Positions 1-64,000 of a stretch of 64,000 nucleotides of DNA are shown here, one piece after another. Source of the DNA: an uncultured Lachnospiraceae bacterium (GTDB lineage: Bacteria; Bacillota; Clostridia; Lachnospirales; Lachnospiraceae). Location of the stretch: NCBI GenBank assembly GCA_900315945.1, contig ONAZ01000013.1, positions 1 to 64,000 of the forward strand, read 5' to 3'. The stretch's first letter is position 1. Every line of letters starts with the position of its first letter. The position numbers and the translations under genes were made by a program. The notes under the pieces are model-generated. The model had not been told where the DNA came from and did not search any database. It was given only the letters and a program-made list of their open reading frames with translations.

Positions 1-23
1 AAAAATCAACATTTATAATAATT

Positions 24-70
24 ATATATAAAGAAACAGACCTGCATTGGCAATGGCCAATGCAGGTCTG
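24..70 (-). terminator. Rho-independent terminator of the leftward membrane-protein gene
   Basis: Positions 37-51 and 56-70 form a perfect 15-bp inverted repeat around the 4-base loop AATG. Read on the minus strand, the hairpin is followed by a T-rich tail (complement of 24-36). It lies just past the stop of the gene at 103-1149. Confidence 0.85.
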
Positions 71-102
71 CTATTTAGAGACTATTTTTACAGCCCCTTC
101 TT

Positions 103-1149
103 TTATTTCCTTTTAAGCATTTCTGCTACTTTAATTCTATTCTCTTCGCTAAATCCAACAAGAATGTTGTGATTTGCTTCTGACAGATATTCGATTACAC
201 CATCAATGTCTGATTTTTCATTCTTTGGACATTTAATATATAAATGCTTGTTAGCTGTTATATGAAGCGTATAACTTATCTTGAAATGATGCCATAGGAA
301 TTTATATAAAGTAGAATATTTATAAATCCATAATATTTCGTCAATCGGTACAATTGCGACACCGTATATTGATACTTCAATGAAGAAATGCTCTGTAATA
401 TACATGTCTTCAGTAGCAAGCTGAGGTAGAGTAGCTAATTCTTCTTCAGCAAGTGCTAGAAGTTTATCTGAATTGCCATACGCCTTGAGGCGTAGCACAG
501 GTGTAGATATTGATGGATTTATAATGAACAATCCATATATAATAACGAATATCAAACTAACAATTCCTGAACCGAGAGCAAGTATAATAAGTGCCCATGT
601 TAGAAATCCTGTTGTTGCAGGCTCATTAATATTGTAACTTGATAAAGTGCTTGTTATTCCTTCTTCATCCCAGGACAGATCCTTAGCTAATCTATTAAGA
701 AGTTCTGTCTCTGTCTTGCTGTTTTTATATATCTTACCTTTGATAGTTACATCTTCAATGATTGGTTTTCCCTGCTCGCATGTGTCTGGAGTAAGAAGGA
801 CAATAACGCAATCGTCATTAACGTTAGTGTAGTAATAATAACCCTCAGTACCAGTAAGCCATTCCTTCGTATATCCTGTAAAATACAGGTTTTTAAGCTC
901 TGCTGTTATATACCCGTTCCTATTATATTGTTCTTTAATTGATTTTGTTGAATCAAGAACATTAGGATTCAATATAGAATAAATTGGGCTTATGAAGATT
1001 AGTAACAGGATAAAAGCCAGATATACTAGCGGTGCAATAATCTTTCTTTTGTAGCACTTTATAATATTTGATTTTATGTAGTCTTTGTATTTTTCGCTGA
1101 CATTAGTACCACCTTCTAAGTCAGCGAGTGGTTTTTCCATTTCTTTCAT
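103..1149 (-). CDS. Two-segment membrane protein of unknown function
   Basis: I do not recognise this 348-residue protein. Two hydrophobic stretches are visible, at about residues 38-57 and 182-208. They enclose a polar, probably extracytoplasmic domain of about 120 residues. After the second segment comes a cytoplasmic tail of about 140 residues with alternating strands and helices. The start is uncertain: Met1 and Met4 both lack a good ribosome site. A strong hairpin terminator follows it, and it is divergent from hslO, so it is probably monocistronic. The topology resembles PH-like sensor or scaffold membrane proteins of Firmicutes, but no motif supports a function. Confidence 0.7.
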   Translation of the reverse strand: MKEMEKPLADLEGGTNVSEKYKDYIKSNIIKCYKRKIIAPLVYLAFILLLIFISPIYSILNPNVLDSTKSIKEQYNRNGYITAELKNLYFTGYTKEWLTGTEGYYYYTNVNDDCVIVLLTPDTCEQGKPIIEDVTIKGKIYKNSKTETELLNRLAKDLSWDEEGITSTLSSYNINEPATTGFLTWALIILALGSGIVSLIFVIIYGLFIINPSISTPVLRLKAYGNSDKLLALAEEELATLPQLATEDMYITEHFFIEVSIYGVAIVPIDEILWIYKYSTLYKFLWHHFKISYTLHITANKHLYIKCPKNEKSDIDGVIEYLSEANHNILVGFSEENRIKVAEMLKRK

Positions 1150-1259
1150 GGTTATATAATATAGTTTTATTTCCTTTAATTCAAGGGATTAACCCACTTT
1201 TATAATTTGAGATTTTGTGCTAGTATATTTTAGTGAAAAAATTTTGAGAGGGAAAAAGT

Positions 1260-2135
1260 ATGTCTGATTATATAATTAGAGCCACTGCAGCAAATGATTC
1301 CATAAGAGCTTTTGCAATAACAAGTCGTGACATGGTTGAATTTGCAAGGAAGAGTCATAATACAAGTCCTGTTGTAACAGCCGCCCTAGGGCGTATGCTA
1401 AGTGCAGGTGCAATGATGGGAGTAATGATGAAAGGAGACGATGATCTTCTTACATTTCAGATTCAGGGAAGTGGTCCTATGAAAGGGATTACAGTTACTG
1501 CAGATTCTAAAGGAAATGTTAAAGGTTTTCCTAATGTGGCTGATGTTATGTTACCACCTAATAAAGATGGTAAACTTGATGTTGGAGGAGCTATTGATAT
1601 TGGAATCCTTAGAGTTATCAAAGACATGGGACTTAAGGAGCCATATGTTGGAACATGTGAACTTAAGACTGGTGAGATTGCAGAGGATTTAACTTATTAT
1701 TTTGCTACAAGTGAACAGATACCTTCTTCTGTTGGTCTTGGAGTACTTATGAATAAGGATAACACTGTTGCAGAGGCAGGAGGATTCATAATCCAGCTTA
1801 TGCCTTTTACTGATGACAAGATTATTGACAAGTTAGAAGAGAATATTAAGAACCTGTCGCCTGTTACAACATATCTATCAGAAGGAAAGAGTCCAGAGGA
1901 AATACTTGATATAGTTCTTGAAGGACTGGATGTAAATGTGTTAGATAAGGTTGATACTTGCTTTAAATGCGACTGTAGTGTAGAAAGAGTTGAGAAGAGC
2001 CTTATGAGTCTTTCCATGGATGATATTAATAGCATAATTGAAGACAATAAGCCTGTTGAGGTTAAATGCCAATTCTGCAATAAAGCCTATAATTTCTCTA
2101 TAGAAGATATTAAAAAACTACGCGGTATCAAATAA
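1260..2135 (+). CDS. hslO: Hsp33 redox-regulated chaperone
   Basis: This 291-residue protein has the length and layout of Hsp33, a cytoplasmic holdase switched on by oxidative unfolding. The C-terminal zinc switch is complete: Cys237-x-Cys239, a 30-residue spacer, then Cys270-x2-Cys273. The N-terminal chaperone core carries the family pattern around residues 30-60 (TSPVVTAALGRML). GAGAGGG lies 6 bases before the ATG. The gene is followed by a promoter-terminator arrangement at 2207-2278 and is therefore probably its own transcription unit. In this family, reduced cysteines bind zinc and disulfide formation activates the chaperone. Confidence 0.96.
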   Translation: MSDYIIRATAANDSIRAFAITSRDMVEFARKSHNTSPVVTAALGRMLSAGAMMGVMMKGDDDLLTFQIQGSGPMKGITVTADSKGNVKGFPNVADVMLPPNKDGKLDVGGAIDIGILRVIKDMGLKEPYVGTCELKTGEIAEDLTYYFATSEQIPSSVGLGVLMNKDNTVAEAGGFIIQLMPFTDDKIIDKLEENIKNLSPVTTYLSEGKSPEEILDIVLEGLDVNVLDKVDTCFKCDCSVERVEKSLMSLSMDDINSIIEDNKPVEVKCQFCNKAYNFSIEDIKKLRGIK

Positions 2136-2206
2136 ATGTAGAATATAATATGCTTTTTTACTATGAAATGGTTATTTTAGGCTTGTTTTTTAGATAACCT
2201 ATATAA

Positions 2207-2234
2207 TTGACATATAGAAAATTATAAGTATAAT
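2207..2234 (+). promoter_or_regulatory. Strong sigma-A-type promoter upstream of the L,D-transpeptidase
   Basis: A perfect TTGACA (2207-2212) and a perfect TATAAT (2229-2234) are separated by 16 bases. Predicted transcription begins near 2241, so the hairpin-plus-T-tract at 2251-2278 would lie inside the leader of the next gene. It would not lie solely behind hslO. Confidence 0.75.
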
Positions 2235-2250
2235 TTATAGTGCTACTACT

Positions 2251-2278
2251 ATAGAGTGCGCAGACTCTATGTTTTTTT
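2251..2278 (+). terminator. Intrinsic terminator between hslO and the L,D-transpeptidase (possible leader attenuator)
   Basis: A 7-bp stem (2251-2257 with 2264-2270), a 6-base loop and seven T residues (2272-2278) form a standard terminator. It sits after hslO but also about 10 bases downstream of the predicted start of the 2207-2234 promoter. Any transcript for the following gene from that promoter must read through it. Confidence 0.75.
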
Positions 2279-2314
2279 GTGGCATGTTTATATATTATTT
2301 GGAAGAAGGAAATC

Positions 2315-3976
2315 ATGGACAAAGTGAAAAATGTTGATTTGAAAAGCTGGAATTGGAAGAAAATCGGTATTATTGCAGGTAGTATAGTTGGCGGACTTTT
2401 AGTTATCTATATTATCTTTTCAATTTATTTTATGTCGCACTACTTCTTTAGAAGTACTGTAAATGGTGTTCCAAGTTCTGGCAAAAGTGCATCTGGAATG
2501 GTTGATAAAATACAAGAAGCAGCCAAGGGTTATAGCCTGGATGTAAAAGACGAAGATGGTTCTGATGTTAAGATTGCTTCAAGTGACATTGATATGAGTG
2601 TTGATGTAACTGAAGACAAGTTGTCTGAGCTTTTCAAGGATCAGAATGGATTTGCATGGGTTAAATACATATTTACAGATAAAGATTATGTGTGTCCTAC
2701 AATTGTAAGTCTTAATAATGAGAAGCTTAATAACAAATTATCTCAACTTAAGTGTCTAACAAGAGAGACTACTACACCTACAGAGAATGCTAAGGTGGTA
2801 TTTAAGGGTGATGAATTTGTAATTGAGCCTGAGAAGTATGGTAATACAGTTGAGATTAATGATTTAACTAACAAAGTTACACTTGCTATTTATAAATTTC
2901 AGCCAACCTTTGATATTGTAAAAGAAGGATATTTACAGCCGGCTGTTCTTTCCACTGATCCTACTCTTAATAAATCACTTGCTAATCTTAATAAAGTAAA
3001 AGACATTAAGATTACTTATGAAACAGGTAGCGCTCCTTATACAATACCTAAAGAGACAATTGCTACATTCTTCGGTTCAGATAACATGGGTGAGATTACT
3101 TACAACGAAGAGGCAATCATGGGATTTGTTAAGGATATGGCTAGCAAATACAATACTGCAGGTAAAGCAAAGAATCTTCATACATCATATGGCGCAGATG
3201 TAACCATTTCTGGTGGTGACTATGGCTGGAAGATTAATAACGAAGGTGAGAAGAATCAGCTTATTGAGGATTTGAAGAATGGTGAAGATGTAAAGAGAGA
3301 ATTTGTCTATAAGCAAAAGGCAGCATCTCATGGAGCTAATGATTATGGTGATAGTTATATAGAAATTAATCTTACAGCTCAGCATCTATTTCTTCATAAG
3401 AATGGTAGTGTTGTTCTAGAATCTGATATTGTATCAGGTAATCCATACAAAGGTAATGCAACTCCAACAGGTGCTTATGGTATCTATTATTGTGATAAAG
3501 ATGCTATTCTTCGTGGAGAAGGATATGAGACACCAGTCGCTTATTGGATGCCTTTTAATGGTGGAGTTGGACTTCATGATGCAACATGGCAGTCATCCTT
3601 TGGAGGACAGAGATATAAGTTCAATGGTTCCCATGGATGTATTAACTTGCCATTAAATGTAGCTGCATCAATATTTAGTCAGGTGTCAGCAGGATATCCT
3701 GTTCTAGTATATAGCTTAGGCGGTACAGAACAAGTTGATAAGGAAATTGAGATGGCTAAGGGAGTAGTAACTGCAATTAATAATATTGGTCCAGTTGATC
3801 CGGGTAAAGCTGAGATGATTGCTTCTGTAAGAGCTCAATATGAAGCACTTCCTGGAGCAGCAAAACAAGCTGTTACTAACTTGAATATCCTTGAAGCCGC
3901 AGAGGCTGAACTTGCAGCAATGCTTTCAGGTGAGGTTCCACCTCCAGAGGCGCCTGCAGAACCACCTGCAGTATAG
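2315..3976 (+). CDS. L,D-transpeptidase (YkuD) with peptidoglycan-binding-4 domain
   Basis: This membrane-anchored cell-wall enzyme of 553 residues forms 3-3 cross-links or anchors proteins to peptidoglycan. One transmembrane segment lies near residues 17-40. A long extracytoplasmic PG_binding_4-type region follows, then the YkuD domain with His421 and the catalytic motif H440-G-C442-I-N. The tail is alanine/proline-rich and ends in a PPPEAP-type run, possibly a wall spacer. An ATG at 2315 preceded by AAGAAGGA was chosen over an in-frame GTG at 2279, which overlaps the terminator T-tract. The protein resembles ErfK/YbiS/YcfS/YnhG proteins of clostridia. Confidence 0.92.
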   Translation: MDKVKNVDLKSWNWKKIGIIAGSIVGGLLVIYIIFSIYFMSHYFFRSTVNGVPSSGKSASGMVDKIQEAAKGYSLDVKDEDGSDVKIASSDIDMSVDVTEDKLSELFKDQNGFAWVKYIFTDKDYVCPTIVSLNNEKLNNKLSQLKCLTRETTTPTENAKVVFKGDEFVIEPEKYGNTVEINDLTNKVTLAIYKFQPTFDIVKEGYLQPAVLSTDPTLNKSLANLNKVKDIKITYETGSAPYTIPKETIATFFGSDNMGEITYNEEAIMGFVKDMASKYNTAGKAKNLHTSYGADVTISGGDYGWKINNEGEKNQLIEDLKNGEDVKREFVYKQKAASHGANDYGDSYIEINLTAQHLFLHKNGSVVLESDIVSGNPYKGNATPTGAYGIYYCDKDAILRGEGYETPVAYWMPFNGGVGLHDATWQSSFGGQRYKFNGSHGCINLPLNVAASIFSQVSAGYPVLVYSLGGTEQVDKEIEMAKGVVTAINNIGPVDPGKAEMIASVRAQYEALPGAAKQAVTNLNILEAAEAELAAMLSGEVPPPEAPAEPPAV

Positions 3977-3988
3977 ATTGTTAATTAG

Positions 3989-4017
3989 GGCTTAGGCACT
4001 AGATGTCTAAGCCTTTT
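3989..4017 (+). terminator. Intrinsic terminator after the L,D-transpeptidase
   Basis: A 10-bp stem (3989-3998 with 4004-4013, one G-T pair), a 5-base loop and a short T run follow directly after the stop codon. Confidence 0.8.
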
Positions 4018-4073
4018 ATATTAGAGTTTACTAGATTGTTATAGATAGTTCTTATTAATGTGGGAGCAGTAAT

Positions 4074-5120
4074 ATGTGGAGAGATTATATTAGACAGGTT
4101 AAACCATATACACCAGGTGAACAGCCTAAAGATGAAAATGTTATAAAACTTAATACCAATGAAAATCCCTATCCGCCTTGTGTGGGAGTAAGGGATGCCA
4201 TTAAGGATTTTGATTATAATATGCTTAGAAAGTATCCTGACCCTGCTGTTAATGAGTTAAGGCAGGCAATAGCGGATTATCATGATGTTGATATTAGAAA
4301 TGTGTTTGTGGGAGTTGGCTCTGATGATGTGTTAGCTATGTGCTATATGACATTTTTTAATTCTAATAAACCAATACTTTTCCCTGATATAACATATTCA
4401 TTTTATGATGTGTGGGCTGAAGAGTTTGACGTATTATATGTTACGAAACCGTTAGATGAAAACTTTAGGATTGTGCCATCGGATTATAAGACTATTAATG
4501 GGGGAATTATTATTCCTAATCCTAATGCTCCAACAGGTATAGAAGAAGGAATAGATACAATTATAGATATCATCGAAAATAATAAGGATTCTATTGTTAT
4601 TATTGATGAGGCATACGTTGATTTTGGAGCTGAATCAGTACTGCCACTTGTGGCAAAATATGACAACTTAATTGTTGTAAGAACATTTTCTAAATCAAGA
4701 TCTCTTGCTGGAAGCAGAATAGGATATGCTATAGCAAGTAAGGAAATAATTAAAGCCCTTCATAATGTAAAATACTCTTATAATTCATATACCATGGATA
4801 GTCTTACCATTAAGATTGGAGTAGAGGCTATAAAGGATGATAAATATTTTAAAGAAAATTTAGAAAAAGTAATATCTACTAGAGAGTGGACATATAATAA
4901 GCTATTAGAACTAGGGTTTGAAGTGTTTGAAAGTAAGGCGAATTTCTTATTTGCAAAGCCGAATTTTATTAGTGCGAAAGAATTATTCCATGAACTTAAG
5001 AAAAAGAATATTTTCGTAAGATACTTTGATAAGCCACGTATTAATGAATATCTTAGAATTTCTATAGGAACTGACCAAGAGATGAAAGAACTTATAGATG
5101 CAATTACTTTGTTAAAGTGA
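4074..5120 (+). CDS. hisC: Histidinol-phosphate aminotransferase
   Basis: This PLP-dependent fold-type-I aminotransferase has 348 residues, typical of HisC. It converts imidazole-acetol phosphate and glutamate to histidinol phosphate in histidine synthesis. The N-terminal LNTNENPYPP motif is characteristic. The Schiff-base lysine is Lys207 in RTFSKSRSLAGSR, and the IIDEAYVDF stretch carries the cofactor-contacting Asp and Tyr. No other his gene is nearby, so it stands apart from a his operon. A role as an aromatic or other acidic-substrate aminotransferase cannot be excluded. A GGGAG lies about 9 bases before the ATG. Confidence 0.9.
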   Translation: MWRDYIRQVKPYTPGEQPKDENVIKLNTNENPYPPCVGVRDAIKDFDYNMLRKYPDPAVNELRQAIADYHDVDIRNVFVGVGSDDVLAMCYMTFFNSNKPILFPDITYSFYDVWAEEFDVLYVTKPLDENFRIVPSDYKTINGGIIIPNPNAPTGIEEGIDTIIDIIENNKDSIVIIDEAYVDFGAESVLPLVAKYDNLIVVRTFSKSRSLAGSRIGYAIASKEIIKALHNVKYSYNSYTMDSLTIKIGVEAIKDDKYFKENLEKVISTREWTYNKLLELGFEVFESKANFLFAKPNFISAKELFHELKKKNIFVRYFDKPRINEYLRISIGTDQEMKELIDAITLLK

Positions 5121-5245
5121 TTTGTAATATTTGCATACTTACATATTGAGTTATGGTTTGCTTTTGGTTAAATAATCTATTGTATATTTATCTCAATTAT
5201 GGTTAAGTATTATAGTCGGTTAATTTGGACTTAGAGAGGTATAAA

Positions 5246-5752
5246 ATGGACGCGATTGTTAACAGTATATCTGAGATGAATGAAGTGGTAAAATACTTGT
5301 TTTGCTTTTTTGTTTCAATGATACCACTTATTGAACTTCGTGGAGCTATTCCTATATCACAGGCATTAATGCTACCTGTAGTTCCATCTTTTATAGTATG
5401 TATGGTTGGTAACATGATTCCTGTACCTATTATATATTTGTTCGCACGTAAAGTTCTTATCTGGGGAAAGGATAAGAAGGGCATAGGTAAGTTCTTCACT
5501 TTCTGTCTTGAGAAAGGTGAGAAGGGTGGTAAGAAACTTATGAAAAATGGAGAAGCTGGTCTATTTATTGGTCTTCTTCTATTCGTTGGAATTCCAATTC
5601 CTGGAACAGGAGCATGGACAGGAACACTTGCTGCTTCAATTCTCGATATGGGATTTAAGAGAACAATTCTTGCTGTTGTATTAGGTGTGCTTCTTGCTGG
5701 TATTATTATGATGGCTGCAAGTTTTGGACTATTTTCATTCATATATAACTAA
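5246..5752 (+). CDS. Small multidrug export family (Sm_multidrug_ex/COG2426) membrane protein
   Basis: This integral membrane protein of 168 residues has about four or five hydrophobic segments. The N-terminal PLIELRGAIP motif and the central GIPIPGTGAWTG motif are hallmarks of the COG2426 family. That family is annotated as small multidrug export, but direct functional proof is thin. The basic loop GKDKKGIGKFF separates the two halves. The ATG at 5246 is preceded by AGAGAGG, so an upstream TTG was not used. The next small gene starts 11 bases after the stop and is probably co-transcribed. Confidence 0.85.
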   Translation: MDAIVNSISEMNEVVKYLFCFFVSMIPLIELRGAIPISQALMLPVVPSFIVCMVGNMIPVPIIYLFARKVLIWGKDKKGIGKFFTFCLEKGEKGGKKLMKNGEAGLFIGLLLFVGIPIPGTGAWTGTLAASILDMGFKRTILAVVLGVLLAGIIMMAASFGLFSFIYN

Positions 5753-5763
5753 AGGAGATTTGA

Positions 5764-5952
5764 ATGGATTGGAAAGGGCTAATAGGTAATTTTATAGCAA
5801 TCTTCTTTGGATTGTTTCTGTATATATTAATTACAAATTCTAAATGGGGCAAGTCCCATGAGAAGTATCAATATGCAATAATGCTTGTATGTGTGCTTCT
5901 TGCCTGTTTATTTGGATTTGGACTTAAGATTCTAATAGGAATGTTTTTCTGA
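5764..5952 (+). CDS. Small two-helix membrane protein, unknown
   Basis: The 62-residue product has two hydrophobic helices, at about residues 8-25 and 38-60, joined by a short polar loop (SKWGKSHEKYQ). An excellent ribosome site (AAAGGAG) lies 7 bases before the ATG, and a strong terminator follows. This supports a real gene despite its size. It is coupled to the upstream export-family gene and may be an accessory subunit; this is inferred from position only. Confidence 0.7.
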   Translation: MDWKGLIGNFIAIFFGLFLYILITNSKWGKSHEKYQYAIMLVCVLLACLFGFGLKILIGMFF

Positions 5953-5963
5953 TAAATGTAAAG

Positions 5964-5990
5964 CCAAGACTTTAGTGTCTTGGTTTTTTT
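5964..5990 (+). terminator. Intrinsic terminator
   Basis: A perfect 7-bp stem (5964-5970 with 5977-5983) and seven T residues end the export-protein transcription unit. Confidence 0.9.
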
Positions 5991-6034
5991 ATACAAATTC
6001 TTTCATCATTCTAGGGCAAATCCTTGTATAGTTC

Positions 6035-6064
6035 TTTACACTAGGGCACAATATATGGTATTAT
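6035..6064 (+). promoter_or_regulatory. Promoter of malQ with flanking direct repeat
   Basis: TTTACA (6035-6040) and TATTAT (6059-6064) are spaced by 18 bases. The octamer CTAGGGCA occurs at 6011-6018 and again at 6041-6048, 30 bp apart, which is about three helical turns. The copies bracket the -35 element. This is a candidate regulator site. Confidence 0.5.
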
Positions 6065-6112
6065 ATTATGAAAATGGGTATAATTATTATACGCAATTAG
6101 GAGGTTTGGATT

Positions 6113-7639
6113 TTGAGAAGTAATGGAGTGCTAATGCACATTTCATCATTACCATCCGAGTATGGAATAGGAACACTTGGTAAAGAGGCAAAAGAGTTTG
6201 CTGATTATCTAAATAGAGCTAGAATTGAGTATTGGCAGATATTGCCTATAGGTCCCACAAGTTATGGTGACTCGCCATATCAATCTTTTTCGTCATTTGC
6301 AGGAAATCCTTATTTTGTAGATCTTAATACTCTATGTGAAGAAGGATTATTGTCTTATGATGAGTGTCGAAATACCTATTGGGGTGACAGAGCTGATAGA
6401 GTAGATTATGCCAATATGTATGAGAAGAGATTTCCTATTTTGTGGAAGGCTTGTGATAACTTCAGGGAGATTATTAATCCAGGAAGTGAGAGATATAAGA
6501 AAGAAGATAAAGATGCATATGATAAATTCTTAAGTGTTAACAAAGAATGGGTTAATGACTATGCACTATTTATGGCACTTAAGGATGCTCATGGTGGCAA
6601 GGCTTGGTTTGAGTGGGAAGATGATATTAAGAAAAGAAAACAAGATGCCATTAATGAAGCAAATAATAAGTATGCCAGAGAAGTAGAGAATTATAAGATT
6701 GTACAATACTTCTTCGATACACAATGGAATGATTTTAGGAAATATCTTAAGGAGAAAGAAGTAAAGCTTATTGGTGATGTACCAATATATGTTGCTTATG
6801 ACAGCATAGAGGTTTGGAAAGAACCAGAGCTATTTGCCCTTGATAGAAATCTTGAACAAAAAGAAGTTGCAGGATGTCCTCCTGATTATTTTAATGAAAA
6901 TGGACAGCTTTGGGGCAATCCCATTTATAATTGGAAGAAGATGGAGAAAGATAACTTCTCTTGGTGGATGAAAAGATTAAAGCGTGTATTTGACATGCAC
7001 GATGTTGTTAGAATCGATCATTTCAGAGGATTTTCTTCATATTATTCAATTGATGGTAAGGCAGAAAATGCTCGTAATGGTAAATGGGTGAAAGGTCCAG
7101 GTATAAAGGTTTTTGAACAACTTAAGAAAGAACTTGGTAATCCTCAAATTATTGCGGAGGATTTGGGATTTCTTACAGAAGATGTGTTCAAACTTTTAGA
7201 TGAAACTGGATATCCTGGTATGAAGGTTCTTCAATTTGCATTTGATGCAGGGGATGGAAGTAACATTTACATGCCTCATAATTACAATAGAAATTCCGTT
7301 GTTTACACAGGAACACATGATAATGAGACTACCCTAGGATGGCTTCAGAATACATCTGACTGGGTAAGGACTAATACATTTAGATATCTAAATGTTACAG
7401 ATAGTGAAGGATGGGTATGGGGGCTTATAAGAGCAGCTCATAGTTCCGTTGCTGATTTGAGTGTTATTCAGATGCAGGACTACCTAAGCTTAGGTAATGA
7501 TTGTAGAATGAATACACCTTCAACTATTGGAGGAAATTGGGAATGGAGGATTACTAAGGATATGCTTTCCGACGGATTAAATGATAGAATCAAAGAAATG
7601 AATTATCGATTCGGAAGAGCAAGTTATGGAGAGAAATAA
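6113..7639 (+). CDS. malQ: 4-alpha-glucanotransferase (amylomaltase, GH77)
   Basis: This cytoplasmic enzyme transfers alpha-1,4-glucan segments between maltooligosaccharides. The 508 residues match GH77 length. The N-terminus SNGVLMHISSLPSEYGIGTLG is the family signature. The nucleophile region VVRIDHFRGF, the acid/base region IIAEDLGF and the TGTHDNETTLGW motif are intact. The start is a TTG codon at 6113, fixed by AGGAGG about 9 bases upstream; no in-frame ATG occurs before the conserved N-terminus. It precedes a lipid kinase by only 2 bases, a spacing that suggests co-transcription without an evident metabolic link. Confidence 0.95.
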   Translation: MRSNGVLMHISSLPSEYGIGTLGKEAKEFADYLNRARIEYWQILPIGPTSYGDSPYQSFSSFAGNPYFVDLNTLCEEGLLSYDECRNTYWGDRADRVDYANMYEKRFPILWKACDNFREIINPGSERYKKEDKDAYDKFLSVNKEWVNDYALFMALKDAHGGKAWFEWEDDIKKRKQDAINEANNKYAREVENYKIVQYFFDTQWNDFRKYLKEKEVKLIGDVPIYVAYDSIEVWKEPELFALDRNLEQKEVAGCPPDYFNENGQLWGNPIYNWKKMEKDNFSWWMKRLKRVFDMHDVVRIDHFRGFSSYYSIDGKAENARNGKWVKGPGIKVFEQLKKELGNPQIIAEDLGFLTEDVFKLLDETGYPGMKVLQFAFDAGDGSNIYMPHNYNRNSVVYTGTHDNETTLGWLQNTSDWVRTNTFRYLNVTDSEGWVWGLIRAAHSSVADLSVIQMQDYLSLGNDCRMNTPSTIGGNWEWRITKDMLSDGLNDRIKEMNYRFGRASYGEK

Positions 7640-7641
7640 TT

Positions 7642-8562
7642 ATGTATTATTTTATTGTAAATGCTACATCAAGAACTGGTAAGGCTCAGCAGATTTGGAA
7701 AGATGTAAAGGCTGAACTTGATAGTAAAGGAATTGAATATAAGTTCTATATGACAGGTTCTCGTGGTCATGCTAAGAAGTTAGCTACTAAGATTTGTAAA
7801 GAAGATGGCGAGATTAAGCTTGTGGTCGTAGGTGGAGACGGAACTGCCAACGAAGTTATTAATGGAATACAGGATTTCGATAGAGTAAAGTTTGGATACG
7901 TTCCAACAGGTTCTGGTAATGACCTTGGCAGAGGATTAGGAATTAATAAGACTAAACCAGTTGACCAGCTTAATCACATTTTAAATAGTGATGAAACAAT
8001 GAAGATGGATCTTGGTGAAGTTATAACAGGTGATGGAGAGAGACGACTTTTTGCCATTAGTGCTGGAATAGGTGTTGATGCAAGTGTATGTAAGCAAGCA
8101 CTAACTTCTAAGCTTAAGAAGTTCCTTAACAAATTTGGTGCTGGGTCTGCAACTTATTCAATTCTTACTGTTAAGACTTTGTTTACCATGCCGCTATGCG
8201 ATGGAGTTGTTGAACTTGATGATGGGACAATTAAGAAGCCAAGTAATATAATATTCTGCGCGGCTATGAACCATCCTTGGGAGGGTGGTGGTGTCCCTAT
8301 GGCACCTAATGCTAATGCTTTTGATGGTAAGTTGTCTGTATGTTGTGTAAGCGATATTAAGAGAATTAAGTGCTTCGGTTCATTTGGACTACTACTTGCA
8401 GCTAAGCAAGATAGAATAAAGGGATTTGATATATACGACTGTAAGAGCGTTAAGATCAATCTTGAAGATAATATGGTTGTCCACGCTGATGGAGAATATT
8501 GTGGAGAACCAAAAAGTGTTGAATTTAGGTGTATTCCTGAAGCTATTTCTGTTATAATTTAA
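7642..8562 (+). CDS. Diacylglycerol kinase-like lipid kinase (YegS/DgkB type)
   Basis: This 306-residue protein has the DAGK catalytic fold. The ATP-binding GGDGTANEVING motif lies near residue 73, and GYVPTGSGNDLGRG lies near residue 96. The family phosphorylates diacylglycerol or related lipids at the inner membrane face and recycles lipid from glycan or teichoic acid assembly. GGAGAG inside the end of malQ serves as its ribosome site. DgkB, YegS or BmrU function cannot be told apart from sequence alone. Confidence 0.88.
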   Translation: MYYFIVNATSRTGKAQQIWKDVKAELDSKGIEYKFYMTGSRGHAKKLATKICKEDGEIKLVVVGGDGTANEVINGIQDFDRVKFGYVPTGSGNDLGRGLGINKTKPVDQLNHILNSDETMKMDLGEVITGDGERRLFAISAGIGVDASVCKQALTSKLKKFLNKFGAGSATYSILTVKTLFTMPLCDGVVELDDGTIKKPSNIIFCAAMNHPWEGGGVPMAPNANAFDGKLSVCCVSDIKRIKCFGSFGLLLAAKQDRIKGFDIYDCKSVKINLEDNMVVHADGEYCGEPKSVEFRCIPEAISVII

Positions 8563-8599
8563 GGGAGTGGAGTTTTTTAGGGGGGTTATGGAGAAAAAT

Positions 8600-9718
8600 A
8601 TGGTTAAGAACCAGGATAATGCTGAAAGAATTAGTTTTTTTGACATAGATAAGTTGTCAAAAAAATACATGAAGGATAACGAAGCGGAAGTTACAAGTAA
8701 TAATCAGCGAATGCTGAAGACAATTTCTGTTATTTATTTTGTTGTAATTATCTGTTACAACATTATTGTGCCTATTTTTTTTAATGAGTGGGGAGTAAGC
8801 TATATATATCAGATAGCGTTAATAGTACATATTGTTATACTTGCACTTGTTTTGCTTAGGTATCGTAAAGGTTTGAGAAGTAAAAGAGAAGTGCAGATTG
8901 TATGTGCTGCATTTCAGTTATACGTAATGGCTTTTCTAGTTATTGTTAGCTTGGTACCTTTTGATAATGGGCAACCTGCAGTATACTTTGCACCTATTGC
9001 TATGGGATTTGCCGTAGTATTTATCTATAGTTTTAAAACGGCTGTTGTGTTAGGAATTGTTGAATGCGCAAGCCTTATAATTACAACGATGATTTTTAAA
9101 TCAGATGTTTTGTTTATTAATGGCTTTTCAACTATTTTATCTCTTGTTATTGTTATATATGTTGTATATGTAGTATATGCTAATAGAGCTAGAGAAAGTA
9201 AGCACAGGAAGAAACTTCGTAAGATGGGACAGACTGATAAGCTTACGAATATATACAATCGTGCTGCAACAGAGATGATGTCACAAGAGTATATTCAAGA
9301 GAATAGGGATACGAAATATGCTCTTATGATTATAGATATCGATGAATTTAAGTCAGTTAACGATACATATGGTCACCAGACTGGAGATAAAGTTATTCAA
9401 AGTGTTGCGAAGATTATTGAGGAAGCAGCAGGAACTCGTAATATTGCTGGTCGTATGGGTGGCGATGAATTTATGATTTTCATAAAAGGTTGGAATACCG
9501 AAGATGATATCAAAGAAATTGCTGCACAGATTCTAAGAAATGCCCAGAAAATTGAGATGCCTGATGATAGAGTTAGTGTATCATGTTCTATAGGTGTATG
9601 TGCACTAAAAGAAGACGAATGGATGGAATATGATGATATGTTCTCATGCGCTGATAAGGCACTTTATTATATTAAAGAAAATGGAAAGAATTGTTGTGCT
9701 TTTTATTCAAAAGAGTAG
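8600..9718 (+). CDS. Membrane-bound GGDEF diguanylate cyclase
   Basis: The 372-residue protein has about six hydrophobic segments in residues 35-200, like 7TM/MASE-type sensors. The C-terminal GGDEF domain begins near residue 205. The active-site motif is intact (MGGDEF), so synthesis of c-di-GMP from GTP is plausible. The RxxD inhibitory site five residues upstream is absent, so product feedback is unlikely. Start choice is uncertain: ATG 8600 has GGAG six bases upstream, while ATG 8588 follows a G-run by two bases. A terminator follows. Confidence 0.9.
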   Translation: MVKNQDNAERISFFDIDKLSKKYMKDNEAEVTSNNQRMLKTISVIYFVVIICYNIIVPIFFNEWGVSYIYQIALIVHIVILALVLLRYRKGLRSKREVQIVCAAFQLYVMAFLVIVSLVPFDNGQPAVYFAPIAMGFAVVFIYSFKTAVVLGIVECASLIITTMIFKSDVLFINGFSTILSLVIVIYVVYVVYANRARESKHRKKLRKMGQTDKLTNIYNRAATEMMSQEYIQENRDTKYALMIIDIDEFKSVNDTYGHQTGDKVIQSVAKIIEEAAGTRNIAGRMGGDEFMIFIKGWNTEDDIKEIAAQILRNAQKIEMPDDRVSVSCSIGVCALKEDEWMEYDDMFSCADKALYYIKENGKNCCAFYSKE

Positions 9719-9730
9719 AATTCATTAATA

Positions 9731-9788
9731 AAAGCCTCAGTTGTAGATGCTACCTAATTAGGTAGGTATCTGCTACTGAGGCTTTTTT
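9731..9788. terminator. Bidirectional terminator between GGDEF gene and tRNA-Leu
   Basis: AAAGCCTCAGT (from 9731) pairs with ACTGAGGCTTTTTT (ending at 9788). A nested TACCTAATTAGGTA palindrome lies inside. A-rich and T-rich flanks let it serve the rightward GGDEF gene and the leftward tRNA. Confidence 0.85.
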
Positions 9789-9802
9789 AAAAAAACAACA
9801 AC

Positions 9803-9887
9803 TGCGGAAGATGGGACTTGAACCCACACGAGCTTAGCGCTCACAAGATCCTTAGTCTTGCTCGTCTGCCAGTTCCGACACTTCCGC
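9803..9887 (-). tRNA. tRNA-Leu, anticodon AAG
   Basis: Read on the minus strand, the 85-base sequence folds as a class II tRNA. The acceptor is GCGGAAG/CTTCCGC with discriminator A. A 5-bp anticodon stem (CAAGA/TCTTG) holds the loop CTAAGGA, and there is a long variable arm and a T-arm with loop TTCAAGT. Loop positions 34-36 read AAG, which would become IAG and decode CUU/CUC leucine codons. The terminal CCA is not encoded. Confidence 0.93.
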
Positions 9888-9906
9888 ATATTTTGTCAAC
9901 GATGAT

Positions 9907-9935
9907 ATATTATCAAAGTAGGATGATAATGTCAA
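9907..9935 (-). promoter_or_regulatory. Promoter of tRNA-Leu
   Basis: On the minus strand a perfect TTGACA (9935-9930) is followed after 17 bases by TAATAT (9912-9907). This places the start near 9900, just ahead of the tRNA 5' end at 9887. Confidence 0.85.
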
Positions 9936-9992
9936 ATGTTTTGTGGAAATATTATAATGAAAGCGATATGCTTCTTGTTATTGTTATTTTTT

Positions 9993-10022
9993 TTGTGAAA
10001 TCTATAGAAATAGTGTTATAAT
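9993..10022 (+). promoter_or_regulatory. Promoter of the DnaA-IV-like membrane protein
   Basis: TTGTGA (9993-9998) and TATAAT (10017-10022) are spaced by 18 bases. An upstream in-frame ATG at 10021 overlaps this -10 box. That favours the ATG at 10078 as the real start. Confidence 0.7.
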
Positions 10023-10077
10023 GATACTTAGTGATAGTAATATGAAAAAGATTCTTAATAATAAGGGGGCTAGATAC

Positions 10078-10764
10078 ATGAAGAATTTGTTTAAAGCTAT
10101 AATGGCGGTGGCAGCAGCAGGTGCAGCTGTGGTTGCAGGTAAGTTGTGCTATGACTTTTTTGTAAAAAAGAATGATGGAATGGATGACGATTTCTTTGAT
10201 GATTTAGAGGATGATTTCTCGGATGTTGTTTTTGAGGATGAATTCTTTAATTTTGATCTTGAACCGGAGAAAGAGACGGAAACTAAGTCAGAGTCAGTTA
10301 AGGTTGTTAAGGTCAATCCTGCTAAACCAGCAACAGATACAAAGGCTGATGAGAAGAAGGAAGAACCTAAGAAAGCGGCTCCTAAGGCTACAGTTAAGAA
10401 GCCAGTAGCAAAGAAGGCAGCTGCTAAAAAGACTAATACTAAGAAAGCTCAGTCACTTACATGTCAGGATGTAATTGATTGTACATCTAATGTGCTTGGC
10501 GTATCTGCAGAGGATATTCTTTCTAAGTCAAGAAAAGCTGATGTTGCTAATGCTAGACGTGTTGCAATATATGTTTGCTCAACTGAACTTAAGGTTACAA
10601 ATGCTACTATTTGTGAAGAATTTGGTGGCATAGGTGCTACATCTGTTACTAATGCTAAGAAGAACATTAGTGATAAGATTAAAGAAGATCCGGACACTAA
10701 AGCAGATATTGAAGATATAGTTGATGAATTAAAGAGATTAGAAGAGTCGTTTAATAAGAAATAA
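10078..10764 (+). CDS. Membrane-anchored acidic/lysine-rich protein with DnaA domain-IV-like DNA-binding fold
   Basis: This 228-residue protein has an unusual layout. Residues 3-25 form a hydrophobic anchor. Residues 30-70 are strongly acidic (DDDFFDDLEDDF). Residues 75-124 are lysine/alanine/proline-rich, like histone H1 tails. Residues 127-200 resemble DnaA domain IV: a V-D-C-x-S-x-x-LGVS start, the basic-loop-like SKSRKADVANARRVAIY, and EEFGGIGATSV at the place of DnaA's FGGRDHTTV signature. The AAA+ module is absent, and the base-reading Asp-His-Thr are replaced by Gly-Ala-Thr. A role in tethering DNA to the membrane is my inference. AAGGGGG precedes the ATG; the next gene starts 2 bases after the stop. 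Confidence 0.75.
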   Translation: MKNLFKAIMAVAAAGAAVVAGKLCYDFFVKKNDGMDDDFFDDLEDDFSDVVFEDEFFNFDLEPEKETETKSESVKVVKVNPAKPATDTKADEKKEEPKKAAPKATVKKPVAKKAAAKKTNTKKAQSLTCQDVIDCTSNVLGVSAEDILSKSRKADVANARRVAIYVCSTELKVTNATICEEFGGIGATSVTNAKKNISDKIKEDPDTKADIEDIVDELKRLEESFNKK

Positions 10765-10765
10765 T

Positions 10766-11485
10766 ATGTTAATAGAAAGTTATGCATTAAAGAATATTTT
10801 TACAACGGTACTAATAACGGGAACGATTACCTTGGTAATCGTTCTTCTTTTGATGCTTGTTAGAAAGATATTTGACATAGGAGATGAGCTCTTTAGAAAA
10901 CTAATGCATTTGACGGCAATATTAATTACGCCTCTTTGTCTTTATTTTGCAATAGACTTTTATATAGCTATGCTGTGCTTATTCATATATGCAATAGGTG
11001 GAGCTATAGGTCTAAGACTAATTGAAAAGGTTAAATCCTATTCCAGCTTTTTTGTTGAAAGAGAAAAGCATGAGATAAGAAAAAGCTTTGTGTCCTATTG
11101 TAATATACAGGCTTGTCTAATTCTAGTATGTGGTGTCTACGGAGATATAGGTATTATTTACATTGAATTAATGGTATGGGCTCTTGGTGATACAGTTGCT
11201 GCTTTATGTGGTAAGAAATGGGGCAAGAAGCATTTTGAATGGAGGTTTGCCGATAGAAATAAGACTTATGTTGGAAGTATTTCCATGTTAATTGTCGTAT
11301 TTATTATTTCTTTTATTGCACTATTAATAATGTATGATTATTCTGTTTTAAGGGTAATATGTCAATCTGGAATAATTGCAGTTATGGCAACTATGGCAGA
11401 ACTTCTTTCTAAGAAGGGCAGAGATACAATAACTATTCCTGTTATTGTATCTCTTGTATGTTTGATTTTCGATATGTTTTTCTAA
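10766..11485 (+). CDS. CTP-dependent diacylglycerol/polyprenol (dolichol/phytol) kinase-like protein
   Basis: This integral membrane protein of 239 residues has about six or seven hydrophobic helices. The motif WALGDTVAALCGKKWG and the downstream KTYVGSISM match the phosphatidate cytidylyltransferase/SEC59/DGK1 superfamily. In that family the Gly-Asp and the K-T-x-x-G-S elements bind CTP and lipid. It probably phosphorylates an isoprenoid or diacylglycerol at the membrane; the exact substrate is unknown. It sits in an apparent operon with the DnaA-IV-like protein, with only 1 base between them, and has no strong ribosome site. Translational coupling is likely. Confidence 0.75.
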   Translation: MLIESYALKNIFTTVLITGTITLVIVLLLMLVRKIFDIGDELFRKLMHLTAILITPLCLYFAIDFYIAMLCLFIYAIGGAIGLRLIEKVKSYSSFFVEREKHEIRKSFVSYCNIQACLILVCGVYGDIGIIYIELMVWALGDTVAALCGKKWGKKHFEWRFADRNKTYVGSISMLIVVFIISFIALLIMYDYSVLRVICQSGIIAVMATMAELLSKKGRDTITIPVIVSLVCLIFDMFF

Positions 11486-11584
11486 GATCTCACTTTAATA
11501 AATAAATCACACATTCTGTGTAATAATTCTCTGATTATATATTATTCACAAAAACTACATATTCTTTTTGTCTATATAGTCTTA

Positions 11585-11613
11585 TTGTAACCCACGTAAA
11601 CTGATGTTAAAAT
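11585..11613 (+). promoter_or_regulatory. Promoter of the TetR-GH2 operon
   Basis: TTGTAA (11585-11590) and TAAAAT (11608-11613) are spaced by exactly 17 bases. The predicted start near 11620 abuts the palindrome at 11625-11645. Confidence 0.7.
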
Positions 11614-11624
11614 GGAAGAAACTG

Positions 11625-11645
11625 AGGAAACGAAAATCGTTTCCT
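11625..11645 (+). promoter_or_regulatory. Palindromic operator, probable autoregulatory TetR site
   Basis: A perfect 21-bp palindrome has 9-bp arms (AGGAAACGA/TCGTTTCCT) around AAA. It covers the first transcribed bases of the TetR gene. Its GAAAC half-site also appears in an inverted repeat over the symporter promoter (16317-16342), although the spacing differs. Confidence 0.7.
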
Positions 11646-11686
11646 AAATATTGTTCCTTTTGGACACTAAGGGGAGGTAGAGAATT

Positions 11687-12253
11687 ATGTCAGAAAATAA
11701 GGCTAGGATTTTAGAAGGGGCCTTGAATGTTTATAAGACTAAAGGCGTAAAGTTCACAATGGACGACTTGGCAGCAGAACTAGGCATGAGCAAGAAGACG
11801 ATTTATACTGTATTTCCTGATAAAGGTACTTTGCTTTATGAAGTTGTTGATTATACCTTTGATTCTATAAAAGAGACGCAGGATAGTGTATTAAGTAATC
11901 CTAATTTATCATTGGTTGATAAGCTAAAAACTATTCTTGGTGTGCTACCTGATGCTTATGTTGGTGTTGATTTTACGCAGTTATATGTTCTTAAGGGTAA
12001 ATATCCTAAAGCATATATGAGATTACAGGAACGTCTTGAGAGTGGCTGGGAACAGACACTAGCATTAATGGACGAGGGCGTTAAGCAAGGCGTATTAAGA
12101 GATTTTAATCGCGTAATATTCCAGATTGCTCATGAAGCCGCACTAGAAAGATTTCTTATGGGAGACGAGTTACAGAAGAACAAGATTTCCTATGAAGATG
12201 CATTGAAAGAATTAGTTAATATACTAACTGATGGAATAATTGTTAGAGATTAG
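11687..12253 (+). CDS. TetR/AcrR family transcriptional regulator
   Basis: The 188-residue protein has an N-terminal helix-turn-helix near residues 25-47 (FTMDDLAAELGMSKKTIYTVF), the TetR signature. A helical ligand-binding C-terminus of low conservation follows. GGGAGG precedes the ATG. A 21-bp palindrome lies in its leader and the GH2 gene starts 10 bases after its stop. I therefore infer that it represses the sugar locus and itself, releasing on a glycoside or metabolite. The arrangement recalls uidR-uidA-uidB, but the neighbours here are beta-galactosidase-like. Confidence 0.88.
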   Translation: MSENKARILEGALNVYKTKGVKFTMDDLAAELGMSKKTIYTVFPDKGTLLYEVVDYTFDSIKETQDSVLSNPNLSLVDKLKTILGVLPDAYVGVDFTQLYVLKGKYPKAYMRLQERLESGWEQTLALMDEGVKQGVLRDFNRVIFQIAHEAALERFLMGDELQKNKISYEDALKELVNILTDGIIVRD

Positions 12254-12263
12254 GGGTGATAAT

Positions 12264-14702
12264 ATGAGTAGAATTTATTTGGATAAAAAATGGCTTTTTT
12301 CTGAAACATTTAAAGAGGAATACATAGCATCTGCAATAACAGATGGAGAAGTGGTAAATGTTCCTCATACAGTGAAAGAAACTTCTTTTAATTATTTTGA
12401 TGAGCATGACTATCAAATGATTAGCTGTTATCAGAAGAATATTAAGTATGACAAGGCATGGGCAGGAAAAGATTTGTATCTTGTCTTTGAAGCTGTTGGT
12501 CATCAGGCAGATGTATACATTAATGGTGAGCACAAGAAGTGCCACAAGAATGGTTATAACGCATTTTCAATAGATGTAACCAATCTATTATCAGAAGGGG
12601 ACAATCTTGTAACTGTAAAATGTAACTCAAACGAGAATATCAATCAACCACCTTTTGGATATGTTATTGATTACATGACTTATGGTGGAATTTACAGAGA
12701 TGTGTATCTGGAGGTAAAGGAGCCTGTTCATATTATAAGTTGCTTCTATCAACCATCTCCACTTGCTCCTAATACTAATAAGAAGAGCAGAAGAGAGATT
12801 GAGAAACTAACTGTAGCTGGAACTCTTAAGACAGAATACAAAGTGTCAGAAGAAGCAAAGGACGCAATTAAGAAGAATGAAGTTGTGGTAAGACAGTATC
12901 TGAATGATAAGCCTATATTGGAGCTTCCTCTTGACTCACAACTAGAGACTACAGTTCCTCTATCTGAAGTGAAATTATGGGATGTTGAGAGCCCTACATT
13001 GTATAATGTCAAGACAGAACTTGTATATAATGGAAATGTTGTTGATGTTAATGAAGAGACAATTGGATTTAGAGATATTGCATTTAAATCAGAAGGATTC
13101 TTCCTTAATGGAAGAAGGCTTATTATAAGAGGACTTAATCGTCATCAGAGTTATCCTTATGTTGGATATGCAATGCCTGAGTCAATGCAGAGAGAAGATG
13201 CGAAGATTCTAAAAAATGAACTTGGTGTTAATACAGTAAGGACATCTCACTATTCGCAATCTAGATACTTTATGGACGAGTGCGATAAGCTAGGACTTCT
13301 TGTTGTAACAGAATTTCCGGGATGGCAACATATCGGGGATGCAGATTGGAAGCATATCGCATGTAAGAATGTTAAAGAAATGATTAAAGAATTCAGAAAT
13401 CATCCATCAATTATTCTTTGGGGTGTTCGCATTAACGAATCTCAGGATGATGAGGAATTCTATAAGAGGACGAATAAAATAGCACATCACTATGACCCTA
13501 CACGTCCTACTGGCGGTACAAAAGCTGGTGAGAAGATGCAGACTTTTGAAGATGTATATGCATATAATGATTTTATTCATAGTGGTGCTAATGAAGGATG
13601 TCATAAGAAGAAGGATGTTGTTCCAAAGGATAAGCCAGATATGCCTTATCTTGTGACAGAATATAATGGACATATGTTCCCAACTAAGAATTTCGATACT
13701 GAAGAACACAGAAGAGATCATATGCTTCGTCATGCAAGAGTAATGAATGATACATACGGAGAACCAGGTCTTGCAGGTTCAATTGGATGGTGTATGTTCG
13801 ACTACAATACTCATAAAGATTTCGGTTCAGGTGATAGAATTTGTTATCATGGCGTATGCGATATGTTCAGAAATCTTAAGATGGCAGCTTCAGTATATGC
13901 ATCTGAGTCAGACGATATTGATGTTCTAGAACTTGCTTCAACAATGGATGTGGGAGAACATCCTGCATGTAATAGAGGTAGAACATATATCTTAAGTAAT
14001 ATGGATTCTGTCAAGATGTATAAGAATGATAAATTGCTTAAAGAATATAAATCAAGTGATTCAGAATATACTAATCTTAAGCATGGTCCAATTCTTATGG
14101 ATGCCTTCGTAGTATTAGAGGATATTATTAAAGGCGAAGGATATTCTAAGGATCAGGCAATGGCAGTTATGAAAGTGTTAGATTATGCTGCATTAAATGG
14201 ATGGGATGATTTAATCAATTTCAAATTCGCTAAACTTGCAGCACCTCTTGTACTCAAATATCATATGGATCCAGGATATGCAATTCCTTTATTCCAGAGA
14301 TATGTTGGCGACTGGGGCGGCGAATCTGCTGAATACAAGCTTGAAGGTTACAAGAATGGAAAGCTTGTTAAGACACAGATCGTTGGAACTGTTAAAGAAG
14401 TTGGCTTAGAAACTAAGGTGTCTAGTAACTTACTAGTTGAAGATATTACTTATGATGTTGCAGAAGTAAGAATTAAAGCTGTAGATCAATATGGTAATCT
14501 CGTACCTTTCTTCCAGGAATCAGTAGTTGCACTTGTGGAAGGACCAATTGAATTAATAGGGCCAGAGATAATTCCACTTCGTGGAGGAATGTGCGGTCTC
14601 TATGTTAAGACTAAGGGTGAAGGCGGAAAGGCTAAAGTAACACTTAAAGCTAACAATATTAATAAGCCTGTCACAATTGATTTTGAAGTTGTTAAGAAAT
14701 AA
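12264..14702 (+). CDS. Glycoside hydrolase family 2, beta-galactosidase type
   Basis: This 812-residue cytoplasmic enzyme (no signal peptide) has GH2 order. Residues 1-150 form a jelly-roll sugar-binding domain, 150-275 an Ig-like domain and 275-560 a TIM barrel, with accessory C-terminal domains after that. The acid/base is Glu392 in WGVRINES and the nucleophile is Glu466 in TEYNGHMFPT. The FDYNTHKDFGSGDRICYHG stretch is typical of beta-galactosidase-like GH2 members with a DUF4982-type tail. The start at 12264 follows AGGGGTGAT, which overlaps the regulator's stop. It probably hydrolyses an oligosaccharide imported by the GPH symporter at 16417; beta-galactoside specificity is likely but unproven. 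Confidence 0.92.
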   Translation: MSRIYLDKKWLFSETFKEEYIASAITDGEVVNVPHTVKETSFNYFDEHDYQMISCYQKNIKYDKAWAGKDLYLVFEAVGHQADVYINGEHKKCHKNGYNAFSIDVTNLLSEGDNLVTVKCNSNENINQPPFGYVIDYMTYGGIYRDVYLEVKEPVHIISCFYQPSPLAPNTNKKSRREIEKLTVAGTLKTEYKVSEEAKDAIKKNEVVVRQYLNDKPILELPLDSQLETTVPLSEVKLWDVESPTLYNVKTELVYNGNVVDVNEETIGFRDIAFKSEGFFLNGRRLIIRGLNRHQSYPYVGYAMPESMQREDAKILKNELGVNTVRTSHYSQSRYFMDECDKLGLLVVTEFPGWQHIGDADWKHIACKNVKEMIKEFRNHPSIILWGVRINESQDDEEFYKRTNKIAHHYDPTRPTGGTKAGEKMQTFEDVYAYNDFIHSGANEGCHKKKDVVPKDKPDMPYLVTEYNGHMFPTKNFDTEEHRRDHMLRHARVMNDTYGEPGLAGSIGWCMFDYNTHKDFGSGDRICYHGVCDMFRNLKMAASVYASESDDIDVLELASTMDVGEHPACNRGRTYILSNMDSVKMYKNDKLLKEYKSSDSEYTNLKHGPILMDAFVVLEDIIKGEGYSKDQAMAVMKVLDYAALNGWDDLINFKFAKLAAPLVLKYHMDPGYAIPLFQRYVGDWGGESAEYKLEGYKNGKLVKTQIVGTVKEVGLETKVSSNLLVEDITYDVAEVRIKAVDQYGNLVPFFQESVVALVEGPIELIGPEIIPLRGGMCGLYVKTKGEGGKAKVTLKANNINKPVTIDFEVVKK

Positions 14703-14758
14703 GGTTATAAGATAAAACGTATCTTTAACATATATTTATCTAGTAAAGGGGAATGAAT

Positions 14759-16255
14759 ATGGATAGAGCAAAAGTAATATTTGGAAATGTTATGCCTAAT
14801 AAAACATATAAGAAGGCATGCAATGGTAAGAGAAAAAATGCTAAGAAATGGAATTATGATGAGAATAAATCATATCCAACTGTAATTCAGAAGAATCCAT
14901 ATATTGGTGATTCACTTGATGTTGACAATATTCTTGTTGGAGAACTTGAGACAAATAATCATTTTAATCCAGAGGATACAACAACAACAGAATTTGACAC
15001 AGATAAAGGTGTTATTGTTGGTAATATTAGAATGGGATTTGGCCATTATAGAATTTCAATGGCTATGGCAAGTTGTGCTAAAGCACTTGGATATAAGCCT
15101 TATTGGATGGATCTTAATTCTTATAAGGAGACACCATGTACTAAGATAATAGCAGCTTCTAATGAACTTTATTCTCTTGGTTCACGTTGGTCTAAGAATC
15201 CTATATTTAATAAACTTGTATGGGAACCTGTTAACTATGAGACATTCCGTCAATTATCATATAACTGTGCTGATTTAAAGAATGCAGAGATCATGGCACA
15301 GGTATATAAGAATGTACCAAAGGATATACCTGTAATTGGTACTCATGCTTGGCCTGCTCAAGCTGCAGTTAGTGCTGGAATGAAGCATGTAGTAAATGCT
15401 ATTCCTGATAACTGGCCAATGGCTTTACATTTCTCAGAGGGTGCAGTTCATGCTATTCAGTGTAAGAACGCTTACATGGGATATAGAATCTGTAATGGAA
15501 TGCAGAAGGAAAAGGTTTGTAATCCAATGCCTAATGATTCACTTGTATATACAGGTCACTATATTGATCATGAACTTGTATCTAACATTGAATCAGATTG
15601 TGATGCTAGAATGGCAAGAAAAGCTAATGGTAAAGCAACAAGATACTTACTTACAATTGGTGGAGCAGGAGCACAGAGAGAATTGTTCGCACCAATTATT
15701 AAGCACTTAATGCCTGAGATAAAAGAAGGAAAGGCTGTTGTATATCTTAACATCGGTGATTACAACGAAGTATGGGATTGGATGAAAAATGAGATCCAAG
15801 GAATTGCAGACGTTGCAACAGAGCACATGGATAACTGGTCTGAGACAGAGAAGTTCTGTGAAAGCGCATTAGATCCTAATACTGATGTTCAAGGTGTTCA
15901 TGTATTTTGGCACAAGAATATATTTGAAGCAGTTTATGCAACTAACCTTCTTATGAGAAGCAGTGATGTTCTTGTAACAAAACCTTCTGAATTAGCATTT
16001 TACCCAATTCCTAAGCTATTTATTAGAAGAGTTGGTAAGCATGAGATGTGGGGCGCTATTCATTCTGCTGAAGTAGGTGATGGAACACTTGAGTGTCGTG
16101 ACGTTCCACATATCTTACAGATGGTTGATATGTTCCAGAAGGATGATCATCTTCTTGGTGAAATGTGTGAATCAATTAAAGAAAACAAGAAAGTTGGCTT
16201 GTATGATGGAGCTTACAAGGTTGTTGAGATAGCAATGGGTCTTAAGAACAAATAA
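14759..16255 (+). CDS. Unknown protein with glycosyltransferase-B-like features
   Basis: I cannot name this 498-residue soluble protein with confidence. GVIVGNIRMGFGHYRISMAMA (near residue 85) resembles the glycine-rich GGGHxxxA element of monogalactosyldiacylglycerol-synthase-like GT-B enzymes. LTIGGAGAQRE (near 300) and the region before TKPSELAFYP (near 410) also fit a second Rossmann half. It lies between the GH2 enzyme and the symporter, so a role in using or modifying the imported glycoside is inferred. AAAGGGG favours the ATG at 14759 over one 6 bases upstream. Confidence 0.65.
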   Translation: MDRAKVIFGNVMPNKTYKKACNGKRKNAKKWNYDENKSYPTVIQKNPYIGDSLDVDNILVGELETNNHFNPEDTTTTEFDTDKGVIVGNIRMGFGHYRISMAMASCAKALGYKPYWMDLNSYKETPCTKIIAASNELYSLGSRWSKNPIFNKLVWEPVNYETFRQLSYNCADLKNAEIMAQVYKNVPKDIPVIGTHAWPAQAAVSAGMKHVVNAIPDNWPMALHFSEGAVHAIQCKNAYMGYRICNGMQKEKVCNPMPNDSLVYTGHYIDHELVSNIESDCDARMARKANGKATRYLLTIGGAGAQRELFAPIIKHLMPEIKEGKAVVYLNIGDYNEVWDWMKNEIQGIADVATEHMDNWSETEKFCESALDPNTDVQGVHVFWHKNIFEAVYATNLLMRSSDVLVTKPSELAFYPIPKLFIRRVGKHEMWGAIHSAEVGDGTLECRDVPHILQMVDMFQKDDHLLGEMCESIKENKKVGLYDGAYKVVEIAMGLKNK

Positions 16256-16316
16256 ATCATTGTGAAAAATACACTAAAACTATGTGTACAATTTGTGAAC
16301 AACCCCAAAAATGTTG

Positions 16317-16351
16317 GAAACTATTGTATCAAAAATAGTTTCGTGTATAAT
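16317..16351 (+). promoter_or_regulatory. Promoter with overlapping inverted repeat upstream of the GPH symporter
   Basis: TTGTAT (16324-16329) and TATAAT (16346-16351) are spaced 16 bases apart. GAAACTATT (16317-16325) and its complement AATAGTTTC (16334-16342) flank the -35 element. Shared GAAAC/GTTTC half-sites suggest the same TetR regulator as at 11625. A second hairpin (GTAAAGAC/GTCTTTAC) lies in the leader near 16363-16389. Confidence 0.6.
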
Positions 16352-16416
16352 GATAAGTAGACGTAAAGACTGCAAGGTTTTGTCTTTACAATATTATTAA
16401 GAAATGGAGAAATGAG

Positions 16417-18321
16417 ATGGAAACTAAGAAGAGACTTAGTGGCGTAGAAAAGTTCGCCTATGGTATTGGCGCTGTCGGCAAAGATATGGTATATATGCTT
16501 TCAGCATCATATGTACTATATTATTTCCAGGATATTATGGGTGTTAATACCATTGCCATGGGAATTATTCTTTTTGCAGCGCGTATCTTTGACGCGTTCA
16601 ATGATCCGTTAATGGGTGTAATTGTTGCAAAAACTAAGACTAAGTGGGGTAAATTTAGACCTTGGCTCTTAATTGGTACACTTACTAATGCAGTGCTATT
16701 ATTCTTAATGTTTGCTGCACCACCATCACTTGATGGAGGCGGATTAATAGCATATGCTGCTGTAACATATATCCTTTGGGGTGTTACATACACAATGATG
16801 GATATCCCATATTGGTCAATGATTCCTGCTTTTACAGAAGCCGGAAAAGAGAGAGAAGGATTATCTGCTCTTGCAAGATCTTGTGCTGGTGTTGGTTCTG
16901 CATTAATTACAATTATTACAGTTATGGCTGTTTCAATGTTAGGTGGATTCTTCGCTGATACAAAAGTAGATAACATTACTAATACTTATAATAATGCTAA
17001 TAAAAATATGACAGCATATGTAATCGAGCTTGATTCCGATGGTAACCCAACTGAAAAGGTTACAACATATACTAATGACAAAAACCAGATCACTGTAAAT
17101 GCTACAGGTATTGATAAAGTGTTTGAAAGTGGTAATGTTGATGTAGAGGGTTCAGATGTTCAACAATGGAAGGGAATAGGATTTACTCAGGATAATGCTA
17201 ATTATGAAGAGACCATTAATGGAGTAAAGCTTACAAAAGAAGATAAGGATAATAATTCTAATCAAATGACATTTGTAACTGATTCTGCGGATTCTAAAGA
17301 TGCAGCATTAGTGATATATGTAAAGGAAGATAACTATAATAAGATAACTGCTAGTGATACATTAACAGCAAATGTTGATATTACATCTACTCACGAAGTA
17401 GAGAGACTTGGTTTCAAGTACTTTGCACTTGGAGTTGCTATATTGTTTGTTGTATTCATCTTAATAACATGTATATTTGTTAAAGAGAAGTCTAATGTTG
17501 ATATGCAGACAGCTTCAGTTGGACAGATGTTCAAAGCACTTGTACAGAATGATCAGGCTATGACAATTGTGTTCGCAATTGTATTAATTAATACAGCGAC
17601 ATACATTACATCTAACTTGCTTATTTATTTCTTCAAGTATGATTTGGGTGGAACAAATTGGAATGGACAATATACACTATTTAATACTTTCGCGGGTGGT
17701 GTTCAGATTCTTGCTATGATGATATTGTTCCCATTACTAAGAAAGTTTGCCAGCACGCTGAAGATATTCTATATTTGCGTTTTCTCTGCTATATTTGGAT
17801 ATATAGTGTTGTTTATAATGGCTGTTATGGGTGTTCAGAGCGTATTTGTGTTCTTCGTTCCAGGATTCTTTATTATGGCTGCTATAGGTATTCTAAATGT
17901 TGTTATAACGGTATTCCTTGCTAATACTGTTGATTATGGAGAACTAAAGAATCATCGTCGTGATGAGTCGGTAATATTCTCTATGCAGACATTCGTAGTT
18001 AAGTTTGCATCAGGTATTGCAGCATTAGTTGCCGCAGCATCATTGGCACTATTTAATATTCAGGAAGATGCCAAAGCTGTTCTTAATATGGAAAGTATAA
18101 CTGAAACAGTAAAGAATAGTGGTGTAGTTGATTCAGCAGATGGTGGCGCAGTACTAGGTCTTCGAATTGTTATGACTATGGTACCAATTTTTGTTCTAAT
18201 AATTGCTATTGTTCTTTTCAGAGCTAAGTATAAGCTTACAGATGAGAAGCTTGATGAGATTACAACAGAGCTTGAAGCTCGTCACGCAGCTGAGGGCGAA
18301 CCGAAGGCGAAAGAGGCATAA
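16417..18321 (+). CDS. GPH-family sugar:cation symporter with large extracytoplasmic insert
   Basis: This 634-residue transporter is of the MelB/UidB type. Twelve hydrophobic helices are recognisable. The cation-site motif FDAFNDPLMG lies in helix 2, and TKWGKFRPWLL is the family loop signature. The family is normally about 450-480 residues. Here a hydrophilic insert of roughly 150 residues (about 178-328), rich in Asn, Thr and Asp, separates the two six-helix halves after helix 5, on the likely outer face. It probably imports a glycoside for the GH2 enzyme; the insert could help capture it. GAAATGGAGAAATGAG lies upstream of the ATG, and a terminator follows the stop. Confidence 0.9.
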   Translation: METKKRLSGVEKFAYGIGAVGKDMVYMLSASYVLYYFQDIMGVNTIAMGIILFAARIFDAFNDPLMGVIVAKTKTKWGKFRPWLLIGTLTNAVLLFLMFAAPPSLDGGGLIAYAAVTYILWGVTYTMMDIPYWSMIPAFTEAGKEREGLSALARSCAGVGSALITIITVMAVSMLGGFFADTKVDNITNTYNNANKNMTAYVIELDSDGNPTEKVTTYTNDKNQITVNATGIDKVFESGNVDVEGSDVQQWKGIGFTQDNANYEETINGVKLTKEDKDNNSNQMTFVTDSADSKDAALVIYVKEDNYNKITASDTLTANVDITSTHEVERLGFKYFALGVAILFVVFILITCIFVKEKSNVDMQTASVGQMFKALVQNDQAMTIVFAIVLINTATYITSNLLIYFFKYDLGGTNWNGQYTLFNTFAGGVQILAMMILFPLLRKFASTLKIFYICVFSAIFGYIVLFIMAVMGVQSVFVFFVPGFFIMAAIGILNVVITVFLANTVDYGELKNHRRDESVIFSMQTFVVKFASGIAALVAAASLALFNIQEDAKAVLNMESITETVKNSGVVDSADGGAVLGLRIVMTMVPIFVLIIAIVLFRAKYKLTDEKLDEITTELEARHAAEGEPKAKEA

Positions 18322-18353
18322 ATTAGTACTAGTATATGCTAGTTATAGAAATA

Positions 18354-18392
18354 AAAAAGCGGTTTGGCGTTGATGAGCCAAGCCGTTTTTTT
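18354..18392 (+). terminator. Intrinsic terminator after the symporter
   Basis: CGGTTTGGC (18360-18368) pairs with GCCAAGCCG (18377-18385) with one G-T pair, then seven T residues. The 3' half plus downstream promoter (18375-18440) is repeated at 21978-22044. Confidence 0.9.
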
Positions 18393-18414
18393 GTGACCTT
18401 TTTTCATATTTTAC

Positions 18415-18439
18415 TTGACAATATATATATATATATAAT
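18415..18439 (+). promoter_or_regulatory. Promoter with (AT)8 spacer, secreted paralog 1
   Basis: TTGACA (18415-18420) is followed directly by eight AT units that run into the TATAAT at 18434-18439. The spacer is only 13 bases. The sister promoter at 22017 has nine AT units and a 15-base spacer. Gain or loss of an AT unit would move the spacer by 2 bases, a known basis of phase-variable promoters. Confidence 0.6.
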
Positions 18440-18483
18440 TAATTCATCGTTTATGAAATATATATATAAGGAGGAGAATGGTT

Positions 18484-18909
18484 ATGGAAAAAACGAAAAA
18501 TAATAAGGTTCTTGTAGCGTTATGTATGGTATCTATAGTGCTTTGTTGCGCATTTATTCCGGTAAAAAGTGTGGAAGCGTCAATGTCTGCGAGATTTATG
18601 GATTCACGAGAAATTGACAGGCAAATTAATGAGCACTATAATTCGATGAATACTTACCAGTCTGCAAGGGATTCAATTGATACGGCACAATGGACAGAAT
18701 CAAGTTGGTTTTCTTATTGCTTTAATAATATGATGTATTTATATGAAAAAGATGTTTGGGGGTGTTATGTGTTTACAAGACTTGCAATGATTAATAGTGG
18801 TTGTAATGTGGTGGCTTTGGAGTATACTGACGGATTTTGTTGTGTAGAACATTGGAAAGCAGTTGCATTTGATGGAAGTAGAGTTTATCAAACCATTTGT
18901 TCTAAGTAA
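18484..18909 (+). CDS. Small secreted protein, paralog 1 (unknown family)
   Basis: This 141-residue protein has a clear signal peptide: basic start, hydrophobic core around LVALCMVSIVLCCAF, and likely cleavage after VEA near residue 32. I do not recognise the mature part. The same-length protein at 22088 aligns over its whole length. Shared elements are the signal peptide, a Cys 15-16 residues before GCNVV, and a C-terminal AFDGSxxYQ. These invariant cysteines could form a disulfide. The ATG at 18484 was chosen because AAGGAGG is 8 bases away and it aligns with paralog 2; the ATG at 18478 is too close. The terminator behind it is split by an IS element. Confidence 0.75.
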   Translation: MEKTKNNKVLVALCMVSIVLCCAFIPVKSVEASMSARFMDSREIDRQINEHYNSMNTYQSARDSIDTAQWTESSWFSYCFNNMMYLYEKDVWGCYVFTRLAMINSGCNVVALEYTDGFCCVEHWKAVAFDGSRVYQTICSK

Positions 18910-18993
18910 AATATATATATAAGATTTGGATTAATTAAAAAGGCGTTGTAGCTTAGTGATATGTACCCAGAATCCTGGACACATATTTACGAA

Positions 18994-19794
18994 CTAGGCT
19001 GAACACATGGATGCTATCCTGTATTGCACAGGTGGCATCCATTTTGTTTTCGCCTGAATTCTTTTGTTATTATAGTAATCTATATACTCTTCAACGGCTT
19101 TTGAGAATTCCTCGAATGAAGAGTATTCTTTCTCGTAGCCGTAATACATTTCATTTTTTAATCTTCCAAAGAATGTCTCCATAATACAATTATCATAGCA
19201 GTTACCTTTTTGTGACATGGATTGAATAATGCCGTGTTCTTTTAATACATTTCTATAATAAGCATGCTGATACTGCCAGCCTCGATCAGAATGAAATATA
19301 AGACCTTCAACCTACGGAAATTTATCAAAAGCCTTATTTAACATTCTTGCTATCTGTTCGAGATTAGGACTCATAGATAGATCATATGAAATGATTTCAT
19401 TTGTATTCATATCTAATACTGGCGATATATAACACTTTCCCCATGAAAAATTGAACTGAGATACATCCGCTGTCCATTTTTGTAAAGGAGCGGTTGTGCT
19501 GAAATCTCTATCTATTATGTTGTCAGCAATCTTTCCTACTTTACCCTTATATGAGTGGTATTTTTCCTTTGGACGTTTGCCCATTAATCCAGATTCATGC
19601 ATAAGACGTTGAACACGTTTATGATTCACATGATATCCACGATTAACCAACTCCTGATGCACACGTCTTACACCATACCTTCGCCTATTCGATTCAAAAA
19701 TACTTTTTATTTCATCTAGTATTTCTTTATTGCGTTCAGCAACAACGTCTTCCTTACTTATCTCATAATAGTAAGTCGATTTAGACAGGGGCAT
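18994..19794 (-). pseudogene. IS3-family transposase OrfB of element A, broken by an amber codon
   Basis: This is the DDE integrase-type half of an IS3 transposase. Both pieces lie in one frame and join as ...AFDKFP-stop-VEGLIFHSDRGWQY... through a TAG at 19312-19314. The amber codon removes the second Asp (HSDRGW) and the Glu (NCYDNCIMETFFGRLK) from the N-terminal product. The first Asp (TADVSQF) is present. The frame opens upstream of the ATG as KAAIIKELREQGYQLKYLL, as expected when OrfB is made by -1 frameshifting from OrfA. Without suppression the element cannot make an intact transposase. Confidence 0.88.
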
Positions 19795-19811
19795 AGCTTT
19801 AAGAAGATACT

Positions 19812-20378
19812 TTAGTTGGTATCCTTGTTCCCTGAGTTCTTTAATGATTGCTGCTTTTTCGTTTTGAGACGCGCAGCTTCCTTTTCTTCTCTCAAGGCGA
19901 TCTCTTTTTTTATCACTTCGATTTCAGTTTTCATATATTCATTTTCAGCCCTTAATCGGATTAGTTCTTCATATTCTGATTCATTAGGCTTTGGTGGCTT
20001 TCTGGTTCCTACCTTTTTCATATCTGGATCCTTTGGTTTACGACCTTTCCTCAGTATAAGATCATTATAACCGTAAATCTTATATTTGCGAACCCATTGA
20101 TAAAGCTGATCAGCATTAAAGCCTGCTGAAATAGCGACAGAGCTAACAGATTCTCCTGCTCGAACCTTAGCAACTAAAGCATAACGGTCTTTTGAAGTCC
20201 ATTCTTTATTCTGATTATTATGTCGCAAAGCATCTGGACCACACGATTCTTCAATCCTAACCCATTTACGAACTAATTGATGAAACCTTCTGCTACCTAT
20301 ACCGTCTGGAGTATCAGGATATTCACCACGATAATACAATTCAACACATTTTCTTTTAAACTCATAACTGTAACGCAT
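19812..20378 (-). CDS. IS3-family transposase OrfA of element A
   Basis: This 188-residue protein has two helix-turn-helix motifs (near residues 15-45 and 60-95) and a C-terminal leucine/glutamate-rich coiled coil that ends in a lysine-rich frameshift zone (KTKKQQ). It binds the element ends and supplies the N-terminal part of the OrfAB transposase. AAGGAGG lies 7 bases before the ATG at 20378; the longer reading frame upstream crosses the element B junction and was rejected. The insertion of element B has separated it from most of the region upstream of its start. Confidence 0.88.
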   Translation of the reverse strand: MRYSYEFKRKCVELYYRGEYPDTPDGIGSRRFHQLVRKWVRIEESCGPDALRHNNQNKEWTSKDRYALVAKVRAGESVSSVAISAGFNADQLYQWVRKYKIYGYNDLILRKGRKPKDPDMKKVGTRKPPKPNESEYEELIRLRAENEYMKTEIEVIKKEIALREEKEAARLKTKKQQSLKNSGNKDTN

Positions 20379-20462
20379 AAAAATACCCTCCTTACTGGGT
20401 TGAGGTGACCCCAAAAAGTTAGACTTTTTAAGCGTAGCAGTTTTATGGCTGCTACGCTATTT

Positions 20463-21281
20463 TTATGCAGCCAAGAGGCGAAGCCTGTATTGTACAGGGC
20501 TTAACCATCCTAGTTTTTCTTTAATTCTTTGTTCATTGTAATACTTTATATATCGCTCAATTTCTGATTTTAATTCTTCATAACTGTAATAAACAACTCC
20601 GTAATAGATTTTCTGCTTAAGAAGACCAAAGAAGTTCTCCGTAACTGAGTTGTCGTGACAGTTTCCTTTTCTGGACATACTCTGAAATATTCTTTCTTCC
20701 TTAAGACGATGAGAATAAGTTTTCATCTGATATGCCCAACCTTGATCCGAGTGAAAAGTTCTGCGATATGGACAATCAGATGTTACATCTATAGCCTGTT
20801 CTAACGCATCCATCACATTTTGAGCAGACGGGTGTTTTGATATTGCAAAACTGATAATCTCACCATTACACATATCCATAAATGGATCCAGGTAGAGCTT
20901 CTGCATAGTCATATGACCTTTAACATCAATCTCATAATACTTAAATTCAGTCGTATAAGTCGTAATCTTTTGGTGAGGTATGTGTGTGTTAAATCGGCGT
21001 CGGATTCTATTAGGGGCAATAGTTCCAACTTTACCCTTATAAGAGCTATATTTACGGCTTTTTCGAGTAAATGATGTAACCTGCAAATCAAGTTTTTGCA
21101 TAATTCTTTGTACTTTCTTTTTATTGATACAGTACCCTTGATTTTTTAGTTCTCCTAACATTCTACGATAACCGTAATCTTTATTTATCTTTCGAATCGC
21201 AAGCATCTTTTCTTCGATTTCTTTGTCCGGATTTTCTCTATCAAATCTTTTTTGCCAATACATATACGTTGCTTTAGGCAT
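20463..21281 (-). CDS. IS3-family transposase OrfB of element B, first catalytic Asp replaced by Tyr
   Basis: This 272-residue DDE integrase-type protein has an HTH_21-like N-terminus and an rve domain. The second and third catalytic residues are present (FHSDQGWAYQ and NCHDNSVTENFFGLL). Where relatives have TDxTEF, this copy reads TYTTEF, with a TAT codon one transversion from GAT. The reading frame is otherwise full length. The change should abolish strand transfer, so the element is probably immobile in this copy despite intact frames and a clean target duplication. Confidence 0.88.
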   Translation of the reverse strand: MPKATYMYWQKRFDRENPDKEIEEKMLAIRKINKDYGYRRMLGELKNQGYCINKKKVQRIMQKLDLQVTSFTRKSRKYSSYKGKVGTIAPNRIRRRFNTHIPHQKITTYTTEFKYYEIDVKGHMTMQKLYLDPFMDMCNGEIISFAISKHPSAQNVMDALEQAIDVTSDCPYRRTFHSDQGWAYQMKTYSHRLKEERIFQSMSRKGNCHDNSVTENFFGLLKQKIYYGVVYYSYEELKSEIERYIKYYNEQRIKEKLGWLSPVQYRLRLLAA

Positions 21282-21304
21282 TCCGGTATAAGAGAGAAGG
21301 TCTT

Positions 21305-21889
21305 TTAGTCTGAAGTCTCCTCGGAGGCTGTTGATGACGAGCGCCGTTCTCTCATTTTTTCCTCGTCCTCTAAACGCAGTCTCCCCAGTTCTTTAAAAAA
21401 GGCATTCTCGATTCTTAATTTAAGGAGTTCTTCCTCTAGTTCTTTTACATGTTCAGCACTAGTATCAACAATGTGTTCTTCTGGTTTTATAGATTTACAA
21501 TCTATCTTAGATTTATCCAAAGTTTTATTCTTACCTTTCTTTTGAGGTCTCAATGCATCAGGACCAGCGATACGGTATCGATTAACCCACGCAGCAATAA
21601 CAGAAGGATTTTTGATTCCTTCCTGAAGAGCTATTTCCTGATAAGAGAGCTCGCTTGATAGATATAATTCTACAATATCTAATTTCTTTTTAAAAGAATA
21701 CACTGTCTTCTTTCGTGAGCGAAATAAACCACTATCACCATATTTTTTATAGTTAGCAACCCATTGTCGAACCAATTTCCTATCTGACACGGAATATTTT
21801 GCCGTAATGTACCTGTACCCACCTTCATTATTAAGATAATCATTGACGACTTGCTTTTTAAATTCGTAGGTATACTTGCTTTTACCCAT
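21305..21889 (-). CDS. IS3-family transposase OrfA of element B
   Basis: The 194-residue protein has two helix-turn-helix units (SKYTYEFKKQVVNDYL and SYQEIALQEGIKNPSVIAAW) and a glutamate/leucine-rich coiled-coil tail. It is the DNA-binding partner of OrfB. The ATG at 21889 is preceded by GGAGG about 9 bases upstream, at the right end of the element. An upstream extension to 22009 would run out of the element and was rejected. OrfB starts 24 bases downstream in another frame, as expected for programmed frameshifting. Confidence 0.88.
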   Translation of the reverse strand: MGKSKYTYEFKKQVVNDYLNNEGGYRYITAKYSVSDRKLVRQWVANYKKYGDSGLFRSRKKTVYSFKKKLDIVELYLSSELSYQEIALQEGIKNPSVIAAWVNRYRIAGPDALRPQKKGKNKTLDKSKIDCKSIKPEEHIVDTSAEHVKELEEELLKLRIENAFFKELGRLRLEDEEKMRERRSSSTASEETSD

Positions 21890-21977
21890 AAAAAACGACC
21901 TCCAAAAGTAAGATTTTATAGGTCTAACTTTTGGGGGTCGGTTCAGGTTTTTCCAGTAAAGAGGGTTCATATCATTT

Positions 21978-22044
21978 GAGCCAAGCCGTTTTTTGTGACC
22001 TTTTTTCATATTTTACTTGACAATATATATATATATATATAATT
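21978..22044 (+). repeat. Direct repeat of terminator half plus promoter (second copy)
   Basis: Positions 21978-22044 repeat 18375-18440 almost base for base: GAGCCAAGCCG, a T run, GTGACCTTTTTTCATATTTTAC, TTGACA and an AT run. The differences are in the T run (six versus seven) and the AT run (nine versus eight units). TTGACA lies at 22017-22022 and TATAAT at 22038-22043, giving a 15-base spacer. This marks a tandem duplication of the promoter-gene unit before the IS insertions. Confidence 0.85.
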
Positions 22045-22087
22045 GCTTTTGTTGTTTTTTGAGTATATATATTAGGAGGGAAAAGTT

Positions 22088-22513
22088 ATGAGAAAAACAA
22101 AAAGTAAAAGAATGGTTGTTGCATTATGTATGGCTACTGTAGCGTTTTGTTGTGTGTTTGTTCCTATGAAGAATGTAGAAGCAGCAGGAGGCTTGATGGA
22201 TAGGGGAACAGTTTTTCAAAAGGCGATGGAAGAATGGAATTCCTATAAAGCGGCGGAGAGTGCGTTGATGAGCATAAGTCAGGAGCCGGTTGATCCATAT
22301 AGGTCACCTGGAAATGGTCTACAGTATTTGGTGTTAAGATACCACAAAACACTATATTTTTGTTATTCTTCTATTTTTGAAAAAATGGGTAAATATGGAT
22401 GCAATGTTGTTGGCATAAACTATACTGGAAACTATTATGTTGGAGTTACATCTTTCGAAGCATATGCGTTTGATGGAAGTAAGCAGTATCAGGATTTAGC
22501 TAAATTACCATAA
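22088..22513 (+). CDS. Small secreted protein, paralog 2 (unknown family)
   Basis: This 141-residue protein has a signal peptide (VVALCMATVAFCCVF, likely cleaved after VEAA near residue 32). It has the same length as the product at 18484 and shares its promoter, signal peptide, the spaced cysteine pair ending in GCNVV, and the C-terminal AFDGSxxYQ. The central mature region diverges strongly, as seen in rapidly evolving surface or antagonistic proteins. AGGAGGG lies 8 bases before the ATG. No transporter, immunity or protease gene is adjacent, so a bacteriocin role has no positional support. A terminator follows at 22563. Confidence 0.75.
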   Translation: MRKTKSKRMVVALCMATVAFCCVFVPMKNVEAAGGLMDRGTVFQKAMEEWNSYKAAESALMSISQEPVDPYRSPGNGLQYLVLRYHKTLYFCYSSIFEKMGKYGCNVVGINYTGNYYVGVTSFEAYAFDGSKQYQDLAKLP

Positions 22514-22562
22514 CTAATAATCGAATCTATTTGCGATAGATGTAATAATAGATAAACTTATC

Positions 22563-22592
22563 AGCTTCGGGTTTCGTGCTCGGAGCTTTTTT
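22563..22592 (+). terminator. Intrinsic terminator after secreted paralog 2
   Basis: AGCTTCGGG (22563-22571) pairs with CTCGGAGCT (22579-22587) using two G-T pairs, followed by a T run. Confidence 0.8.
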
Positions 22593-22624
22593 ATTTTTTT
22601 ATAATTATAAGAAATAATAAAATA

Positions 22625-22690
22625 TTGACATATTGATAGAGTATGTTATTATAATATTAACATATGAACATACAATCATATGCTAATATT
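22625..22690 (+). promoter_or_regulatory. Promoter and operator of the metal-efflux module
   Basis: TTGACA (22625-22630) is followed by TATTAT (22647-22652, 16-base spacer). Immediately downstream, AATATTAACATATG (22653-22666) and CATATGCTAATATT (22677-22690) form an inverted repeat with one mismatch around 10 bases. It contains ATGA-N8-TCAT, the kind of dyad bound by ArsR/SmtB sensors. I infer that it is the target of the regulator at 25632. Confidence 0.6.
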
Positions 22691-22708
22691 TTTTGAGAGG
22701 TAATTGCG

Positions 22709-22927
22709 ATGAAGAAAACATATAAGATTGAAGTAGATTGCGCTAACTGTGCTAATAAGATGGAAGAGGCAGCTAAGAACACTGAAGGCGTTAAGGATTG
22801 TGTAGTTAATTACATGACACTTAAGATGAAGGTGGAATTCGACGAAGGTGCTGATGTTGATTCAGTTATGCAAAGTGTTCTTGCTAACTGTAAGAAAGTA
22901 GAAGATGAGTGTGAGATTTACTTGTAA
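22709..22927 (+). CDS. Stand-alone heavy-metal-associated (HMA) domain protein
   Basis: The 72-residue protein is a single ferredoxin-like HMA domain with the metal-binding Cys-x2-Cys in DCANCANK at residues 11-14. A further Cys pair occurs near residues 61 and 68. Such proteins carry Cu(I) or Zn/Cd to P1B ATPases. The ATPase at 23397 lacks an N-terminal HMA domain, so this looks like its detached metal-binding unit. GAGAGG precedes the ATG. A 435-bp palindromic element separates it from the ATPase. Confidence 0.88.
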   Translation: MKKTYKIEVDCANCANKMEEAAKNTEGVKDCVVNYMTLKMKVEFDEGADVDSVMQSVLANCKKVEDECEIYL

Positions 22928-22928
22928 T

Positions 22929-23363
22929 CATATGTAGTGCTTTTATGAAGTGATTTAGATGTGGTGCTAAGTATTAGATATGCATTTACTCTAATTATTT
23001 AAGCTAAGATTATTACGATTTTTTGTTTCGTTATGCATTTATAACATTAGTTCGAACTTAGAAGATATAAGTAATTGATTAATCCAGTGGAAATCGTGCC
23101 AAGGACGGCACGATTAGGTGCGAACTGGCTGAGCCAGATTGAGCACCGGTCCACGTCATATGTCGTAAGGAAGCAACCCGCTTGCGGGAGGATTCCTTAC
23201 GATATAAAAACATAACACTTTACATCAATTACTTATATATTCTTAGTGAAGAACTACCGTTATAAATGTATGACGAAAATGAAAAATTTGTAATAATCTT
23301 AATATAAACTATAATAAATGCATATCTAATACTTAGCACCAACAAAGAATCGCACTACATATA
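22929..23363. repeat. Long palindromic repeat family, copy X1
   Basis: This 435-bp gene-free stretch has imperfect inverted arms of about 150 bases each. They begin ATGTAGTGC and end GCACTACAT and include GTGCTAAGTATTAGATATGC with its complement. The head holds CGTGCC/GGCACG (23095-23112), then GGTGC (23117-23121) pairing with GCACC (23143-23147) around a CTGGC/GCCAG hairpin. A third hairpin, TCGTAAGGAA/TTCCTTACGA, spans 23163-23203. The head and part of the right arm (CAATTACTTATATATTCTTAG) recur in copies X2 and X3. No protein-coding potential is seen. Confidence 0.8.
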
Positions 23364-23396
23364 AGAAGCAGACATAATGTTTAGAAAGGACATACT

Positions 23397-25376
23397 ATGA
23401 ATAAGAAACAAAAGACTAATCTAATAAGAATAATAGTTACAGCTGTTCTATTAATTGGGATGTATATAGTAATAGAATCTGGAAAAGTATTACCAGAAGA
23501 CTATCTTAATCCTTGGATAGAAAGACTTATATTCTTAGTGCCTTATGCTATTATTGCTTACGATATTATAATGAAGTCGGTTAAGGGAATAGCTAAAGGT
23601 CAATTCTTAGATGAGAATTTCCTAATGGGAGTTGCATCATTAGGTGCATTTGCATTAGGTGAATGTCTAGAGGGTGTTGCAGTTGTATTATTCTATCAGA
23701 TTGGTGAATTATTCGAAAGCTATGCCATTGGAAAGAGTAGAAAGAATATATCTGAACTTATGGATATTACAGAAGATGTAGCATATCTTGTTGATGGTGA
23801 CGAAGTTATACAGGTTGATTCAGATGAAGTTGAGATTGGTTCTATAATTGAAGTAAAGCCTGGAGATAAGGTCCCTATCGATGGTGAGATTGTAGAAGGC
23901 GCTAGTGTACTTGATAGTGCTGCACTTACTGGTGAAAGTAAGCCGATAGATGTTGCAGTTGGCGATAGTGTCCTTAGTGGAACTATTAATATGTCTTCGG
24001 TAATCAGAATTAAGACTACTGCTGAGTTTGGGGATTCTACAGCTTCTAAGATTATGGATCTTGTTGAATCTGCAAGTTCTAATAAAGCTCATTCAGAGAA
24101 TTTTATATCAAAGTTTGCGAAGTACTATACTCCAATCGTATGTGCCCTAGCACTTGCACTTGCTATAATTCCACCACTTGTTAGTGGACTTATTCTAGGA
24201 GATGGATATACATTTTCAACATGGATATATCGCGCACTTACATTCCTTGTAATAAGTTGCCCATGTGCACTTGTAATATCAATTCCTCTTAGCTTCTTTG
24301 CTGGTATTGGTGGAGCAAGTTCTAAGGGTGTAATGATTAAGGGATCTAATTATCTAGAAGCATTAAGTAAGGTTGAGACGGTATTCTTTGATAAGACAGG
24401 TACCCTTACTAAAGGCAATTTCAAGGTAACTAGCACTTACTCTTGTATTGATGACGATAGTTCTAACAACGTGTCTGACGAAAATAAAGAATCAATTAAT
24501 CTCCTAAAATACGCTTCTTCAGCAGAGTATTATAGTAATCATCCAATTGGATTAAGTCTCGTAAATGCTTATGCAGCCTTGAAGAATACTGATGGTAATA
24601 AGGATATAATTGGGGACAAGGCAAAAGCATTTCTTATTAAGCCAGATAATGTTGAACAAATTAGTGGTCAGGGAATAATTGCAGATATTGAAGGAAAGAA
24701 GGTTGCTGTTGGAAATATGCTTCTTATGGAGTCAACCTGTAATAATGATAGAGATAGCATTAAGAAGGCAGAAGAGATAGGAACTATAGTATATGTAAGT
24801 ATTGATGGCGCATTTGCAGGCTATATTGTAATTAACGACGAGATTAAAGAAGAAAGTAAAGATGCAATTACAGCCCTTTACAATTGCGGTGTTAAAGATA
24901 CAGGAATTCTTACAGGTGACAATGAAGATGTGGCAAATGATATTGCAAGTAAAATTGGACTAACTAAAGTTAGAGCGAAGCTTCTTCCACAAGATAAGGT
25001 TAAAGCTGTTGAAGATGAAATTAATAGTGGTGCTAAAGTGGCATTTGTAGGGGATGGAATTAATGATGCACCGGTTATTATGCGAGCAGATGTGGGAATT
25101 GCCATGGGAGCCCTTGGTTCTGATGCAGCTATAGAGGCAAGTGATGTTGTACTTATGGATGATAATCCAACTAAGGTATCACTAGCCATTAGACTTGCCA
25201 AGAAATGTATGAAAGTAGTATATGAAAATATTTACTTCTCAATTGGAATTAAGATGCTTGTTCTTGTGCTTGGAGCATTGGGAATTGCAACCATGTGGAT
25301 GGCGATATTCGCAGACGTAGGAGTTATGATCCTAGCAGTCCTTAATGCAGTAAGATGCCTTAGAATTAAATCCTAA
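23397..25376 (+). CDS. P1B-type heavy-metal-translocating ATPase (Zn/Cd/Pb type)
   Basis: This 659-residue membrane pump has no N-terminal metal-binding domain. Hydrophobic pairs flank the actuator (TGES, near 180-183), and the transmembrane metal site SCPCAL lies near residue 287. Phosphorylation is at the Asp of DKTGTLT near residue 334, followed by the HP motif (NHPIG) and GDGINDAP. CPC together with an SmtB-like sensor nearby suggests efflux of zinc, cadmium or lead over copper. GAAAGGA precedes the ATG. Its stop codon forms the first bases of the palindrome at 25374. The ArsR gene follows on the same strand. Confidence 0.93.
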   Translation: MNKKQKTNLIRIIVTAVLLIGMYIVIESGKVLPEDYLNPWIERLIFLVPYAIIAYDIIMKSVKGIAKGQFLDENFLMGVASLGAFALGECLEGVAVVLFYQIGELFESYAIGKSRKNISELMDITEDVAYLVDGDEVIQVDSDEVEIGSIIEVKPGDKVPIDGEIVEGASVLDSAALTGESKPIDVAVGDSVLSGTINMSSVIRIKTTAEFGDSTASKIMDLVESASSNKAHSENFISKFAKYYTPIVCALALALAIIPPLVSGLILGDGYTFSTWIYRALTFLVISCPCALVISIPLSFFAGIGGASSKGVMIKGSNYLEALSKVETVFFDKTGTLTKGNFKVTSTYSCIDDDSSNNVSDENKESINLLKYASSAEYYSNHPIGLSLVNAYAALKNTDGNKDIIGDKAKAFLIKPDNVEQISGQGIIADIEGKKVAVGNMLLMESTCNNDRDSIKKAEEIGTIVYVSIDGAFAGYIVINDEIKEESKDAITALYNCGVKDTGILTGDNEDVANDIASKIGLTKVRAKLLPQDKVKAVEDEINSGAKVAFVGDGINDAPVIMRADVGIAMGALGSDAAIEASDVVLMDDNPTKVSLAIRLAKKCMKVVYENIYFSIGIKMLVLVLGALGIATMWMAIFADVGVMILAVLNAVRCLRIKS

Positions 25377-25584
25377 GAATTGGTTTGTGGAATAATTTGC
25401 ATACTTAACAATTTGCTATTTTTATTCGAATGTCTTATTAAATTGCTTCTGAGTAAACTCGCTTGCTACTCTTATTCTTAGGTAAGTGACTTGAGCTCAG
25501 ACAGTACTCAGAAGCAATTGACATTCTCATAAAAACTTGACGCAAATTGTTAAATGTATTCAAATTATTCCCAAACCAATTCTT
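25374..25584. repeat. 211-bp imperfect palindrome between the metal ATPase and ArsR genes
   Basis: The left arm starts at the ATPase stop codon (TAAGAATTGGTTTG) and the right arm ends with its complement (CAAACCAATTCTTA). About 80 bases per arm pair with small bulges, including AATAATTTG, AACAATTTGC and AATTGCTTCTGAGTA. The loop region is 25456-25500. It lacks the GGTGC/GCACC head of the X family. As RNA it would form a very long hairpin suited to RNase III or to bidirectional termination. Confidence 0.8.
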
Positions 25585-25631
25585 ATTAATTAAAAATCTA
25601 AGTGTATATTAGATGAAGAAAGGTGAAGTAT

Positions 25632-25934
25632 ATGAGTAAACAATATAAAATGCCAGCTGATGAACTTCTGATTGATCTGGCTGATCTGTATAAGGTGTTC
25701 GGTGATTACTCACGAATAAGAATCATGTATATACTCCTACAGGAGGAGCTATGTGTGCAGGATATTGCTGACGCACTTGGTATGACACAATCTGCTGTAT
25801 CCCATCAGCTTAAGACATTAAAACAGAATAAGTTAGTTAAGGCAAGGCGTGATGGAAAGTCAATATTCTATTCACTTGCAGACGATCACGTAAGAATTAT
25901 TCTTGATATGGGAAGAGAACATTTAGAGGAGTAA
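25632..25934 (+). CDS. ArsR/SmtB-family metal-sensing repressor
   Basis: This 100-residue winged-helix repressor has recognition helix MTQSAVSHQLKTLKQ. The C-terminal helix reads DDHVRIILDMGREHLEE. It matches the alpha-5 zinc site pattern D-x-H-x10-H-x2-E of SmtB/CzrA. The alpha-3 site is incomplete: ELCVQD replaces ELCVCD. Zn(II), rather than Cd/Pb through cysteines, is therefore the likely inducer. It probably controls the HMA and ATPase genes through the dyad at 22653-22690. ATG 25632, with AAAGGTG 7 bases upstream, was preferred to an in-frame GTG at 25623. The pseudouridine synthase starts 1 base after its stop. Confidence 0.9.
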   Translation: MSKQYKMPADELLIDLADLYKVFGDYSRIRIMYILLQEELCVQDIADALGMTQSAVSHQLKTLKQNKLVKARRDGKSIFYSLADDHVRIILDMGREHLEE

Positions 25935-25935
25935 T

Positions 25936-26727
25936 ATGATTCGATTAGATAAATACCTTGCTAATGCCAATGTTGGTACAAGAAGTCAAGTTAAGAAATT
26001 AATAAAAAGCGGAGATGTTATTGTTAACGACAAGATCTGTACAGATGCAAATATTAAAATAGAAGAAGAATCACAAGTAATATGCCAAGGGAACGTAATA
26101 GAACCCTTGGCTAATTGTGTGTATATGCTTAATAAACCAGAAGGTGTAATTAGTGCCACAAGTGACAATGAATATAGAACAGTTATAGATTTACTAGAGA
26201 AGGAAGAACGAAAGGATTTATTCTCCATTGGTCGCCTTGACAAGGATACGGAAGGATTGCTGCTTATAACAAATGATGGGGCCCTTAGTCATAATCTTCT
26301 TTCTCCGAGAAAGCATGTTAGTAAGACATATTTTTGTGTAACAGATAAAGAGTTGAGTTTGGATGAAATATCAGAGATGGAGAAGGGCATTGACATTGGA
26401 GATGATAAGAAGACTTTGCCTTGTATTTTAAATGCTACTACATTAGAAGAGGCATGTTCTACTTATAATATTGCTATGGGAAATGCGGATTCTTTGTTTG
26501 AAAGAATAGATAAATTGTCTGGTTATTCTTCCTTTAATGTTTATTCTTATCTTCTTACAATAAATGAAGGACGATTTCATCAGGTTAAGAGAATGTTCTC
26601 GTATTTTGGAGGAGAAATACTTTATCTTAATAGAGTTGAATTTGCAGGTCTTAAGCTTGATATGACACTTGATTTAGGAGAGTACAGAAAGTTAACTGAG
26701 GAAGAAATTCGAATTATAAGAAATTGA
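25936..26727 (+). CDS. Pseudouridine synthase, RsuA/RluB/E/F family
   Basis: The 263-residue protein has an N-terminal S4 RNA-binding domain (residues 1-60, RLDKYLANANVGTRSQVKKLI). The RsuA-type catalytic domain has its nucleophilic Asp in GRLDKDTEGLLLITNDG. It converts a specific rRNA uridine to pseudouridine. Overall length and the GRFHQVKRMF motif fit RsuA, which acts at 16S position 516, better than RluB, but I cannot settle the target. The gene starts one base after the ArsR stop, so transcription may be shared although the functions differ. Confidence 0.92.
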   Translation: MIRLDKYLANANVGTRSQVKKLIKSGDVIVNDKICTDANIKIEEESQVICQGNVIEPLANCVYMLNKPEGVISATSDNEYRTVIDLLEKEERKDLFSIGRLDKDTEGLLLITNDGALSHNLLSPRKHVSKTYFCVTDKELSLDEISEMEKGIDIGDDKKTLPCILNATTLEEACSTYNIAMGNADSLFERIDKLSGYSSFNVYSYLLTINEGRFHQVKRMFSYFGGEILYLNRVEFAGLKLDMTLDLGEYRKLTEEEIRIIRN

Positions 26728-26793
26728 GAATTATATGGCGGAAATAACTAGTCATAATTAATTATAATTAAAAATTATTAAACTATATATTTA

Positions 26794-26807
26794 CAAACAT
26801 ATGTTCG
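26794..26807 (+). promoter_or_regulatory. LexA (SOS) box upstream of the Y-family polymerase
   Basis: CAAACATATGTTCG differs at one position from the Gram-positive LexA consensus CGAACATATGTTCG. It lies about 50 bases before the polymerase start, ahead of a TATTAT-type -10 near 26813. SOS control of the polymerase and YolD genes is therefore likely. Confidence 0.75.
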
Positions 26808-26858
26808 CGTGTTATTATATATATGATTCGTAACATGGTTATAAGAGAATAGGAAGAG

Positions 26859-28136
26859 ATGGACGTTAAGAAGGACAGGATGTATCTATGTATAGATCTT
26901 AAGTCCTTCTATGCATCTGTAGAGTGCATAGAGAGAGGACTAGATCCGTACAAGGCTAATTTAATAGTGGCAGATCTTAGTAGAACAGAGAAGACAATAT
27001 GTCTTGCGGCAAGTCCTGCTATTAAAGCACTTGGAGTTAGTAGCAGGTGCAGAGTTTTTGAGATTCCTAAGAATATAAAATATATAGCAGCGACGCCTCG
27101 CATGGCTCTTTATATGGAGTATTCTGCTAGAATTTATTCTGTATATTTGAAGTACATTTCCAAGGAAGACATTCATGTATATTCAGTTGATGAAGTGTTT
27201 ATAGATGTAACAGACTATCTTACCATGTATCAGATGAGCGCCAAAGAACTTGGTATTATGATTATGGATGATATTGTTGCAACTACAGGTATTACTGCAA
27301 CCTGTGGAATAGGGACTAATATGTATCTTGCCAAAATAGCTCTTGATATAACAGCTAAGCACGTAGATGATCATATTGGATATCTGACTGAAGAACTATT
27401 CTGTGAGACTTTGTGGGATTACAGACCTCTTACTGATTTTTGGCGAATTGGGCCGGGTACGGCCAAGAGATTAGAAAGTATTGGCATATTTACAATGAGA
27501 CAGATTGCTATGGCAGATGAAGATATGCTATATAAAATGTTTGGCGTTGATGCGGAGCTTCTAATTGACCATGCCTGGGGTGTTGAGCCCACTCTTATAT
27601 CAGATATTAAGACCTACAGTCCAACCTCTAATTCTATTACCAGCGGGCAGGTACTAGACAGAGATTATGCCCATGATGAAGGGAGGCTTATTGTTAAGGA
27701 GATGACGGATCTTCTATGCCTTGATTTGGTGGCAAGGGAGTGTGTTACTGAGTCTATCACTCTTCATATTGGATATTCTAATGCACTTAAGATGGCGCCT
27801 GCTCATGGTAGTACAAGACTTCCATTCCCTACTTCTTCTGCTCGAATAATAGTGGAAGCAGTGGAGAAATTATATGACAAGATTAAGGATAAGAATTTCC
27901 CTATGCGCCGAGCTTTTGTATATTTTAATAAAATTGTGCCGGAAGGATATGAACAATACAACATGTTCGTGGATCCAGAAGATCTTAAGAAGGAGCATAA
28001 TATGCAGAAAGCAATTATTGATATTAAGAGTAAATACGGCAAAAATGCCATTCTTAAGGGAATGAATCTTGAAGAAGGTGCCAAGACAATAGAGAGAAAT
28101 GCCCAGATTGGAGGTCATAGAAGTGGGGAAGAATAA
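26859..28136 (+). CDS. Y-family DNA polymerase (DinB/UvrX-like)
   Basis: This 425-residue translesion polymerase has the catalytic Asp in CIDLKSFYASVE and the Asp-Glu pair in YSVDEVFID (near residue 110). Helix-hairpin-helix RIGPGTAKRLESIGI follows, then the little-finger domain. The sequence type (CIDLKSFYASVEC, LSRTEKTICLA) is that of Firmicutes UvrX/YqjW polymerases, which travel with YolD, rather than canonical DinB. Start codons at 26859 and 26880 are both possible; the second has AAGGA at better spacing. A LexA-like box upstream fits SOS induction. Its 3' end overlaps the YolD gene by 14 bases. Confidence 0.92.
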   Translation: MDVKKDRMYLCIDLKSFYASVECIERGLDPYKANLIVADLSRTEKTICLAASPAIKALGVSSRCRVFEIPKNIKYIAATPRMALYMEYSARIYSVYLKYISKEDIHVYSVDEVFIDVTDYLTMYQMSAKELGIMIMDDIVATTGITATCGIGTNMYLAKIALDITAKHVDDHIGYLTEELFCETLWDYRPLTDFWRIGPGTAKRLESIGIFTMRQIAMADEDMLYKMFGVDAELLIDHAWGVEPTLISDIKTYSPTSNSITSGQVLDRDYAHDEGRLIVKEMTDLLCLDLVARECVTESITLHIGYSNALKMAPAHGSTRLPFPTSSARIIVEAVEKLYDKIKDKNFPMRRAFVYFNKIVPEGYEQYNMFVDPEDLKKEHNMQKAIIDIKSKYGKNAILKGMNLEEGAKTIERNAQIGGHRSGEE

Positions 28137-28491
28137 ATATGCTTCGAATAGGAAAGTTAATCCCAATAGACCGAAGATGAGTCGCGAGAATAGAGCAAAG
28201 CAGTTTGCCCCATTTGCAGCATTGAAAGGGTTTGAGGATGAGATTAAGTGGAAAGAAAAGGTATATGTAGATAAGAGAGAGTTGTCAGAAGAATCTCTTA
28301 GGCGATTAGATAATAAGTTTAAGGATGTTAAGAAGAATGATATAATAACAGTTGTGTATTACAACAAAGGAGAATATCTGAAGGTGACAGGAATGGTGGC
28401 ACGAATTGATGTTACGGCGCGCATTCTTCAGATTATTAATACCAAGATAGAGTTTGAAGATATATATGATATTGAGACTGGCAATGAATAG
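28123..28491 (+). CDS. YolD-like protein
   Basis: The 122-residue protein carries the YolD core RAKQFAPFAALKGFEDEI, followed by a predicted beta-rich region typical of the family. YolD-like proteins are paired with Y-family polymerases (compare UvrX-YolD in Bacillus SPbeta) and are thought to act as UmuD-like partners. A GTG at 28123 is chosen because GGAGG lies 8 bases upstream; an ATG at 28099 lacks a ribosome site. It overlaps the polymerase stop, indicating translational coupling. Confidence 0.88.
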   Translation: MGKNKYASNRKVNPNRPKMSRENRAKQFAPFAALKGFEDEIKWKEKVYVDKRELSEESLRRLDNKFKDVKKNDIITVVYYNKGEYLKVTGMVARIDVTARILQIINTKIEFEDIYDIETGNE

Positions 28492-28511
28492 ACATAGGTT
28501 GTGATTAGATT

Positions 28512-30125
28512 ATGAAAAATACGAAGGATATTGAATTAAGCATAATTAAGAAATTTAAGAAGAAGATATGGAGACCATTTACTAAGGCTATTAATGAATA
28601 TGAACTAGTTGAGGATGGCGATAAGATTGCAGTATGCATATCCGGTGGCAAAGACTCTATGCTTATGGCGAAGCTTTTTCAAGAACTAGAGCGTCATGGT
28701 AAGAAGAACTTTGATGTTGTATTTCTTGTTATGGATCCAGGTTATAATGAGGCTAACAGAAGCAGGATTGAGAGTAATGCCAAGCATCTTAATGTCCCAA
28801 TTCAGATATTTATAAGTGATATATTTGATGCAGTATCTACTGTAGAAGATTCTCCTTGTTATTTATGCGCCAGAATGAGAAGAGGTCATCTGTATAATAA
28901 GGCTAAGGAACTTGGGTGCAACAAGATTGCCCTAGGTCATCATTTTGATGATGTAATTGAGACGATTCTTATGGGAATGCTATATTCCGGACAGATTCAG
29001 ACCATGATGCCTAAGCTTCATTCTACTAATTTTGAGGGGATGGAGTTGATTCGCCCTATGTATCTTATTAGGGAAGATGATGTTATTCATTGGGCTAGAT
29101 ACAATGAATTAGAATTTATAAGGTGCGCATGTCGATTTACAGAGATGATTGAGAAGGAGAGAAGGCAGCGAGCCAAGGAATTAGGAATAAGCGTAGATGA
29201 TATGTCAGAGATTGAATCATCATCTAAGAGAAAAGAGATTAAGAATCTTATTAAGGAACTTCATGAGGTAAATCCTTTTGTGGAGAAGAATATCTTCCGT
29301 TCTGTTGAAAATGTCAGCCTCAAAACTATAATCGCATACAAGGATGATGGAGTGACTCATCATTTCTTAGATACATATCATGATGGAGACTCGCTATTCT
29401 ATGGTAGTGGTATCAGTCAGAAGTTTGATGGTCAGGATATAATTGACAAGGTTCAAACAGACCTAAAGGAATTAGCTGATGAAAAATATAAGGATTTTCA
29501 TGCTAATCTTATTCCAGAAATTGATAAGAATAGGATAATCGGAGTTAGGACACCAGAGCTTAGGAAATACGCTACTCAATTTGCTAAGCATGAGAAGGAT
29601 GCTTTGACATTTAAGAGCCATTTGCCACATGATTATTATGATGAAATGAATCTTCATGGTTTCCTTATAGAGAAGAATAAGGATTTTGATTCTTGCATTG
29701 AAGAACTAGATTCCTTCCTTGAATATGTGGATAATTGGGCTACTTGTGATTGTACTAATCCTAAGATTCTTGGTAAATGTAAGGACAAACTTATACCTCA
29801 TATTGATAGATGGATAGCATCTAATAAGACATATTATATTAGATATGCAATTAAGCTTCTTATGACACATTTTCTAGATGAGGATTATTCCATAGACTAC
29901 ATGTATAAAGTCGCAGAGGTTGAATCCGAAGAATACTACGTTAATATGATGCAGGCCTGGTATTTTGCAACAGCTCTTGCAAAACAATATGATGATGCTG
30001 TAACCTTCCTGCAACAAAAAAGATTACCAGTATGGATTCATAATAAGACAATACAGAAAGCTGTAGAAAGTAATAGAATTGATAAAGAAACAAAGTCTTA
30101 TCTTAGAACTTTGAAGATTAAATGA
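28512..30125 (+). CDS. Fusion of TtcA-type PP-loop tRNA thiolase and AlkD-type DNA alkylation repair protein
   Basis: One uninterrupted 537-residue frame joins two families. Residues 1-290 are TtcA-like: PP-loop S44-GGKDS, Cys116-x2-Cys119 and Cys205/Cys207 as candidate iron-sulfur ligands, and LGHHFDDVIET. TtcA makes 2-thiocytidine at tRNA position 32. Residues from about 313 resemble the HEAT-repeat AlkD glycosylase family (GVRTPELRKYA, HGFLIEKNKDF, EYVDNWATCDC, KLLMTHFLDEDY), which removes alkylated purines from DNA. The joint lies after the GSGISQKFDGQDI segment. No frameshift is evident and codon usage is uniform. It follows the SOS polymerase pair, a fitting neighbourhood for alkylation repair. 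Confidence 0.85.
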   Translation: MKNTKDIELSIIKKFKKKIWRPFTKAINEYELVEDGDKIAVCISGGKDSMLMAKLFQELERHGKKNFDVVFLVMDPGYNEANRSRIESNAKHLNVPIQIFISDIFDAVSTVEDSPCYLCARMRRGHLYNKAKELGCNKIALGHHFDDVIETILMGMLYSGQIQTMMPKLHSTNFEGMELIRPMYLIREDDVIHWARYNELEFIRCACRFTEMIEKERRQRAKELGISVDDMSEIESSSKRKEIKNLIKELHEVNPFVEKNIFRSVENVSLKTIIAYKDDGVTHHFLDTYHDGDSLFYGSGISQKFDGQDIIDKVQTDLKELADEKYKDFHANLIPEIDKNRIIGVRTPELRKYATQFAKHEKDALTFKSHLPHDYYDEMNLHGFLIEKNKDFDSCIEELDSFLEYVDNWATCDCTNPKILGKCKDKLIPHIDRWIASNKTYYIRYAIKLLMTHFLDEDYSIDYMYKVAEVESEEYYVNMMQAWYFATALAKQYDDAVTFLQQKRLPVWIHNKTIQKAVESNRIDKETKSYLRTLKIK

Positions 30126-30137
30126 AAGTGATAATAT

Positions 30138-31955
30138 ATGTACGAATATAAGGACAGGGTTTTAGAACTTCAAAATATAATTTCAGAGAAGGGAATAGAT
30201 TATTATGTTATTCCTCTATCGGATTATCATAATAGTGAGATACCTAGTGATTATTATAACGTAATAAGATATGTTACTGGGTTTAGCGGTTCTAATGCAA
30301 CTCTTGTTGTTGCTAGAGAAGAGGCTTTTCTTTGGACTGACGGCAGGTATTTTATTCAGGCAGAACAGGAACTTGAAGGTAGCACAGTTAAGCTAATGAA
30401 ACAAGGGCTTAAGGGTGTTCCTACTATTGTAGAATTCTTAGACAGTAATATGAAAGAAGAGGATGTTCTTGCCTTTGATGGCAGATTAATTAATGTTTCT
30501 ACATATAAGAGGTATAGTGAGACGCTTCTTTCTGATACTAATAATCGTCATATATATGATGTTGATATTGTAGGAGAACTCTGGCCAGATAGAGAAGAAA
30601 CAAAGTGTCAAGGCATATGGATTCTTGAAGATAAATATGCAGGAGAAAAAGTAAAAACTAAAGTTGAGAAAATAAGAAGCAATGACAATTTCAAGAAAGC
30701 AGATGCGGTTATTATATCTGACCTTTGTGATGTTGCATGGACCCTTAATCTTCGTGGTAATGATATTAAGAATGTAAATGTGTTTTATTCTTATTTATTA
30801 ATTACAAAGGAAAAAATTATACTATATGTAGATAAGAATTCATTAGATGATAAGGTGCTAAACTACCTAGGATACGAGAATATATTAGTTAGAGAGTATA
30901 ACCAGATATATGAAGACTTATCTGATAAACTTTTTTATAACTCTAATAATATCTACAAGATACTTATAGATGAAGAAAGTACCAATACTTCAATTTACTC
31001 TCTAATTGTTGAGAATGTTGAAGTTCTTAGCGCAAGAAGTATTGTAAGTAGTATTAAATGCATTAAGAATGACGTGGAGATTAGTAATACTAGAAATGCA
31101 CATATTAAAGACGGTGTAGCTGTAACTAAGTTCATGTACTATCTCTATAAAACTTTTTCAAAAAGAGATAATAATTCTTCTGATGAGACAGAGATTTCAT
31201 TAGCAAATAAATTACATGAATTTAGATTAGGACAAGAGGGATTCTTAGGAGAAAGTTTTGATACTATTTCTGCATGGGCAGAACATGGGGCTATAGTTCA
31301 TTATGAGCCAACGCAGAAGACAGATATTGCAATAACAGAAGATAGTTTTCTTCTTGTAGATTCTGGTGGTCATTACTTAGAAGGGACTACAGATATAACA
31401 AGAACATTTCTTATTGGCAAGGCAAGTTCTAAGATGGTTAGGGATTATACCCTTGTACTTAAGAGTAATATTAGTCTTGCTAAAGCAAAATTTATAAAGG
31501 GCACAAGTGGCAAAAGTTTAGATATGCTTGCTCGAAATGTACTTTGGCAGGAGGGGCTGGATTTTCTTCATGGCACAGGTCACGGAGTAGGACATATATT
31601 ATCAGTTCATGAAGGCCCTAATAATATAAGTATAAGAAGTCCTTATGATATACCTATTGTTAGCAAAATGATAACAACAGATGAGCCAGGCTTATATTTC
31701 GAAGGGGAATATGGTATACGTCTAGAAAATGAACTTTTGTGCATTGAGGATGAATCTAACGAATATGGTGACTTTCTTAAGTTTGAGTGTTTGACACTTG
31801 TACCATTTGACATTAATTGTATTGATGTTAGTATGCTAAATGAAGATGAACGAAGCTATCTTAATGAATATCATGCTTTTGTTTATGATAAGATAAGTCC
31901 GTATTTAGATGAAGAAGAAGCAATATGGCTTAAGGAAGTAACCAGAGAGATTTGA
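30138..31955 (+). CDS. Aminopeptidase P family metallopeptidase (M24B)
   Basis: This 605-residue cytoplasmic protein has three parts, as in long Xaa-Pro aminopeptidases: two creatinase-like N-terminal domains (1-310) and a pita-bread catalytic domain. Metal ligands are visible. DSGGHYLEGTTDITRTF supplies two Asp, HGTGHGVGH supplies a His, and EPGLYFEGEYGIRLENELL supplies two Glu. The family removes N-terminal residues ahead of proline, often with Mn(II). The start is 12 bases after the TtcA-AlkD stop, with a weak ribosome site. Co-transcription is likely, but no functional link is evident. Confidence 0.93.
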   Translation: MYEYKDRVLELQNIISEKGIDYYVIPLSDYHNSEIPSDYYNVIRYVTGFSGSNATLVVAREEAFLWTDGRYFIQAEQELEGSTVKLMKQGLKGVPTIVEFLDSNMKEEDVLAFDGRLINVSTYKRYSETLLSDTNNRHIYDVDIVGELWPDREETKCQGIWILEDKYAGEKVKTKVEKIRSNDNFKKADAVIISDLCDVAWTLNLRGNDIKNVNVFYSYLLITKEKIILYVDKNSLDDKVLNYLGYENILVREYNQIYEDLSDKLFYNSNNIYKILIDEESTNTSIYSLIVENVEVLSARSIVSSIKCIKNDVEISNTRNAHIKDGVAVTKFMYYLYKTFSKRDNNSSDETEISLANKLHEFRLGQEGFLGESFDTISAWAEHGAIVHYEPTQKTDIAITEDSFLLVDSGGHYLEGTTDITRTFLIGKASSKMVRDYTLVLKSNISLAKAKFIKGTSGKSLDMLARNVLWQEGLDFLHGTGHGVGHILSVHEGPNNISIRSPYDIPIVSKMITTDEPGLYFEGEYGIRLENELLCIEDESNEYGDFLKFECLTLVPFDINCIDVSMLNEDERSYLNEYHAFVYDKISPYLDEEEAIWLKEVTREI

Positions 31956-31998
31956 TTTAATATACATATTAATCCTAAGATAATGAAGGAGACTATAA

Positions 31999-34665
31999 AT
32001 GAGCAAGATACTACTTATTGATGGACATAGTATTCTTAACAGAGCATATTATGGTATACGGGGACTGTCTAATTCTAAAGGTGTTCCTACTAATGCTGTA
32101 TATGGATTTCTTAATATGATGTTTAAATATATTGAAGAAGAGAAGCCGGATTATCTGACGGTTGCCTTCGATGTAAGTGCACCAACTTTTCGTCATGAGA
32201 GATATGCAGATTATAAAGGAACAAGAAAGCCTATGGACGATGACCTTAGGGTTCAGGTACCTATGATTCAGGATATGCTAAATGCAATGGGAATTACTAT
32301 TGTTAAGAAAGCAGGCCTGGAGGCTGATGATATTCTTGGAACGATTTCTCGTATTGCAGAGAAGCAGGGAATGGATGTTACAATTCTTTCAGGTGATAGA
32401 GATTTACTTCAGCTTGCAACTAAGAAGGTTAAGATAGCAATTCCTAAGACTAGCAAAGGTGTTACAACTACTTATTACTATTATGATAAGGATGTGTATG
32501 AAGAATATCTTTGTACACCAATAGAATTTATTGATGTTAAAGCTTTAATGGGAGATTCCTCTGATAATATTCCTGGCGTTCCATCCATTGGCGAGAAGAC
32601 TGCTAAGAATATAATCAGTAAATATAAATCTATTGAAAATGCCTATGAGCACGTCGACGAGGTTAAACCGCCTAATGCATCTAAGAAGTTAAAAGAATTC
32701 TATGATCAGGCTGTTCTTTCTAAGGAACTTGCAACTATCTGCGTAACAGCAGATATTGAATATGATATAAATGATTGTAAGTATGAGAATATTTACACTA
32801 ATGAGGCATATCTTCTGTGTAAAGAATGGGAGATTAAGAGACTTCTTCCTAGGTTTGAGAATAATGTAAAAAGTCTCGATGTTCATGAATATAAGACAAT
32901 TAACAGACTAGATCAAGTTGAAAGGTTAATAGAAAGACTGTCCTTTGAAGAATATGTTGGAGTAAGCTATGTGAGATTCTCAGATGCTGATAAAGATGGG
33001 CAGATGACACTTTTTGGTGGTGATGAATTAAGGCTTGTTGCACTATCTGATAAGAAAGAATGTTATTGTATTGATTTAAGTGAAGAACTTAGCGAATCAT
33101 ACATTGTTAATGCATTGTATGACCTGTCTTCTAAGACTAATATTATTAGTTTTAATCTTAAGGATATGCTATATGATTTTACAAGTCTTAATAGAGAGAA
33201 ATGCTTTGATGTATCTGTAGCATTTTACCTTCTTGATCCTACTAAAAAGGAATATACATATGAGGATATTGCAAGTGAGTATCTTAATATGATGCTTCCA
33301 GGAAGAGAAGAACTAATCGGTAAGAAGTCGATAGCATCACAATTTGATTCTAAGAAAGAAAAGATTATTGAACTAAAATGTCATGAAGCATATGTGGCTG
33401 TTAATGGATTGCATAGTATTCTTTCTAAATTGCAGAATGAATATGAGAATCTATATTACAATATAGAGATGCCACTTCTCTATACCTTATTTGACATGGA
33501 GAGAGAAGGAATTTCTCTTGATAAAAAGGCTTTAGAAGAATATGGCCGCACATTGAATGAAAGAATAAAAGAGTTAGAGGAAAATATTTATAATCTTGCT
33601 GGAGAAGAATTTAATATTAATTCTCCAAAACAATTGGGAGAGATACTGTTTTCTGAGGATAAGTTAAATCTTCCTGGGTCTAAGAAGACAAAGTCTGGTT
33701 ATTCAACGGCAGCAGATGTATTAGAGAAACTTGCACCAGAACATGAGATAGTAAAGGATATATTAGAATATAGAGGTCTGTCTAAGCTATTTTCTACTTA
33801 CGTAGAAGGTTTAATTAAGGCGCAGAAAAGTGATGGCAAGATTCATTGCCGTTTTCAGCAAACTGTAACGGCAACAGGAAGACTATCTTGTACAGAGCCT
33901 AATCTACAGAATATACCAATTAGAATGGAACTTGGAAGAATGATACGTAAGGTATTTTATCCTCGGGAAGGATTTGTATTTGTTGATGCTGATTATTCCC
34001 AGGTAGAACTTCGAGTTCTTGCACATATGTCAGAAGATCAGGGGCTTATTGATGCATTTAACAGAGGAGACGATATTCATACAAGTACTGCAGCTAAGAT
34101 ATTTGATGTTGAACAAGAAGAAGTAACTCCGCTAATGCGCCGTACAGCTAAAGCAGTTAATTTTGGTATCGTATATGGTGAGAGTTCCTTTGGATTATCT
34201 GAGAACTTAGGTATTAGTAGAAAAGATGCAACGAAATATATTGAAGATTATTTCAAAGTCTATCCTAAGATGAAAGAGTTTCTAGATGATCTTAAGGATA
34301 AGGCTAGAGAAAAGGGATATTCAGAGACATTGCTAGGAAGAAAGCGCCCTATTGTTGAACTAAGTTCTAAGAATTACAATATAAGAAGCTTTGGTGAGAG
34401 AGTTGCTATGAATACCCCAATTCAGGGTACAGCAGCAGATATAATCAAGATTGCTATGGTAAATGTTGATAGAAGACTTAGAGAGTCTAATATGAAATCA
34501 AGACTTATATTGCAAGTTCATGATGAACTTCTTATTGAAGCAGCAAAGGAAGAGGAAGGCAAAGTATATGATATTCTAAAAGATGAGATGATGAGCGCCA
34601 TATCTCTGTCAGTACCTCTCGAAATCGATATTCATTCTGGTAATACCTGGTATGAGGCAAAATAG
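31999..34665 (+). CDS. polA: DNA polymerase I
   Basis: The 888-residue protein fills Okazaki gaps and acts in repair. It has an N-terminal 5' nuclease (residues 1-290, with AFDVSAPTFRHERYADYKG). The 3'-5' exonuclease-like middle lacks the DxE catalytic motif, as in many Firmicutes, so proofreading is probably lost. The polymerase domain (from about 490) carries VDADYSQVELRVLAHMS, RRTAKAVNFGIVYG and QVHDELLIE. AATGAAGGAG precedes the ATG. The stop is directly followed by the coaE start with no gap, the common polA-coaE pairing in Clostridia. Confidence 0.97.
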   Translation: MSKILLIDGHSILNRAYYGIRGLSNSKGVPTNAVYGFLNMMFKYIEEEKPDYLTVAFDVSAPTFRHERYADYKGTRKPMDDDLRVQVPMIQDMLNAMGITIVKKAGLEADDILGTISRIAEKQGMDVTILSGDRDLLQLATKKVKIAIPKTSKGVTTTYYYYDKDVYEEYLCTPIEFIDVKALMGDSSDNIPGVPSIGEKTAKNIISKYKSIENAYEHVDEVKPPNASKKLKEFYDQAVLSKELATICVTADIEYDINDCKYENIYTNEAYLLCKEWEIKRLLPRFENNVKSLDVHEYKTINRLDQVERLIERLSFEEYVGVSYVRFSDADKDGQMTLFGGDELRLVALSDKKECYCIDLSEELSESYIVNALYDLSSKTNIISFNLKDMLYDFTSLNREKCFDVSVAFYLLDPTKKEYTYEDIASEYLNMMLPGREELIGKKSIASQFDSKKEKIIELKCHEAYVAVNGLHSILSKLQNEYENLYYNIEMPLLYTLFDMEREGISLDKKALEEYGRTLNERIKELEENIYNLAGEEFNINSPKQLGEILFSEDKLNLPGSKKTKSGYSTAADVLEKLAPEHEIVKDILEYRGLSKLFSTYVEGLIKAQKSDGKIHCRFQQTVTATGRLSCTEPNLQNIPIRMELGRMIRKVFYPREGFVFVDADYSQVELRVLAHMSEDQGLIDAFNRGDDIHTSTAAKIFDVEQEEVTPLMRRTAKAVNFGIVYGESSFGLSENLGISRKDATKYIEDYFKVYPKMKEFLDDLKDKAREKGYSETLLGRKRPIVELSSKNYNIRSFGERVAMNTPIQGTAADIIKIAMVNVDRRLRESNMKSRLILQVHDELLIEAAKEEEGKVYDILKDEMMSAISLSVPLEIDIHSGNTWYEAK

Positions 34666-35307
34666 ATGAAGAAGATAGTAATTACAGGTGGCATAGGAGC
34701 CGGAAAGACTGCGGTACTAAAGTATTTGCAGGAAAATGTTAATTGTAAAGTCATAAGAGCTGATGATGTGGCTCACATTTTAATGGAGCCTCATGAGAAG
34801 TGCTACTATGAGATTCTTAATGCATTTCCGGAATATGATTTGTTGACATATCCTGCTCGGCAAAATTACCTAGATGACGAATCGTTAAATAATAAGGAGA
34901 ATCCTTTTGATAAAGAGAAACTATCTAAAATGATTTTCTCCGATGAAGATAACAGGAATAAACTTAATTCTATTGTTCACCCTGCTGTAAAGGAATACAT
35001 CTTAGAGGATGTACAAAGCGAAGAAGATAAGGGAGAGATAGACTATTATTTTCTTGAAGTTGCTCTTGCTATAGAAGAAGGCTATGACAGGCTATTTGAT
35101 GAGACCTGGTATATTTATGCAAGTGAAAAGACTCGCTCAAAGCGCTTAGAAATAAATCGCGGTTATTCAGAGAATAAAATTACTGATATTATGAATTCAC
35201 AACTTAGTGAAGAAGAGTACAAGTTACATGCAACCCATATAATATGTAATGACAATAGTTTAGATGAATTGTACGCTAATATAGGCAATATTTTACATTG
35301 CGACTAG
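34666..35307 (+). CDS. coaE: Dephospho-CoA kinase
   Basis: This 213-residue P-loop kinase phosphorylates dephospho-CoA to make coenzyme A. The Walker A is GGIGAGKT at residues 8-15. ADDVAH follows as the substrate-binding Asp pair, and HPAVKEY is conserved. The lid region contains RSKRLEINRGYSE. The ATG directly abuts the polA stop, so it must be translated by coupling. A hairpin terminator at 35315 ends the unit. The sequence is somewhat longer and more acidic than typical CoaE but complete. Confidence 0.92.
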   Translation: MKKIVITGGIGAGKTAVLKYLQENVNCKVIRADDVAHILMEPHEKCYYEILNAFPEYDLLTYPARQNYLDDESLNNKENPFDKEKLSKMIFSDEDNRNKLNSIVHPAVKEYILEDVQSEEDKGEIDYYFLEVALAIEEGYDRLFDETWYIYASEKTRSKRLEINRGYSENKITDIMNSQLSEEEYKLHATHIICNDNSLDELYANIGNILHCD

Positions 35308-35314
35308 TCTAATG

Positions 35315-35354
35315 AAATGGTATAATAACTAAGGTTTTATACCATTTTGTTTTT
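35315..35354 (+). terminator. Intrinsic terminator after coaE
   Basis: AAATGGTATA (35315-35324) pairs perfectly with TATACCATTT (35338-35347), followed by a T-rich tract. Confidence 0.8.
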
Positions 35355-35412
35355 GCTTATTTTAATAATAATATACATTAATTAGAATTATATTTACTAT
35401 AGGAGACTAAAT

Positions 35413-37713
35413 ATGGCTACTATTGATAAAGATTATGTGTTTGGTTTAGATATTGGAACAAGAAATGTAGTTGGAACTGTTGGCTACAATGATGACGAAG
35501 GATTCCATGTAATTGCACAATATAGTGAAGAACATGATTCTAGAGCCATGATTGATGGTCAGATTCATGATATTAACAGAGTCTCTAAGACTATTGAAAA
35601 TGTTAAAAAATCTCTTGAAGATAAGATTAAGATGGAGCTTACTGAAGTATGTATAGCTGCAGCTGGTCGTGTACTTCGCACTATTACTACAAGGGTTGCC
35701 ATTGATTATGATGAAGAGACTGTTGTAAGTGGTGAAGACTTACATACACTTGATTTAATTGGTGTTGACCAGGCTCAGAAGATTCTTAAAGAGAATGAAG
35801 AAGAGAAATTTAAATTCTACTGTGTAGGTTACTCTGTTATGAAATATTATCTTAATGGGGAGCTCTTTACATCTCTTGAAGGACATAAGGCTAATAAGAT
35901 TGAAGAAGTAATTATTGTAACATTTCTTCCAGAAGATGTTGTTGATGGATTATACTCTGCTGTAGAGAAAGCTGGGCTTAAGGTTGCAAACCTTACGTTA
36001 GAGCCTATAGCTGCTATTAATGTGGCAATTCCAGAGAGCTTTAGAATGCTTAATATCGCACTTGTTGATGTTGGCGCTGGTACAAGCGATATCTGTATTA
36101 CAAGAGATGGAAGCATTATTGCTTACGGTATGATTCCTTATGCAGGTGATGAACTTACAGAAGCAATTGTACATGAGTATCTTGTTGATTTTGCAACTGC
36201 TGAAGTTATTAAGAAGACATCTTCTGAAGAGAAGGAAGTAACCTTTGATGATATTATGGGGCTTAGCCATACAATTCCATCTAAGGATGTATGGAAATTA
36301 GTTGAGCCTATTGAGCAGAAGATGGCAAATGCTGTTGCCGAGAAGATAATTGAATTAAATGGTGATAAAGCTGTATCTGCAGCCTTTGTTGTAGGTGGTG
36401 GCGGAAGAGTGCATGGATTTACTGATGCTCTAGCTAAGAAGCTTGATATTGTTAAAGAACGTGTTGCTATTCGTGGCGAAGAAGTAATGAAGAATATAAT
36501 CTTTGAATCGAATGATCTTACTAAAGATTCTCTTATAGTAACACCTATTGGAATTTGCCTTAACTATTATGAGCAGAAGAATAACTTTATAATGATTCAT
36601 TTTAATGACGAGATGATGAAGTTATATGACAATGGTCATCTTACTGTTGTTGATGCTGCAATGCAGGCAGGATGGGATACTGATGAATTATTCCCTCGTC
36701 GAGGCAAAGAGATACACTATACCATTAATGGTACAGCGAAAATGATTCGTGGTGAGGAAGGTGAGTCTGCTGTTGTTAAGATGAACGATAGTATTGTGGG
36801 ACTTAATACACCACTAGAACCTAATTGCTATATTACGATTGAAGCATCTACAGAAGGTGGAAAAGCTAATTGCACTATTGAACAATTAGAGGAGTTTACA
36901 TCTTCTACAATTGATTTCTTTGTATCTGGCAATAAGATAACATGTCCTAAGTTTGTAGAAGTTAATGGTTCTCTTGAGCCAGGAAGCTACGAAATCAAAG
37001 AAGGGGATGTTATAGAGACTAGAAGTTTTTATACAGTAGGTCAGATAGCAGAATTTATGGATGTAGAGATTGATGATAATCATAGCATCCTTGTAAATGG
37101 TAGAGAATCAGATAAGAATACACTTGTATATGAGAATTTCGATGTTGACTGGACCTTAACTGGATATGGTGCCACAGAAGGTGAAGGCGGAGATACAATT
37201 GTTGGTAATATGTCAGAGGCTCCAGAAGAAGTTAAGAATAGAAATGATTCTGCTGAAGTAATCGATGTTGATTCGAACAATGAAGACTCTATAGACGAAT
37301 ATGATGAAACAGTAGATGAATTAGCAGAAGATGATGATTCGCAAGAGGATACTAAGAAAGAAGAATTAAATAAAGCTATTGCAGAAGCAATAGAAGATGC
37401 TAATTCTGATGAGGATCCTCTAGAAATAAAGTCTTCTGAAATCGATTCTGTTGTGGATGAAATTATTGAGGATGCATCCTCGAACGTCAATGAGATACCT
37501 ATTCCTCTTAATGTAATAATTAATAAGGAACCTGTTACATTAACAGGAAAGAGTAAGTATGTATTCGTTGATATCTTTGATTTTATAGATTTTGATACTA
37601 GAGATAGTAGGGGCAGAGCTATTGTTACGCTGATAAATGGTGAACGTTGTGGCTACTCTGACAGACTTAAAGCTGGAGATAAGATCGATATTTATTGGCA
37701 GGAATTAAAATAG
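35413..37713 (+). CDS. FtsA-like actin-fold ATPase with long C-terminal extension
   Basis: This 766-residue protein begins with an FtsA/PilM-type actin fold (residues 1-390). VFGLDIGTRNVVGTVG is the phosphate-1 loop, ALVDVGAGTSDICI phosphate-2, and FVVGGGGRVHGF the adenosine motif. FtsA itself is about 400-450 residues. The extra C-terminal 370 residues include two beta-rich segments near 500-590 and 700-766 that look like small ubiquitin/beta-grasp modules. They are separated by a very acidic linker (about 595-690). The classical C-terminal amphipathic membrane helix of FtsA is not seen. It may act in cytoskeleton or division, but substrate and partners are unknown. Confidence 0.8.
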   Translation: MATIDKDYVFGLDIGTRNVVGTVGYNDDEGFHVIAQYSEEHDSRAMIDGQIHDINRVSKTIENVKKSLEDKIKMELTEVCIAAAGRVLRTITTRVAIDYDEETVVSGEDLHTLDLIGVDQAQKILKENEEEKFKFYCVGYSVMKYYLNGELFTSLEGHKANKIEEVIIVTFLPEDVVDGLYSAVEKAGLKVANLTLEPIAAINVAIPESFRMLNIALVDVGAGTSDICITRDGSIIAYGMIPYAGDELTEAIVHEYLVDFATAEVIKKTSSEEKEVTFDDIMGLSHTIPSKDVWKLVEPIEQKMANAVAEKIIELNGDKAVSAAFVVGGGGRVHGFTDALAKKLDIVKERVAIRGEEVMKNIIFESNDLTKDSLIVTPIGICLNYYEQKNNFIMIHFNDEMMKLYDNGHLTVVDAAMQAGWDTDELFPRRGKEIHYTINGTAKMIRGEEGESAVVKMNDSIVGLNTPLEPNCYITIEASTEGGKANCTIEQLEEFTSSTIDFFVSGNKITCPKFVEVNGSLEPGSYEIKEGDVIETRSFYTVGQIAEFMDVEIDDNHSILVNGRESDKNTLVYENFDVDWTLTGYGATEGEGGDTIVGNMSEAPEEVKNRNDSAEVIDVDSNNEDSIDEYDETVDELAEDDDSQEDTKKEELNKAIAEAIEDANSDEDPLEIKSSEIDSVVDEIIEDASSNVNEIPIPLNVIINKEPVTLTGKSKYVFVDIFDFIDFDTRDSRGRAIVTLINGERCGYSDRLKAGDKIDIYWQELK

Positions 37714-37766
37714 AATAGTAACTTGGATAATATGTATTTTGTCATATTGTAAAGGATACAAATCAT

Positions 37767-38564
37767 ATGGAAATGTTTTCTATCGCATCAAGTAGTAGTG
37801 GTAATTGTATCTGTGTAGGTACTGAGGAATATCATGTGTTAATTGATGTTGGAATAACTGGAAAGAAAATAGAAGAGGGATTAAATAAATATGGCCTTAG
37901 CGGTTCGGACATTAAGGCTATATTAATTACACATGAACACGGAGATCATATTAAGAGTCTTGGTGTTATGTCAAGAAAATATCATCTGCCTATTTATACT
38001 ACAAAGGGTACCTGGAGTGGAGTTCTAGATTGTAAGAGCCTTGGTAAAATAGATACAAGCCTTTTTCATGAAGTCCATTATGATGAAACATTTAAAATTG
38101 GACCACTTACAATTAATCCAATTAAGGTAAGTCATGATACTAATGAGCCAGTAGCCTATGTTGTGTCAGGCGATGAAAGAAGAGTTGCCGTAATTACTGA
38201 TCTTGGTAAATACGATGATTATATTGTCGATAATTTGCAGGATCTGGATGCTATTCTTCTTGAGGCAAATTATGATTACAATATGCTTCAGGTTGGCAAA
38301 TATGAGCCCTGGCTTAAGAGAAGAGTCAATGGCGATACAGGACATTTGTCTAATGAAATGTCTGGACAGCTTCTCTGTCGTATAGCAGGAGATAAGCTTA
38401 AAACTGTGTTGCTTGGACATATGAGTAAAGAGAATAATGTGCCAGAACTTGCTTATGAAGCAGTGCGTTGTGAGGTGAAGCTTAGCGATACGCCATATGA
38501 ACCAGAGGACTTTAGAATAATATGTGCTCCAAGATATGAGACGTCAGAGAAAGTAGTTGTGTAA
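37767..38564 (+). CDS. Metallo-beta-lactamase-fold hydrolase, WalJ/YycJ type
   Basis: The 265-residue protein has SSSGNC at residues 7-12 and the metal motif THEHGDH (near residue 57). The family is annotated as a 5'-3' DNA exonuclease and is linked to wall/division control in Firmicutes through the walRK operon. Here it stands downstream of the FtsA-like gene without walRK. A compact hairpin follows the stop. Confidence 0.9.
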   Translation: MEMFSIASSSSGNCICVGTEEYHVLIDVGITGKKIEEGLNKYGLSGSDIKAILITHEHGDHIKSLGVMSRKYHLPIYTTKGTWSGVLDCKSLGKIDTSLFHEVHYDETFKIGPLTINPIKVSHDTNEPVAYVVSGDERRVAVITDLGKYDDYIVDNLQDLDAILLEANYDYNMLQVGKYEPWLKRRVNGDTGHLSNEMSGQLLCRIAGDKLKTVLLGHMSKENNVPELAYEAVRCEVKLSDTPYEPEDFRIICAPRYETSEKVVV

Positions 38565-38572
38565 CGTAATAT

Positions 38573-38596
38573 GTCCCAGAAATGGGACACTTTTAT
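38573..38596 (+). terminator. Short hairpin terminator
   Basis: GTCCCA (38573-38578) and TGGGAC (38583-38588) enclose GAAA, followed by ACTTTTATT. The stem is short and the T tract imperfect, so termination may be partial. Confidence 0.55.
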
Positions 38597-38626
38597 TAGA
38601 GATAATATATAGAAAAAGAGGTTGCT

Positions 38627-38899
38627 ATGGATAAAATAATTATTACAGTAGTTGGAAAAGATACAGTTGGTATTATTGCAAAAGTATGCACTTACCTTGC
38701 AGATGTTAATATTAATATATTAGATATTTCCCAGACAATCGTATCTGGATATTTTAATATGATGATGGTAGCAGATAGATCAAAAGCCAATGTGGATTTT
38801 GATAAGTTTCAAGAAGAGCTGGATAAGCTTGGAGAAGAAATAGGCGTGGAAATAAAGTGCCAAAGAGAAGAAATCTTCGAAATGATGCATAGAATATGA
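38627..38899 (+). CDS. ACT domain protein (UPF0237 type)
   Basis: This 90-residue single ACT domain has IITVVGKDTVGIIAKVCTYLADVNINILDIS at the N-terminus. The ACT fold binds amino acids or other small ligands and often dimerises. In many Clostridia this short protein is encoded next to the PFL/UPF0210 protein, as here, which suggests joint function in an unknown amino-acid-related process. GAGG lies before the ATG. Confidence 0.92.
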   Translation: MDKIIITVVGKDTVGIIAKVCTYLADVNINILDISQTIVSGYFNMMMVADRSKANVDFDKFQEELDKLGEEIGVEIKCQREEIFEMMHRI

Positions 38900-38974
38900 T
38901 TTATTTCTGACATAAGTTTCAGAGAATAATATCCTATTTGCAAATGATATTTAAGATATATAACGAGGTTACAA

Positions 38975-40339
38975 ATGATTAATAATAGAGAAGTTCTTGA
39001 AACTAATAAGATGATTGAGAAGGATAATCTTGATGTTAGAACTATTACCATTGGTATTAGCCTTCTTAGTTGCATGACAAGTGATATTAATGAACTTAAT
39101 AATAATATATATAACAAGATTACAACTGTGGCTTCTAAGCTTGATGAAACAGCTGTAAAAATTGAGAAAGAATATGGCATTCCTATTGTCAATAGAAGAA
39201 TAGCTGTAACACCTATTGGAATTGTGGGATCAAGTGCTTGCAAAAGCATTGATGATTACGTATCTATAGCTAAAACCTTAGATAGAGCTGCTGATAAAGT
39301 GGGGGCTGATTTGATAGGAGGATTTTCTGCTCTTGTTAGTGAGGGTATGACTGCTTCTGATGAAATGCTTATTAAATCAATTCCCCAGGCTTTAACAAAT
39401 ACTAATAGAGTTTGCTCATCTATTAATCTTGGCTCTACAAAAGATGGAATCAATATGGATGCAGTAAGACTTATGGGAGAAACTTTACTAGAAGTTGCAA
39501 ACCTTAGTAAAGATAGAGATTCAGTAGATTGTATGAAACTTGTTGTATTCTGTAATGCTCCAGATAACAATCCTTTTATGGCAGGAGCATTTCATGGAAT
39601 AACAGGTGGCGACGCTGTAATTAATGTTGGAGTATCAGGTCCGGGAGTAGTAAGAAAAGCACTAGAATCTGTTAGAGGTGAGAGTTTCGAAGTTCTATGT
39701 GAAAAGATTAAAACAACTGCCTTCAAGGTAACAAGAGTAGGACAATTAGTTGCAAAAGAAGCTTCTAAGATGCTTGATATTCCATTTGGAATAGTTGATT
39801 TATCTCTAGCACCAACGCCAGCAATTGGTGATTCTGTAGCAGATATATTGTGTGAGATAGGACTTGAATATGCAGGTGCACCAGGAACTACTGCAGCCCT
39901 TGCGCTTCTTAATGATCAGGTTAAGAAGGGGGGAGTTATGGCTTCATCTTATGTTGGAGGATTATCAGGCGCATTTATTCCAGTATCAGAAGATCAAGGT
40001 ATGATTAATGCCGCAGAAGCAGGTGCAATTACACTTGAGAAGTTAGAAGCTATGACTTGTGTATGTTCTGTTGGACTAGATATGATTGCAATTCCTGGTT
40101 CTACCAAAGCTACAACAATATCTGGAATTATTGCAGATGAGATGGCTTTGGGTATGATTAACCAGAAGACTACGGCTGTTCGTCTTATTCCTGTAATAGG
40201 AAAAGATGTGGGAGATACAGTAGAATTTGGTGGGCTATTTGGATATGCTCCAATTATGCCAGTAAACAAGTTCTCTTGCGATGATTTTGTAAATCGTAAG
40301 GGACGAATCCCTGCGCCAATTCATAGTTTTAAGAATTAG
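38975..40339 (+). CDS. PFL family protein (UPF0210/DUF711)
   Basis: The 454-residue protein belongs to the UPF0210 family related in fold to pyruvate formate-lyase/ribonucleotide reductase barrels. It lacks a recognisable glycyl-radical motif. Glycine-rich stretches are conserved ([60 protein letters not shown]). Function is unknown. It follows the ACT protein by 75 bases in the usual pair. Its 3' end is followed by the palindromic element X2, whose head contains a good terminator. Confidence 0.9.
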
Positions 40340-40342
40340 AGA

Positions 40343-40606
40343 GTATATTAAAAGCGAGAACTGCTAGCATATAGTACATTCTCATACAGGTGCATTTTCG
40401 CTAAGTATATGTAAGCAATTGGAATTAGTTGCTATTATAATTATGACGAAAATCGGTGCTCAATCCGTCATCCAGACGGTTCGCACCTAAGCCCGACATC
40501 CATGTCGGGCTTTTTTCTCATGTATACCAATTGCCAACATATACTATAGCTCAATGCAAATAGTATGAGAACGCACTACATGCTAGAAGTTCTCTCTTTA
40601 ATATAC
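40343..40606. repeat. Long palindromic repeat family, copy X2 (head in minus orientation)
   Basis: The arms are about 90 bases. GTATATTAAAAGCGAGAACTGC, CTAGCATATAGTAC and TTCTCATAC on the left are matched imperfectly by their complements on the right. The head (40443-40516, read on the minus strand) has CCCGACA/TGTCGGG, then GGTGC/GCACC enclosing CCGTC/GACGG, then CACCGATTTTCGTCAT. It shares TTACATATACTT-GCGAA with X3 and the terminal GCACTACAT with X1. No gene is present in this stretch. Confidence 0.8.
40490..40516 (+). terminator. Terminator formed by the head of X2, serving the PFL gene
   Basis: AGCCCGACAT (40490-40499) and ATGTCGGGCT (40502-40511) form a 10-bp stem followed by six T residues on the + strand. 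This should end transcription from the ACT-PFL genes. Confidence 0.8.
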
Positions 40607-40654
40607 AGCTAACTACTTATAATTACAGAGCAGCTTGATAGTGAGGGCTTCGTA

Positions 40655-40945
40655 GCAGGCTGGTGGGAGTGATAAAGGAGTGGGGAGTGAATGATTGTGA
40701 GTCTTGTACAATTTGCGTCGAGCTGTAGTATATGTTAGTAACTGTATAATTAAGAAAAAATCCCGACATGGATGTCGGGATTAGGGGCGAACCGCCTGGA
40801 TGGCGGGTTGAGCACCGATTTTCGTCATATGGTCTATTAATATGATACTACAGTTACTTACATATACTTGGCGAAGATGCATCTGTACAAGGCTTGCAAA
40901 CATTCACTCCCCACCTTGTACTTATCTCACCAGCCTACGGCTGCA
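40655..40945. repeat. Long palindromic repeat family, copy X3 (head in plus orientation)
   Basis: Imperfect inverted arms include AGGCTGGTG, GTGGGGAGTGAATG, a CTTGTACA-like stretch and AGTATATGTTAGTAACTGTA with their complements on the right; weaker pairing may run from 40630 to 40970. The head (40755-40832) has CCCGACAT/ATGTCGGG, then GGGGC/GCACC (one mismatch) around CCGCC/GGCGG, then CACCGATTTTCGTCATATG. It is inverted relative to X2. Together they fill the 600-base gap and form the 3' region of the ABC-F gene. Confidence 0.8.
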
Positions 40946-40947
40946 TC

Positions 40948-42591
40948 TTAGTTATCCTGCTCGTCTTCTTCGGACTTGGCATATACGGCTTGACGCTTTC
41001 TTGCCATCTCATCACTTTCAAGGTACTCATCATAGGTAGTAACTTTGTCAATGATTGTTCCATTTGGCATGATTTCAATGATACGGTTTGCAGTTGTCTG
41101 AACCACCTGGTGATCTCTTGAAGAGAATAGTATTACACCAGGGAATTTGGTAAGTCCAGTATTTAATGCTGTGATTGATTCCATATCTAAATGGTCAGTA
41201 GGCTCGTCAAGTATAAGTACATTGGAATTTTCTATCATCATACGAGATAGGAGTACTCTTACTTTCTCGCCTCCGGACAGGACACGCATTTTCTTAACAC
41301 CATCTTCTCCGGCAAATAGCATACGACCTAGGAAGCCACGTACATAAGTTGCATCTTTGATTTCTGAGAATTGTGTTAGCCAATCCACTATTATTAAATC
41401 AGTATCGAATATTTTAGTATTGTCCTTAGGGAAATAACTTTGTGATGTTGTTACACCCCATTTATAACTACCTTCATCTGGCTCCATTTCACCAGCAAGG
41501 ATTTGGAATAGTGTTGTCTTTGCAATTTCATTTGCACCTACAAATCCAATCTTGTCATCGTGTCCAACAGTAAATGATACATTGTCAAGTACTTTAACAC
41601 CATCAATAGTCTTGCTTATTCCATCAACTGTAAGAACTTCGTTTCCAATTTCTCTTTCAGGTCTAAAGTCGATATATGGATATTTTCTGCTTGAAGGTTT
41701 GATGTCATCAAGTTCAATTTTCTCTAATGCACGTTTTCTAGAGGTTGCCTGCTTTGACTTAGAAGCATTTGCAGAGAAACGAGAGATGAACTCTTGTAAT
41801 TCTTTAATTTGTTCTTCTTTTTTCTTATTAGCTTCTTTTCTTTGCTTCATAATAAGCTGTGAAGACTCATACCAGAAGTCATAATTTCCGGCATATAATT
41901 GAATCTTGCCGTAATCAATATCAGCAGTATTAGTACATACCTTATTAAGGAAATATCTATCGTGACTAACTACTATTACAGTGTTGTCATAATTTATAAG
42001 GAATTCTTCAAGCCATGCAATAGCATCAAGATCTAAGTGGTTAGTAGGCTCATCAAGTAGTAAGATATCTGGATTACCAAATAGAGCCTTAGCAAGAAGT
42101 ACCTTAACCTTCTGATCACCATTTAGGTTACTCATAATTTCGTAGTGAAGTTCAGGCTCGATTCCAAGTCCATTAAGAAGAGTAGCAGCATCGCTCTCTG
42201 CATTCCATCCATCCATTTCAGCAAATTCAGCTTCAAGCTCTGAGGCTCTTATGCCATCTTCATCAGAGAAATCTTCTTTCATATAGATAGCATCTTTCTC
42301 TTTCATAATGTCATGTAGACGCTTGTTACCCATTATTACAGTATCGATAACAGTATACTCATCGTATTTGAAGTGATCCTGCTCTAAGAATGATAGACGC
42401 TGTCCTGGAGTTATGATAACATCGCCGTTTGTAGGTTCTAATTGTCCTGATAGGATTTTTAGAAATGTTGATTTTCCTGCGCCGTTTGCGCCAATAAGAC
42501 CATAACAATTTCCCTCTGTGAACTTAATGTTAACGTCTTCGAATAAGGCTTTCTTCCCTAGTCTTAATGTAATATTACTTGCTTGAATCAT
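40948..42591 (-). CDS. ABC-F family ribosome-associated ATPase (YbiT/YkpA-like)
   Basis: This 547-residue soluble protein has two ABC cassettes and no membrane domain. The first Walker A is canonical (GANGAGKST, near 34). Its signature is divergent (LNGDQK for LSGGQ), followed by DEPTNHLD. The second Walker A reads GANEIAKTT, with Gly-Ala-Gly replaced. Its signature LSGGEKVR and DEPTDHLD are normal. The linker between cassettes is long and lysine-rich (EANKKKEEQIKEL), as in P-site tRNA-interaction motifs. These variations match the YbiT/YkpA branch, which acts on ribosomes. No evidence points to antibiotic resistance. The start is at 42591. Confidence 0.92.
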   Translation of the reverse strand: MIQASNITLRLGKKALFEDVNIKFTEGNCYGLIGANGAGKSTFLKILSGQLEPTNGDVIITPGQRLSFLEQDHFKYDEYTVIDTVIMGNKRLHDIMKEKDAIYMKEDFSDEDGIRASELEAEFAEMDGWNAESDAATLLNGLGIEPELHYEIMSNLNGDQKVKVLLAKALFGNPDILLLDEPTNHLDLDAIAWLEEFLINYDNTVIVVSHDRYFLNKVCTNTADIDYGKIQLYAGNYDFWYESSQLIMKQRKEANKKKEEQIKELQEFISRFSANASKSKQATSRKRALEKIELDDIKPSSRKYPYIDFRPEREIGNEVLTVDGISKTIDGVKVLDNVSFTVGHDDKIGFVGANEIAKTTLFQILAGEMEPDEGSYKWGVTTSQSYFPKDNTKIFDTDLIIVDWLTQFSEIKDATYVRGFLGRMLFAGEDGVKKMRVLSGGEKVRVLLSRMMIENSNVLILDEPTDHLDMESITALNTGLTKFPGVILFSSRDHQVVQTTANRIIEIMPNGTIIDKVTTYDEYLESDEMARKRQAVYAKSEEDEQDN

Positions 42592-42746
42592 AATATATCC
42601 TTTCCATAATTAATACTCATATTGAGTTTATATAATTACATAATGAAAATGTGCATAATAATATGCGCACACTTACAATATTTTATACGAAATATATGAT
42701 TTTTCAAGTGAAATATTTAATAAGGCATATGATAGTAATAAATACC

Positions 42747-42775
42747 TTGAAAAATAGTATGTTCTCTGATATTAT
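42747..42775 (+). promoter_or_regulatory. Promoter of the Wzz-like gene
   Basis: TTGAAA (42747-42752) and TATTAT (42770-42775) are spaced by 17 bases. This gives a leader of about 50 bases before the ATG at 42832. It lies in the divergent region with the ABC-F gene. Confidence 0.7.
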
Positions 42776-42831
42776 ATCTAACGGATTTAAAGTGAGGGAT
42801 AATACGCATATCTCGTAAAGGAGAGAAATGA

Positions 42832-43992
42832 ATGAATTCTGAATATAATGATGTAAGAGAATCAAGAGAGATAGACTTAATAGATATGTTTTGGTATTGG
42901 CTATCACATTTCAAATCACTTATTGTATTCTTAGTGATTGGAATCGGTGTTGGGGTAGCGCTATTTGTGACAACTCCAAAGGCTACTGTCGATACATCTA
43001 ATACAACTAATGCTACAAATGATACTAAGGTAGAAGACTTAAAGCCTGAAGATAAGACGAAAGCCAGTTATGCCAGTGCTGAGGTTGAGAAGCCTTATCC
43101 ATATAAAGAAGAAATCGATTGGAATAAAAGACTTTCAGATTCCCAAAGAAAGAAAGTTGAAGATATAGTAAAGCTTTATAATTATTATACTGATTTGGCT
43201 AATAATTATAGCACTTCTGGTGAAACCTACGAAGAGAAATCAGAATCTCTATATTATCTTACTGGGGCTGAGACAAATGTTAATGAATTATTAAAGAATT
43301 TGTCAGAAGATGAAAAAAAATATTTCTATAATCAGATAGGTCAGGATACTGTTTCAGATTACTATGGAGATACAGTTGTTATTAATGCAACTAAGGCTAA
43401 TACAACTGCTTCTAAATCAGGTGCTTCTAAGGGTAGAAGTGGCAAGGTTAAATTCCTAATAAGTGTGATAGTTGCACTAATACTTCATGTGTTGATATTT
43501 GTTATTGTATATATCTTCGATAAGAAATTAAAATATACTGAGAATCCTTCATCTATGCTTGGGACTACAGAGTTTTCTAGGGTAATTAATTGGGAAAACA
43601 TTAATAGTAAAGGCGCAATAACTAAGGCAATTACTAAAGCAAGGTTAAAGAGAGAGAAGAAAATTCCTTATAGTGAAGCACTAGAAGTTAATGCTAATGC
43701 GGTGTTAGACATTTCTAAAAAGAATGATTATAAGAATATATTAATCGTCACAGAAGGACTTGTTAAAGAGGGTGATGAGTTTAAGAAACTTCTTATGAAT
43801 GATTCTGATGTAAATGTGTCTGTGGTAGATAATATCACACATAATGCCTTGGGCGCTAAGATGGCATCTGAAGTTGAAGGATGCGTTATCTTAAGTAAGG
43901 TAGGAAATACTAACCTTTATGATATATTTGAAGAAGGTGTGGCAGTTAGGTCAAGAGAAATTGATTTACTTGGCGTTATAGTTTATGTGTAG
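42832..43992 (+). CDS. Wzz-like polysaccharide co-polymerase/BY-kinase-related membrane protein
   Basis: The 386-residue protein has transmembrane segments near residues 29-50 and 208-232. They enclose a polar, coiled-coil-leaning outer domain with a Thr/Asn-rich start. This is the topology of chain-length determinants. The cytoplasmic region (about 240-386) looks like a degenerate Rossmann/BY-kinase-type domain (ILIVTEGL, VVDNITHNALG, GVIVYV). It has no P-loop, so it is probably not a kinase. It may regulate an exopolysaccharide, but the glycan locus is 11 kb away. An AAAGGAG 8 bases upstream fixes the ATG at 42832 over an out-of-frame ATG at 42828. Confidence 0.65.
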   Translation: MNSEYNDVRESREIDLIDMFWYWLSHFKSLIVFLVIGIGVGVALFVTTPKATVDTSNTTNATNDTKVEDLKPEDKTKASYASAEVEKPYPYKEEIDWNKRLSDSQRKKVEDIVKLYNYYTDLANNYSTSGETYEEKSESLYYLTGAETNVNELLKNLSEDEKKYFYNQIGQDTVSDYYGDTVVINATKANTTASKSGASKGRSGKVKFLISVIVALILHVLIFVIVYIFDKKLKYTENPSSMLGTTEFSRVINWENINSKGAITKAITKARLKREKKIPYSEALEVNANAVLDISKKNDYKNILIVTEGLVKEGDEFKKLLMNDSDVNVSVVDNITHNALGAKMASEVEGCVILSKVGNTNLYDIFEEGVAVRSREIDLLGVIVYV

Positions 43993-44000
43993 TACAATAA

Positions 44001-44028
44001 AGCATGTATCAATAGATACATGCTTTTT
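44001..44028 (+). terminator. Intrinsic terminator
   Basis: AGCATGTATC (44001-44010) and GATACATGCT (44015-44024) form a perfect 10-bp stem with a 4-base loop, then a T run. Confidence 0.9.
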
Positions 44029-44049
44029 GATTTTTTAAGAGGGTTTTAA

Positions 44050-45078
44050 ATGGCAAAGAAGAAATACTATGCAGTTAAAATAGGGCTAACTCCTGGAATA
44101 TATGAATCATGGGCTGAATGTGAAGCTAATGTTAAAGGCTATCCGAAAGCTGAATATAAGGGTTTTGCAACACTTGATGAAGCAAAAGAATATATGGGGT
44201 GTGAGTGCGAAGTAACTCAATTAGATATGACATCCTATACAAATCATGAGTCTCAGAATATTAGTGGAGATAGGGCTATAGATAATACGCTTGATATTAC
44301 GTCATATATTGGCCAAGACGAGGTTGGAAGGGGAGAGCCTTTTAGAAGAGTTATTGTTGTGGCTGCATATCTTGATGGCAATCATTTAGAGGAGCTTAAG
44401 AAGATTGGCGCAACTAATGATTCTAAGAATTATGGGCTAGATACTGATAAATGTGTGAAAATGGGGCAACTTCTTACAGATTTTACAGATTACAAGGAAG
44501 TTGAAAACAAAGTATATGAGAATGAGAATCTGGGGATAACTTATTCTGTATATTCCATAGATAATAGCTACTATAATATACTTCACGAACAAGATAATAA
44601 GATGAACGGCAATAAGATACTTGCTATAATGCATAACAGGGCAGGATTTAATCTGGCAAATTATCTTGGCAAAAAGGGAATTATAATTAGAAATATTGTA
44701 ATTGATAATTTCCTTGGAGTCTCTAATGCCAGTAAGAATTATGCAAAGTATGTAGATAGGGAGAAATACAGACTTGATACAAGTGGTGTTAATATGGTCT
44801 ATGAGACCAAGTCTGAAAGTAAATACGAAGCAGTAGCTGTGGCATCTAATATTGCAAACTACCTTGAACAATTGTATGTTGATATGATTAGAAAGCAAAT
44901 TCGAGAAAAGGGTGGAGATCTTGATTCCCATGGATTTAGTAATGGTATAGAAGATGTACAATACGCATTTGATGAGATTGTTAAAGTGTATGGGAGCCTC
45001 GATAATCCTGATATAGAAGAAGAGTTTAAGCATACTGTGTATTATGAGAATTATATTAATACTGGAAAGGTTCATTAA
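44050..45078 (+). CDS. RNase HIII fused to an N-terminal RNA-DNA hybrid-binding (viroplasmin/RHBD) domain
   Basis: The 342-residue protein starts with an RHBD of about 50 residues (YYAVKIGLTPGIYESWAEC, GFATLDEAKEYM). Such domains usually precede RNase HI. A type-2 RNase H domain follows: GQDEVGRGE with Asp90-Glu91, VIDNF with Asp219, and TKSES with Glu256. These match the DEDE set of RNase HIII. The usual RNase HIII N-terminal TBP-like domain is absent. It should cut RNA in RNA-DNA hybrids. It has its own leader after a terminator, and its stop overlaps the next start by one base (TAATG). Confidence 0.85.
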   Translation: MAKKKYYAVKIGLTPGIYESWAECEANVKGYPKAEYKGFATLDEAKEYMGCECEVTQLDMTSYTNHESQNISGDRAIDNTLDITSYIGQDEVGRGEPFRRVIVVAAYLDGNHLEELKKIGATNDSKNYGLDTDKCVKMGQLLTDFTDYKEVENKVYENENLGITYSVYSIDNSYYNILHEQDNKMNGNKILAIMHNRAGFNLANYLGKKGIIIRNIVIDNFLGVSNASKNYAKYVDREKYRLDTSGVNMVYETKSESKYEAVAVASNIANYLEQLYVDMIRKQIREKGGDLDSHGFSNGIEDVQYAFDEIVKVYGSLDNPDIEEEFKHTVYYENYINTGKVH

Positions 45079-46250
45079 TGAAGAAAGGCGTTAAAGTTCT
45101 AATCGTAATATTATCAATAATTGCTGTCCTAATTATTGGCAGTCTTCTTTTTGTGCTTTTTAATCCAAGAGCAAAATTTCTTGCAGGCATAACAAGATTT
45201 GCAACAGGAACACTTAGTGACAATGATTATATTGGGTATAATCTTGATGTTATGGAACTTTGTCGTGAATATGCTAATGGGGACATCGAGTTTAATGGTG
45301 AAGTCATTGCAAGCGATATCAAAGGTTTTGGTTATACATCTAGTGCTAAAGTTCATGGACAAAGAAGTTTTGATATGAAAGAACTATCTGGTACGGCAGA
45401 TGCCAAAGTACTTTTTGTTGATGTTGGAGAAGTGGATTTCTATGCAAAAGATAAGACAATGTATATGATTGTTCCAAGCTTTGATAATCTTGCATATTCC
45501 CTTACTTCAGATGCGGATTTATTCTATAAAGCACCTATGCTTAATGGAAATCTTGACTTTGCTTGGTTTAAAGATAACATTAGCAATTTTATAGATTTTG
45601 CTAGTGATATAGATATTAGAGAGTCAGGTCAGACTCGTGAAGATGATGATGGGACATTTAGCACGGAATATCTTATAACAATTCCTAAGGGTGAAGGTGG
45701 ATTTATCTGGGAACTACTTGGTATGGATGTTCCAATAGAAGATATTAATCTAAGTATGTATATTACAAGAAGTTGTAAGATTCGACGTATATCTATGGAT
45801 ATGAGCAATATCTTGCCGGACACTAGAGTCATAGTTGATGGCACATCTATGGGAACTGTGATTTTTGAGAAAGATCTGCCTGAGAATGAGAAGGTGACTG
45901 TAGTTCTTATTAAGAGAGGTGATTACAAATTCTCTAATTGTATAGATGTGGCAATGGCATATAACAGCAGAGATGGCAAGGTATATAAAGGAGACGGAAT
46001 CCTTGTGTACGAGAAGGGTGATAATGGCTATGATATACAGGCTAAGAGGCTAAAGTTCTATGAAGATGATGCATTAATAGGACAGATGTATTTTAATGGA
46101 AATGTACATCCTACTAAGATAGAGACGCCTCCTGTATCATCTGCACCTATTCCTTTAGACTCTATCAAGAATTACTCTTGGGAAGAACTTAGAGATAATT
46201 TTGAATCATTTATAAACGATGTTACAGAGGATGTTAAGAGTAAAATATAA
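45078..46250 (+). CDS. Membrane-anchored extracytoplasmic protein of unknown function
   Basis: This 390-residue protein has one hydrophobic N-terminal anchor (residues 5-28, VLIVILSIIAVLIIGSLLFVLF). No lipobox cysteine is present, so it is probably anchored rather than lipidated. The exported part is predicted to be beta-rich, with repeated short acidic strands (for example AKVLFVDVGEVDFYAKD). It recalls LolA/DUF-type lipid- or wall-associated proteins, but no motif allows naming. It is translationally coupled to the RNase HIII gene by a TAATG overlap, and no terminator separates them. Confidence 0.65.
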   Translation: MKKGVKVLIVILSIIAVLIIGSLLFVLFNPRAKFLAGITRFATGTLSDNDYIGYNLDVMELCREYANGDIEFNGEVIASDIKGFGYTSSAKVHGQRSFDMKELSGTADAKVLFVDVGEVDFYAKDKTMYMIVPSFDNLAYSLTSDADLFYKAPMLNGNLDFAWFKDNISNFIDFASDIDIRESGQTREDDDGTFSTEYLITIPKGEGGFIWELLGMDVPIEDINLSMYITRSCKIRRISMDMSNILPDTRVIVDGTSMGTVIFEKDLPENEKVTVVLIKRGDYKFSNCIDVAMAYNSRDGKVYKGDGILVYEKGDNGYDIQAKRLKFYEDDALIGQMYFNGNVHPTKIETPPVSSAPIPLDSIKNYSWEELRDNFESFINDVTEDVKSKI

Positions 46251-46322
46251 TCCGGTATTTAATTTAGAACAATAATAAGGCTGGTTTGTTGAAATTTTAA
46301 CAAATTAGGGCACCATGTCTAT

Positions 46323-46351
46323 TGATTTTTATTGTCCTTATATAATATAAT
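46323..46351 (+). promoter_or_regulatory. Promoter of nifJ
   Basis: TTGATT (46323-46328) and TATAAT (46346-46351) are spaced by 17 bases; an overlapping TATAAT lies at 46341. TTAGGAGGAAATTAAT follows as a strong ribosome site. Confidence 0.7.
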
Positions 46352-46390
46352 ATTCATTAGCGCAAATTATTTCTTTAGGAGGAAATTAAT

Positions 46391-49300
46391 ATGAAAAGAT
46401 CTATGAAAACCATGGATGGTAACCAGGCAGCTGCACATGCTTCTTATGCATATACAGATGTTGCTGCTATCTATCCTATCACTCCTTCATCGGTTATGGC
46501 TGAACATACTGATGAGTGGGCAACTGCAGGCCGTAAGAATATCTTTGGTCAGACAGTTCAAGTAACAGAAATGCAATCAGAGGCTGGTGCTGCTGGATCA
46601 GTTCACGGATCACTAACAGCTGGTGCACTTACAACAACATTTACAGCATCTCAAGGTTTACTTCTTATGATTCCAAACCTATACAAGATGGCTGGTGAGA
46701 GACTTCCAGGTGTAATCAACGTATCTGCTCGTTGTGTAGCTACACATGCTCTTAATATCTTCGGTGATCACTCAGACGTTATGGCTTGTCGTCAGACTGG
46801 TGTTGCTATGCTTTGTGAATCATCTGTTCAGGAAGTTATGGATTTAACTCCAGTTGCACACTGCGCTGCAATTGAAGGTGGAATGACATTTATGAACTTC
46901 TTTGATGGATTCAGAACAAGTCACGAGATTCAGAAGATTGAAGCTTGGGATTATGAAGATCTTAAGGATATGGTTGATATGGATGCAGTTGATGCATTTA
47001 GAGCTAATGCCCTTAATCCTAATCATCCTAAGGAGCTTGGTTCTGCACAGAACCCTGACATCTTCTTCCAGTCAAGAGAAGCTTGTAATACAACATACAA
47101 TGAACTTCCAGCACTTGTTCAGAAGTATATGGACAAAGTTAATGAGAAGATTGGTACTGATTACAAATTATTCAATTACTATGGAGCACCTGATGCTGAA
47201 TCTATCATCGTTGCTATGGGTTCTGTTAATGATACAATTGAAGAGACAATTGATTATCTTGCAGCTAAGGGCGAGAAGGTTGGTCTTGTTAAAGTTAGAT
47301 TATATAGACCATTTTCTGAGGAAGCATTTGTTAATGCAATTCCAGATTCAGTTAAGAGAATCTCTGTTCTTGATAGAACAAAAGAGCCTGGTTCACATGG
47401 CGAGCCTCTATACTTAGATGTAATCGCTGCACTTAAGGGAACTAAGTTCGAATCAGTTCCTGTATTTGGTGGTCGTTACGGACTTGGCGCTAAGGATACA
47501 AAGCCAGGAGATATCATAGCTACATTTAACAATACTACTAAGAAGCACTTCACACTTGGTATTAACGACGATGTAACTCATCTATCTCTTGAGGTTACAG
47601 ATAACCCAGTTACAACTCCTGAGGGAACAACTAACTGTAAGTTCTGGGGACTTGGTGCTGATGGTACAGTTGGTGCTAACAAGAACTCAATTAAGATTAT
47701 TGGTGATAATACAGATATGTATGCTCAGGCTTACTTTGATTATGACTCTAAGAAGTCTGGTGGTGTTACAATGTCTCACCTACGTTTTGGACATTCACCA
47801 ATTAGATCAACATATCTTATTACTAAGGCAAATTTCGTAGCTTGCCACTGTACAGCTTATATTCATAAGTACAACATGGTTCAGGAACTTGTTCCAGGTG
47901 GTACATTCCTATTCAATACACAATGGTCTGTAGATGAATTAGATGAGAAGCTTCCAGGACAGGTTAAGAGATATATCGCTGAGAATGATATCCAATTCTA
48001 TATCATTGATGGTGTTAAGATTGGTAAGGAAATCGGTCTTGGCAACAGAATTAATACTGTACTTCAATCAGCATTCTTCTCACTAACTAAGCTTATTCCA
48101 GAGGAAAAGGTTATCGGTCTTATGAAGGATGCCGCAACTAAGGCTTATTCTAAGAAGGGTGATGACATCGTTAAGATGAATCATGACGCTATTGATGCCG
48201 GTGCAAAGGCTTACATCAAGGTTGATGTTCCTGAGTCTTGGAAGAATTGCAAGGATGATGACCTTACAACTCCTATCCCAGAGGGTGGAAGAAAAGAAGT
48301 TGTTGACTTTGTTAAGAATATTCAATCTAAGGTTAATGGACAACAGGGTAATACAATTCCTGTATCTGTAACAAGAGAGTATGAGACTGGATGGACTCCA
48401 TCTGGTACTGCTGCTTATGAGAAGCGTGGTGTTGCAACAGATGTTCCTGTATGGGATTCTACAAAGTGTATTGGATGTAACCAATGTTCATACGTATGTC
48501 CACATGCAGCAATCAGACCAGTTGCACTTACAGCTGATGAAGTTGCTAAGGCTCCAGAAGGTATGCAATCTAAGGATATGGTTGGAATGCCTGAATACAA
48601 ATTTGCAATTGTTATATCTGCTTATGACTGTACAGGATGTGGCTCTTGTGTAAATGTATGTCCTGATAAGGTACAGGCTATCACAATGAAGTCATTTGAA
48701 GAGAATGAAGGAGAGCAGAAGTACTTCGATTATGCAGTTTCACTTGATGATAAGGAAGATGTAATTGAGAAGTTCAAGATTAATACAGTTAAAGGCTCAC
48801 AATTTAGACAACCACTCCTTGAGTTCTCAGGAGCTTGTGGTGGATGTGGAGAGACACCTTATGCCAAGTTAATCACACAATTATTTGGTGATAGAATGTA
48901 TATCGCTAACGCTACAGGTTGTTCTTCAATCTGGGGTAACTCATCACCATCTACACCTTATACAGTAAACAAGGCTGGACATGGTCCTGCATGGTCTAAC
49001 TCATTATTCGAAGATGCTGCTGAATTTGGTTATGGTATGCTTCTTGCACAACGTGCTATTCGTGATAGATTAAAGGATGAACTATCTGATATCTATGATA
49101 AGGCTGAGAAGGATGATGTTAAGGCTGCAATCAAAGAGTGGATGGATACATTTGATTCTGGTGTAACAAATGGTGCTGCAACAGATAAGCTTGTTAAGGT
49201 CCTTGAAGCTTGCAATTGCGATAGAGGTAACGAAATCCTCAAAGAGAAAGATTATCTTGCTAAGAAGTCACAATGGATCTTCGGTGGTGACGGATGGGCT

Positions 49301-49927
49301 TATGATATTGGATTCGGTGGTGTTGACCATGTACTTGCATCTGGTAAGGACATCAACGTTATGGTATTCGATACAGAGGTTTACTCTAATACAGGTGGAC
49401 AATCTTCTAAGGCTACACCAGTTGGAGCAATTGCTCAATTCGCAGCAGGTGGTAAAGAGACTAAGAAGAAGGATCTTGCTGGTATTGCAATGAGCTATGG
49501 TTATGTATATGTTGCTCATATCTCTATGGGAGCTGACATGAATCAATGTGTTAAGGCTATTGCAGAAGCAGAGGCTTATCCAGGACCATCACTTATCATT
49601 GCTTACGCTCCATGTATCAACCATGGTATCCGTAAGGGAATGAGCAAGGCTCAGACAGAAGAGAAGCTTGCAGTTGAGTCTGGATATTGGTTCAACTTCC
49701 GTTACAATCCTACTCTTGCTGCTGAAGGAAAGGATGCATTTAGCCTAGATTCTAAGGCACCTGCATTTGATGGATATCAAGACTTCCTTAAGGGAGAGAA
49801 CAGATACGCTTCACTTGCTAAGTTCAATCCTGAGAGAGCTGCAGAATTATTTGCAAAATCAGAACAGATTGCAGAAGAGCGCTATGCATATTTGCAGAAG
49901 CTTGTTAGCCTATACAAAGCAGACTAA
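46391..49927 (+). CDS. nifJ: Pyruvate:ferredoxin (flavodoxin) oxidoreductase
   Basis: This 1178-residue homodimeric enzyme oxidises pyruvate with CoA to acetyl-CoA, CO2 and reduced ferredoxin, the central step of clostridial fermentation. Domains run in the single-chain order. The N-terminal pyrimidine-binding domain begins MDGNQAAAHASYAYTDVAAIYPITPSS. The gamma domain follows, then a double 4Fe-4S domain (CIGCNQCSYVCP near 696 and CTGCGSCVNVCP near 752) and the TPP-binding domain (GDGWAYDIGFGG, with SNTGGQSSKATPVGA). Extra cysteines in GACGGCGETP bind the proximal cluster. Codons are strongly biased as in highly expressed genes. It stands alone between a promoter and a terminator. Confidence 0.98.
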   Translation: MKRSMKTMDGNQAAAHASYAYTDVAAIYPITPSSVMAEHTDEWATAGRKNIFGQTVQVTEMQSEAGAAGSVHGSLTAGALTTTFTASQGLLLMIPNLYKMAGERLPGVINVSARCVATHALNIFGDHSDVMACRQTGVAMLCESSVQEVMDLTPVAHCAAIEGGMTFMNFFDGFRTSHEIQKIEAWDYEDLKDMVDMDAVDAFRANALNPNHPKELGSAQNPDIFFQSREACNTTYNELPALVQKYMDKVNEKIGTDYKLFNYYGAPDAESIIVAMGSVNDTIEETIDYLAAKGEKVGLVKVRLYRPFSEEAFVNAIPDSVKRISVLDRTKEPGSHGEPLYLDVIAALKGTKFESVPVFGGRYGLGAKDTKPGDIIATFNNTTKKHFTLGINDDVTHLSLEVTDNPVTTPEGTTNCKFWGLGADGTVGANKNSIKIIGDNTDMYAQAYFDYDSKKSGGVTMSHLRFGHSPIRSTYLITKANFVACHCTAYIHKYNMVQELVPGGTFLFNTQWSVDELDEKLPGQVKRYIAENDIQFYIIDGVKIGKEIGLGNRINTVLQSAFFSLTKLIPEEKVIGLMKDAATKAYSKKGDDIVKMNHDAIDAGAKAYIKVDVPESWKNCKDDDLTTPIPEGGRKEVVDFVKNIQSKVNGQQGNTIPVSVTREYETGWTPSGTAAYEKRGVATDVPVWDSTKCIGCNQCSYVCPHAAIRPVALTADEVAKAPEGMQSKDMVGMPEYKFAIVISAYDCTGCGSCVNVCPDKVQAITMKSFEENEGEQKYFDYAVSLDDKEDVIEKFKINTVKGSQFRQPLLEFSGACGGCGETPYAKLITQLFGDRMYIANATGCSSIWGNSSPSTPYTVNKAGHGPAWSNSLFEDAAEFGYGMLLAQRAIRDRLKDELSDIYDKAEKDDVKAAIKEWMDTFDSGVTNGAATDKLVKVLEACNCDRGNEILKEKDYLAKKSQWIFGGDGWAYDIGFGGVDHVLASGKDINVMVFDTEVYSNTGGQSSKATPVGAIAQFAAGGKETKKKDLAGIAMSYGYVYVAHISMGADMNQCVKAIAEAEAYPGPSLIIAYAPCINHGIRKGMSKAQTEEKLAVESGYWFNFRYNPTLAAEGKDAFSLDSKAPAFDGYQDFLKGENRYASLAKFNPERAAELFAKSEQIAEERYAYLQKLVSLYKAD

Positions 49928-49955
49928 TTAACTCCTAAAGTTAAGAAATAAATAA

Positions 49956-49996
49956 AGCGTGTTCGTATCATTCAACTGATACGAACGCGCTTTTTT
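49956..49996 (+). terminator. Intrinsic terminator after nifJ
   Basis: A 15-bp stem (49956-49970 with 49977-49990, one G-T pair), a 6-base loop and six T residues form a strong terminator. Confidence 0.93.
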
Positions 49997-50029
49997 AGTT
50001 AATTGTTGTATATTTTTATGGATAATATA

Positions 50030-50038
50030 TGGTATAAT
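50030..50038 (+). promoter_or_regulatory. Extended -10 promoter of the coiled-coil gene
   Basis: TGGTATAAT is an extended -10 element (TG-n-TATAAT) about 48 bases before the ATG at 50086. No convincing -35 is seen at 17 bases, which extended -10 promoters can tolerate. Confidence 0.5.
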
Positions 50039-50085
50039 ATTCGATGGTGTGTAATAAAATAAATTAATAGGATAGGAGAGGAAAT

Positions 50086-50721
50086 ATGTCAGATAATACA
50101 ATGGATTTAAATGAAGAAAATATAAATGTTAATCTGGGAGAAGACAAGCTCTTAGAACAAATAGATGCTTTCCGTGATAAAGCTCAGCAACTACAGGGAC
50201 TTATTTCTGCAAAAGAGCAGAAGGTTAATGAATTAGAGAATCTCGTTAATGAGAAAGAAGTTAAGATTAATGAACTTCAGAATACATTATCTACTAAGCA
50301 GGCAGAGGCAGATGAACTTGTAGTTGACATGTCTAAGCAGGTTGACAGAATGATTGAGTCTGTTAATGCTACTCTTGCAGACATTGAGAAGAGACTTGAT
50401 GATAAAGTTACTTCTAGCGAAGAGAGTAGTGAAGCTAAGAATCGTGAGATTAGCGAGACACTTGGTAGTGTTAATGATGATCTAGAATCTATTAAGGCTG
50501 ATCTTTCTGAGAAGGTTCATTCAGAAAATGTTAAAGTGTATCGTAATATTCATGATCTAATTCAAGAGAATGATAAGAGCGAAGAGAACAAGAAGGCAAT
50601 CTTAGACAAGATCAAAGGAACAAACGCTGTTGCAGCATGGGCACTTGTATTTGGAATCCTCGATTTTGCTGGAATAGGTACTTTAGTTTTCTTTATGCTT
50701 AAGATGGTAGGGTTAATCTAG
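50086..50721 (+). CDS. Coiled-coil protein with C-terminal membrane anchor
   Basis: The 211-residue protein is almost entirely heptad-patterned from about residue 20 to 175 (VNELENLVNEKEVKINELQNTL and similar), with few prolines. It ends in a hydrophobic segment of about 35 residues (AAWALVFGILDFAGIGTLVFFML). It is thus tail-anchored, with the coiled coil in the cytoplasm. Such proteins can be scaffolds or motor-like spacers; no family can be assigned. GGAGAGG precedes the ATG. The pyrophosphatase gene follows at 36 bases. Confidence 0.75.
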   Translation: MSDNTMDLNEENINVNLGEDKLLEQIDAFRDKAQQLQGLISAKEQKVNELENLVNEKEVKINELQNTLSTKQAEADELVVDMSKQVDRMIESVNATLADIEKRLDDKVTSSEESSEAKNREISETLGSVNDDLESIKADLSEKVHSENVKVYRNIHDLIQENDKSEENKKAILDKIKGTNAVAAWALVFGILDFAGIGTLVFFMLKMVGLI

Positions 50722-50757
50722 AAGGATTAATGTGGAGTATAACTGATTTATAGATAT

Positions 50758-52407
50758 ATGGATAAGAAGAATGATGTATGGGTAATTGGGCATAAGAATC
50801 CTGACACAGATTCAATTTGTGCAGCTATTGCCTATGCTAATTTTAAGAATTTAACTGAAGATGGCAATTTCATTCCTAAGAAGGCTGGGGAAATTAACAA
50901 TGAGACGAAATTTGTATTAGAACATTTCCAAGTTGAAGAACCTGCAACAGTTGAATCTGTAGGTACCCAGATTAAGGATATTGATTTTCGACGCACAGAG
51001 GGAATTGATTCTCATTTATCCCTTAAGAAAGCATGGGAATTAATGCGTGAACTCGATGTTGTAACACTACCTATTGTTGATCATAATGGCAGAGTTGAGG
51101 GAATTATTGTTAATGGTGATATTGCTTACTCATATATGAATGTTATTGACAATAGTATTCTTAGTCAGGCCCGAACCCAATATAAGAATATTATTGAGAC
51201 TCTCAATGCAACACTTCACAATGGTAATGAACACGCATATTTTGTCAAAGGTAAAGTGTGCGTTGCTTCCGGTTCTATAGAGACAATCGAGAATGAAATT
51301 GATGAAGATGATTTGATTATAAGCGGTAACATTAAGCTTAGACAGTTAATTGCCTTAGAACAGAATCCTAGCTGCATGATAGTATGTTGTGCTACAGAGC
51401 TTGATGAGGAAGTAATTGAGAAAGCAAAGCGAATTGACTGTGTACTTCTATCTACAGAATATGACACATTTACAACGGCTCGTCTAATTAATCAAAGTAT
51501 GCCTGTAAAATATTTTATGACAACAGGCAACCTTGTGATGTTCGACGTTGATGATTATATTGACGAAGTGAAAGAAATTATGAGTCGTATTCGTCACAGA
51601 GATTTTCCTGTAGTTGATGAACAGTTTAATTATGTTGGAATGTTCTCTAGACGTCATCTTATGGGTAAGGGCAGGAAGAGTATTATCTTAGTTGATCACA
51701 ACGAGAAGTCGCAGGCCGTTGATGGTATTAACGAAGCTGAGATTCTTGAAATTATAGATCACCACAGAATTGGTTCCCTAGAAACCATATCCCCAATTGT
51801 TTTTAGAAATTATCCACTAGGTTGTACATCGACCATTATATACAAGCTTTACAAGGATAGGGGTATTACAGTGGAACCTAAGATGGCAGGGATTATGTGT
51901 TCTGCAATTCTGTCAGACACTTTGATGTTTCGTTCCCCAACTTGTACAGATTATGACAAACAGATGGCAAAAGAACTTGCAGAAATTGCAGGTATTGATA
52001 TTGAAAGCTTTGCTTTGTCTATGTTCGAAGCAGGCTCAGACTTTGGTGAGAAGTCTATAGAAGATATATTCTATTCTGACTTCAAGACTTTTGTGTCAGG
52101 TGACAATAAATTCGGAGTGGCACAGGTAAGCGCCGTTACAGACAATCAATTAAGCGATGTTAAGTCTAAGATATATCCGGCAATGAAACAATGCGCCATA
52201 GACAAGAATCTCAACATGGTTTTTGTTATGCTAACTAACATACTAGAAGAGCGTTCAGAACTTATTCATGTGGGAAATGTTAATATGGATTTTGTTAAGA
52301 TGTGTTTCCCAGGAAGTGTTATGGATGGTGATTCTCTAGTGTTAGATAAGGTTGTATCACGTAAGAAGCAGCTGATACCTGGACTTATGGAAGCGTTTTT
52401 GATGTAG
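50758..52407 (+). CDS. Manganese-dependent inorganic pyrophosphatase with CBS and DRTGG domains (family II)
   Basis: This 549-residue DHH-DHHA2 enzyme splits pyrophosphate. The N-terminal GHKNPDTDSICAAIAYA carries metal-binding His and Asp residues and ILVDHNEKSQA and IIDHHRIG complete the site. The catalytic half is interrupted by an insert at about residues 70-300 with two CBS motifs and a DRTGG-like domain. In clostridial relatives this insert senses adenine nucleotides and diadenosine polyphosphates, so activity is probably allosteric. No good ribosome site precedes the ATG (TTTATAGATAT), but the conserved N-terminus begins at once, so the start is firm. Confidence 0.93.
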   Translation: MDKKNDVWVIGHKNPDTDSICAAIAYANFKNLTEDGNFIPKKAGEINNETKFVLEHFQVEEPATVESVGTQIKDIDFRRTEGIDSHLSLKKAWELMRELDVVTLPIVDHNGRVEGIIVNGDIAYSYMNVIDNSILSQARTQYKNIIETLNATLHNGNEHAYFVKGKVCVASGSIETIENEIDEDDLIISGNIKLRQLIALEQNPSCMIVCCATELDEEVIEKAKRIDCVLLSTEYDTFTTARLINQSMPVKYFMTTGNLVMFDVDDYIDEVKEIMSRIRHRDFPVVDEQFNYVGMFSRRHLMGKGRKSIILVDHNEKSQAVDGINEAEILEIIDHHRIGSLETISPIVFRNYPLGCTSTIIYKLYKDRGITVEPKMAGIMCSAILSDTLMFRSPTCTDYDKQMAKELAEIAGIDIESFALSMFEAGSDFGEKSIEDIFYSDFKTFVSGDNKFGVAQVSAVTDNQLSDVKSKIYPAMKQCAIDKNLNMVFVMLTNILEERSELIHVGNVNMDFVKMCFPGSVMDGDSLVLDKVVSRKKQLIPGLMEAFLM

Positions 52408-52417
52408 TTCTAATTGT

Positions 52418-52565
52418 GTTAAGTCCTATCCTTAATTATAAGTATTACTGATAATCTTCGCTAATAATCTAATAATGATTAAGGATGTGACTTAACTTCA
52501 ATAGAATATCATAGTTAAGCTAATAAGCCCGATTATATGTAATACTTATGATTAAGGATAAGAAT
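52418..52565. repeat. Three-part inverted repeat with alternative pairings upstream of malic enzyme
   Basis: Segment A (52418-52456, GTTAAGTCCTATCCTTAATTA and GTATTAC) can pair with segment B (52472-52496, GATTAAGGATGTGACTTAAC) or with segment C (52531-52565, GTAATACTTATGATTAAGGATAAG). The two pairings exclude each other. It fills most of the 200-base gap after the pyrophosphatase. The repeat may be a terminator/antiterminator leader or a degenerate palindromic element. Confidence 0.6.
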
Positions 52566-52607
52566 TGACATAATAAATAATAAAAAGATTATAAGGAGAT
52601 AGTAAGA

Positions 52608-53759
52608 ATGAATCCAACAGATGAGAAAGCAGTTTTTTTGCATAAACAATGGAAAGGAAAGATTGATACAACAAGTAAGGCGCCTGTAAAGACAAGAGAA
52701 GATCTTGCTCTTGCATATACACCGGGTGTTGCAGCACCTTGTAGAATCATTCATGAGAACAAAGAAGAGGTATATACATATACCCTTAAGCAGAATACTG
52801 TTGCTGTAGTATCTGATGGAAGTGCTGTTCTTGGTCTTGGCAATATAGGACCTGAGGCTGCGATGCCTGTTATGGAAGGTAAATGTGTTCTTTTCAAGGA
52901 GTTTGGCGGTGTTAACGCATTTCCAATATGCTTAGATACTCAGGATACAGAAGAGATTATCGCTGCGGTAAAGGCAATTGCACCAACATTTGGTGGAATC
53001 AACTTAGAGGATATATCAGCTCCAAGATGTTTCGAGATAGAGACAAGACTCAAGGAAGAACTTGATATTCCTGTATTTCATGATGATCAACATGGAACAG
53101 CAATCGTTGTTCTTTCAGGCCTTATTAATGCCCTTAAGCTTACAGGAAAAGTTAAAGAAGAATGTAAGATTGTAATAAGTGGTGCTGGTTCTGCTGGTGT
53201 TGCAATTACTAATCTACTTCTTAAATATGGATTTAAGGATATTATCCTTTGCAATAGTAAAGGTGTTGTGTGTAAGGAGTCTCCTCGACTTAACTGGATG
53301 CAAGAGAAGATGCTAGATGTTACTAACCCAAGACATATTACTGGAAGTCTTGCAGATGCAATGGTTGGAGCAGATATCTTCATTGGTGTATCGGCACCGG
53401 GTATTGTTACAGAAGAAATGGTTAAGTCAATGAATGACGAACCAATTATATTTGCCCTTGCTAATCCTGTTCCTGAGATTATGCCAGATCTTGCCAAGAA
53501 GGCTGGAGCAAGAGTCGTTGCTACAGGAAGAAGTGATTTCCCTAATCAGGTAAATAACGTTGTAGCATTTCCTGGAATATTCAAGGGAGCGCTTGAGGGA
53601 AGAGCTGGACAGATTACAGAAGAGATGAAGCTTGCAGCAGCACTTGCACTTGCTTCCCTTGTATCAGATGACCAGTTATCAGAGGATTTCATCATGCCTG
53701 AGGCATTTGATCCAAGAGCTTCTCAGGTTGTAGCAAATGAAGTGAAGAAGTTGATATAA
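52608..53759 (+). CDS. NAD-type malic enzyme (malate dehydrogenase, oxaloacetate-decarboxylating)
   Basis: This 383-residue short-form malic enzyme makes pyruvate, CO2 and NAD(P)H from malate. [13 protein letters not shown] is the N-terminal signature. [17 protein letters not shown] follows, and the metal/substrate site [11 protein letters not shown] is conserved. The Rossmann motif [12 protein letters not shown] lies in the second half. Length fits the bacterial minimal form rather than the MaeB phosphotransacetylase fusion. AAGGAG is close to the ATG. The DUF4364 gene starts one base after the stop. Confidence 0.95.
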
Positions 53760-53760
53760 A

Positions 53761-54282
53761 ATGGCTGATATTAATCTAACGTATAAGATAATAATACTTG
53801 AAATTCTTAATAAGGCAGACACTAAACTCAGTAACAGAGTTATAGTAGATTTCTTCTTAGAGTTCGAATATACAGATTATTTTAGTGCTGAGATGGCAAT
53901 AAATGAGCTTGTTGATTCTGGTATGATTGATGTTGTAGAGACTCATGGAAGTACTAATTACAGCATTAATGAAGAAGGAAAGAAGACGCTAGATTTATTT
54001 CAAGATAGAATTAATTCTGAAATTAATGAAGATATTAAATCTTATTTTAATAAAAACAAACTAGAGATCAGAGAGGAGCAGGAAGTTACTTCTGATTATT
54101 CTGTTCTTTCTTCTGGCGGATATATGGTTAATTGCAGAATACGTGATATTGATAAAGCTCGTACTATATATGAAGTGAATTGTGTAGTTCCCACAAAAGA
54201 GCAGGCAGAAGCTATATGCAATAACTGGCAGGCAAAATATGAAGAAATGTATTTTCAATTTTTAGAAGGGCTAACAGTTTAA
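53761..54282 (+). CDS. DUF4364 family protein (winged-helix-like)
   Basis: The 173-residue protein begins with an alpha-helical, winged-helix-like segment (YKIIILEILNKADTKLSNRVIVDFFLEFEYTDYFSAEMAINELVDSGMI). A small alpha/beta domain follows. The family occurs in Clostridia and its function is unknown. A transcriptional role is suggested by the N-terminal fold. Its stop TAA overlaps the ATG of the sugar dehydratase (TAATG), so both are translated together. Confidence 0.85.
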   Translation: MADINLTYKIIILEILNKADTKLSNRVIVDFFLEFEYTDYFSAEMAINELVDSGMIDVVETHGSTNYSINEEGKKTLDLFQDRINSEINEDIKSYFNKNKLEIREEQEVTSDYSVLSSGGYMVNCRIRDIDKARTIYEVNCVVPTKEQAEAICNNWQAKYEEMYFQFLEGLTV

Positions 54283-56171
54283 TGAGTAATAAAGAGATGA
54301 AGAGTAAAAGTAGATTTCATATTGATATGGAGAGAATAGGAAGAACGCTATTTATTGTAATGCTTGATATTGCCGCAATTGTTCTATCTTATTGCTTTGC
54401 TCTGTGGCTAAGATTTGATTTTTCTTATAATGAGATTCCTTCTGTTTATAGAGTAAATGTGTTGTATTTTCTTCCATTTATAGTTGTATTATCCTTAATA
54501 GTTTATAGTATTGGAAAACTATATAGGAGTGTGTGGAGATTTGCAGGAACAACAGAGGTTGTAAGAGCAACTATCGCTTATGTTGTAATTGCTCCATTAA
54601 TGGCATTAGGATATCAGGTTCTGAATTATAATATACCAAGAAGTGTATTGATCCTTGGCTTTATTCTATCCTATGGATGTTGCGTTGGAATAAGGTTATC
54701 TTACAGGCTAATTAGGTTATTATTTAGAAATCTTAAGCTCAATAATATGGCAAATAGAGGTAATTGTGAGAATATCATGATTATTGGTGGCGGTTCTGCT
54801 GGTAGACAATTAGTTCATGAGTATAAGATTTCTACACATATTAATGGTGTTGTAAAGTGTATTATTGATGATAATCCTCAGAAGATTCGAAAGAACTTGG
54901 AGGGAGTGCCTATTGTTGGCGGAAGAGATACAATCTTAGATAACACTAATAAATATAATATTGATAAGATAATTCTTGCAATTCCTGCAGCAGATTCTAT
55001 TGATAAGAAGAATATCCTTGATATCTGTAAGGAAACTGGTTGTAAGATTCAGATTACTCCTGGTATCTATGAAATTATTAATGGTGATGTTAATATCAGT
55101 CAACTTCGTGATGTTGAGATTAATGACTTGCTAGGTAGGGAAGAAGTTAAGGTTGATAATTCACAGATTAAAGCAAGTATAGAAGGAAAAGTAGTTCTTG
55201 TAACAGGTGGCGGTGGTTCTATTGGTTCTGAGCTTTGTCGTCAGATTGCAAGTGCTAATCCTAAGCAGCTGATTATATTTGACATTTACGAAAATAATGC
55301 ATATGCAATTGAGCAGGAACTTATTAAGGATTATCCAGAACTTAATCTTGTAACACTTATAGGTTCTGTTAGAAATACTAATCGAGTAAATTACATCCTT
55401 AAGAAGTATAAACCTTATGGTATCTTCCATGCTGCGGCACATAAGCATGTACCTCTTATGGAGACAAGCCCTAATGAAGCAGTTAAGAATAATGTCCTAG
55501 GAACTCTCAAGATGGCTACTGCAGCAGGCGAGAATGGTGTTAAGCGATTCGTACTTATATCTACAGATAAAGCTGTTAATCCTACTAATGTTATGGGTGC
55601 AACCAAGAGAATCTGTGAGATGATAGTCCAGATGATGAACCGAAAGTACGATACGGAATATGTTGCTGTTAGATTTGGAAATGTTCTTGGTAGTAATGGT
55701 AGTGTTATTCCATTATTCAAGAAGCAAATTGCAGCAGGAGGACCTGTTACAGTAACAGATAAGAATATCATAAGGTATTTTATGACAATTCCAGAAGCTG
55801 TATCGCTTGTCCTTCAGGCAGCTTATTATGCCAAGGGTGGAGAAATATTTGTCCTTGATATGGGAGATCCTGTTAGAATAGATGATATGGCTCGTAACCT
55901 TATTAAATTATCTGGCTTCGAACCGGATGTGGATATTGAGATTCAGTACACTGGACTTCGTCCAGGAGAGAAATTGTACGAAGAACTTCTAATGGATGAA
56001 GAGGGTATGCAGGATACTGAGAATAAGCTTATTCATATTGGTAAACCAATTGAAATGGACGACGAAAAGTTCTGCGAGCAGTTAGAGAGACTTCGCGTAT
56101 GGGCTACTGATGAAAAAGATGACATCCGCCCACTCATCAAGGAAGTTGTTGTTACTTATACGGGAGTTTAG
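54282..56171 (+). CDS. Membrane-bound UDP-sugar 4,6-dehydratase (PglF/WbpM/CapD type)
   Basis: The 629-residue protein has four N-terminal transmembrane helices (residues 18-150) and a CoA-binding-like Rossmann segment (MIIGGGSAGRQLVHEY). An extended SDR domain follows, with VTGGGGSIGSELCRQ and STDKAVNPTNVMGATKR. In the catalytic motif Met replaces Tyr (M-x3-K), as in PglF/WbpM retaining dehydratases. It should convert UDP-GlcNAc to UDP-4-keto-6-deoxy-GlcNAc at the membrane, the first step to diacetylbacillosamine. The aminotransferase, acetyltransferase and phosphosugar transferase follow at 56427-58976. A terminator separates it from them. Confidence 0.93.
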   Translation: MSNKEMKSKSRFHIDMERIGRTLFIVMLDIAAIVLSYCFALWLRFDFSYNEIPSVYRVNVLYFLPFIVVLSLIVYSIGKLYRSVWRFAGTTEVVRATIAYVVIAPLMALGYQVLNYNIPRSVLILGFILSYGCCVGIRLSYRLIRLLFRNLKLNNMANRGNCENIMIIGGGSAGRQLVHEYKISTHINGVVKCIIDDNPQKIRKNLEGVPIVGGRDTILDNTNKYNIDKIILAIPAADSIDKKNILDICKETGCKIQITPGIYEIINGDVNISQLRDVEINDLLGREEVKVDNSQIKASIEGKVVLVTGGGGSIGSELCRQIASANPKQLIIFDIYENNAYAIEQELIKDYPELNLVTLIGSVRNTNRVNYILKKYKPYGIFHAAAHKHVPLMETSPNEAVKNNVLGTLKMATAAGENGVKRFVLISTDKAVNPTNVMGATKRICEMIVQMMNRKYDTEYVAVRFGNVLGSNGSVIPLFKKQIAAGGPVTVTDKNIIRYFMTIPEAVSLVLQAAYYAKGGEIFVLDMGDPVRIDDMARNLIKLSGFEPDVDIEIQYTGLRPGEKLYEELLMDEEGMQDTENKLIHIGKPIEMDDEKFCEQLERLRVWATDEKDDIRPLIKEVVVTYTGV

Positions 56172-56177
56172 GAATTA

Positions 56178-56200
56178 GACCGCTAAGGCGGTCTTTTTTT
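56178..56200 (+). terminator. Intrinsic terminator after the dehydratase
   Basis: GACCGC (56178-56183) and GCGGTC (56188-56193) form a 6-bp stem with loop TAAG, followed by seven T residues. Confidence 0.88.
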
Positions 56201-56253
56201 GTTGGAAAAGTATATTCTAAATCTTGTGCGATATATACAAAATGGTATGGATG

Positions 56254-56273
56254 AGGAGGTGTAGTTTATGTAG
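56254..56273 (+). promoter_or_regulatory. Candidate start-stop element (ribosome site followed by ATG-TAG)
   Basis: A perfect AGGAGGT (56254-56260) at a 7-base spacing precedes ATG immediately followed by TAG (56268-56273). This would bind ribosomes but make only fMet. It lies in the 255-base gap ahead of the aminotransferase gene; the rest of the gap shows no gene. It could be chance. Confidence 0.3.
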
Positions 56274-56426
56274 ACATTTTGTACTTGTTGTGCTATTATA
56301 TCATTTGTGCGTATGCATATTTATAACTAGATATTTTTAGAATACATAAATTTTGTATCGTGACATGAAACTATAGTGGACTTTATATGGCTATAGGCTT
56401 TTTTTATAAGGTGGTAAAGTACATAA

Positions 56427-57710
56427 ATGGCATATGATTTTTTAAATGAAATTGAACCTTTTGAAAACAAAATATGGCTCGCTTCTCCGACAATGCATGG
56501 AGAAGAGATAAGATATGTACAAGAAGCCTATGATACCAATTGGATGACTACAATTGGAAAAAATATAGACGAGATAGAAAGAATCGTTTGTGAGAAGGCT
56601 GGCTGTAATGAAGCAGTTGCACTTTCTTCTGGAACTGCTGCACTTCATATGGCTATGAAACTTGCGGGACAAGAGTTATACGGTCAACCGCGTGTTGGTC
56701 ATGGTGCATTAGAAGGAAAGAAAGTATTTACAAGTGATATGACATTTGACGCAACAGTTAATCCTATATGTTATGAATGTGGCGAACCTGTATTCATTGA
56801 TACAGAGTATGACACATGGAACATGGATCCTATTGCGCTTGATAAAGCATTTGAGATATATCCAGACGTTAGGCTTGTAGTAGTAGCACATCTATATGGT
56901 ACTCCTTGTAAAATGGATGAAATTAAGGCTGTGTGCGATAAGCATAATGCAATCATTATAGAAGATGCCGCTGAGTCATTTGGGGCAACCTACAAAGGGA
57001 TGCAAACAGGCTCATGGGGCAAATACAATTGTATTAGCTTCAATGGTAATAAGATTATAACCGGTTCATCAGGTGGGATGCTTCTTACAGATAATGAAGA
57101 TGCTGCGAAAAAAGTTAGAAAGTGGTCAACACAAGCAAGAGAATCAGCGCCTTGGTATCAACATGAGGAGCTTGGATATAACTACAGAATGTCCAATGTG
57201 ATTGCCGGTGTGGTAAGAGGTCAACTTCCGCATCTTTCCGAACATATTGCTAAGAAGAAAGCAATATATGAGAGATACAGAGAGGCGTTCGAAGATTTGC
57301 CGGTTAAGATGAATCCGTTTGAAAATGATACTGAGCCAAACTTCTGGCTTAGTTGCCTAATAATAGATAAAGAAGCCATGTGTAAGCAGGTTCGTTCGGA
57401 GAATGAAGTGCTTTACACTCCCGAAGAGGGTAAGAGCTGTCCGACTGAGATTATGGATGCAACCGCATCAATTAATTCAGAAGGCAGACCAATCTGGAAG
57501 CCAATGCATATGCAACCAATATATAGAAACAATCCTTTCGTTACAAGAATAGGAAATGGCAGAGCCATGACCAATGCATATATAGACGGAGAGGCTGTTG
57601 ATGTGGGAATGGACATCTTTCAGAGAGGCTTGTGCCTTCCTAGTGATATTAAGATGACTGCTAGTGAGCAGGATAGAATTATAGAAGTTGTGAGGGGATG
57701 TTTTGAGTAG
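56427..57710 (+). CDS. DegT/DnrJ/EryC1/StrS sugar aminotransferase (PglE-like)
   Basis: This 427-residue PLP enzyme transfers an amino group to a 4-keto sugar nucleotide. SSGTAALHMAMKLAG binds the cofactor phosphate. IIEDAAESFGATYKG supplies the PLP-ring Asp and is the family signature. The Schiff-base Lys is in SFNGNKIITGSSGG. With the neighbouring PglF-, PglD- and PglC-like genes, the likely product is UDP-4-amino-4,6-dideoxy-GlcNAc. The last 8 bases overlap the sugar transferase start. The ribosome site (AAGGTGG) is modest. Confidence 0.92.
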   Translation: MAYDFLNEIEPFENKIWLASPTMHGEEIRYVQEAYDTNWMTTIGKNIDEIERIVCEKAGCNEAVALSSGTAALHMAMKLAGQELYGQPRVGHGALEGKKVFTSDMTFDATVNPICYECGEPVFIDTEYDTWNMDPIALDKAFEIYPDVRLVVVAHLYGTPCKMDEIKAVCDKHNAIIIEDAAESFGATYKGMQTGSWGKYNCISFNGNKIITGSSGGMLLTDNEDAAKKVRKWSTQARESAPWYQHEELGYNYRMSNVIAGVVRGQLPHLSEHIAKKKAIYERYREAFEDLPVKMNPFENDTEPNFWLSCLIIDKEAMCKQVRSENEVLYTPEEGKSCPTEIMDATASINSEGRPIWKPMHMQPIYRNNPFVTRIGNGRAMTNAYIDGEAVDVGMDIFQRGLCLPSDIKMTASEQDRIIEVVRGCFE

Positions 57711-58353
57711 ATATACTAATAAACATAAACCTTGCGGTTTATATGAGAAATACTTTAAGAGGGCGTTTGATGTTACTCTGTCAACAGGAGCTTTGATAGT
57801 GCTTAGTCCAGTTATGGGAATAACGGCTCTGCTTGTGAGGAATAAACTTGGAAGCCCGGTTATATATACACAAGAACGTCCCGGACTTAATGAAAAAATC
57901 TTCAGGTTATATAAGTTTAGGACGATGACGAATGAGACTGACAGTAATGGAGAGTTGCTTCCTGATGAAGATAGGCTAACAGACTTTGGCAAGATGTTAA
58001 GAAGTACAAGTTTAGACGAGTTGCCGGAGCTTATAAATATCATCAAGGGTGATATGAGTATTGTGGGACCAAGGCCATTACTTGTTAAATATCTTGATAT
58101 GTACACAGAAGAGCAACATCACAGACATGATGTAAGACCGGGTCTTACAGGCTTTGCACAAGTTTGTGGTAGAAATAAAATCTCTTGGGACAAAAAATTC
58201 AAATTGGACATTCTATATACGAATAATGTTTCGTTTATTAATGATTTAACAACAATTATAGAGACATTTAAGACAATAGTAAAAAGAGAAGGGATTAGTT
58301 CAGATACATCCGCAACAATGGAGGAATACAAGGGTACTACTGAAGGAGTATAG
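57703..58353 (+). CDS. Undecaprenyl-phosphate phosphosugar transferase (PglC-like)
   Basis: The 216-residue monotopic membrane enzyme starts glycan assembly by moving a phosphosugar to undecaprenyl phosphate. It has an N-terminal re-entrant hydrophobic helix (TLSTGALIVLSPVMGITALLV), YKFRTM, the catalytic Asp-Glu in SLDELPEL, and IVGPRPLLVKYL with RPGLTG. Size matches PglC of the small transferase class rather than WbaP. The context suggests N,N'-diacetylbacillosamine-1-phosphate as donor. It overlaps the aminotransferase by 8 bases. Confidence 0.93.
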   Translation: MSRYTNKHKPCGLYEKYFKRAFDVTLSTGALIVLSPVMGITALLVRNKLGSPVIYTQERPGLNEKIFRLYKFRTMTNETDSNGELLPDEDRLTDFGKMLRSTSLDELPELINIIKGDMSIVGPRPLLVKYLDMYTEEQHHRHDVRPGLTGFAQVCGRNKISWDKKFKLDILYTNNVSFINDLTTIIETFKTIVKREGISSDTSATMEEYKGTTEGV

Positions 58354-58358
58354 ACTAT

Positions 58359-58976
58359 ATGAATAACCCGGATAATAGAAAGCTTATAATAATCGGAGCC
58401 AGTGGGCATGGGAAAGTTGTTGAAGATATTGCAAAACTAAATGGTTATAAAGATATTGTCTTTCTGGATGATGATTTAGAAATAAAATGTTGTGCAGGTC
58501 GCCCGGTAACAGGCGATTCATCTATGATTAAGCGGCAGGACGGTGAAGTGTTTGTTGCAATCGGTAATACTGAGATTCGCAGAAAGATTATGGAAGATAA
58601 TCCGGATAAAACATTTCCGGTATTGATACATCCTGATGCCATTGTCGCTGATGATGTAGTAATTGGTGAAGGTACTGTGGTTATGGCGGGTGCAATCATT
58701 AATCCATGCGTAAAGATTGGGAAGGGATGCATTATTAATACGTCTAGTTCAGTAGATCATGATTGTGTTATAGGTGATTATGTGCACATTGCTGTTGGAG
58801 CGCACATATGTGGAACAGTTGATGTGGGTGATTCTTGCTGGATAGGTGCCGGGGCTACAGTTTCCAATAATATTGAGATTTGTCCTGATGCAATAATTGG
58901 TGCAGGGGCAACAGTTGTAAAAGATATTAAGAAAAGTGGAACATATGTAGGTGTTCCGGCAATGATGATAGATTGA
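58359..58976 (+). CDS. Sugar 4-amino acetyltransferase, NeuD/PglD-like
   Basis: The 205-residue protein has an N-terminal Rossmann-like half (IIIGASGHGKVVEDIAKLNGY) and a left-handed beta-helix of hexapeptide repeats. The SSVDHDCVIGDYVHIAVGA motif carries the proposed catalytic His. Acetyl-CoA should acetylate the 4-amino group made by the neighbouring aminotransferase, giving UDP-N,N'-diacetylbacillosamine. It starts 5 bases after the sugar transferase stop. Proline CCG codons are frequent here, unlike the core genes upstream of the glycan locus. Confidence 0.92.
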   Translation: MNNPDNRKLIIIGASGHGKVVEDIAKLNGYKDIVFLDDDLEIKCCAGRPVTGDSSMIKRQDGEVFVAIGNTEIRRKIMEDNPDKTFPVLIHPDAIVADDVVIGEGTVVMAGAIINPCVKIGKGCIINTSSSVDHDCVIGDYVHIAVGAHICGTVDVGDSCWIGAGATVSNNIEICPDAIIGAGATVVKDIKKSGTYVGVPAMMID

Positions 58977-58988
58977 AGGAAAAATAAC

Positions 58989-60119
58989 ATGAGTAATAGA
59001 GTTTTGATGGTAGCCACGGTTCCATCTATGATTGGTCAATTTAATATGAACAACATACAGTTATTGCTTGATTTAGATTATCAAGTGGATGTTGCTGCAG
59101 ATTTTAAAGACACAAGTATTTGGCCAAGGGAAAGGGCAAAGCAATTAGTAGCTGAATTGAAGGGGAAAGGTGTTAAATGCATTCAAGTTGATTTCTCAAG
59201 ACAACCATTGAACATTAAGCATCATATAGGTTCATACAGAAGAATTCTTAATCTGATTAGAGCAAGAAATTATTCGTTTATTCATACACATACACCAATT
59301 GCTTCTGCAATTGTCAGACTTTGTGCTAATAAAACCGGGACTAAGGTTATATATACGGCACATGGTTTTCATTTTTATGAGGGTGCACCATTAAAGAATT
59401 GGATTGTATATTATCCTATCGAAAGATGGTTGAGCAGATATACAGATGTGCTTATCACTATTAATAAAGAAGATTACAGAAGGGCAAAGAAGCATTTTAA
59501 TGCAAGAAAGATGGTGTATATTCCCGGTGTGGGAGTTGATATTTCAAAGTATATCCCCAACAAAGAAGGAAGAAAAAAGATAAGAAAAGAACTCGGGGTA
59601 AGTGATGACCAAATAGTACTTTTGTCTGTAGGTGAGCTTAATGAGAATAAAAACCATATTTCTGTGATTATGGCAATACAAGGACTTAATTATGTATATG
59701 TTATTGCAGGAATAGGAGAAAATGAAGAAGTGTTAAAGAAAGCAGCAATTGATAATGACGTTGATCTGCGACTAATAGGGTATCGAACGGACATATCAGA
59801 TGTATATAGAGCGGCAGATATATATGTATTACCAAGTTTAAGAGAGGGATTGAATGTTAGCCTTATGGAAGCAATGGCTGCAGGGCTTCCGGTAGTCTGC
59901 GGAAATATAAGAGGTAATGTTGATTTGGTTGATGAAAATTCCGGAGCAACATTTGATCCGCATGATTCATCAGAAATGTCTTATTCAATAAAAACTGTTA
60001 TTGCTTCTGATAGAAAAAAACTTGGAGCGAATAATAAAAATAGGATAAAAAAATGTGATTGTAATATCATCAATAATTCTATGAAAGATATATATACACA
60101 GGTTAATAATGATGGATGA
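58989..60119 (+). CDS. GT4-family glycosyltransferase (PglA/CapM-like)
   Basis: The 376-residue GT-B enzyme has the N-terminal half with HTHTPIASAIVRL and TAHGFHFYEGAP. That half resembles the UDP-GalNAc transferases that act on undecaprenyl-linked diacetylbacillosamine. The C-terminal donor-binding half has SVGELNENKNH and the EX7E motif region SLREGLNVSLMEAMAAG. It probably adds the second sugar on the lipid carrier at the cytoplasmic face. AAGGA lies before the ATG. The next gene overlaps by 11 bases. Confidence 0.9.
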   Translation: MSNRVLMVATVPSMIGQFNMNNIQLLLDLDYQVDVAADFKDTSIWPRERAKQLVAELKGKGVKCIQVDFSRQPLNIKHHIGSYRRILNLIRARNYSFIHTHTPIASAIVRLCANKTGTKVIYTAHGFHFYEGAPLKNWIVYYPIERWLSRYTDVLITINKEDYRRAKKHFNARKMVYIPGVGVDISKYIPNKEGRKKIRKELGVSDDQIVLLSVGELNENKNHISVIMAIQGLNYVYVIAGIGENEEVLKKAAIDNDVDLRLIGYRTDISDVYRAADIYVLPSLREGLNVSLMEAMAAGLPVVCGNIRGNVDLVDENSGATFDPHDSSEMSYSIKTVIASDRKKLGANNKNRIKKCDCNIINNSMKDIYTQVNNDG

Positions 60120-61227
60120 TAAAGTAATAGTCATTAATTATACCGGAAGACGCGGTGCCGGTAATCTTGCGGCATATGAGATCTCAAAGGCGCTAACTGA
60201 GAATGGTTTTAAAGTTATACCTATTATCTCATCTAATATAGAAAATATTGAAATGTGGAAGAGTGTTAATTTTGAAAAACTTGTGATTGTTAACACATAT
60301 AATAACAAGCTGTCGTTTCTTGTTAATACACTTTTGTTTCCTGTTAAAACAGCACCACGGATTAGAAAAGAACTGAAAGGCGTCAGCATTATGGCGGTTT
60401 ATTGTCCGATGTTGACTTTATGGTCGGATAGAATCAATTCATTATTCAATAATTCGAAGGTAATTATGGCTATTCATGATCCTATTCCGCATTCTGGAAC
60501 TTCAGGAATATTGAAGTATTTTAATAGAAAAAGAGCCATATATGATGCGGTTGTTGTTCATAGTAAAGTTTATGTAAAGCAGATTTCAAAAATTAGGAAT
60601 ACTAATGAAAAGGTATATTATATTCCTTTAGGATTACTCAATGTATATAGAGATATAGATAATAAGAAGTCAATCATTGAATATGACGATTCCAAGACTA
60701 ATTTTGTGTTTTTTGGCAGAATTGAAAAATATAAAGGATTGGATATTCTTGCTGATGCATGGCAAGAGTTACAAAAAAAATATCAAGATAAAATCACACT
60801 TAGTATTATTGGGAGCGGGGATTTTAGCCCTTATATTGATAAATATAAGGGGTTTAATAATGTAAGAATTATTAATCGTTGGATTTATGATGAAGAGGTA
60901 GAAAGTGTTTTTGTGGGAGATAATCTCATATGTGTATGTCCTTACAGAGATGGAACCCAGTCTGGTGTAATCCTTACGGCCCTTGATTATGGAGTACCTT
61001 CAATTGCAACTAATACAGGAGGAATATCCGAACAGGTAGTTGATGGTGAGACAGGAAAACTAATATCACCGAACAGTGTCAAGGAACTATATGATTCAAT
61101 GGAAGAATTTATTATAGATAAAGATAGACTTTCTGTGATGAAAAAGGAAATAAGTAATTACAAAAAATATATAAGTTGGGACAAATCTGCCGGAGAATTA
61201 ATCAAAGTTATAGAAGATGTTTCATAG
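60109..61227 (+). CDS. GT4-family glycosyltransferase
   Basis: This 372-residue GT-B enzyme has the N-terminal glycine-rich segment NYTGRRGAGNLAAYEI (acceptor side) and a C-terminal half with FVFFGRIEKYKGLDIL and YRDGTQSGVILTALDYGVPSIATNTGG, the usual nucleotide-sugar region. Donor and linkage cannot be read from sequence. The start overlaps the preceding gene by 11 bases, implying coupled translation. Confidence 0.88.
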   Translation: MMDDKVIVINYTGRRGAGNLAAYEISKALTENGFKVIPIISSNIENIEMWKSVNFEKLVIVNTYNNKLSFLVNTLLFPVKTAPRIRKELKGVSIMAVYCPMLTLWSDRINSLFNNSKVIMAIHDPIPHSGTSGILKYFNRKRAIYDAVVVHSKVYVKQISKIRNTNEKVYYIPLGLLNVYRDIDNKKSIIEYDDSKTNFVFFGRIEKYKGLDILADAWQELQKKYQDKITLSIIGSGDFSPYIDKYKGFNNVRIINRWIYDEEVESVFVGDNLICVCPYRDGTQSGVILTALDYGVPSIATNTGGISEQVVDGETGKLISPNSVKELYDSMEEFIIDKDRLSVMKKEISNYKKYISWDKSAGELIKVIEDVS

Positions 61228-61261
61228 AGAATGAATAATTAATTATTTGAGTGAGGCTAAT

Positions 61262-61783
61262 ATGAATATTAGATATTTTTTTGCAAAAACTAAATCAAAA
61301 CTATTTAATAACCATGAAATATTAGTTGATTATCATAGGAAAAGAGGCATTCATATCGGTAAGGATTGTTTGATATGTTCAGATATGCTCAGTGATGAAC
61401 CGTTCTTGATTAGTATAGGTGATAGATGCGTAATAAGTACGGATGTCGACTTTGTCACTCATGATTTTAGCATAAGCAGGGTCATCCCGGATAAATCAAA
61501 TCTGTATGGAAATATAACAATAGGAAATAACTGCTTTATAGGTGCAAGAAGTGTCTTGATGTATGGAATTGAACTTCCGGATAATGTAATAGTTGCTGCC
61601 GGGTCGGTTGTAGTTAATTCCTTTGGCGAAGGTAATGTTGTTATTGGTGGTAATCCGGCTAGGATAATAGGAACATGGGATGATTTAGAAGAAAAGTATA
61701 AGGATAAGGCGACATATGCCGCCGGCATTAAAGATAGAGTTGATAATAATCCTGAAATATTAGTTAAAAGAAAGAGTAAATAA
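61262..61783 (+). CDS. Hexapeptide-repeat acyltransferase (LacA/CysE-like)
   Basis: The 173-residue protein contains left-handed beta-helix turns: IGKDCLICSDMLSDEPFLISIGDRCVISTDVDFVTHD, then GNITIGNNCFIGARSVL and DNVIVAAGSVVVN. VTHD supplies the likely catalytic His. It probably acetylates a sugar in the glycan. The ATG at 61262 follows GTGAGG; a TTG 15 bases upstream was rejected. The 3' end is 2 bases from the next glycosyltransferase. Confidence 0.85.
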   Translation: MNIRYFFAKTKSKLFNNHEILVDYHRKRGIHIGKDCLICSDMLSDEPFLISIGDRCVISTDVDFVTHDFSISRVIPDKSNLYGNITIGNNCFIGARSVLMYGIELPDNVIVAAGSVVVNSFGEGNVVIGGNPARIIGTWDDLEEKYKDKATYAAGIKDRVDNNPEILVKRKSK

Positions 61784-61785
61784 AC

Positions 61786-62955
61786 ATGAAAATACTATAT
61801 GTTGTTTCAAGACCATTAGAAATAAACACATCATCTTCGATTAGAAATCGTGCAACAATTATGGGGCTTGCAGAGAATGGTCACGAGGTTGATCTTATTA
61901 CAACTGTACCGGATTCTAATCATTTTGCATATGATGATTCAATGACTATTGAAGGTGTAAAAGTTACATATATCAGACTTGAAGGAATACAGTCGGTGGC
62001 AAGACTCGGAAGGAAAATGAAGTTTCTGGATCCTTTAAAAAAAGCTGTTGTAAAATACATGGATTCAAATGATATATATGACAATTTGAAAGGAATAGTT
62101 GATCATGTATCGGAGGTTGACTGCCGTAAGTATGATTTGATTATATCTTCATCTGATCCTAAGTCGTCTCATTTGTTTGTTGATAGAATGCTGGAACAGA
62201 AGGAGTTCAGTGCAAAATGGATTCAAATATGGGGTGATCCTTTTTTGTCAGATATTACACTTTCTCAAGGTAAAAATAGGGAGGAAGTCTTTAATGAAGA
62301 GAGAAGATTAATATCTAAGTGCGATAAAGTTGTATATGTTTCCGGACTAACACTGGAATCACAACAAGAAATATACTCTGAATTCGCCGATAAAATGGTA
62401 CATATTCCTGTGCCGTATCTTGATGAAATTATAGGTGGGGAGAGCGATTTTAGTAATAAGAAATGTATTAGATTGGCTTACTGTGGTGATTATACAAGTA
62501 ACGTAAGAAATATTATACCATTGTATGATGCACTAAAGATATTAGAAGATAGATGCGAGATAAGAATATGTGGTAATTCAGATTTAAATATTGATTCTTA
62601 TAATAATATTACTATAACTGGTAGAGAGCCTTATGAAGAGGTGGAAAAAATAGAAAGAAATGCGGATATTCTTGTTCATATCAGTAATTTGTCCGGAAGT
62701 CAAATCCCGGGAAAGATTTATCAATATTCCGGAACAGACAAGCCAATCCTATTTATTCTCGATGGAGATAAATTGGCGATTAGAGAACAGTTCGAGAAAT
62801 ACAATAGATATTGTTTCGCAGATAACGACAAGGAATCAATTATCAATGCTATTGATGGAATAATTACTGATAGTAGAGAGTACAAGCCGTTGCAGGAATT
62901 TTCAAGAAAAGCAATAGCAAATAGAATAACAAGTATTATAAAAAACAATTCTTAG
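61786..62955 (+). CDS. Glycosyltransferase, GT4-like
   Basis: The 389-residue protein has a GT-B layout. The N-terminus KILYVVSRPLEINTSSSIRNRATIMGLAENGHEVDLIT is an acceptor-binding half. The C-terminal half has RLAYCGDYTSNVRNIIPLYDAL and LVHISNLSGSQIPGKIYQYSGTDKPIL, a weaker version of the GT4 donor site. Substrate is unknown. It belongs to the same run of closely spaced glycan genes. The gap before the following dehydrogenase (54 bases) includes AAAGGAG. Confidence 0.82.
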   Translation: MKILYVVSRPLEINTSSSIRNRATIMGLAENGHEVDLITTVPDSNHFAYDDSMTIEGVKVTYIRLEGIQSVARLGRKMKFLDPLKKAVVKYMDSNDIYDNLKGIVDHVSEVDCRKYDLIISSSDPKSSHLFVDRMLEQKEFSAKWIQIWGDPFLSDITLSQGKNREEVFNEERRLISKCDKVVYVSGLTLESQQEIYSEFADKMVHIPVPYLDEIIGGESDFSNKKCIRLAYCGDYTSNVRNIIPLYDALKILEDRCEIRICGNSDLNIDSYNNITITGREPYEEVEKIERNADILVHISNLSGSQIPGKIYQYSGTDKPILFILDGDKLAIREQFEKYNRYCFADNDKESIINAIDGIITDSREYKPLQEFSRKAIANRITSIIKNNS

Positions 62956-63009
62956 ATAATAGTATGGTTTAACGTTTTATATAAGTATTAAAAGGAGTAT
63001 ATACATATC

Positions 63010-64000
63010 ATGGTAAACGTAATAGGACTTGGATATATAGGTTTACCTACCGCTTTGATGCTTGCATCGCATGGTGTTGAGGTTGTAGGAACAGATTGCA
63101 ATAGAGAACTTGTTGAAGAATTAAAAGAAGGTAAGGCATCTTTTGATGAAGAAGGAATAGATGAATTGTTGGAAAAGGCAATACAAATGGGTATTGTTTT
63201 TCAATCTGAATATCAAAAAGCAGATGTTTATATTATTTCTGTTCCGACGCCATATGATAAATTCAGCAAAAAAGTAAATCCTAAATATGTTGTAAGTGCG
63301 GTGACGGATGTACTGAATGTCGCAGAAAAAGGCGCAATTCTAGTTATTGAATCAACTGTGTCTCCCGGAACAATAGAGAAATATATAAGACCGGTAATAG
63401 AGAATGCGAACTATGTTATAGGCGATGATATTCATCTAGTTCATGCACCCGAACGAATTATTCCCGGCAATATGGTTTATGAACTACTGAATAACAATCG
63501 AACCATTGGTGCGGATGATAAGGAAATTGGGACAAAGATTAAAGACATTTATAGTACATTTTGTCAGGGTGAAATAGTTGTTACAGACATAAAAACAGCT
63601 GAGATGTCCAAAGTAGTAGAAAACACGTATAGAGCAGTTAACATTGCTTTTGCCAACGAATTAGCGAAGATTTGTCGTCATGATAATATGGATGTTTACG
63701 AGATTATTGATATCTGTAATATGCATCCGCGTGTAAATATACTTCAACCCGGCCCGGGTGTGGGAGGACATTGTATTTCGGTTGATCCATGGTTTTTAGT
63801 TGGTGATTATCCGAGTTTGGCAAAGGTAATAGATGAATCAATGAAAACAAATGACGGAATGCCTGATTTTATACTCAACCGTATTTATGAAATTATGCGA
63901 GAGAATAAAATGACAGATATCTCTAAGGTTGGGTTGTACGGACTTACATACAAAGAAAATGTTGATGATATGCGCGAATCTCCATCGCTTCAGCTTCTTG
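63010..64000 (+). CDS. wecC: UDP-N-acetyl-D-mannosamine dehydrogenase (WecC-like), 3' end beyond window
   Basis: The open frame of 330 codons runs off the right edge. It starts MVNVIGLGYIGLPTALMLASHGVEVVG, a UDP-glucose/GDP-mannose dehydrogenase Rossmann fold. SVPTP, ESTVSPGT and HAPERIIPGNM follow. The catalytic cysteine is in GGHCISVDPWF, the form found in UDP-ManNAc dehydrogenases. The enzyme oxidises UDP-ManNAc twice to UDP-ManNAcA. AAGGAG is 12 bases before the ATG, a long spacing, but no better start exists. An epimerase (WecB) would be expected downstream, outside this window. Confidence 0.9.
   Translation, partial: MVNVIGLGYIGLPTALMLASHGVEVVGTDCNRELVEELKEGKASFDEEGIDELLEKAIQMGIVFQSEYQKADVYIISVPTPYDKFSKKVNPKYVVSAVTDVLNVAEKGAILVIESTVSPGTIEKYIRPVIENANYVIGDDIHLVHAPERIIPGNMVYELLNNNRTIGADDKEIGTKIKDIYSTFCQGEIVVTDIKTAEMSKVVENTYRAVNIAFANELAKICRHDNMDVYEIIDICNMHPRVNILQPGPGVGGHCISVDPWFLVGDYPSLAKVIDESMKTNDGMPDFILNRIYEIMRENKMTDISKVGLYGLTYKENVDDMRESPSLQLL

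Follow-up and report, generated by a model that had tools for sequence, protein, structure and literature searches.

TwoAYGGAY palindromic repeats that appear inverted in place between sister species of Lachnospiraceae and carry a head predicted to bind CsrA

Several kinds of regulatory RNA and of dispersed DNA repeat share features with the element described here. The CsrB, CsrC, and Rsm decoy RNAs display GGA in hairpin loops, and CsrB-type genes are few and dedicated in each genome. The TwoAYGGAY motif (Rfam RF01731), which follows a common stem plan with two hairpins, was listed in a 2010 table as a likely RNA that is not cis-regulatory (PMC2864571), and CsrA binding was suggested for it in 2014 from motif matches (PMC4333381); its stem has been extended by CaCoFold and Rfam 15, and the stability of its loops is the subject of a 2025 preprint. 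The portions of this literature drawn on here report no test of the motif's function and make no mention of inversion in place, of arms specific to each copy, or of a rule that close pairs are divergent. Wider literature searches likewise brought up no account of the inversion. Among DNA repeats, the ERIC, RUP, Correia, and MITE-like families are also small, multi-copy, and mostly intergenic, with transcripts that would form long stem-loops, according to the cited part of PMC2229807, and REP/BIMEs (PMC2817692) are likewise palindromic, extragenic, and often arranged in pairs of opposite orientation. Template switching between inverted-repeat arms, as the cited sections on yeast describe it, homogenizes the arms and inverts the spacer (PMC8604942).

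The TwoAYGGAY elements studied here depart from each of these systems. Unlike the ERIC, RUP, and Correia repeats, they show no clear target duplication at the sites compared, their core ends are conserved, their arms are particular to each copy, and they appear inverted in place. Unlike REP/BIMEs, they have a core of about 170 bp with a two-hairpin head, and the close pairs that we scored are all divergent. They place GGA in loops as the CsrB, CsrC, and Rsm RNAs do, but no copy has more than two GGA loops, the copies number in the dozens, and the binding is a predicted one. Whereas the spacers in the cited yeast cases measure 3-5 bp (PMC8604942), the middles that seem to have turned here are far longer, one to a few hundred bp, and in comparison with published template-switch inversions (PMC8604942, PMC8794818) they belong to one element type at many sites.

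The window, a stretch of 64,000 nucleotides from an uncultured Lachnospiraceae bacterium, contains three copies of the element (X1, X2, and X3). X1 lies between an HMA-domain gene (22709..22927, + strand, PF00403) and a P-type ATPase gene (23397..25376, + strand, PF00122 and PF00702). An earlier note, made from the sequence alone, had placed a long imperfect hairpin in this gap, and folding bears this out: the whole imperfect palindrome, arms and core together (22933..23363, + strand), an extent to which the comparison across relatives also speaks, forms, over nearly its full length, a single long hairpin of -184.4 kcal/mol, against a mean of -83.0 (sd 6.1) for shuffled sequences (z -16.6), none of the 100 shuffles being equally stable. 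Its core (23046..23257, + strand) matches model positions 1-168 of RF01731 with 42.9 bits (E 2e-5 in 901 nt). The two-hairpin head has the stems that the note described, and the X2 and X3 stems quoted there are likewise correct. Hairpin H1 (23092..23115, + strand), a candidate CsrA site, consists of AATCGTGCC, the loop AAGGAC, and GGCACGATT, with the GGA at 23103-23105. In hairpin H2 (23117..23147, + strand), the outer stem pairs GGTGC (23117-23121) with GCACC (23143-23147), and the inner stem CTGGC/TGA/GCCAG spans 23125-23137; the loop is thus TGA, and the second GGA is missing. An additional hairpin within the core, TCGTAAGGA...TCCTTACGA (23163..23202, + strand), was recognized from the sequence and is also present at the X1 site of the relative G004 and at the loci L129 (in G007) and L137 (in G006). 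A hairpin at roughly the same core position recurs in several copies from different species (X1, C22:18561 of the own genome G000, L129, L137, and L051); a pattern search for it gave no match among 250 loci, with a pattern so strict that it misses even X1, and is therefore uninformative.

The earlier note recognized no known class in this repeat and counted an Rfam match among the outcomes that would speak against it. Such a match exists: cmscan assigns X2 (40390..40560, - strand) and X3 (40712..40882, + strand), the left and right members of a divergent pair, to TwoAYGGAY with 75.4 and 68.4 bits, respectively, at a cut-off of 43. X1 matches across the whole model and falls 0.1 bit under that cut-off; with a model built from its own genome it scores 134 bits, X1 itself being part of the training set of that model. 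The two AYGGAY loops that give the family its name are not found in X1, which differs from a typical member in its single GGA loop (AAGGAC in H1), its TGA second loop, and its additional hairpin. The full-length match to the stem plan is nevertheless accompanied by a head that, through both hairpins, is letter-identical in two copies above the cut-off, C17:13783 (51.4 bits) and C25:66968 (57.7 bits). Because of this identity X1 belongs to the family despite its TGA loop, and we class it, by its sequence, as a divergent member by descent and not a typical one.

The genome holds 38 copies above the RF01731 cut-off and, with X1, at least 39; these occupy 34 sites when each of five close pairs is taken as one. 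A weak additional copy beside C14:14687 (L067 1876-2269, contig C14 of G000) reaches 62.1 bits with the own-genome model, so that 39 is a lower bound. Searches with that model, in this genus and others, yielded 160 matches, 150 of them aligned, from which the top 118 rows (at least 43.4 bits, 113 distinct) were kept; the rows below these are mostly opposite-strand readings of palindromes already listed. Close pairs among the 118 rows are divergent without exception (16/16 rows from 11 distinct loci, including the X2/X3 pair at 40390-40882), although a weak second copy at L166, which at 33.4 bits lies under the row cut, would give one tandem pair. Members of close pairs other than X2/X3 do not resemble recent duplicates of one another.

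The 39 copies are for the most part non-coding and intergenic, as in MITE- and ERIC-like families: 35 are clear of a crude ORF call and four overlap an ORF partly or wholly. By a simple ORF call, the surrounding gaps are tandem in 26 cases, convergent in seven, and divergent in six. An orientation tied to the neighbouring genes was considered and rejected, as the GGA strand runs with the genes in 14 of the 26 tandem gaps and against them in 12. Further copies occur in related genomes, as the note's proposal of a repeat family would lead one to expect. The element was found in 12 of 61 genomes (the own genome and relatives) and in 37 of 250 in a survey of the family with about one genome per genus, 35 of the 37 being above the cut-off; in other families of the order, represented by 24 genomes, it was not found. 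Copy counts in the 61- and 250-genome surveys are lower bounds, given the stricter filters and the ten candidates per genome that were scored in the larger set. A weak test for spread by phage, with a single exact head pattern, returned no match in viral_contigs.

The note had further proposed a base-paired head whose bases vary, and the alignment of 29 copies from the own genome agrees: two-sided changes occur in 39 of 45 pairs, none of 500 shuffles attains any of five covariation measures, and pairing falls from 94.9% to 32.5-48.1% when the partner is shifted by 1-3 columns, controls that likewise stay below the true alignment on every measure. The description of the linkers as nearly fixed holds among X1, X2, and X3; across the family it fails, since GGTGC/GCACC itself, helix 5 of our alignment, covaries, with double changes in 6/6 pairs. 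Over the 113 distinct rows, Watson-Crick pairing amounts to 92-98% depending on the helix, and G-U fills 74 and A-C 38 of 4992 pair cells, figures that describe TwoAYGGAY rows alone, without a control family. Core pairs from the own genome and G007 or G006, matched by best identity (at least 88%) and not by checked synteny, allow a closer comparison (n = 20). Here 868 pair cells are unchanged; single changes number 12 to or from G-U, four A-C, four other mismatches, and three from unpaired to unpaired, and double changes number six Watson-Crick and one other, whereas 102 of 1575 unpaired positions changed. Among close relatives, changes are thus slower to accumulate in the core stems than in the unpaired part of the core, which makes some constraint on the structure likely. 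To that extent the note's suggestion of selection on structure stands; the covariation on which it relied does not by itself prove selection at the level of RNA, because G-U pairs are so rare. Their rarity fits paired changes that arise together at the DNA level, which template switching is able to produce according to the cited part of PMC8794818. For palindromic repeats in general, covariation may originate in DNA, a warning for inference that is based on it.

The loops themselves are well conserved. Of 113 rows, 109 have GGA in the loop of H1 and 94 in that of H2, so that the ANGGA-in-loop arrangement of CsrA-binding RNAs is common in the family. The own genome has csrA, and a CsrA match was found in 12 of 12 carriers against 30 of 49 non-carriers among the 61 genomes and in 36 of 37 carriers against 89 of 213 others among the 250 (p 3e-11, with kinship ignored). 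The sole carrier lacking a match, G179, is a 1.6-Mb assembly, 93% complete, in which the one copy lies close to the end of a contig. Flagellin, taken as a control, is found in 37 of 37 carriers and 89 of 213 others; it tracks the element equally, and CsrA therefore cannot be separated from motility. With that reservation, the conserved GGA of the first loop and the co-occurrence with CsrA are new findings of this analysis. Judged from its conserved loops, the TwoAYGGAY head probably binds CsrA as an RNA. It could do so as an ordinary trans-acting small RNA of the CsrB kind that has multiplied, with flips and arms as incidental features, an idea that suits the fit of the loops to the CsrA motif, as published in the cited part of PMC4333381, and the presence of CsrA in nearly all carriers. 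Up to 38 copies in near-random orientation to genes are difficult to reconcile with such a family, and we hold this explanation to be improbable.

Nearly all copies have, outside the core, inverted-repeat arms of their own, with about 80% of the aligned positions matching, and many arms hold a perfect stretch of 20-33 bp. At X1, the left outer arm offers a 27-bp stretch (22962..22988, + strand) with exact complementarity to its partner in the right outer arm (23315..23341, + strand); decayed copies without clear arms are C24:103420, C14:14687, and C8:12273. That the outer arms are inverted repeats specific to each copy is a further new finding of this analysis. With these three copies left out, a search with 36 arms found no donor elsewhere in the genome at E < 0.01. 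Every arm retrieved itself and, in most cases, its partner; the search also returned the arms that X1 and C17:13783 share and one further match (C42:6750-6801, E 4e-5) just outside its own site; the next match elsewhere had E 0.0104. Copying of arms from a distant donor was rejected accordingly. A TATAC/GTATAAG-like motif, which might be part of a promoter or a binding site, recurs on both sides of the core, about 8-12 nt out, in many copies of the own genome.

Arm columns compared between G000 and G007 contain 92 single changes that break or make a pair and six compensated ones; for G006 the figures are 66 and five. The compensated doubles exceed a rough expectation of about one per comparison. 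Since most changes are single, arm repair is not frequent, and maintenance of the arms by compensatory selection alone was ruled out. An outward gradient in arm age found no support, the forced alignments being biased. At one copy, C44:49562, the arms involve coding sequence: the right arm coincides with the coding end of the neighbouring gene, which all four relatives possess, and the left arm repeats that coding end in inverted form, the palindrome extending 21-29 bp into the flank. A general inverted duplication of the flank was rejected because a clear extension is seen at this site alone, across the four relatives; smaller extensions at C31:13103 (15 bp), C16:15258 (14 and 5 bp), and C22:18561 (9 bp) are unconvincing. 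In 12 of the 20 comparisons made for flank duplication, the insert contained the core.

Comparison of the X1 gap across relatives argues against a role confined to the flanking genes. The element is absent in G002, G003, and G005, only an arm remnant is left in G001, and G004, G006, and G007 have the element in place but inverted. Cis-regulation of the HMA/P-type ATPase operon, for example by a riboswitch, would suit the position of X1 between both genes and its co-orientation with them in the own genome; with three empty and three inverted relatives, and with other copies occupying gaps of every orientation, we rejected this explanation as very remote. As X1 has the opposite orientation in G007, G006, and G004, the flip most likely occurred in the lineage of the own genome, insofar as the assemblies reflect it. 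In G001, the match to the P-type ATPase ortholog (L052) is interrupted by one TAA and adjoins the arm remnant.

Anchoring on the flanks allowed 30 of the 34 sites to be compared with G007, 23 with G006, and 32 with at least one of the two; because the G007 and G006 stretches came mainly from around copies listed there, absences are under-sampled. Against G007, 18 sites have the same orientation, three are cleanly flipped, and seven are absent or changed, and of two pairs one has a same and a changed member and one a flipped and a changed member. Against G006, the same, flipped, and absent or changed classes hold seven sites each, with one pair same and changed and one mixed, one member being the same and the other flipped. 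Empty sites include C44:49562 in four relatives, C44:37271 in G006, C25:117175 in G007 and G004, and C31:13103 and C22:18561 in G004. Other copies are partly deleted, for example C44:47480 and C22:18561 in G006 and C14:21449 in G007, where the hairpin lacks its core. The C16:15258 gap contains a TwoAYGGAY copy in G000 that differs from those in G007 (L129) and G006 (L137), and none in G004.

Clean flips were seen at nine of the 32 compared sites: X1, C42:6513, C8:10203, C22:108429, C8:7427, C23:6311, C17:13783, C31:13103, and the pair C23:156573, both members of which have turned. To judge from these assemblies, TwoAYGGAY elements are inverted in place between sister species, another new finding of this analysis. 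The relatives are mostly draft assemblies, and at several flipped sites the arms are perfect over 24-33 bp in one or more of the genomes, so that clean flips other than C22:108429 and C31:13103 may be products of misassembly. At these two sites neither assembly has a perfect arm repeat longer than 19 bp, in our judgement too short for the usual k-mer tangle. Breakpoints could be placed at X1 (in its outer arms), C8:7427, C8:10203, and C17:13783, where they fall within perfectly repeated arm sequence, about 19-33 bp long; those at C42:6513, C22:108429, and C23:6311 are less clear.

A site-specific invertase that acts on conserved core-end sequence, as in phase-variable promoters, could explain the large share of flips (7/23 sites against G006) and the conservation of the core ends, for example TTCNAGCTTAG and CTTAGCGAAGAA. 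The resolved breakpoints lie outside the core, however, in perfect stretches specific to each copy, and the four clearly placed sites among seven flipped comparisons viewed have no motif or recombination-site sequence in common; an invertase therefore seems to us quite unlikely. A selfish MITE- or ERIC-like repeat is a less unlikely account, although still a doubtful one. Here a transposase would recognize the hairpin head as DNA, flips would be re-insertions, and CsrA would not be involved. Such a repeat would be expected to have many copies, a patchy distribution (37/250 genomes of the family and 0/24 in other families of the order), element-free sites in relatives, copies such as X1 and C17:13783 that share head and arms, and few G-U pairs. 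It leaves unexplained why copy-specific arms are retained at several flipped sites and why the loop GGA is maintained while the stems vary, and no target-site duplication was clear at the sites compared.

We propose that the TwoAYGGAY repeat is inverted and remade by template switching between its arms and that its head is predicted to bind CsrA, a combined reading to which we give an even chance. It starts from direct observations, namely family membership, copy number, empty sites, inversion in place in the assemblies, copy-specific arms, the H1 GGA, and csrA. During replication, the nascent strand would jump from one arm to the other, which would turn the core around and restore the arms to perfect inverted repeats; now and then, neighbouring sequence would be copied inverted into the palindrome, C44:49562 being the one clear case. 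Transcribed copies would fold into the two-hairpin head and may hold CsrA through the ANGGA loops. The DNA half of this proposal draws on the comparison of relatives and the yeast precedent, and the RNA half on the loops and the co-occurrence with CsrA. Breakpoints that fall within perfectly matched arm sequence and have no motif in common are what template switching would be expected to leave, and the lack of an arm donor elsewhere in the genome, the excess of compensated doubles in the arms, and the scarcity of G-U pairs also favour it. Infrequent arm repair, middles far longer than the yeast spacers, and inverted copying of the flank that is clear at one site only speak against it. Against the CsrA part stand the equal tracking of the element by flagellin, the agreement of the GGA strand with genes in just 14 of 26 tandem gaps, and the loss of the second GGA loop in X1. 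The patchy distribution and the units that X1 and C17:13783 share imply that the element can reach new sites. A bolder extension, in which the copies are dispersed CsrA decoys that turn themselves, arm-driven flips putting GGA loops on or off a neighbouring transcript, strikes us as speculative and unlikely; if it were true, the supply of free CsrA would vary between lineages without a recombinase.

Template switching at these arms would also be an apparent natural case of inversion with middles far longer than those in the cited portion of the yeast work (PMC8604942). For the TwoAYGGAY motif itself, the analysis adds a genomic context, that of a many-copy and apparently invertible palindrome in motile, CsrA-bearing Lachnospiraceae. 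Elsewhere in the window, an identical 51-bp direct repeat (18387-18437 and 21989-22039) stands 5' of two similar small ORFs (18478-18909 and 22088-22513) whose starts resemble those of exported proteins, and IS3-like transposase ORFs lie between the two.
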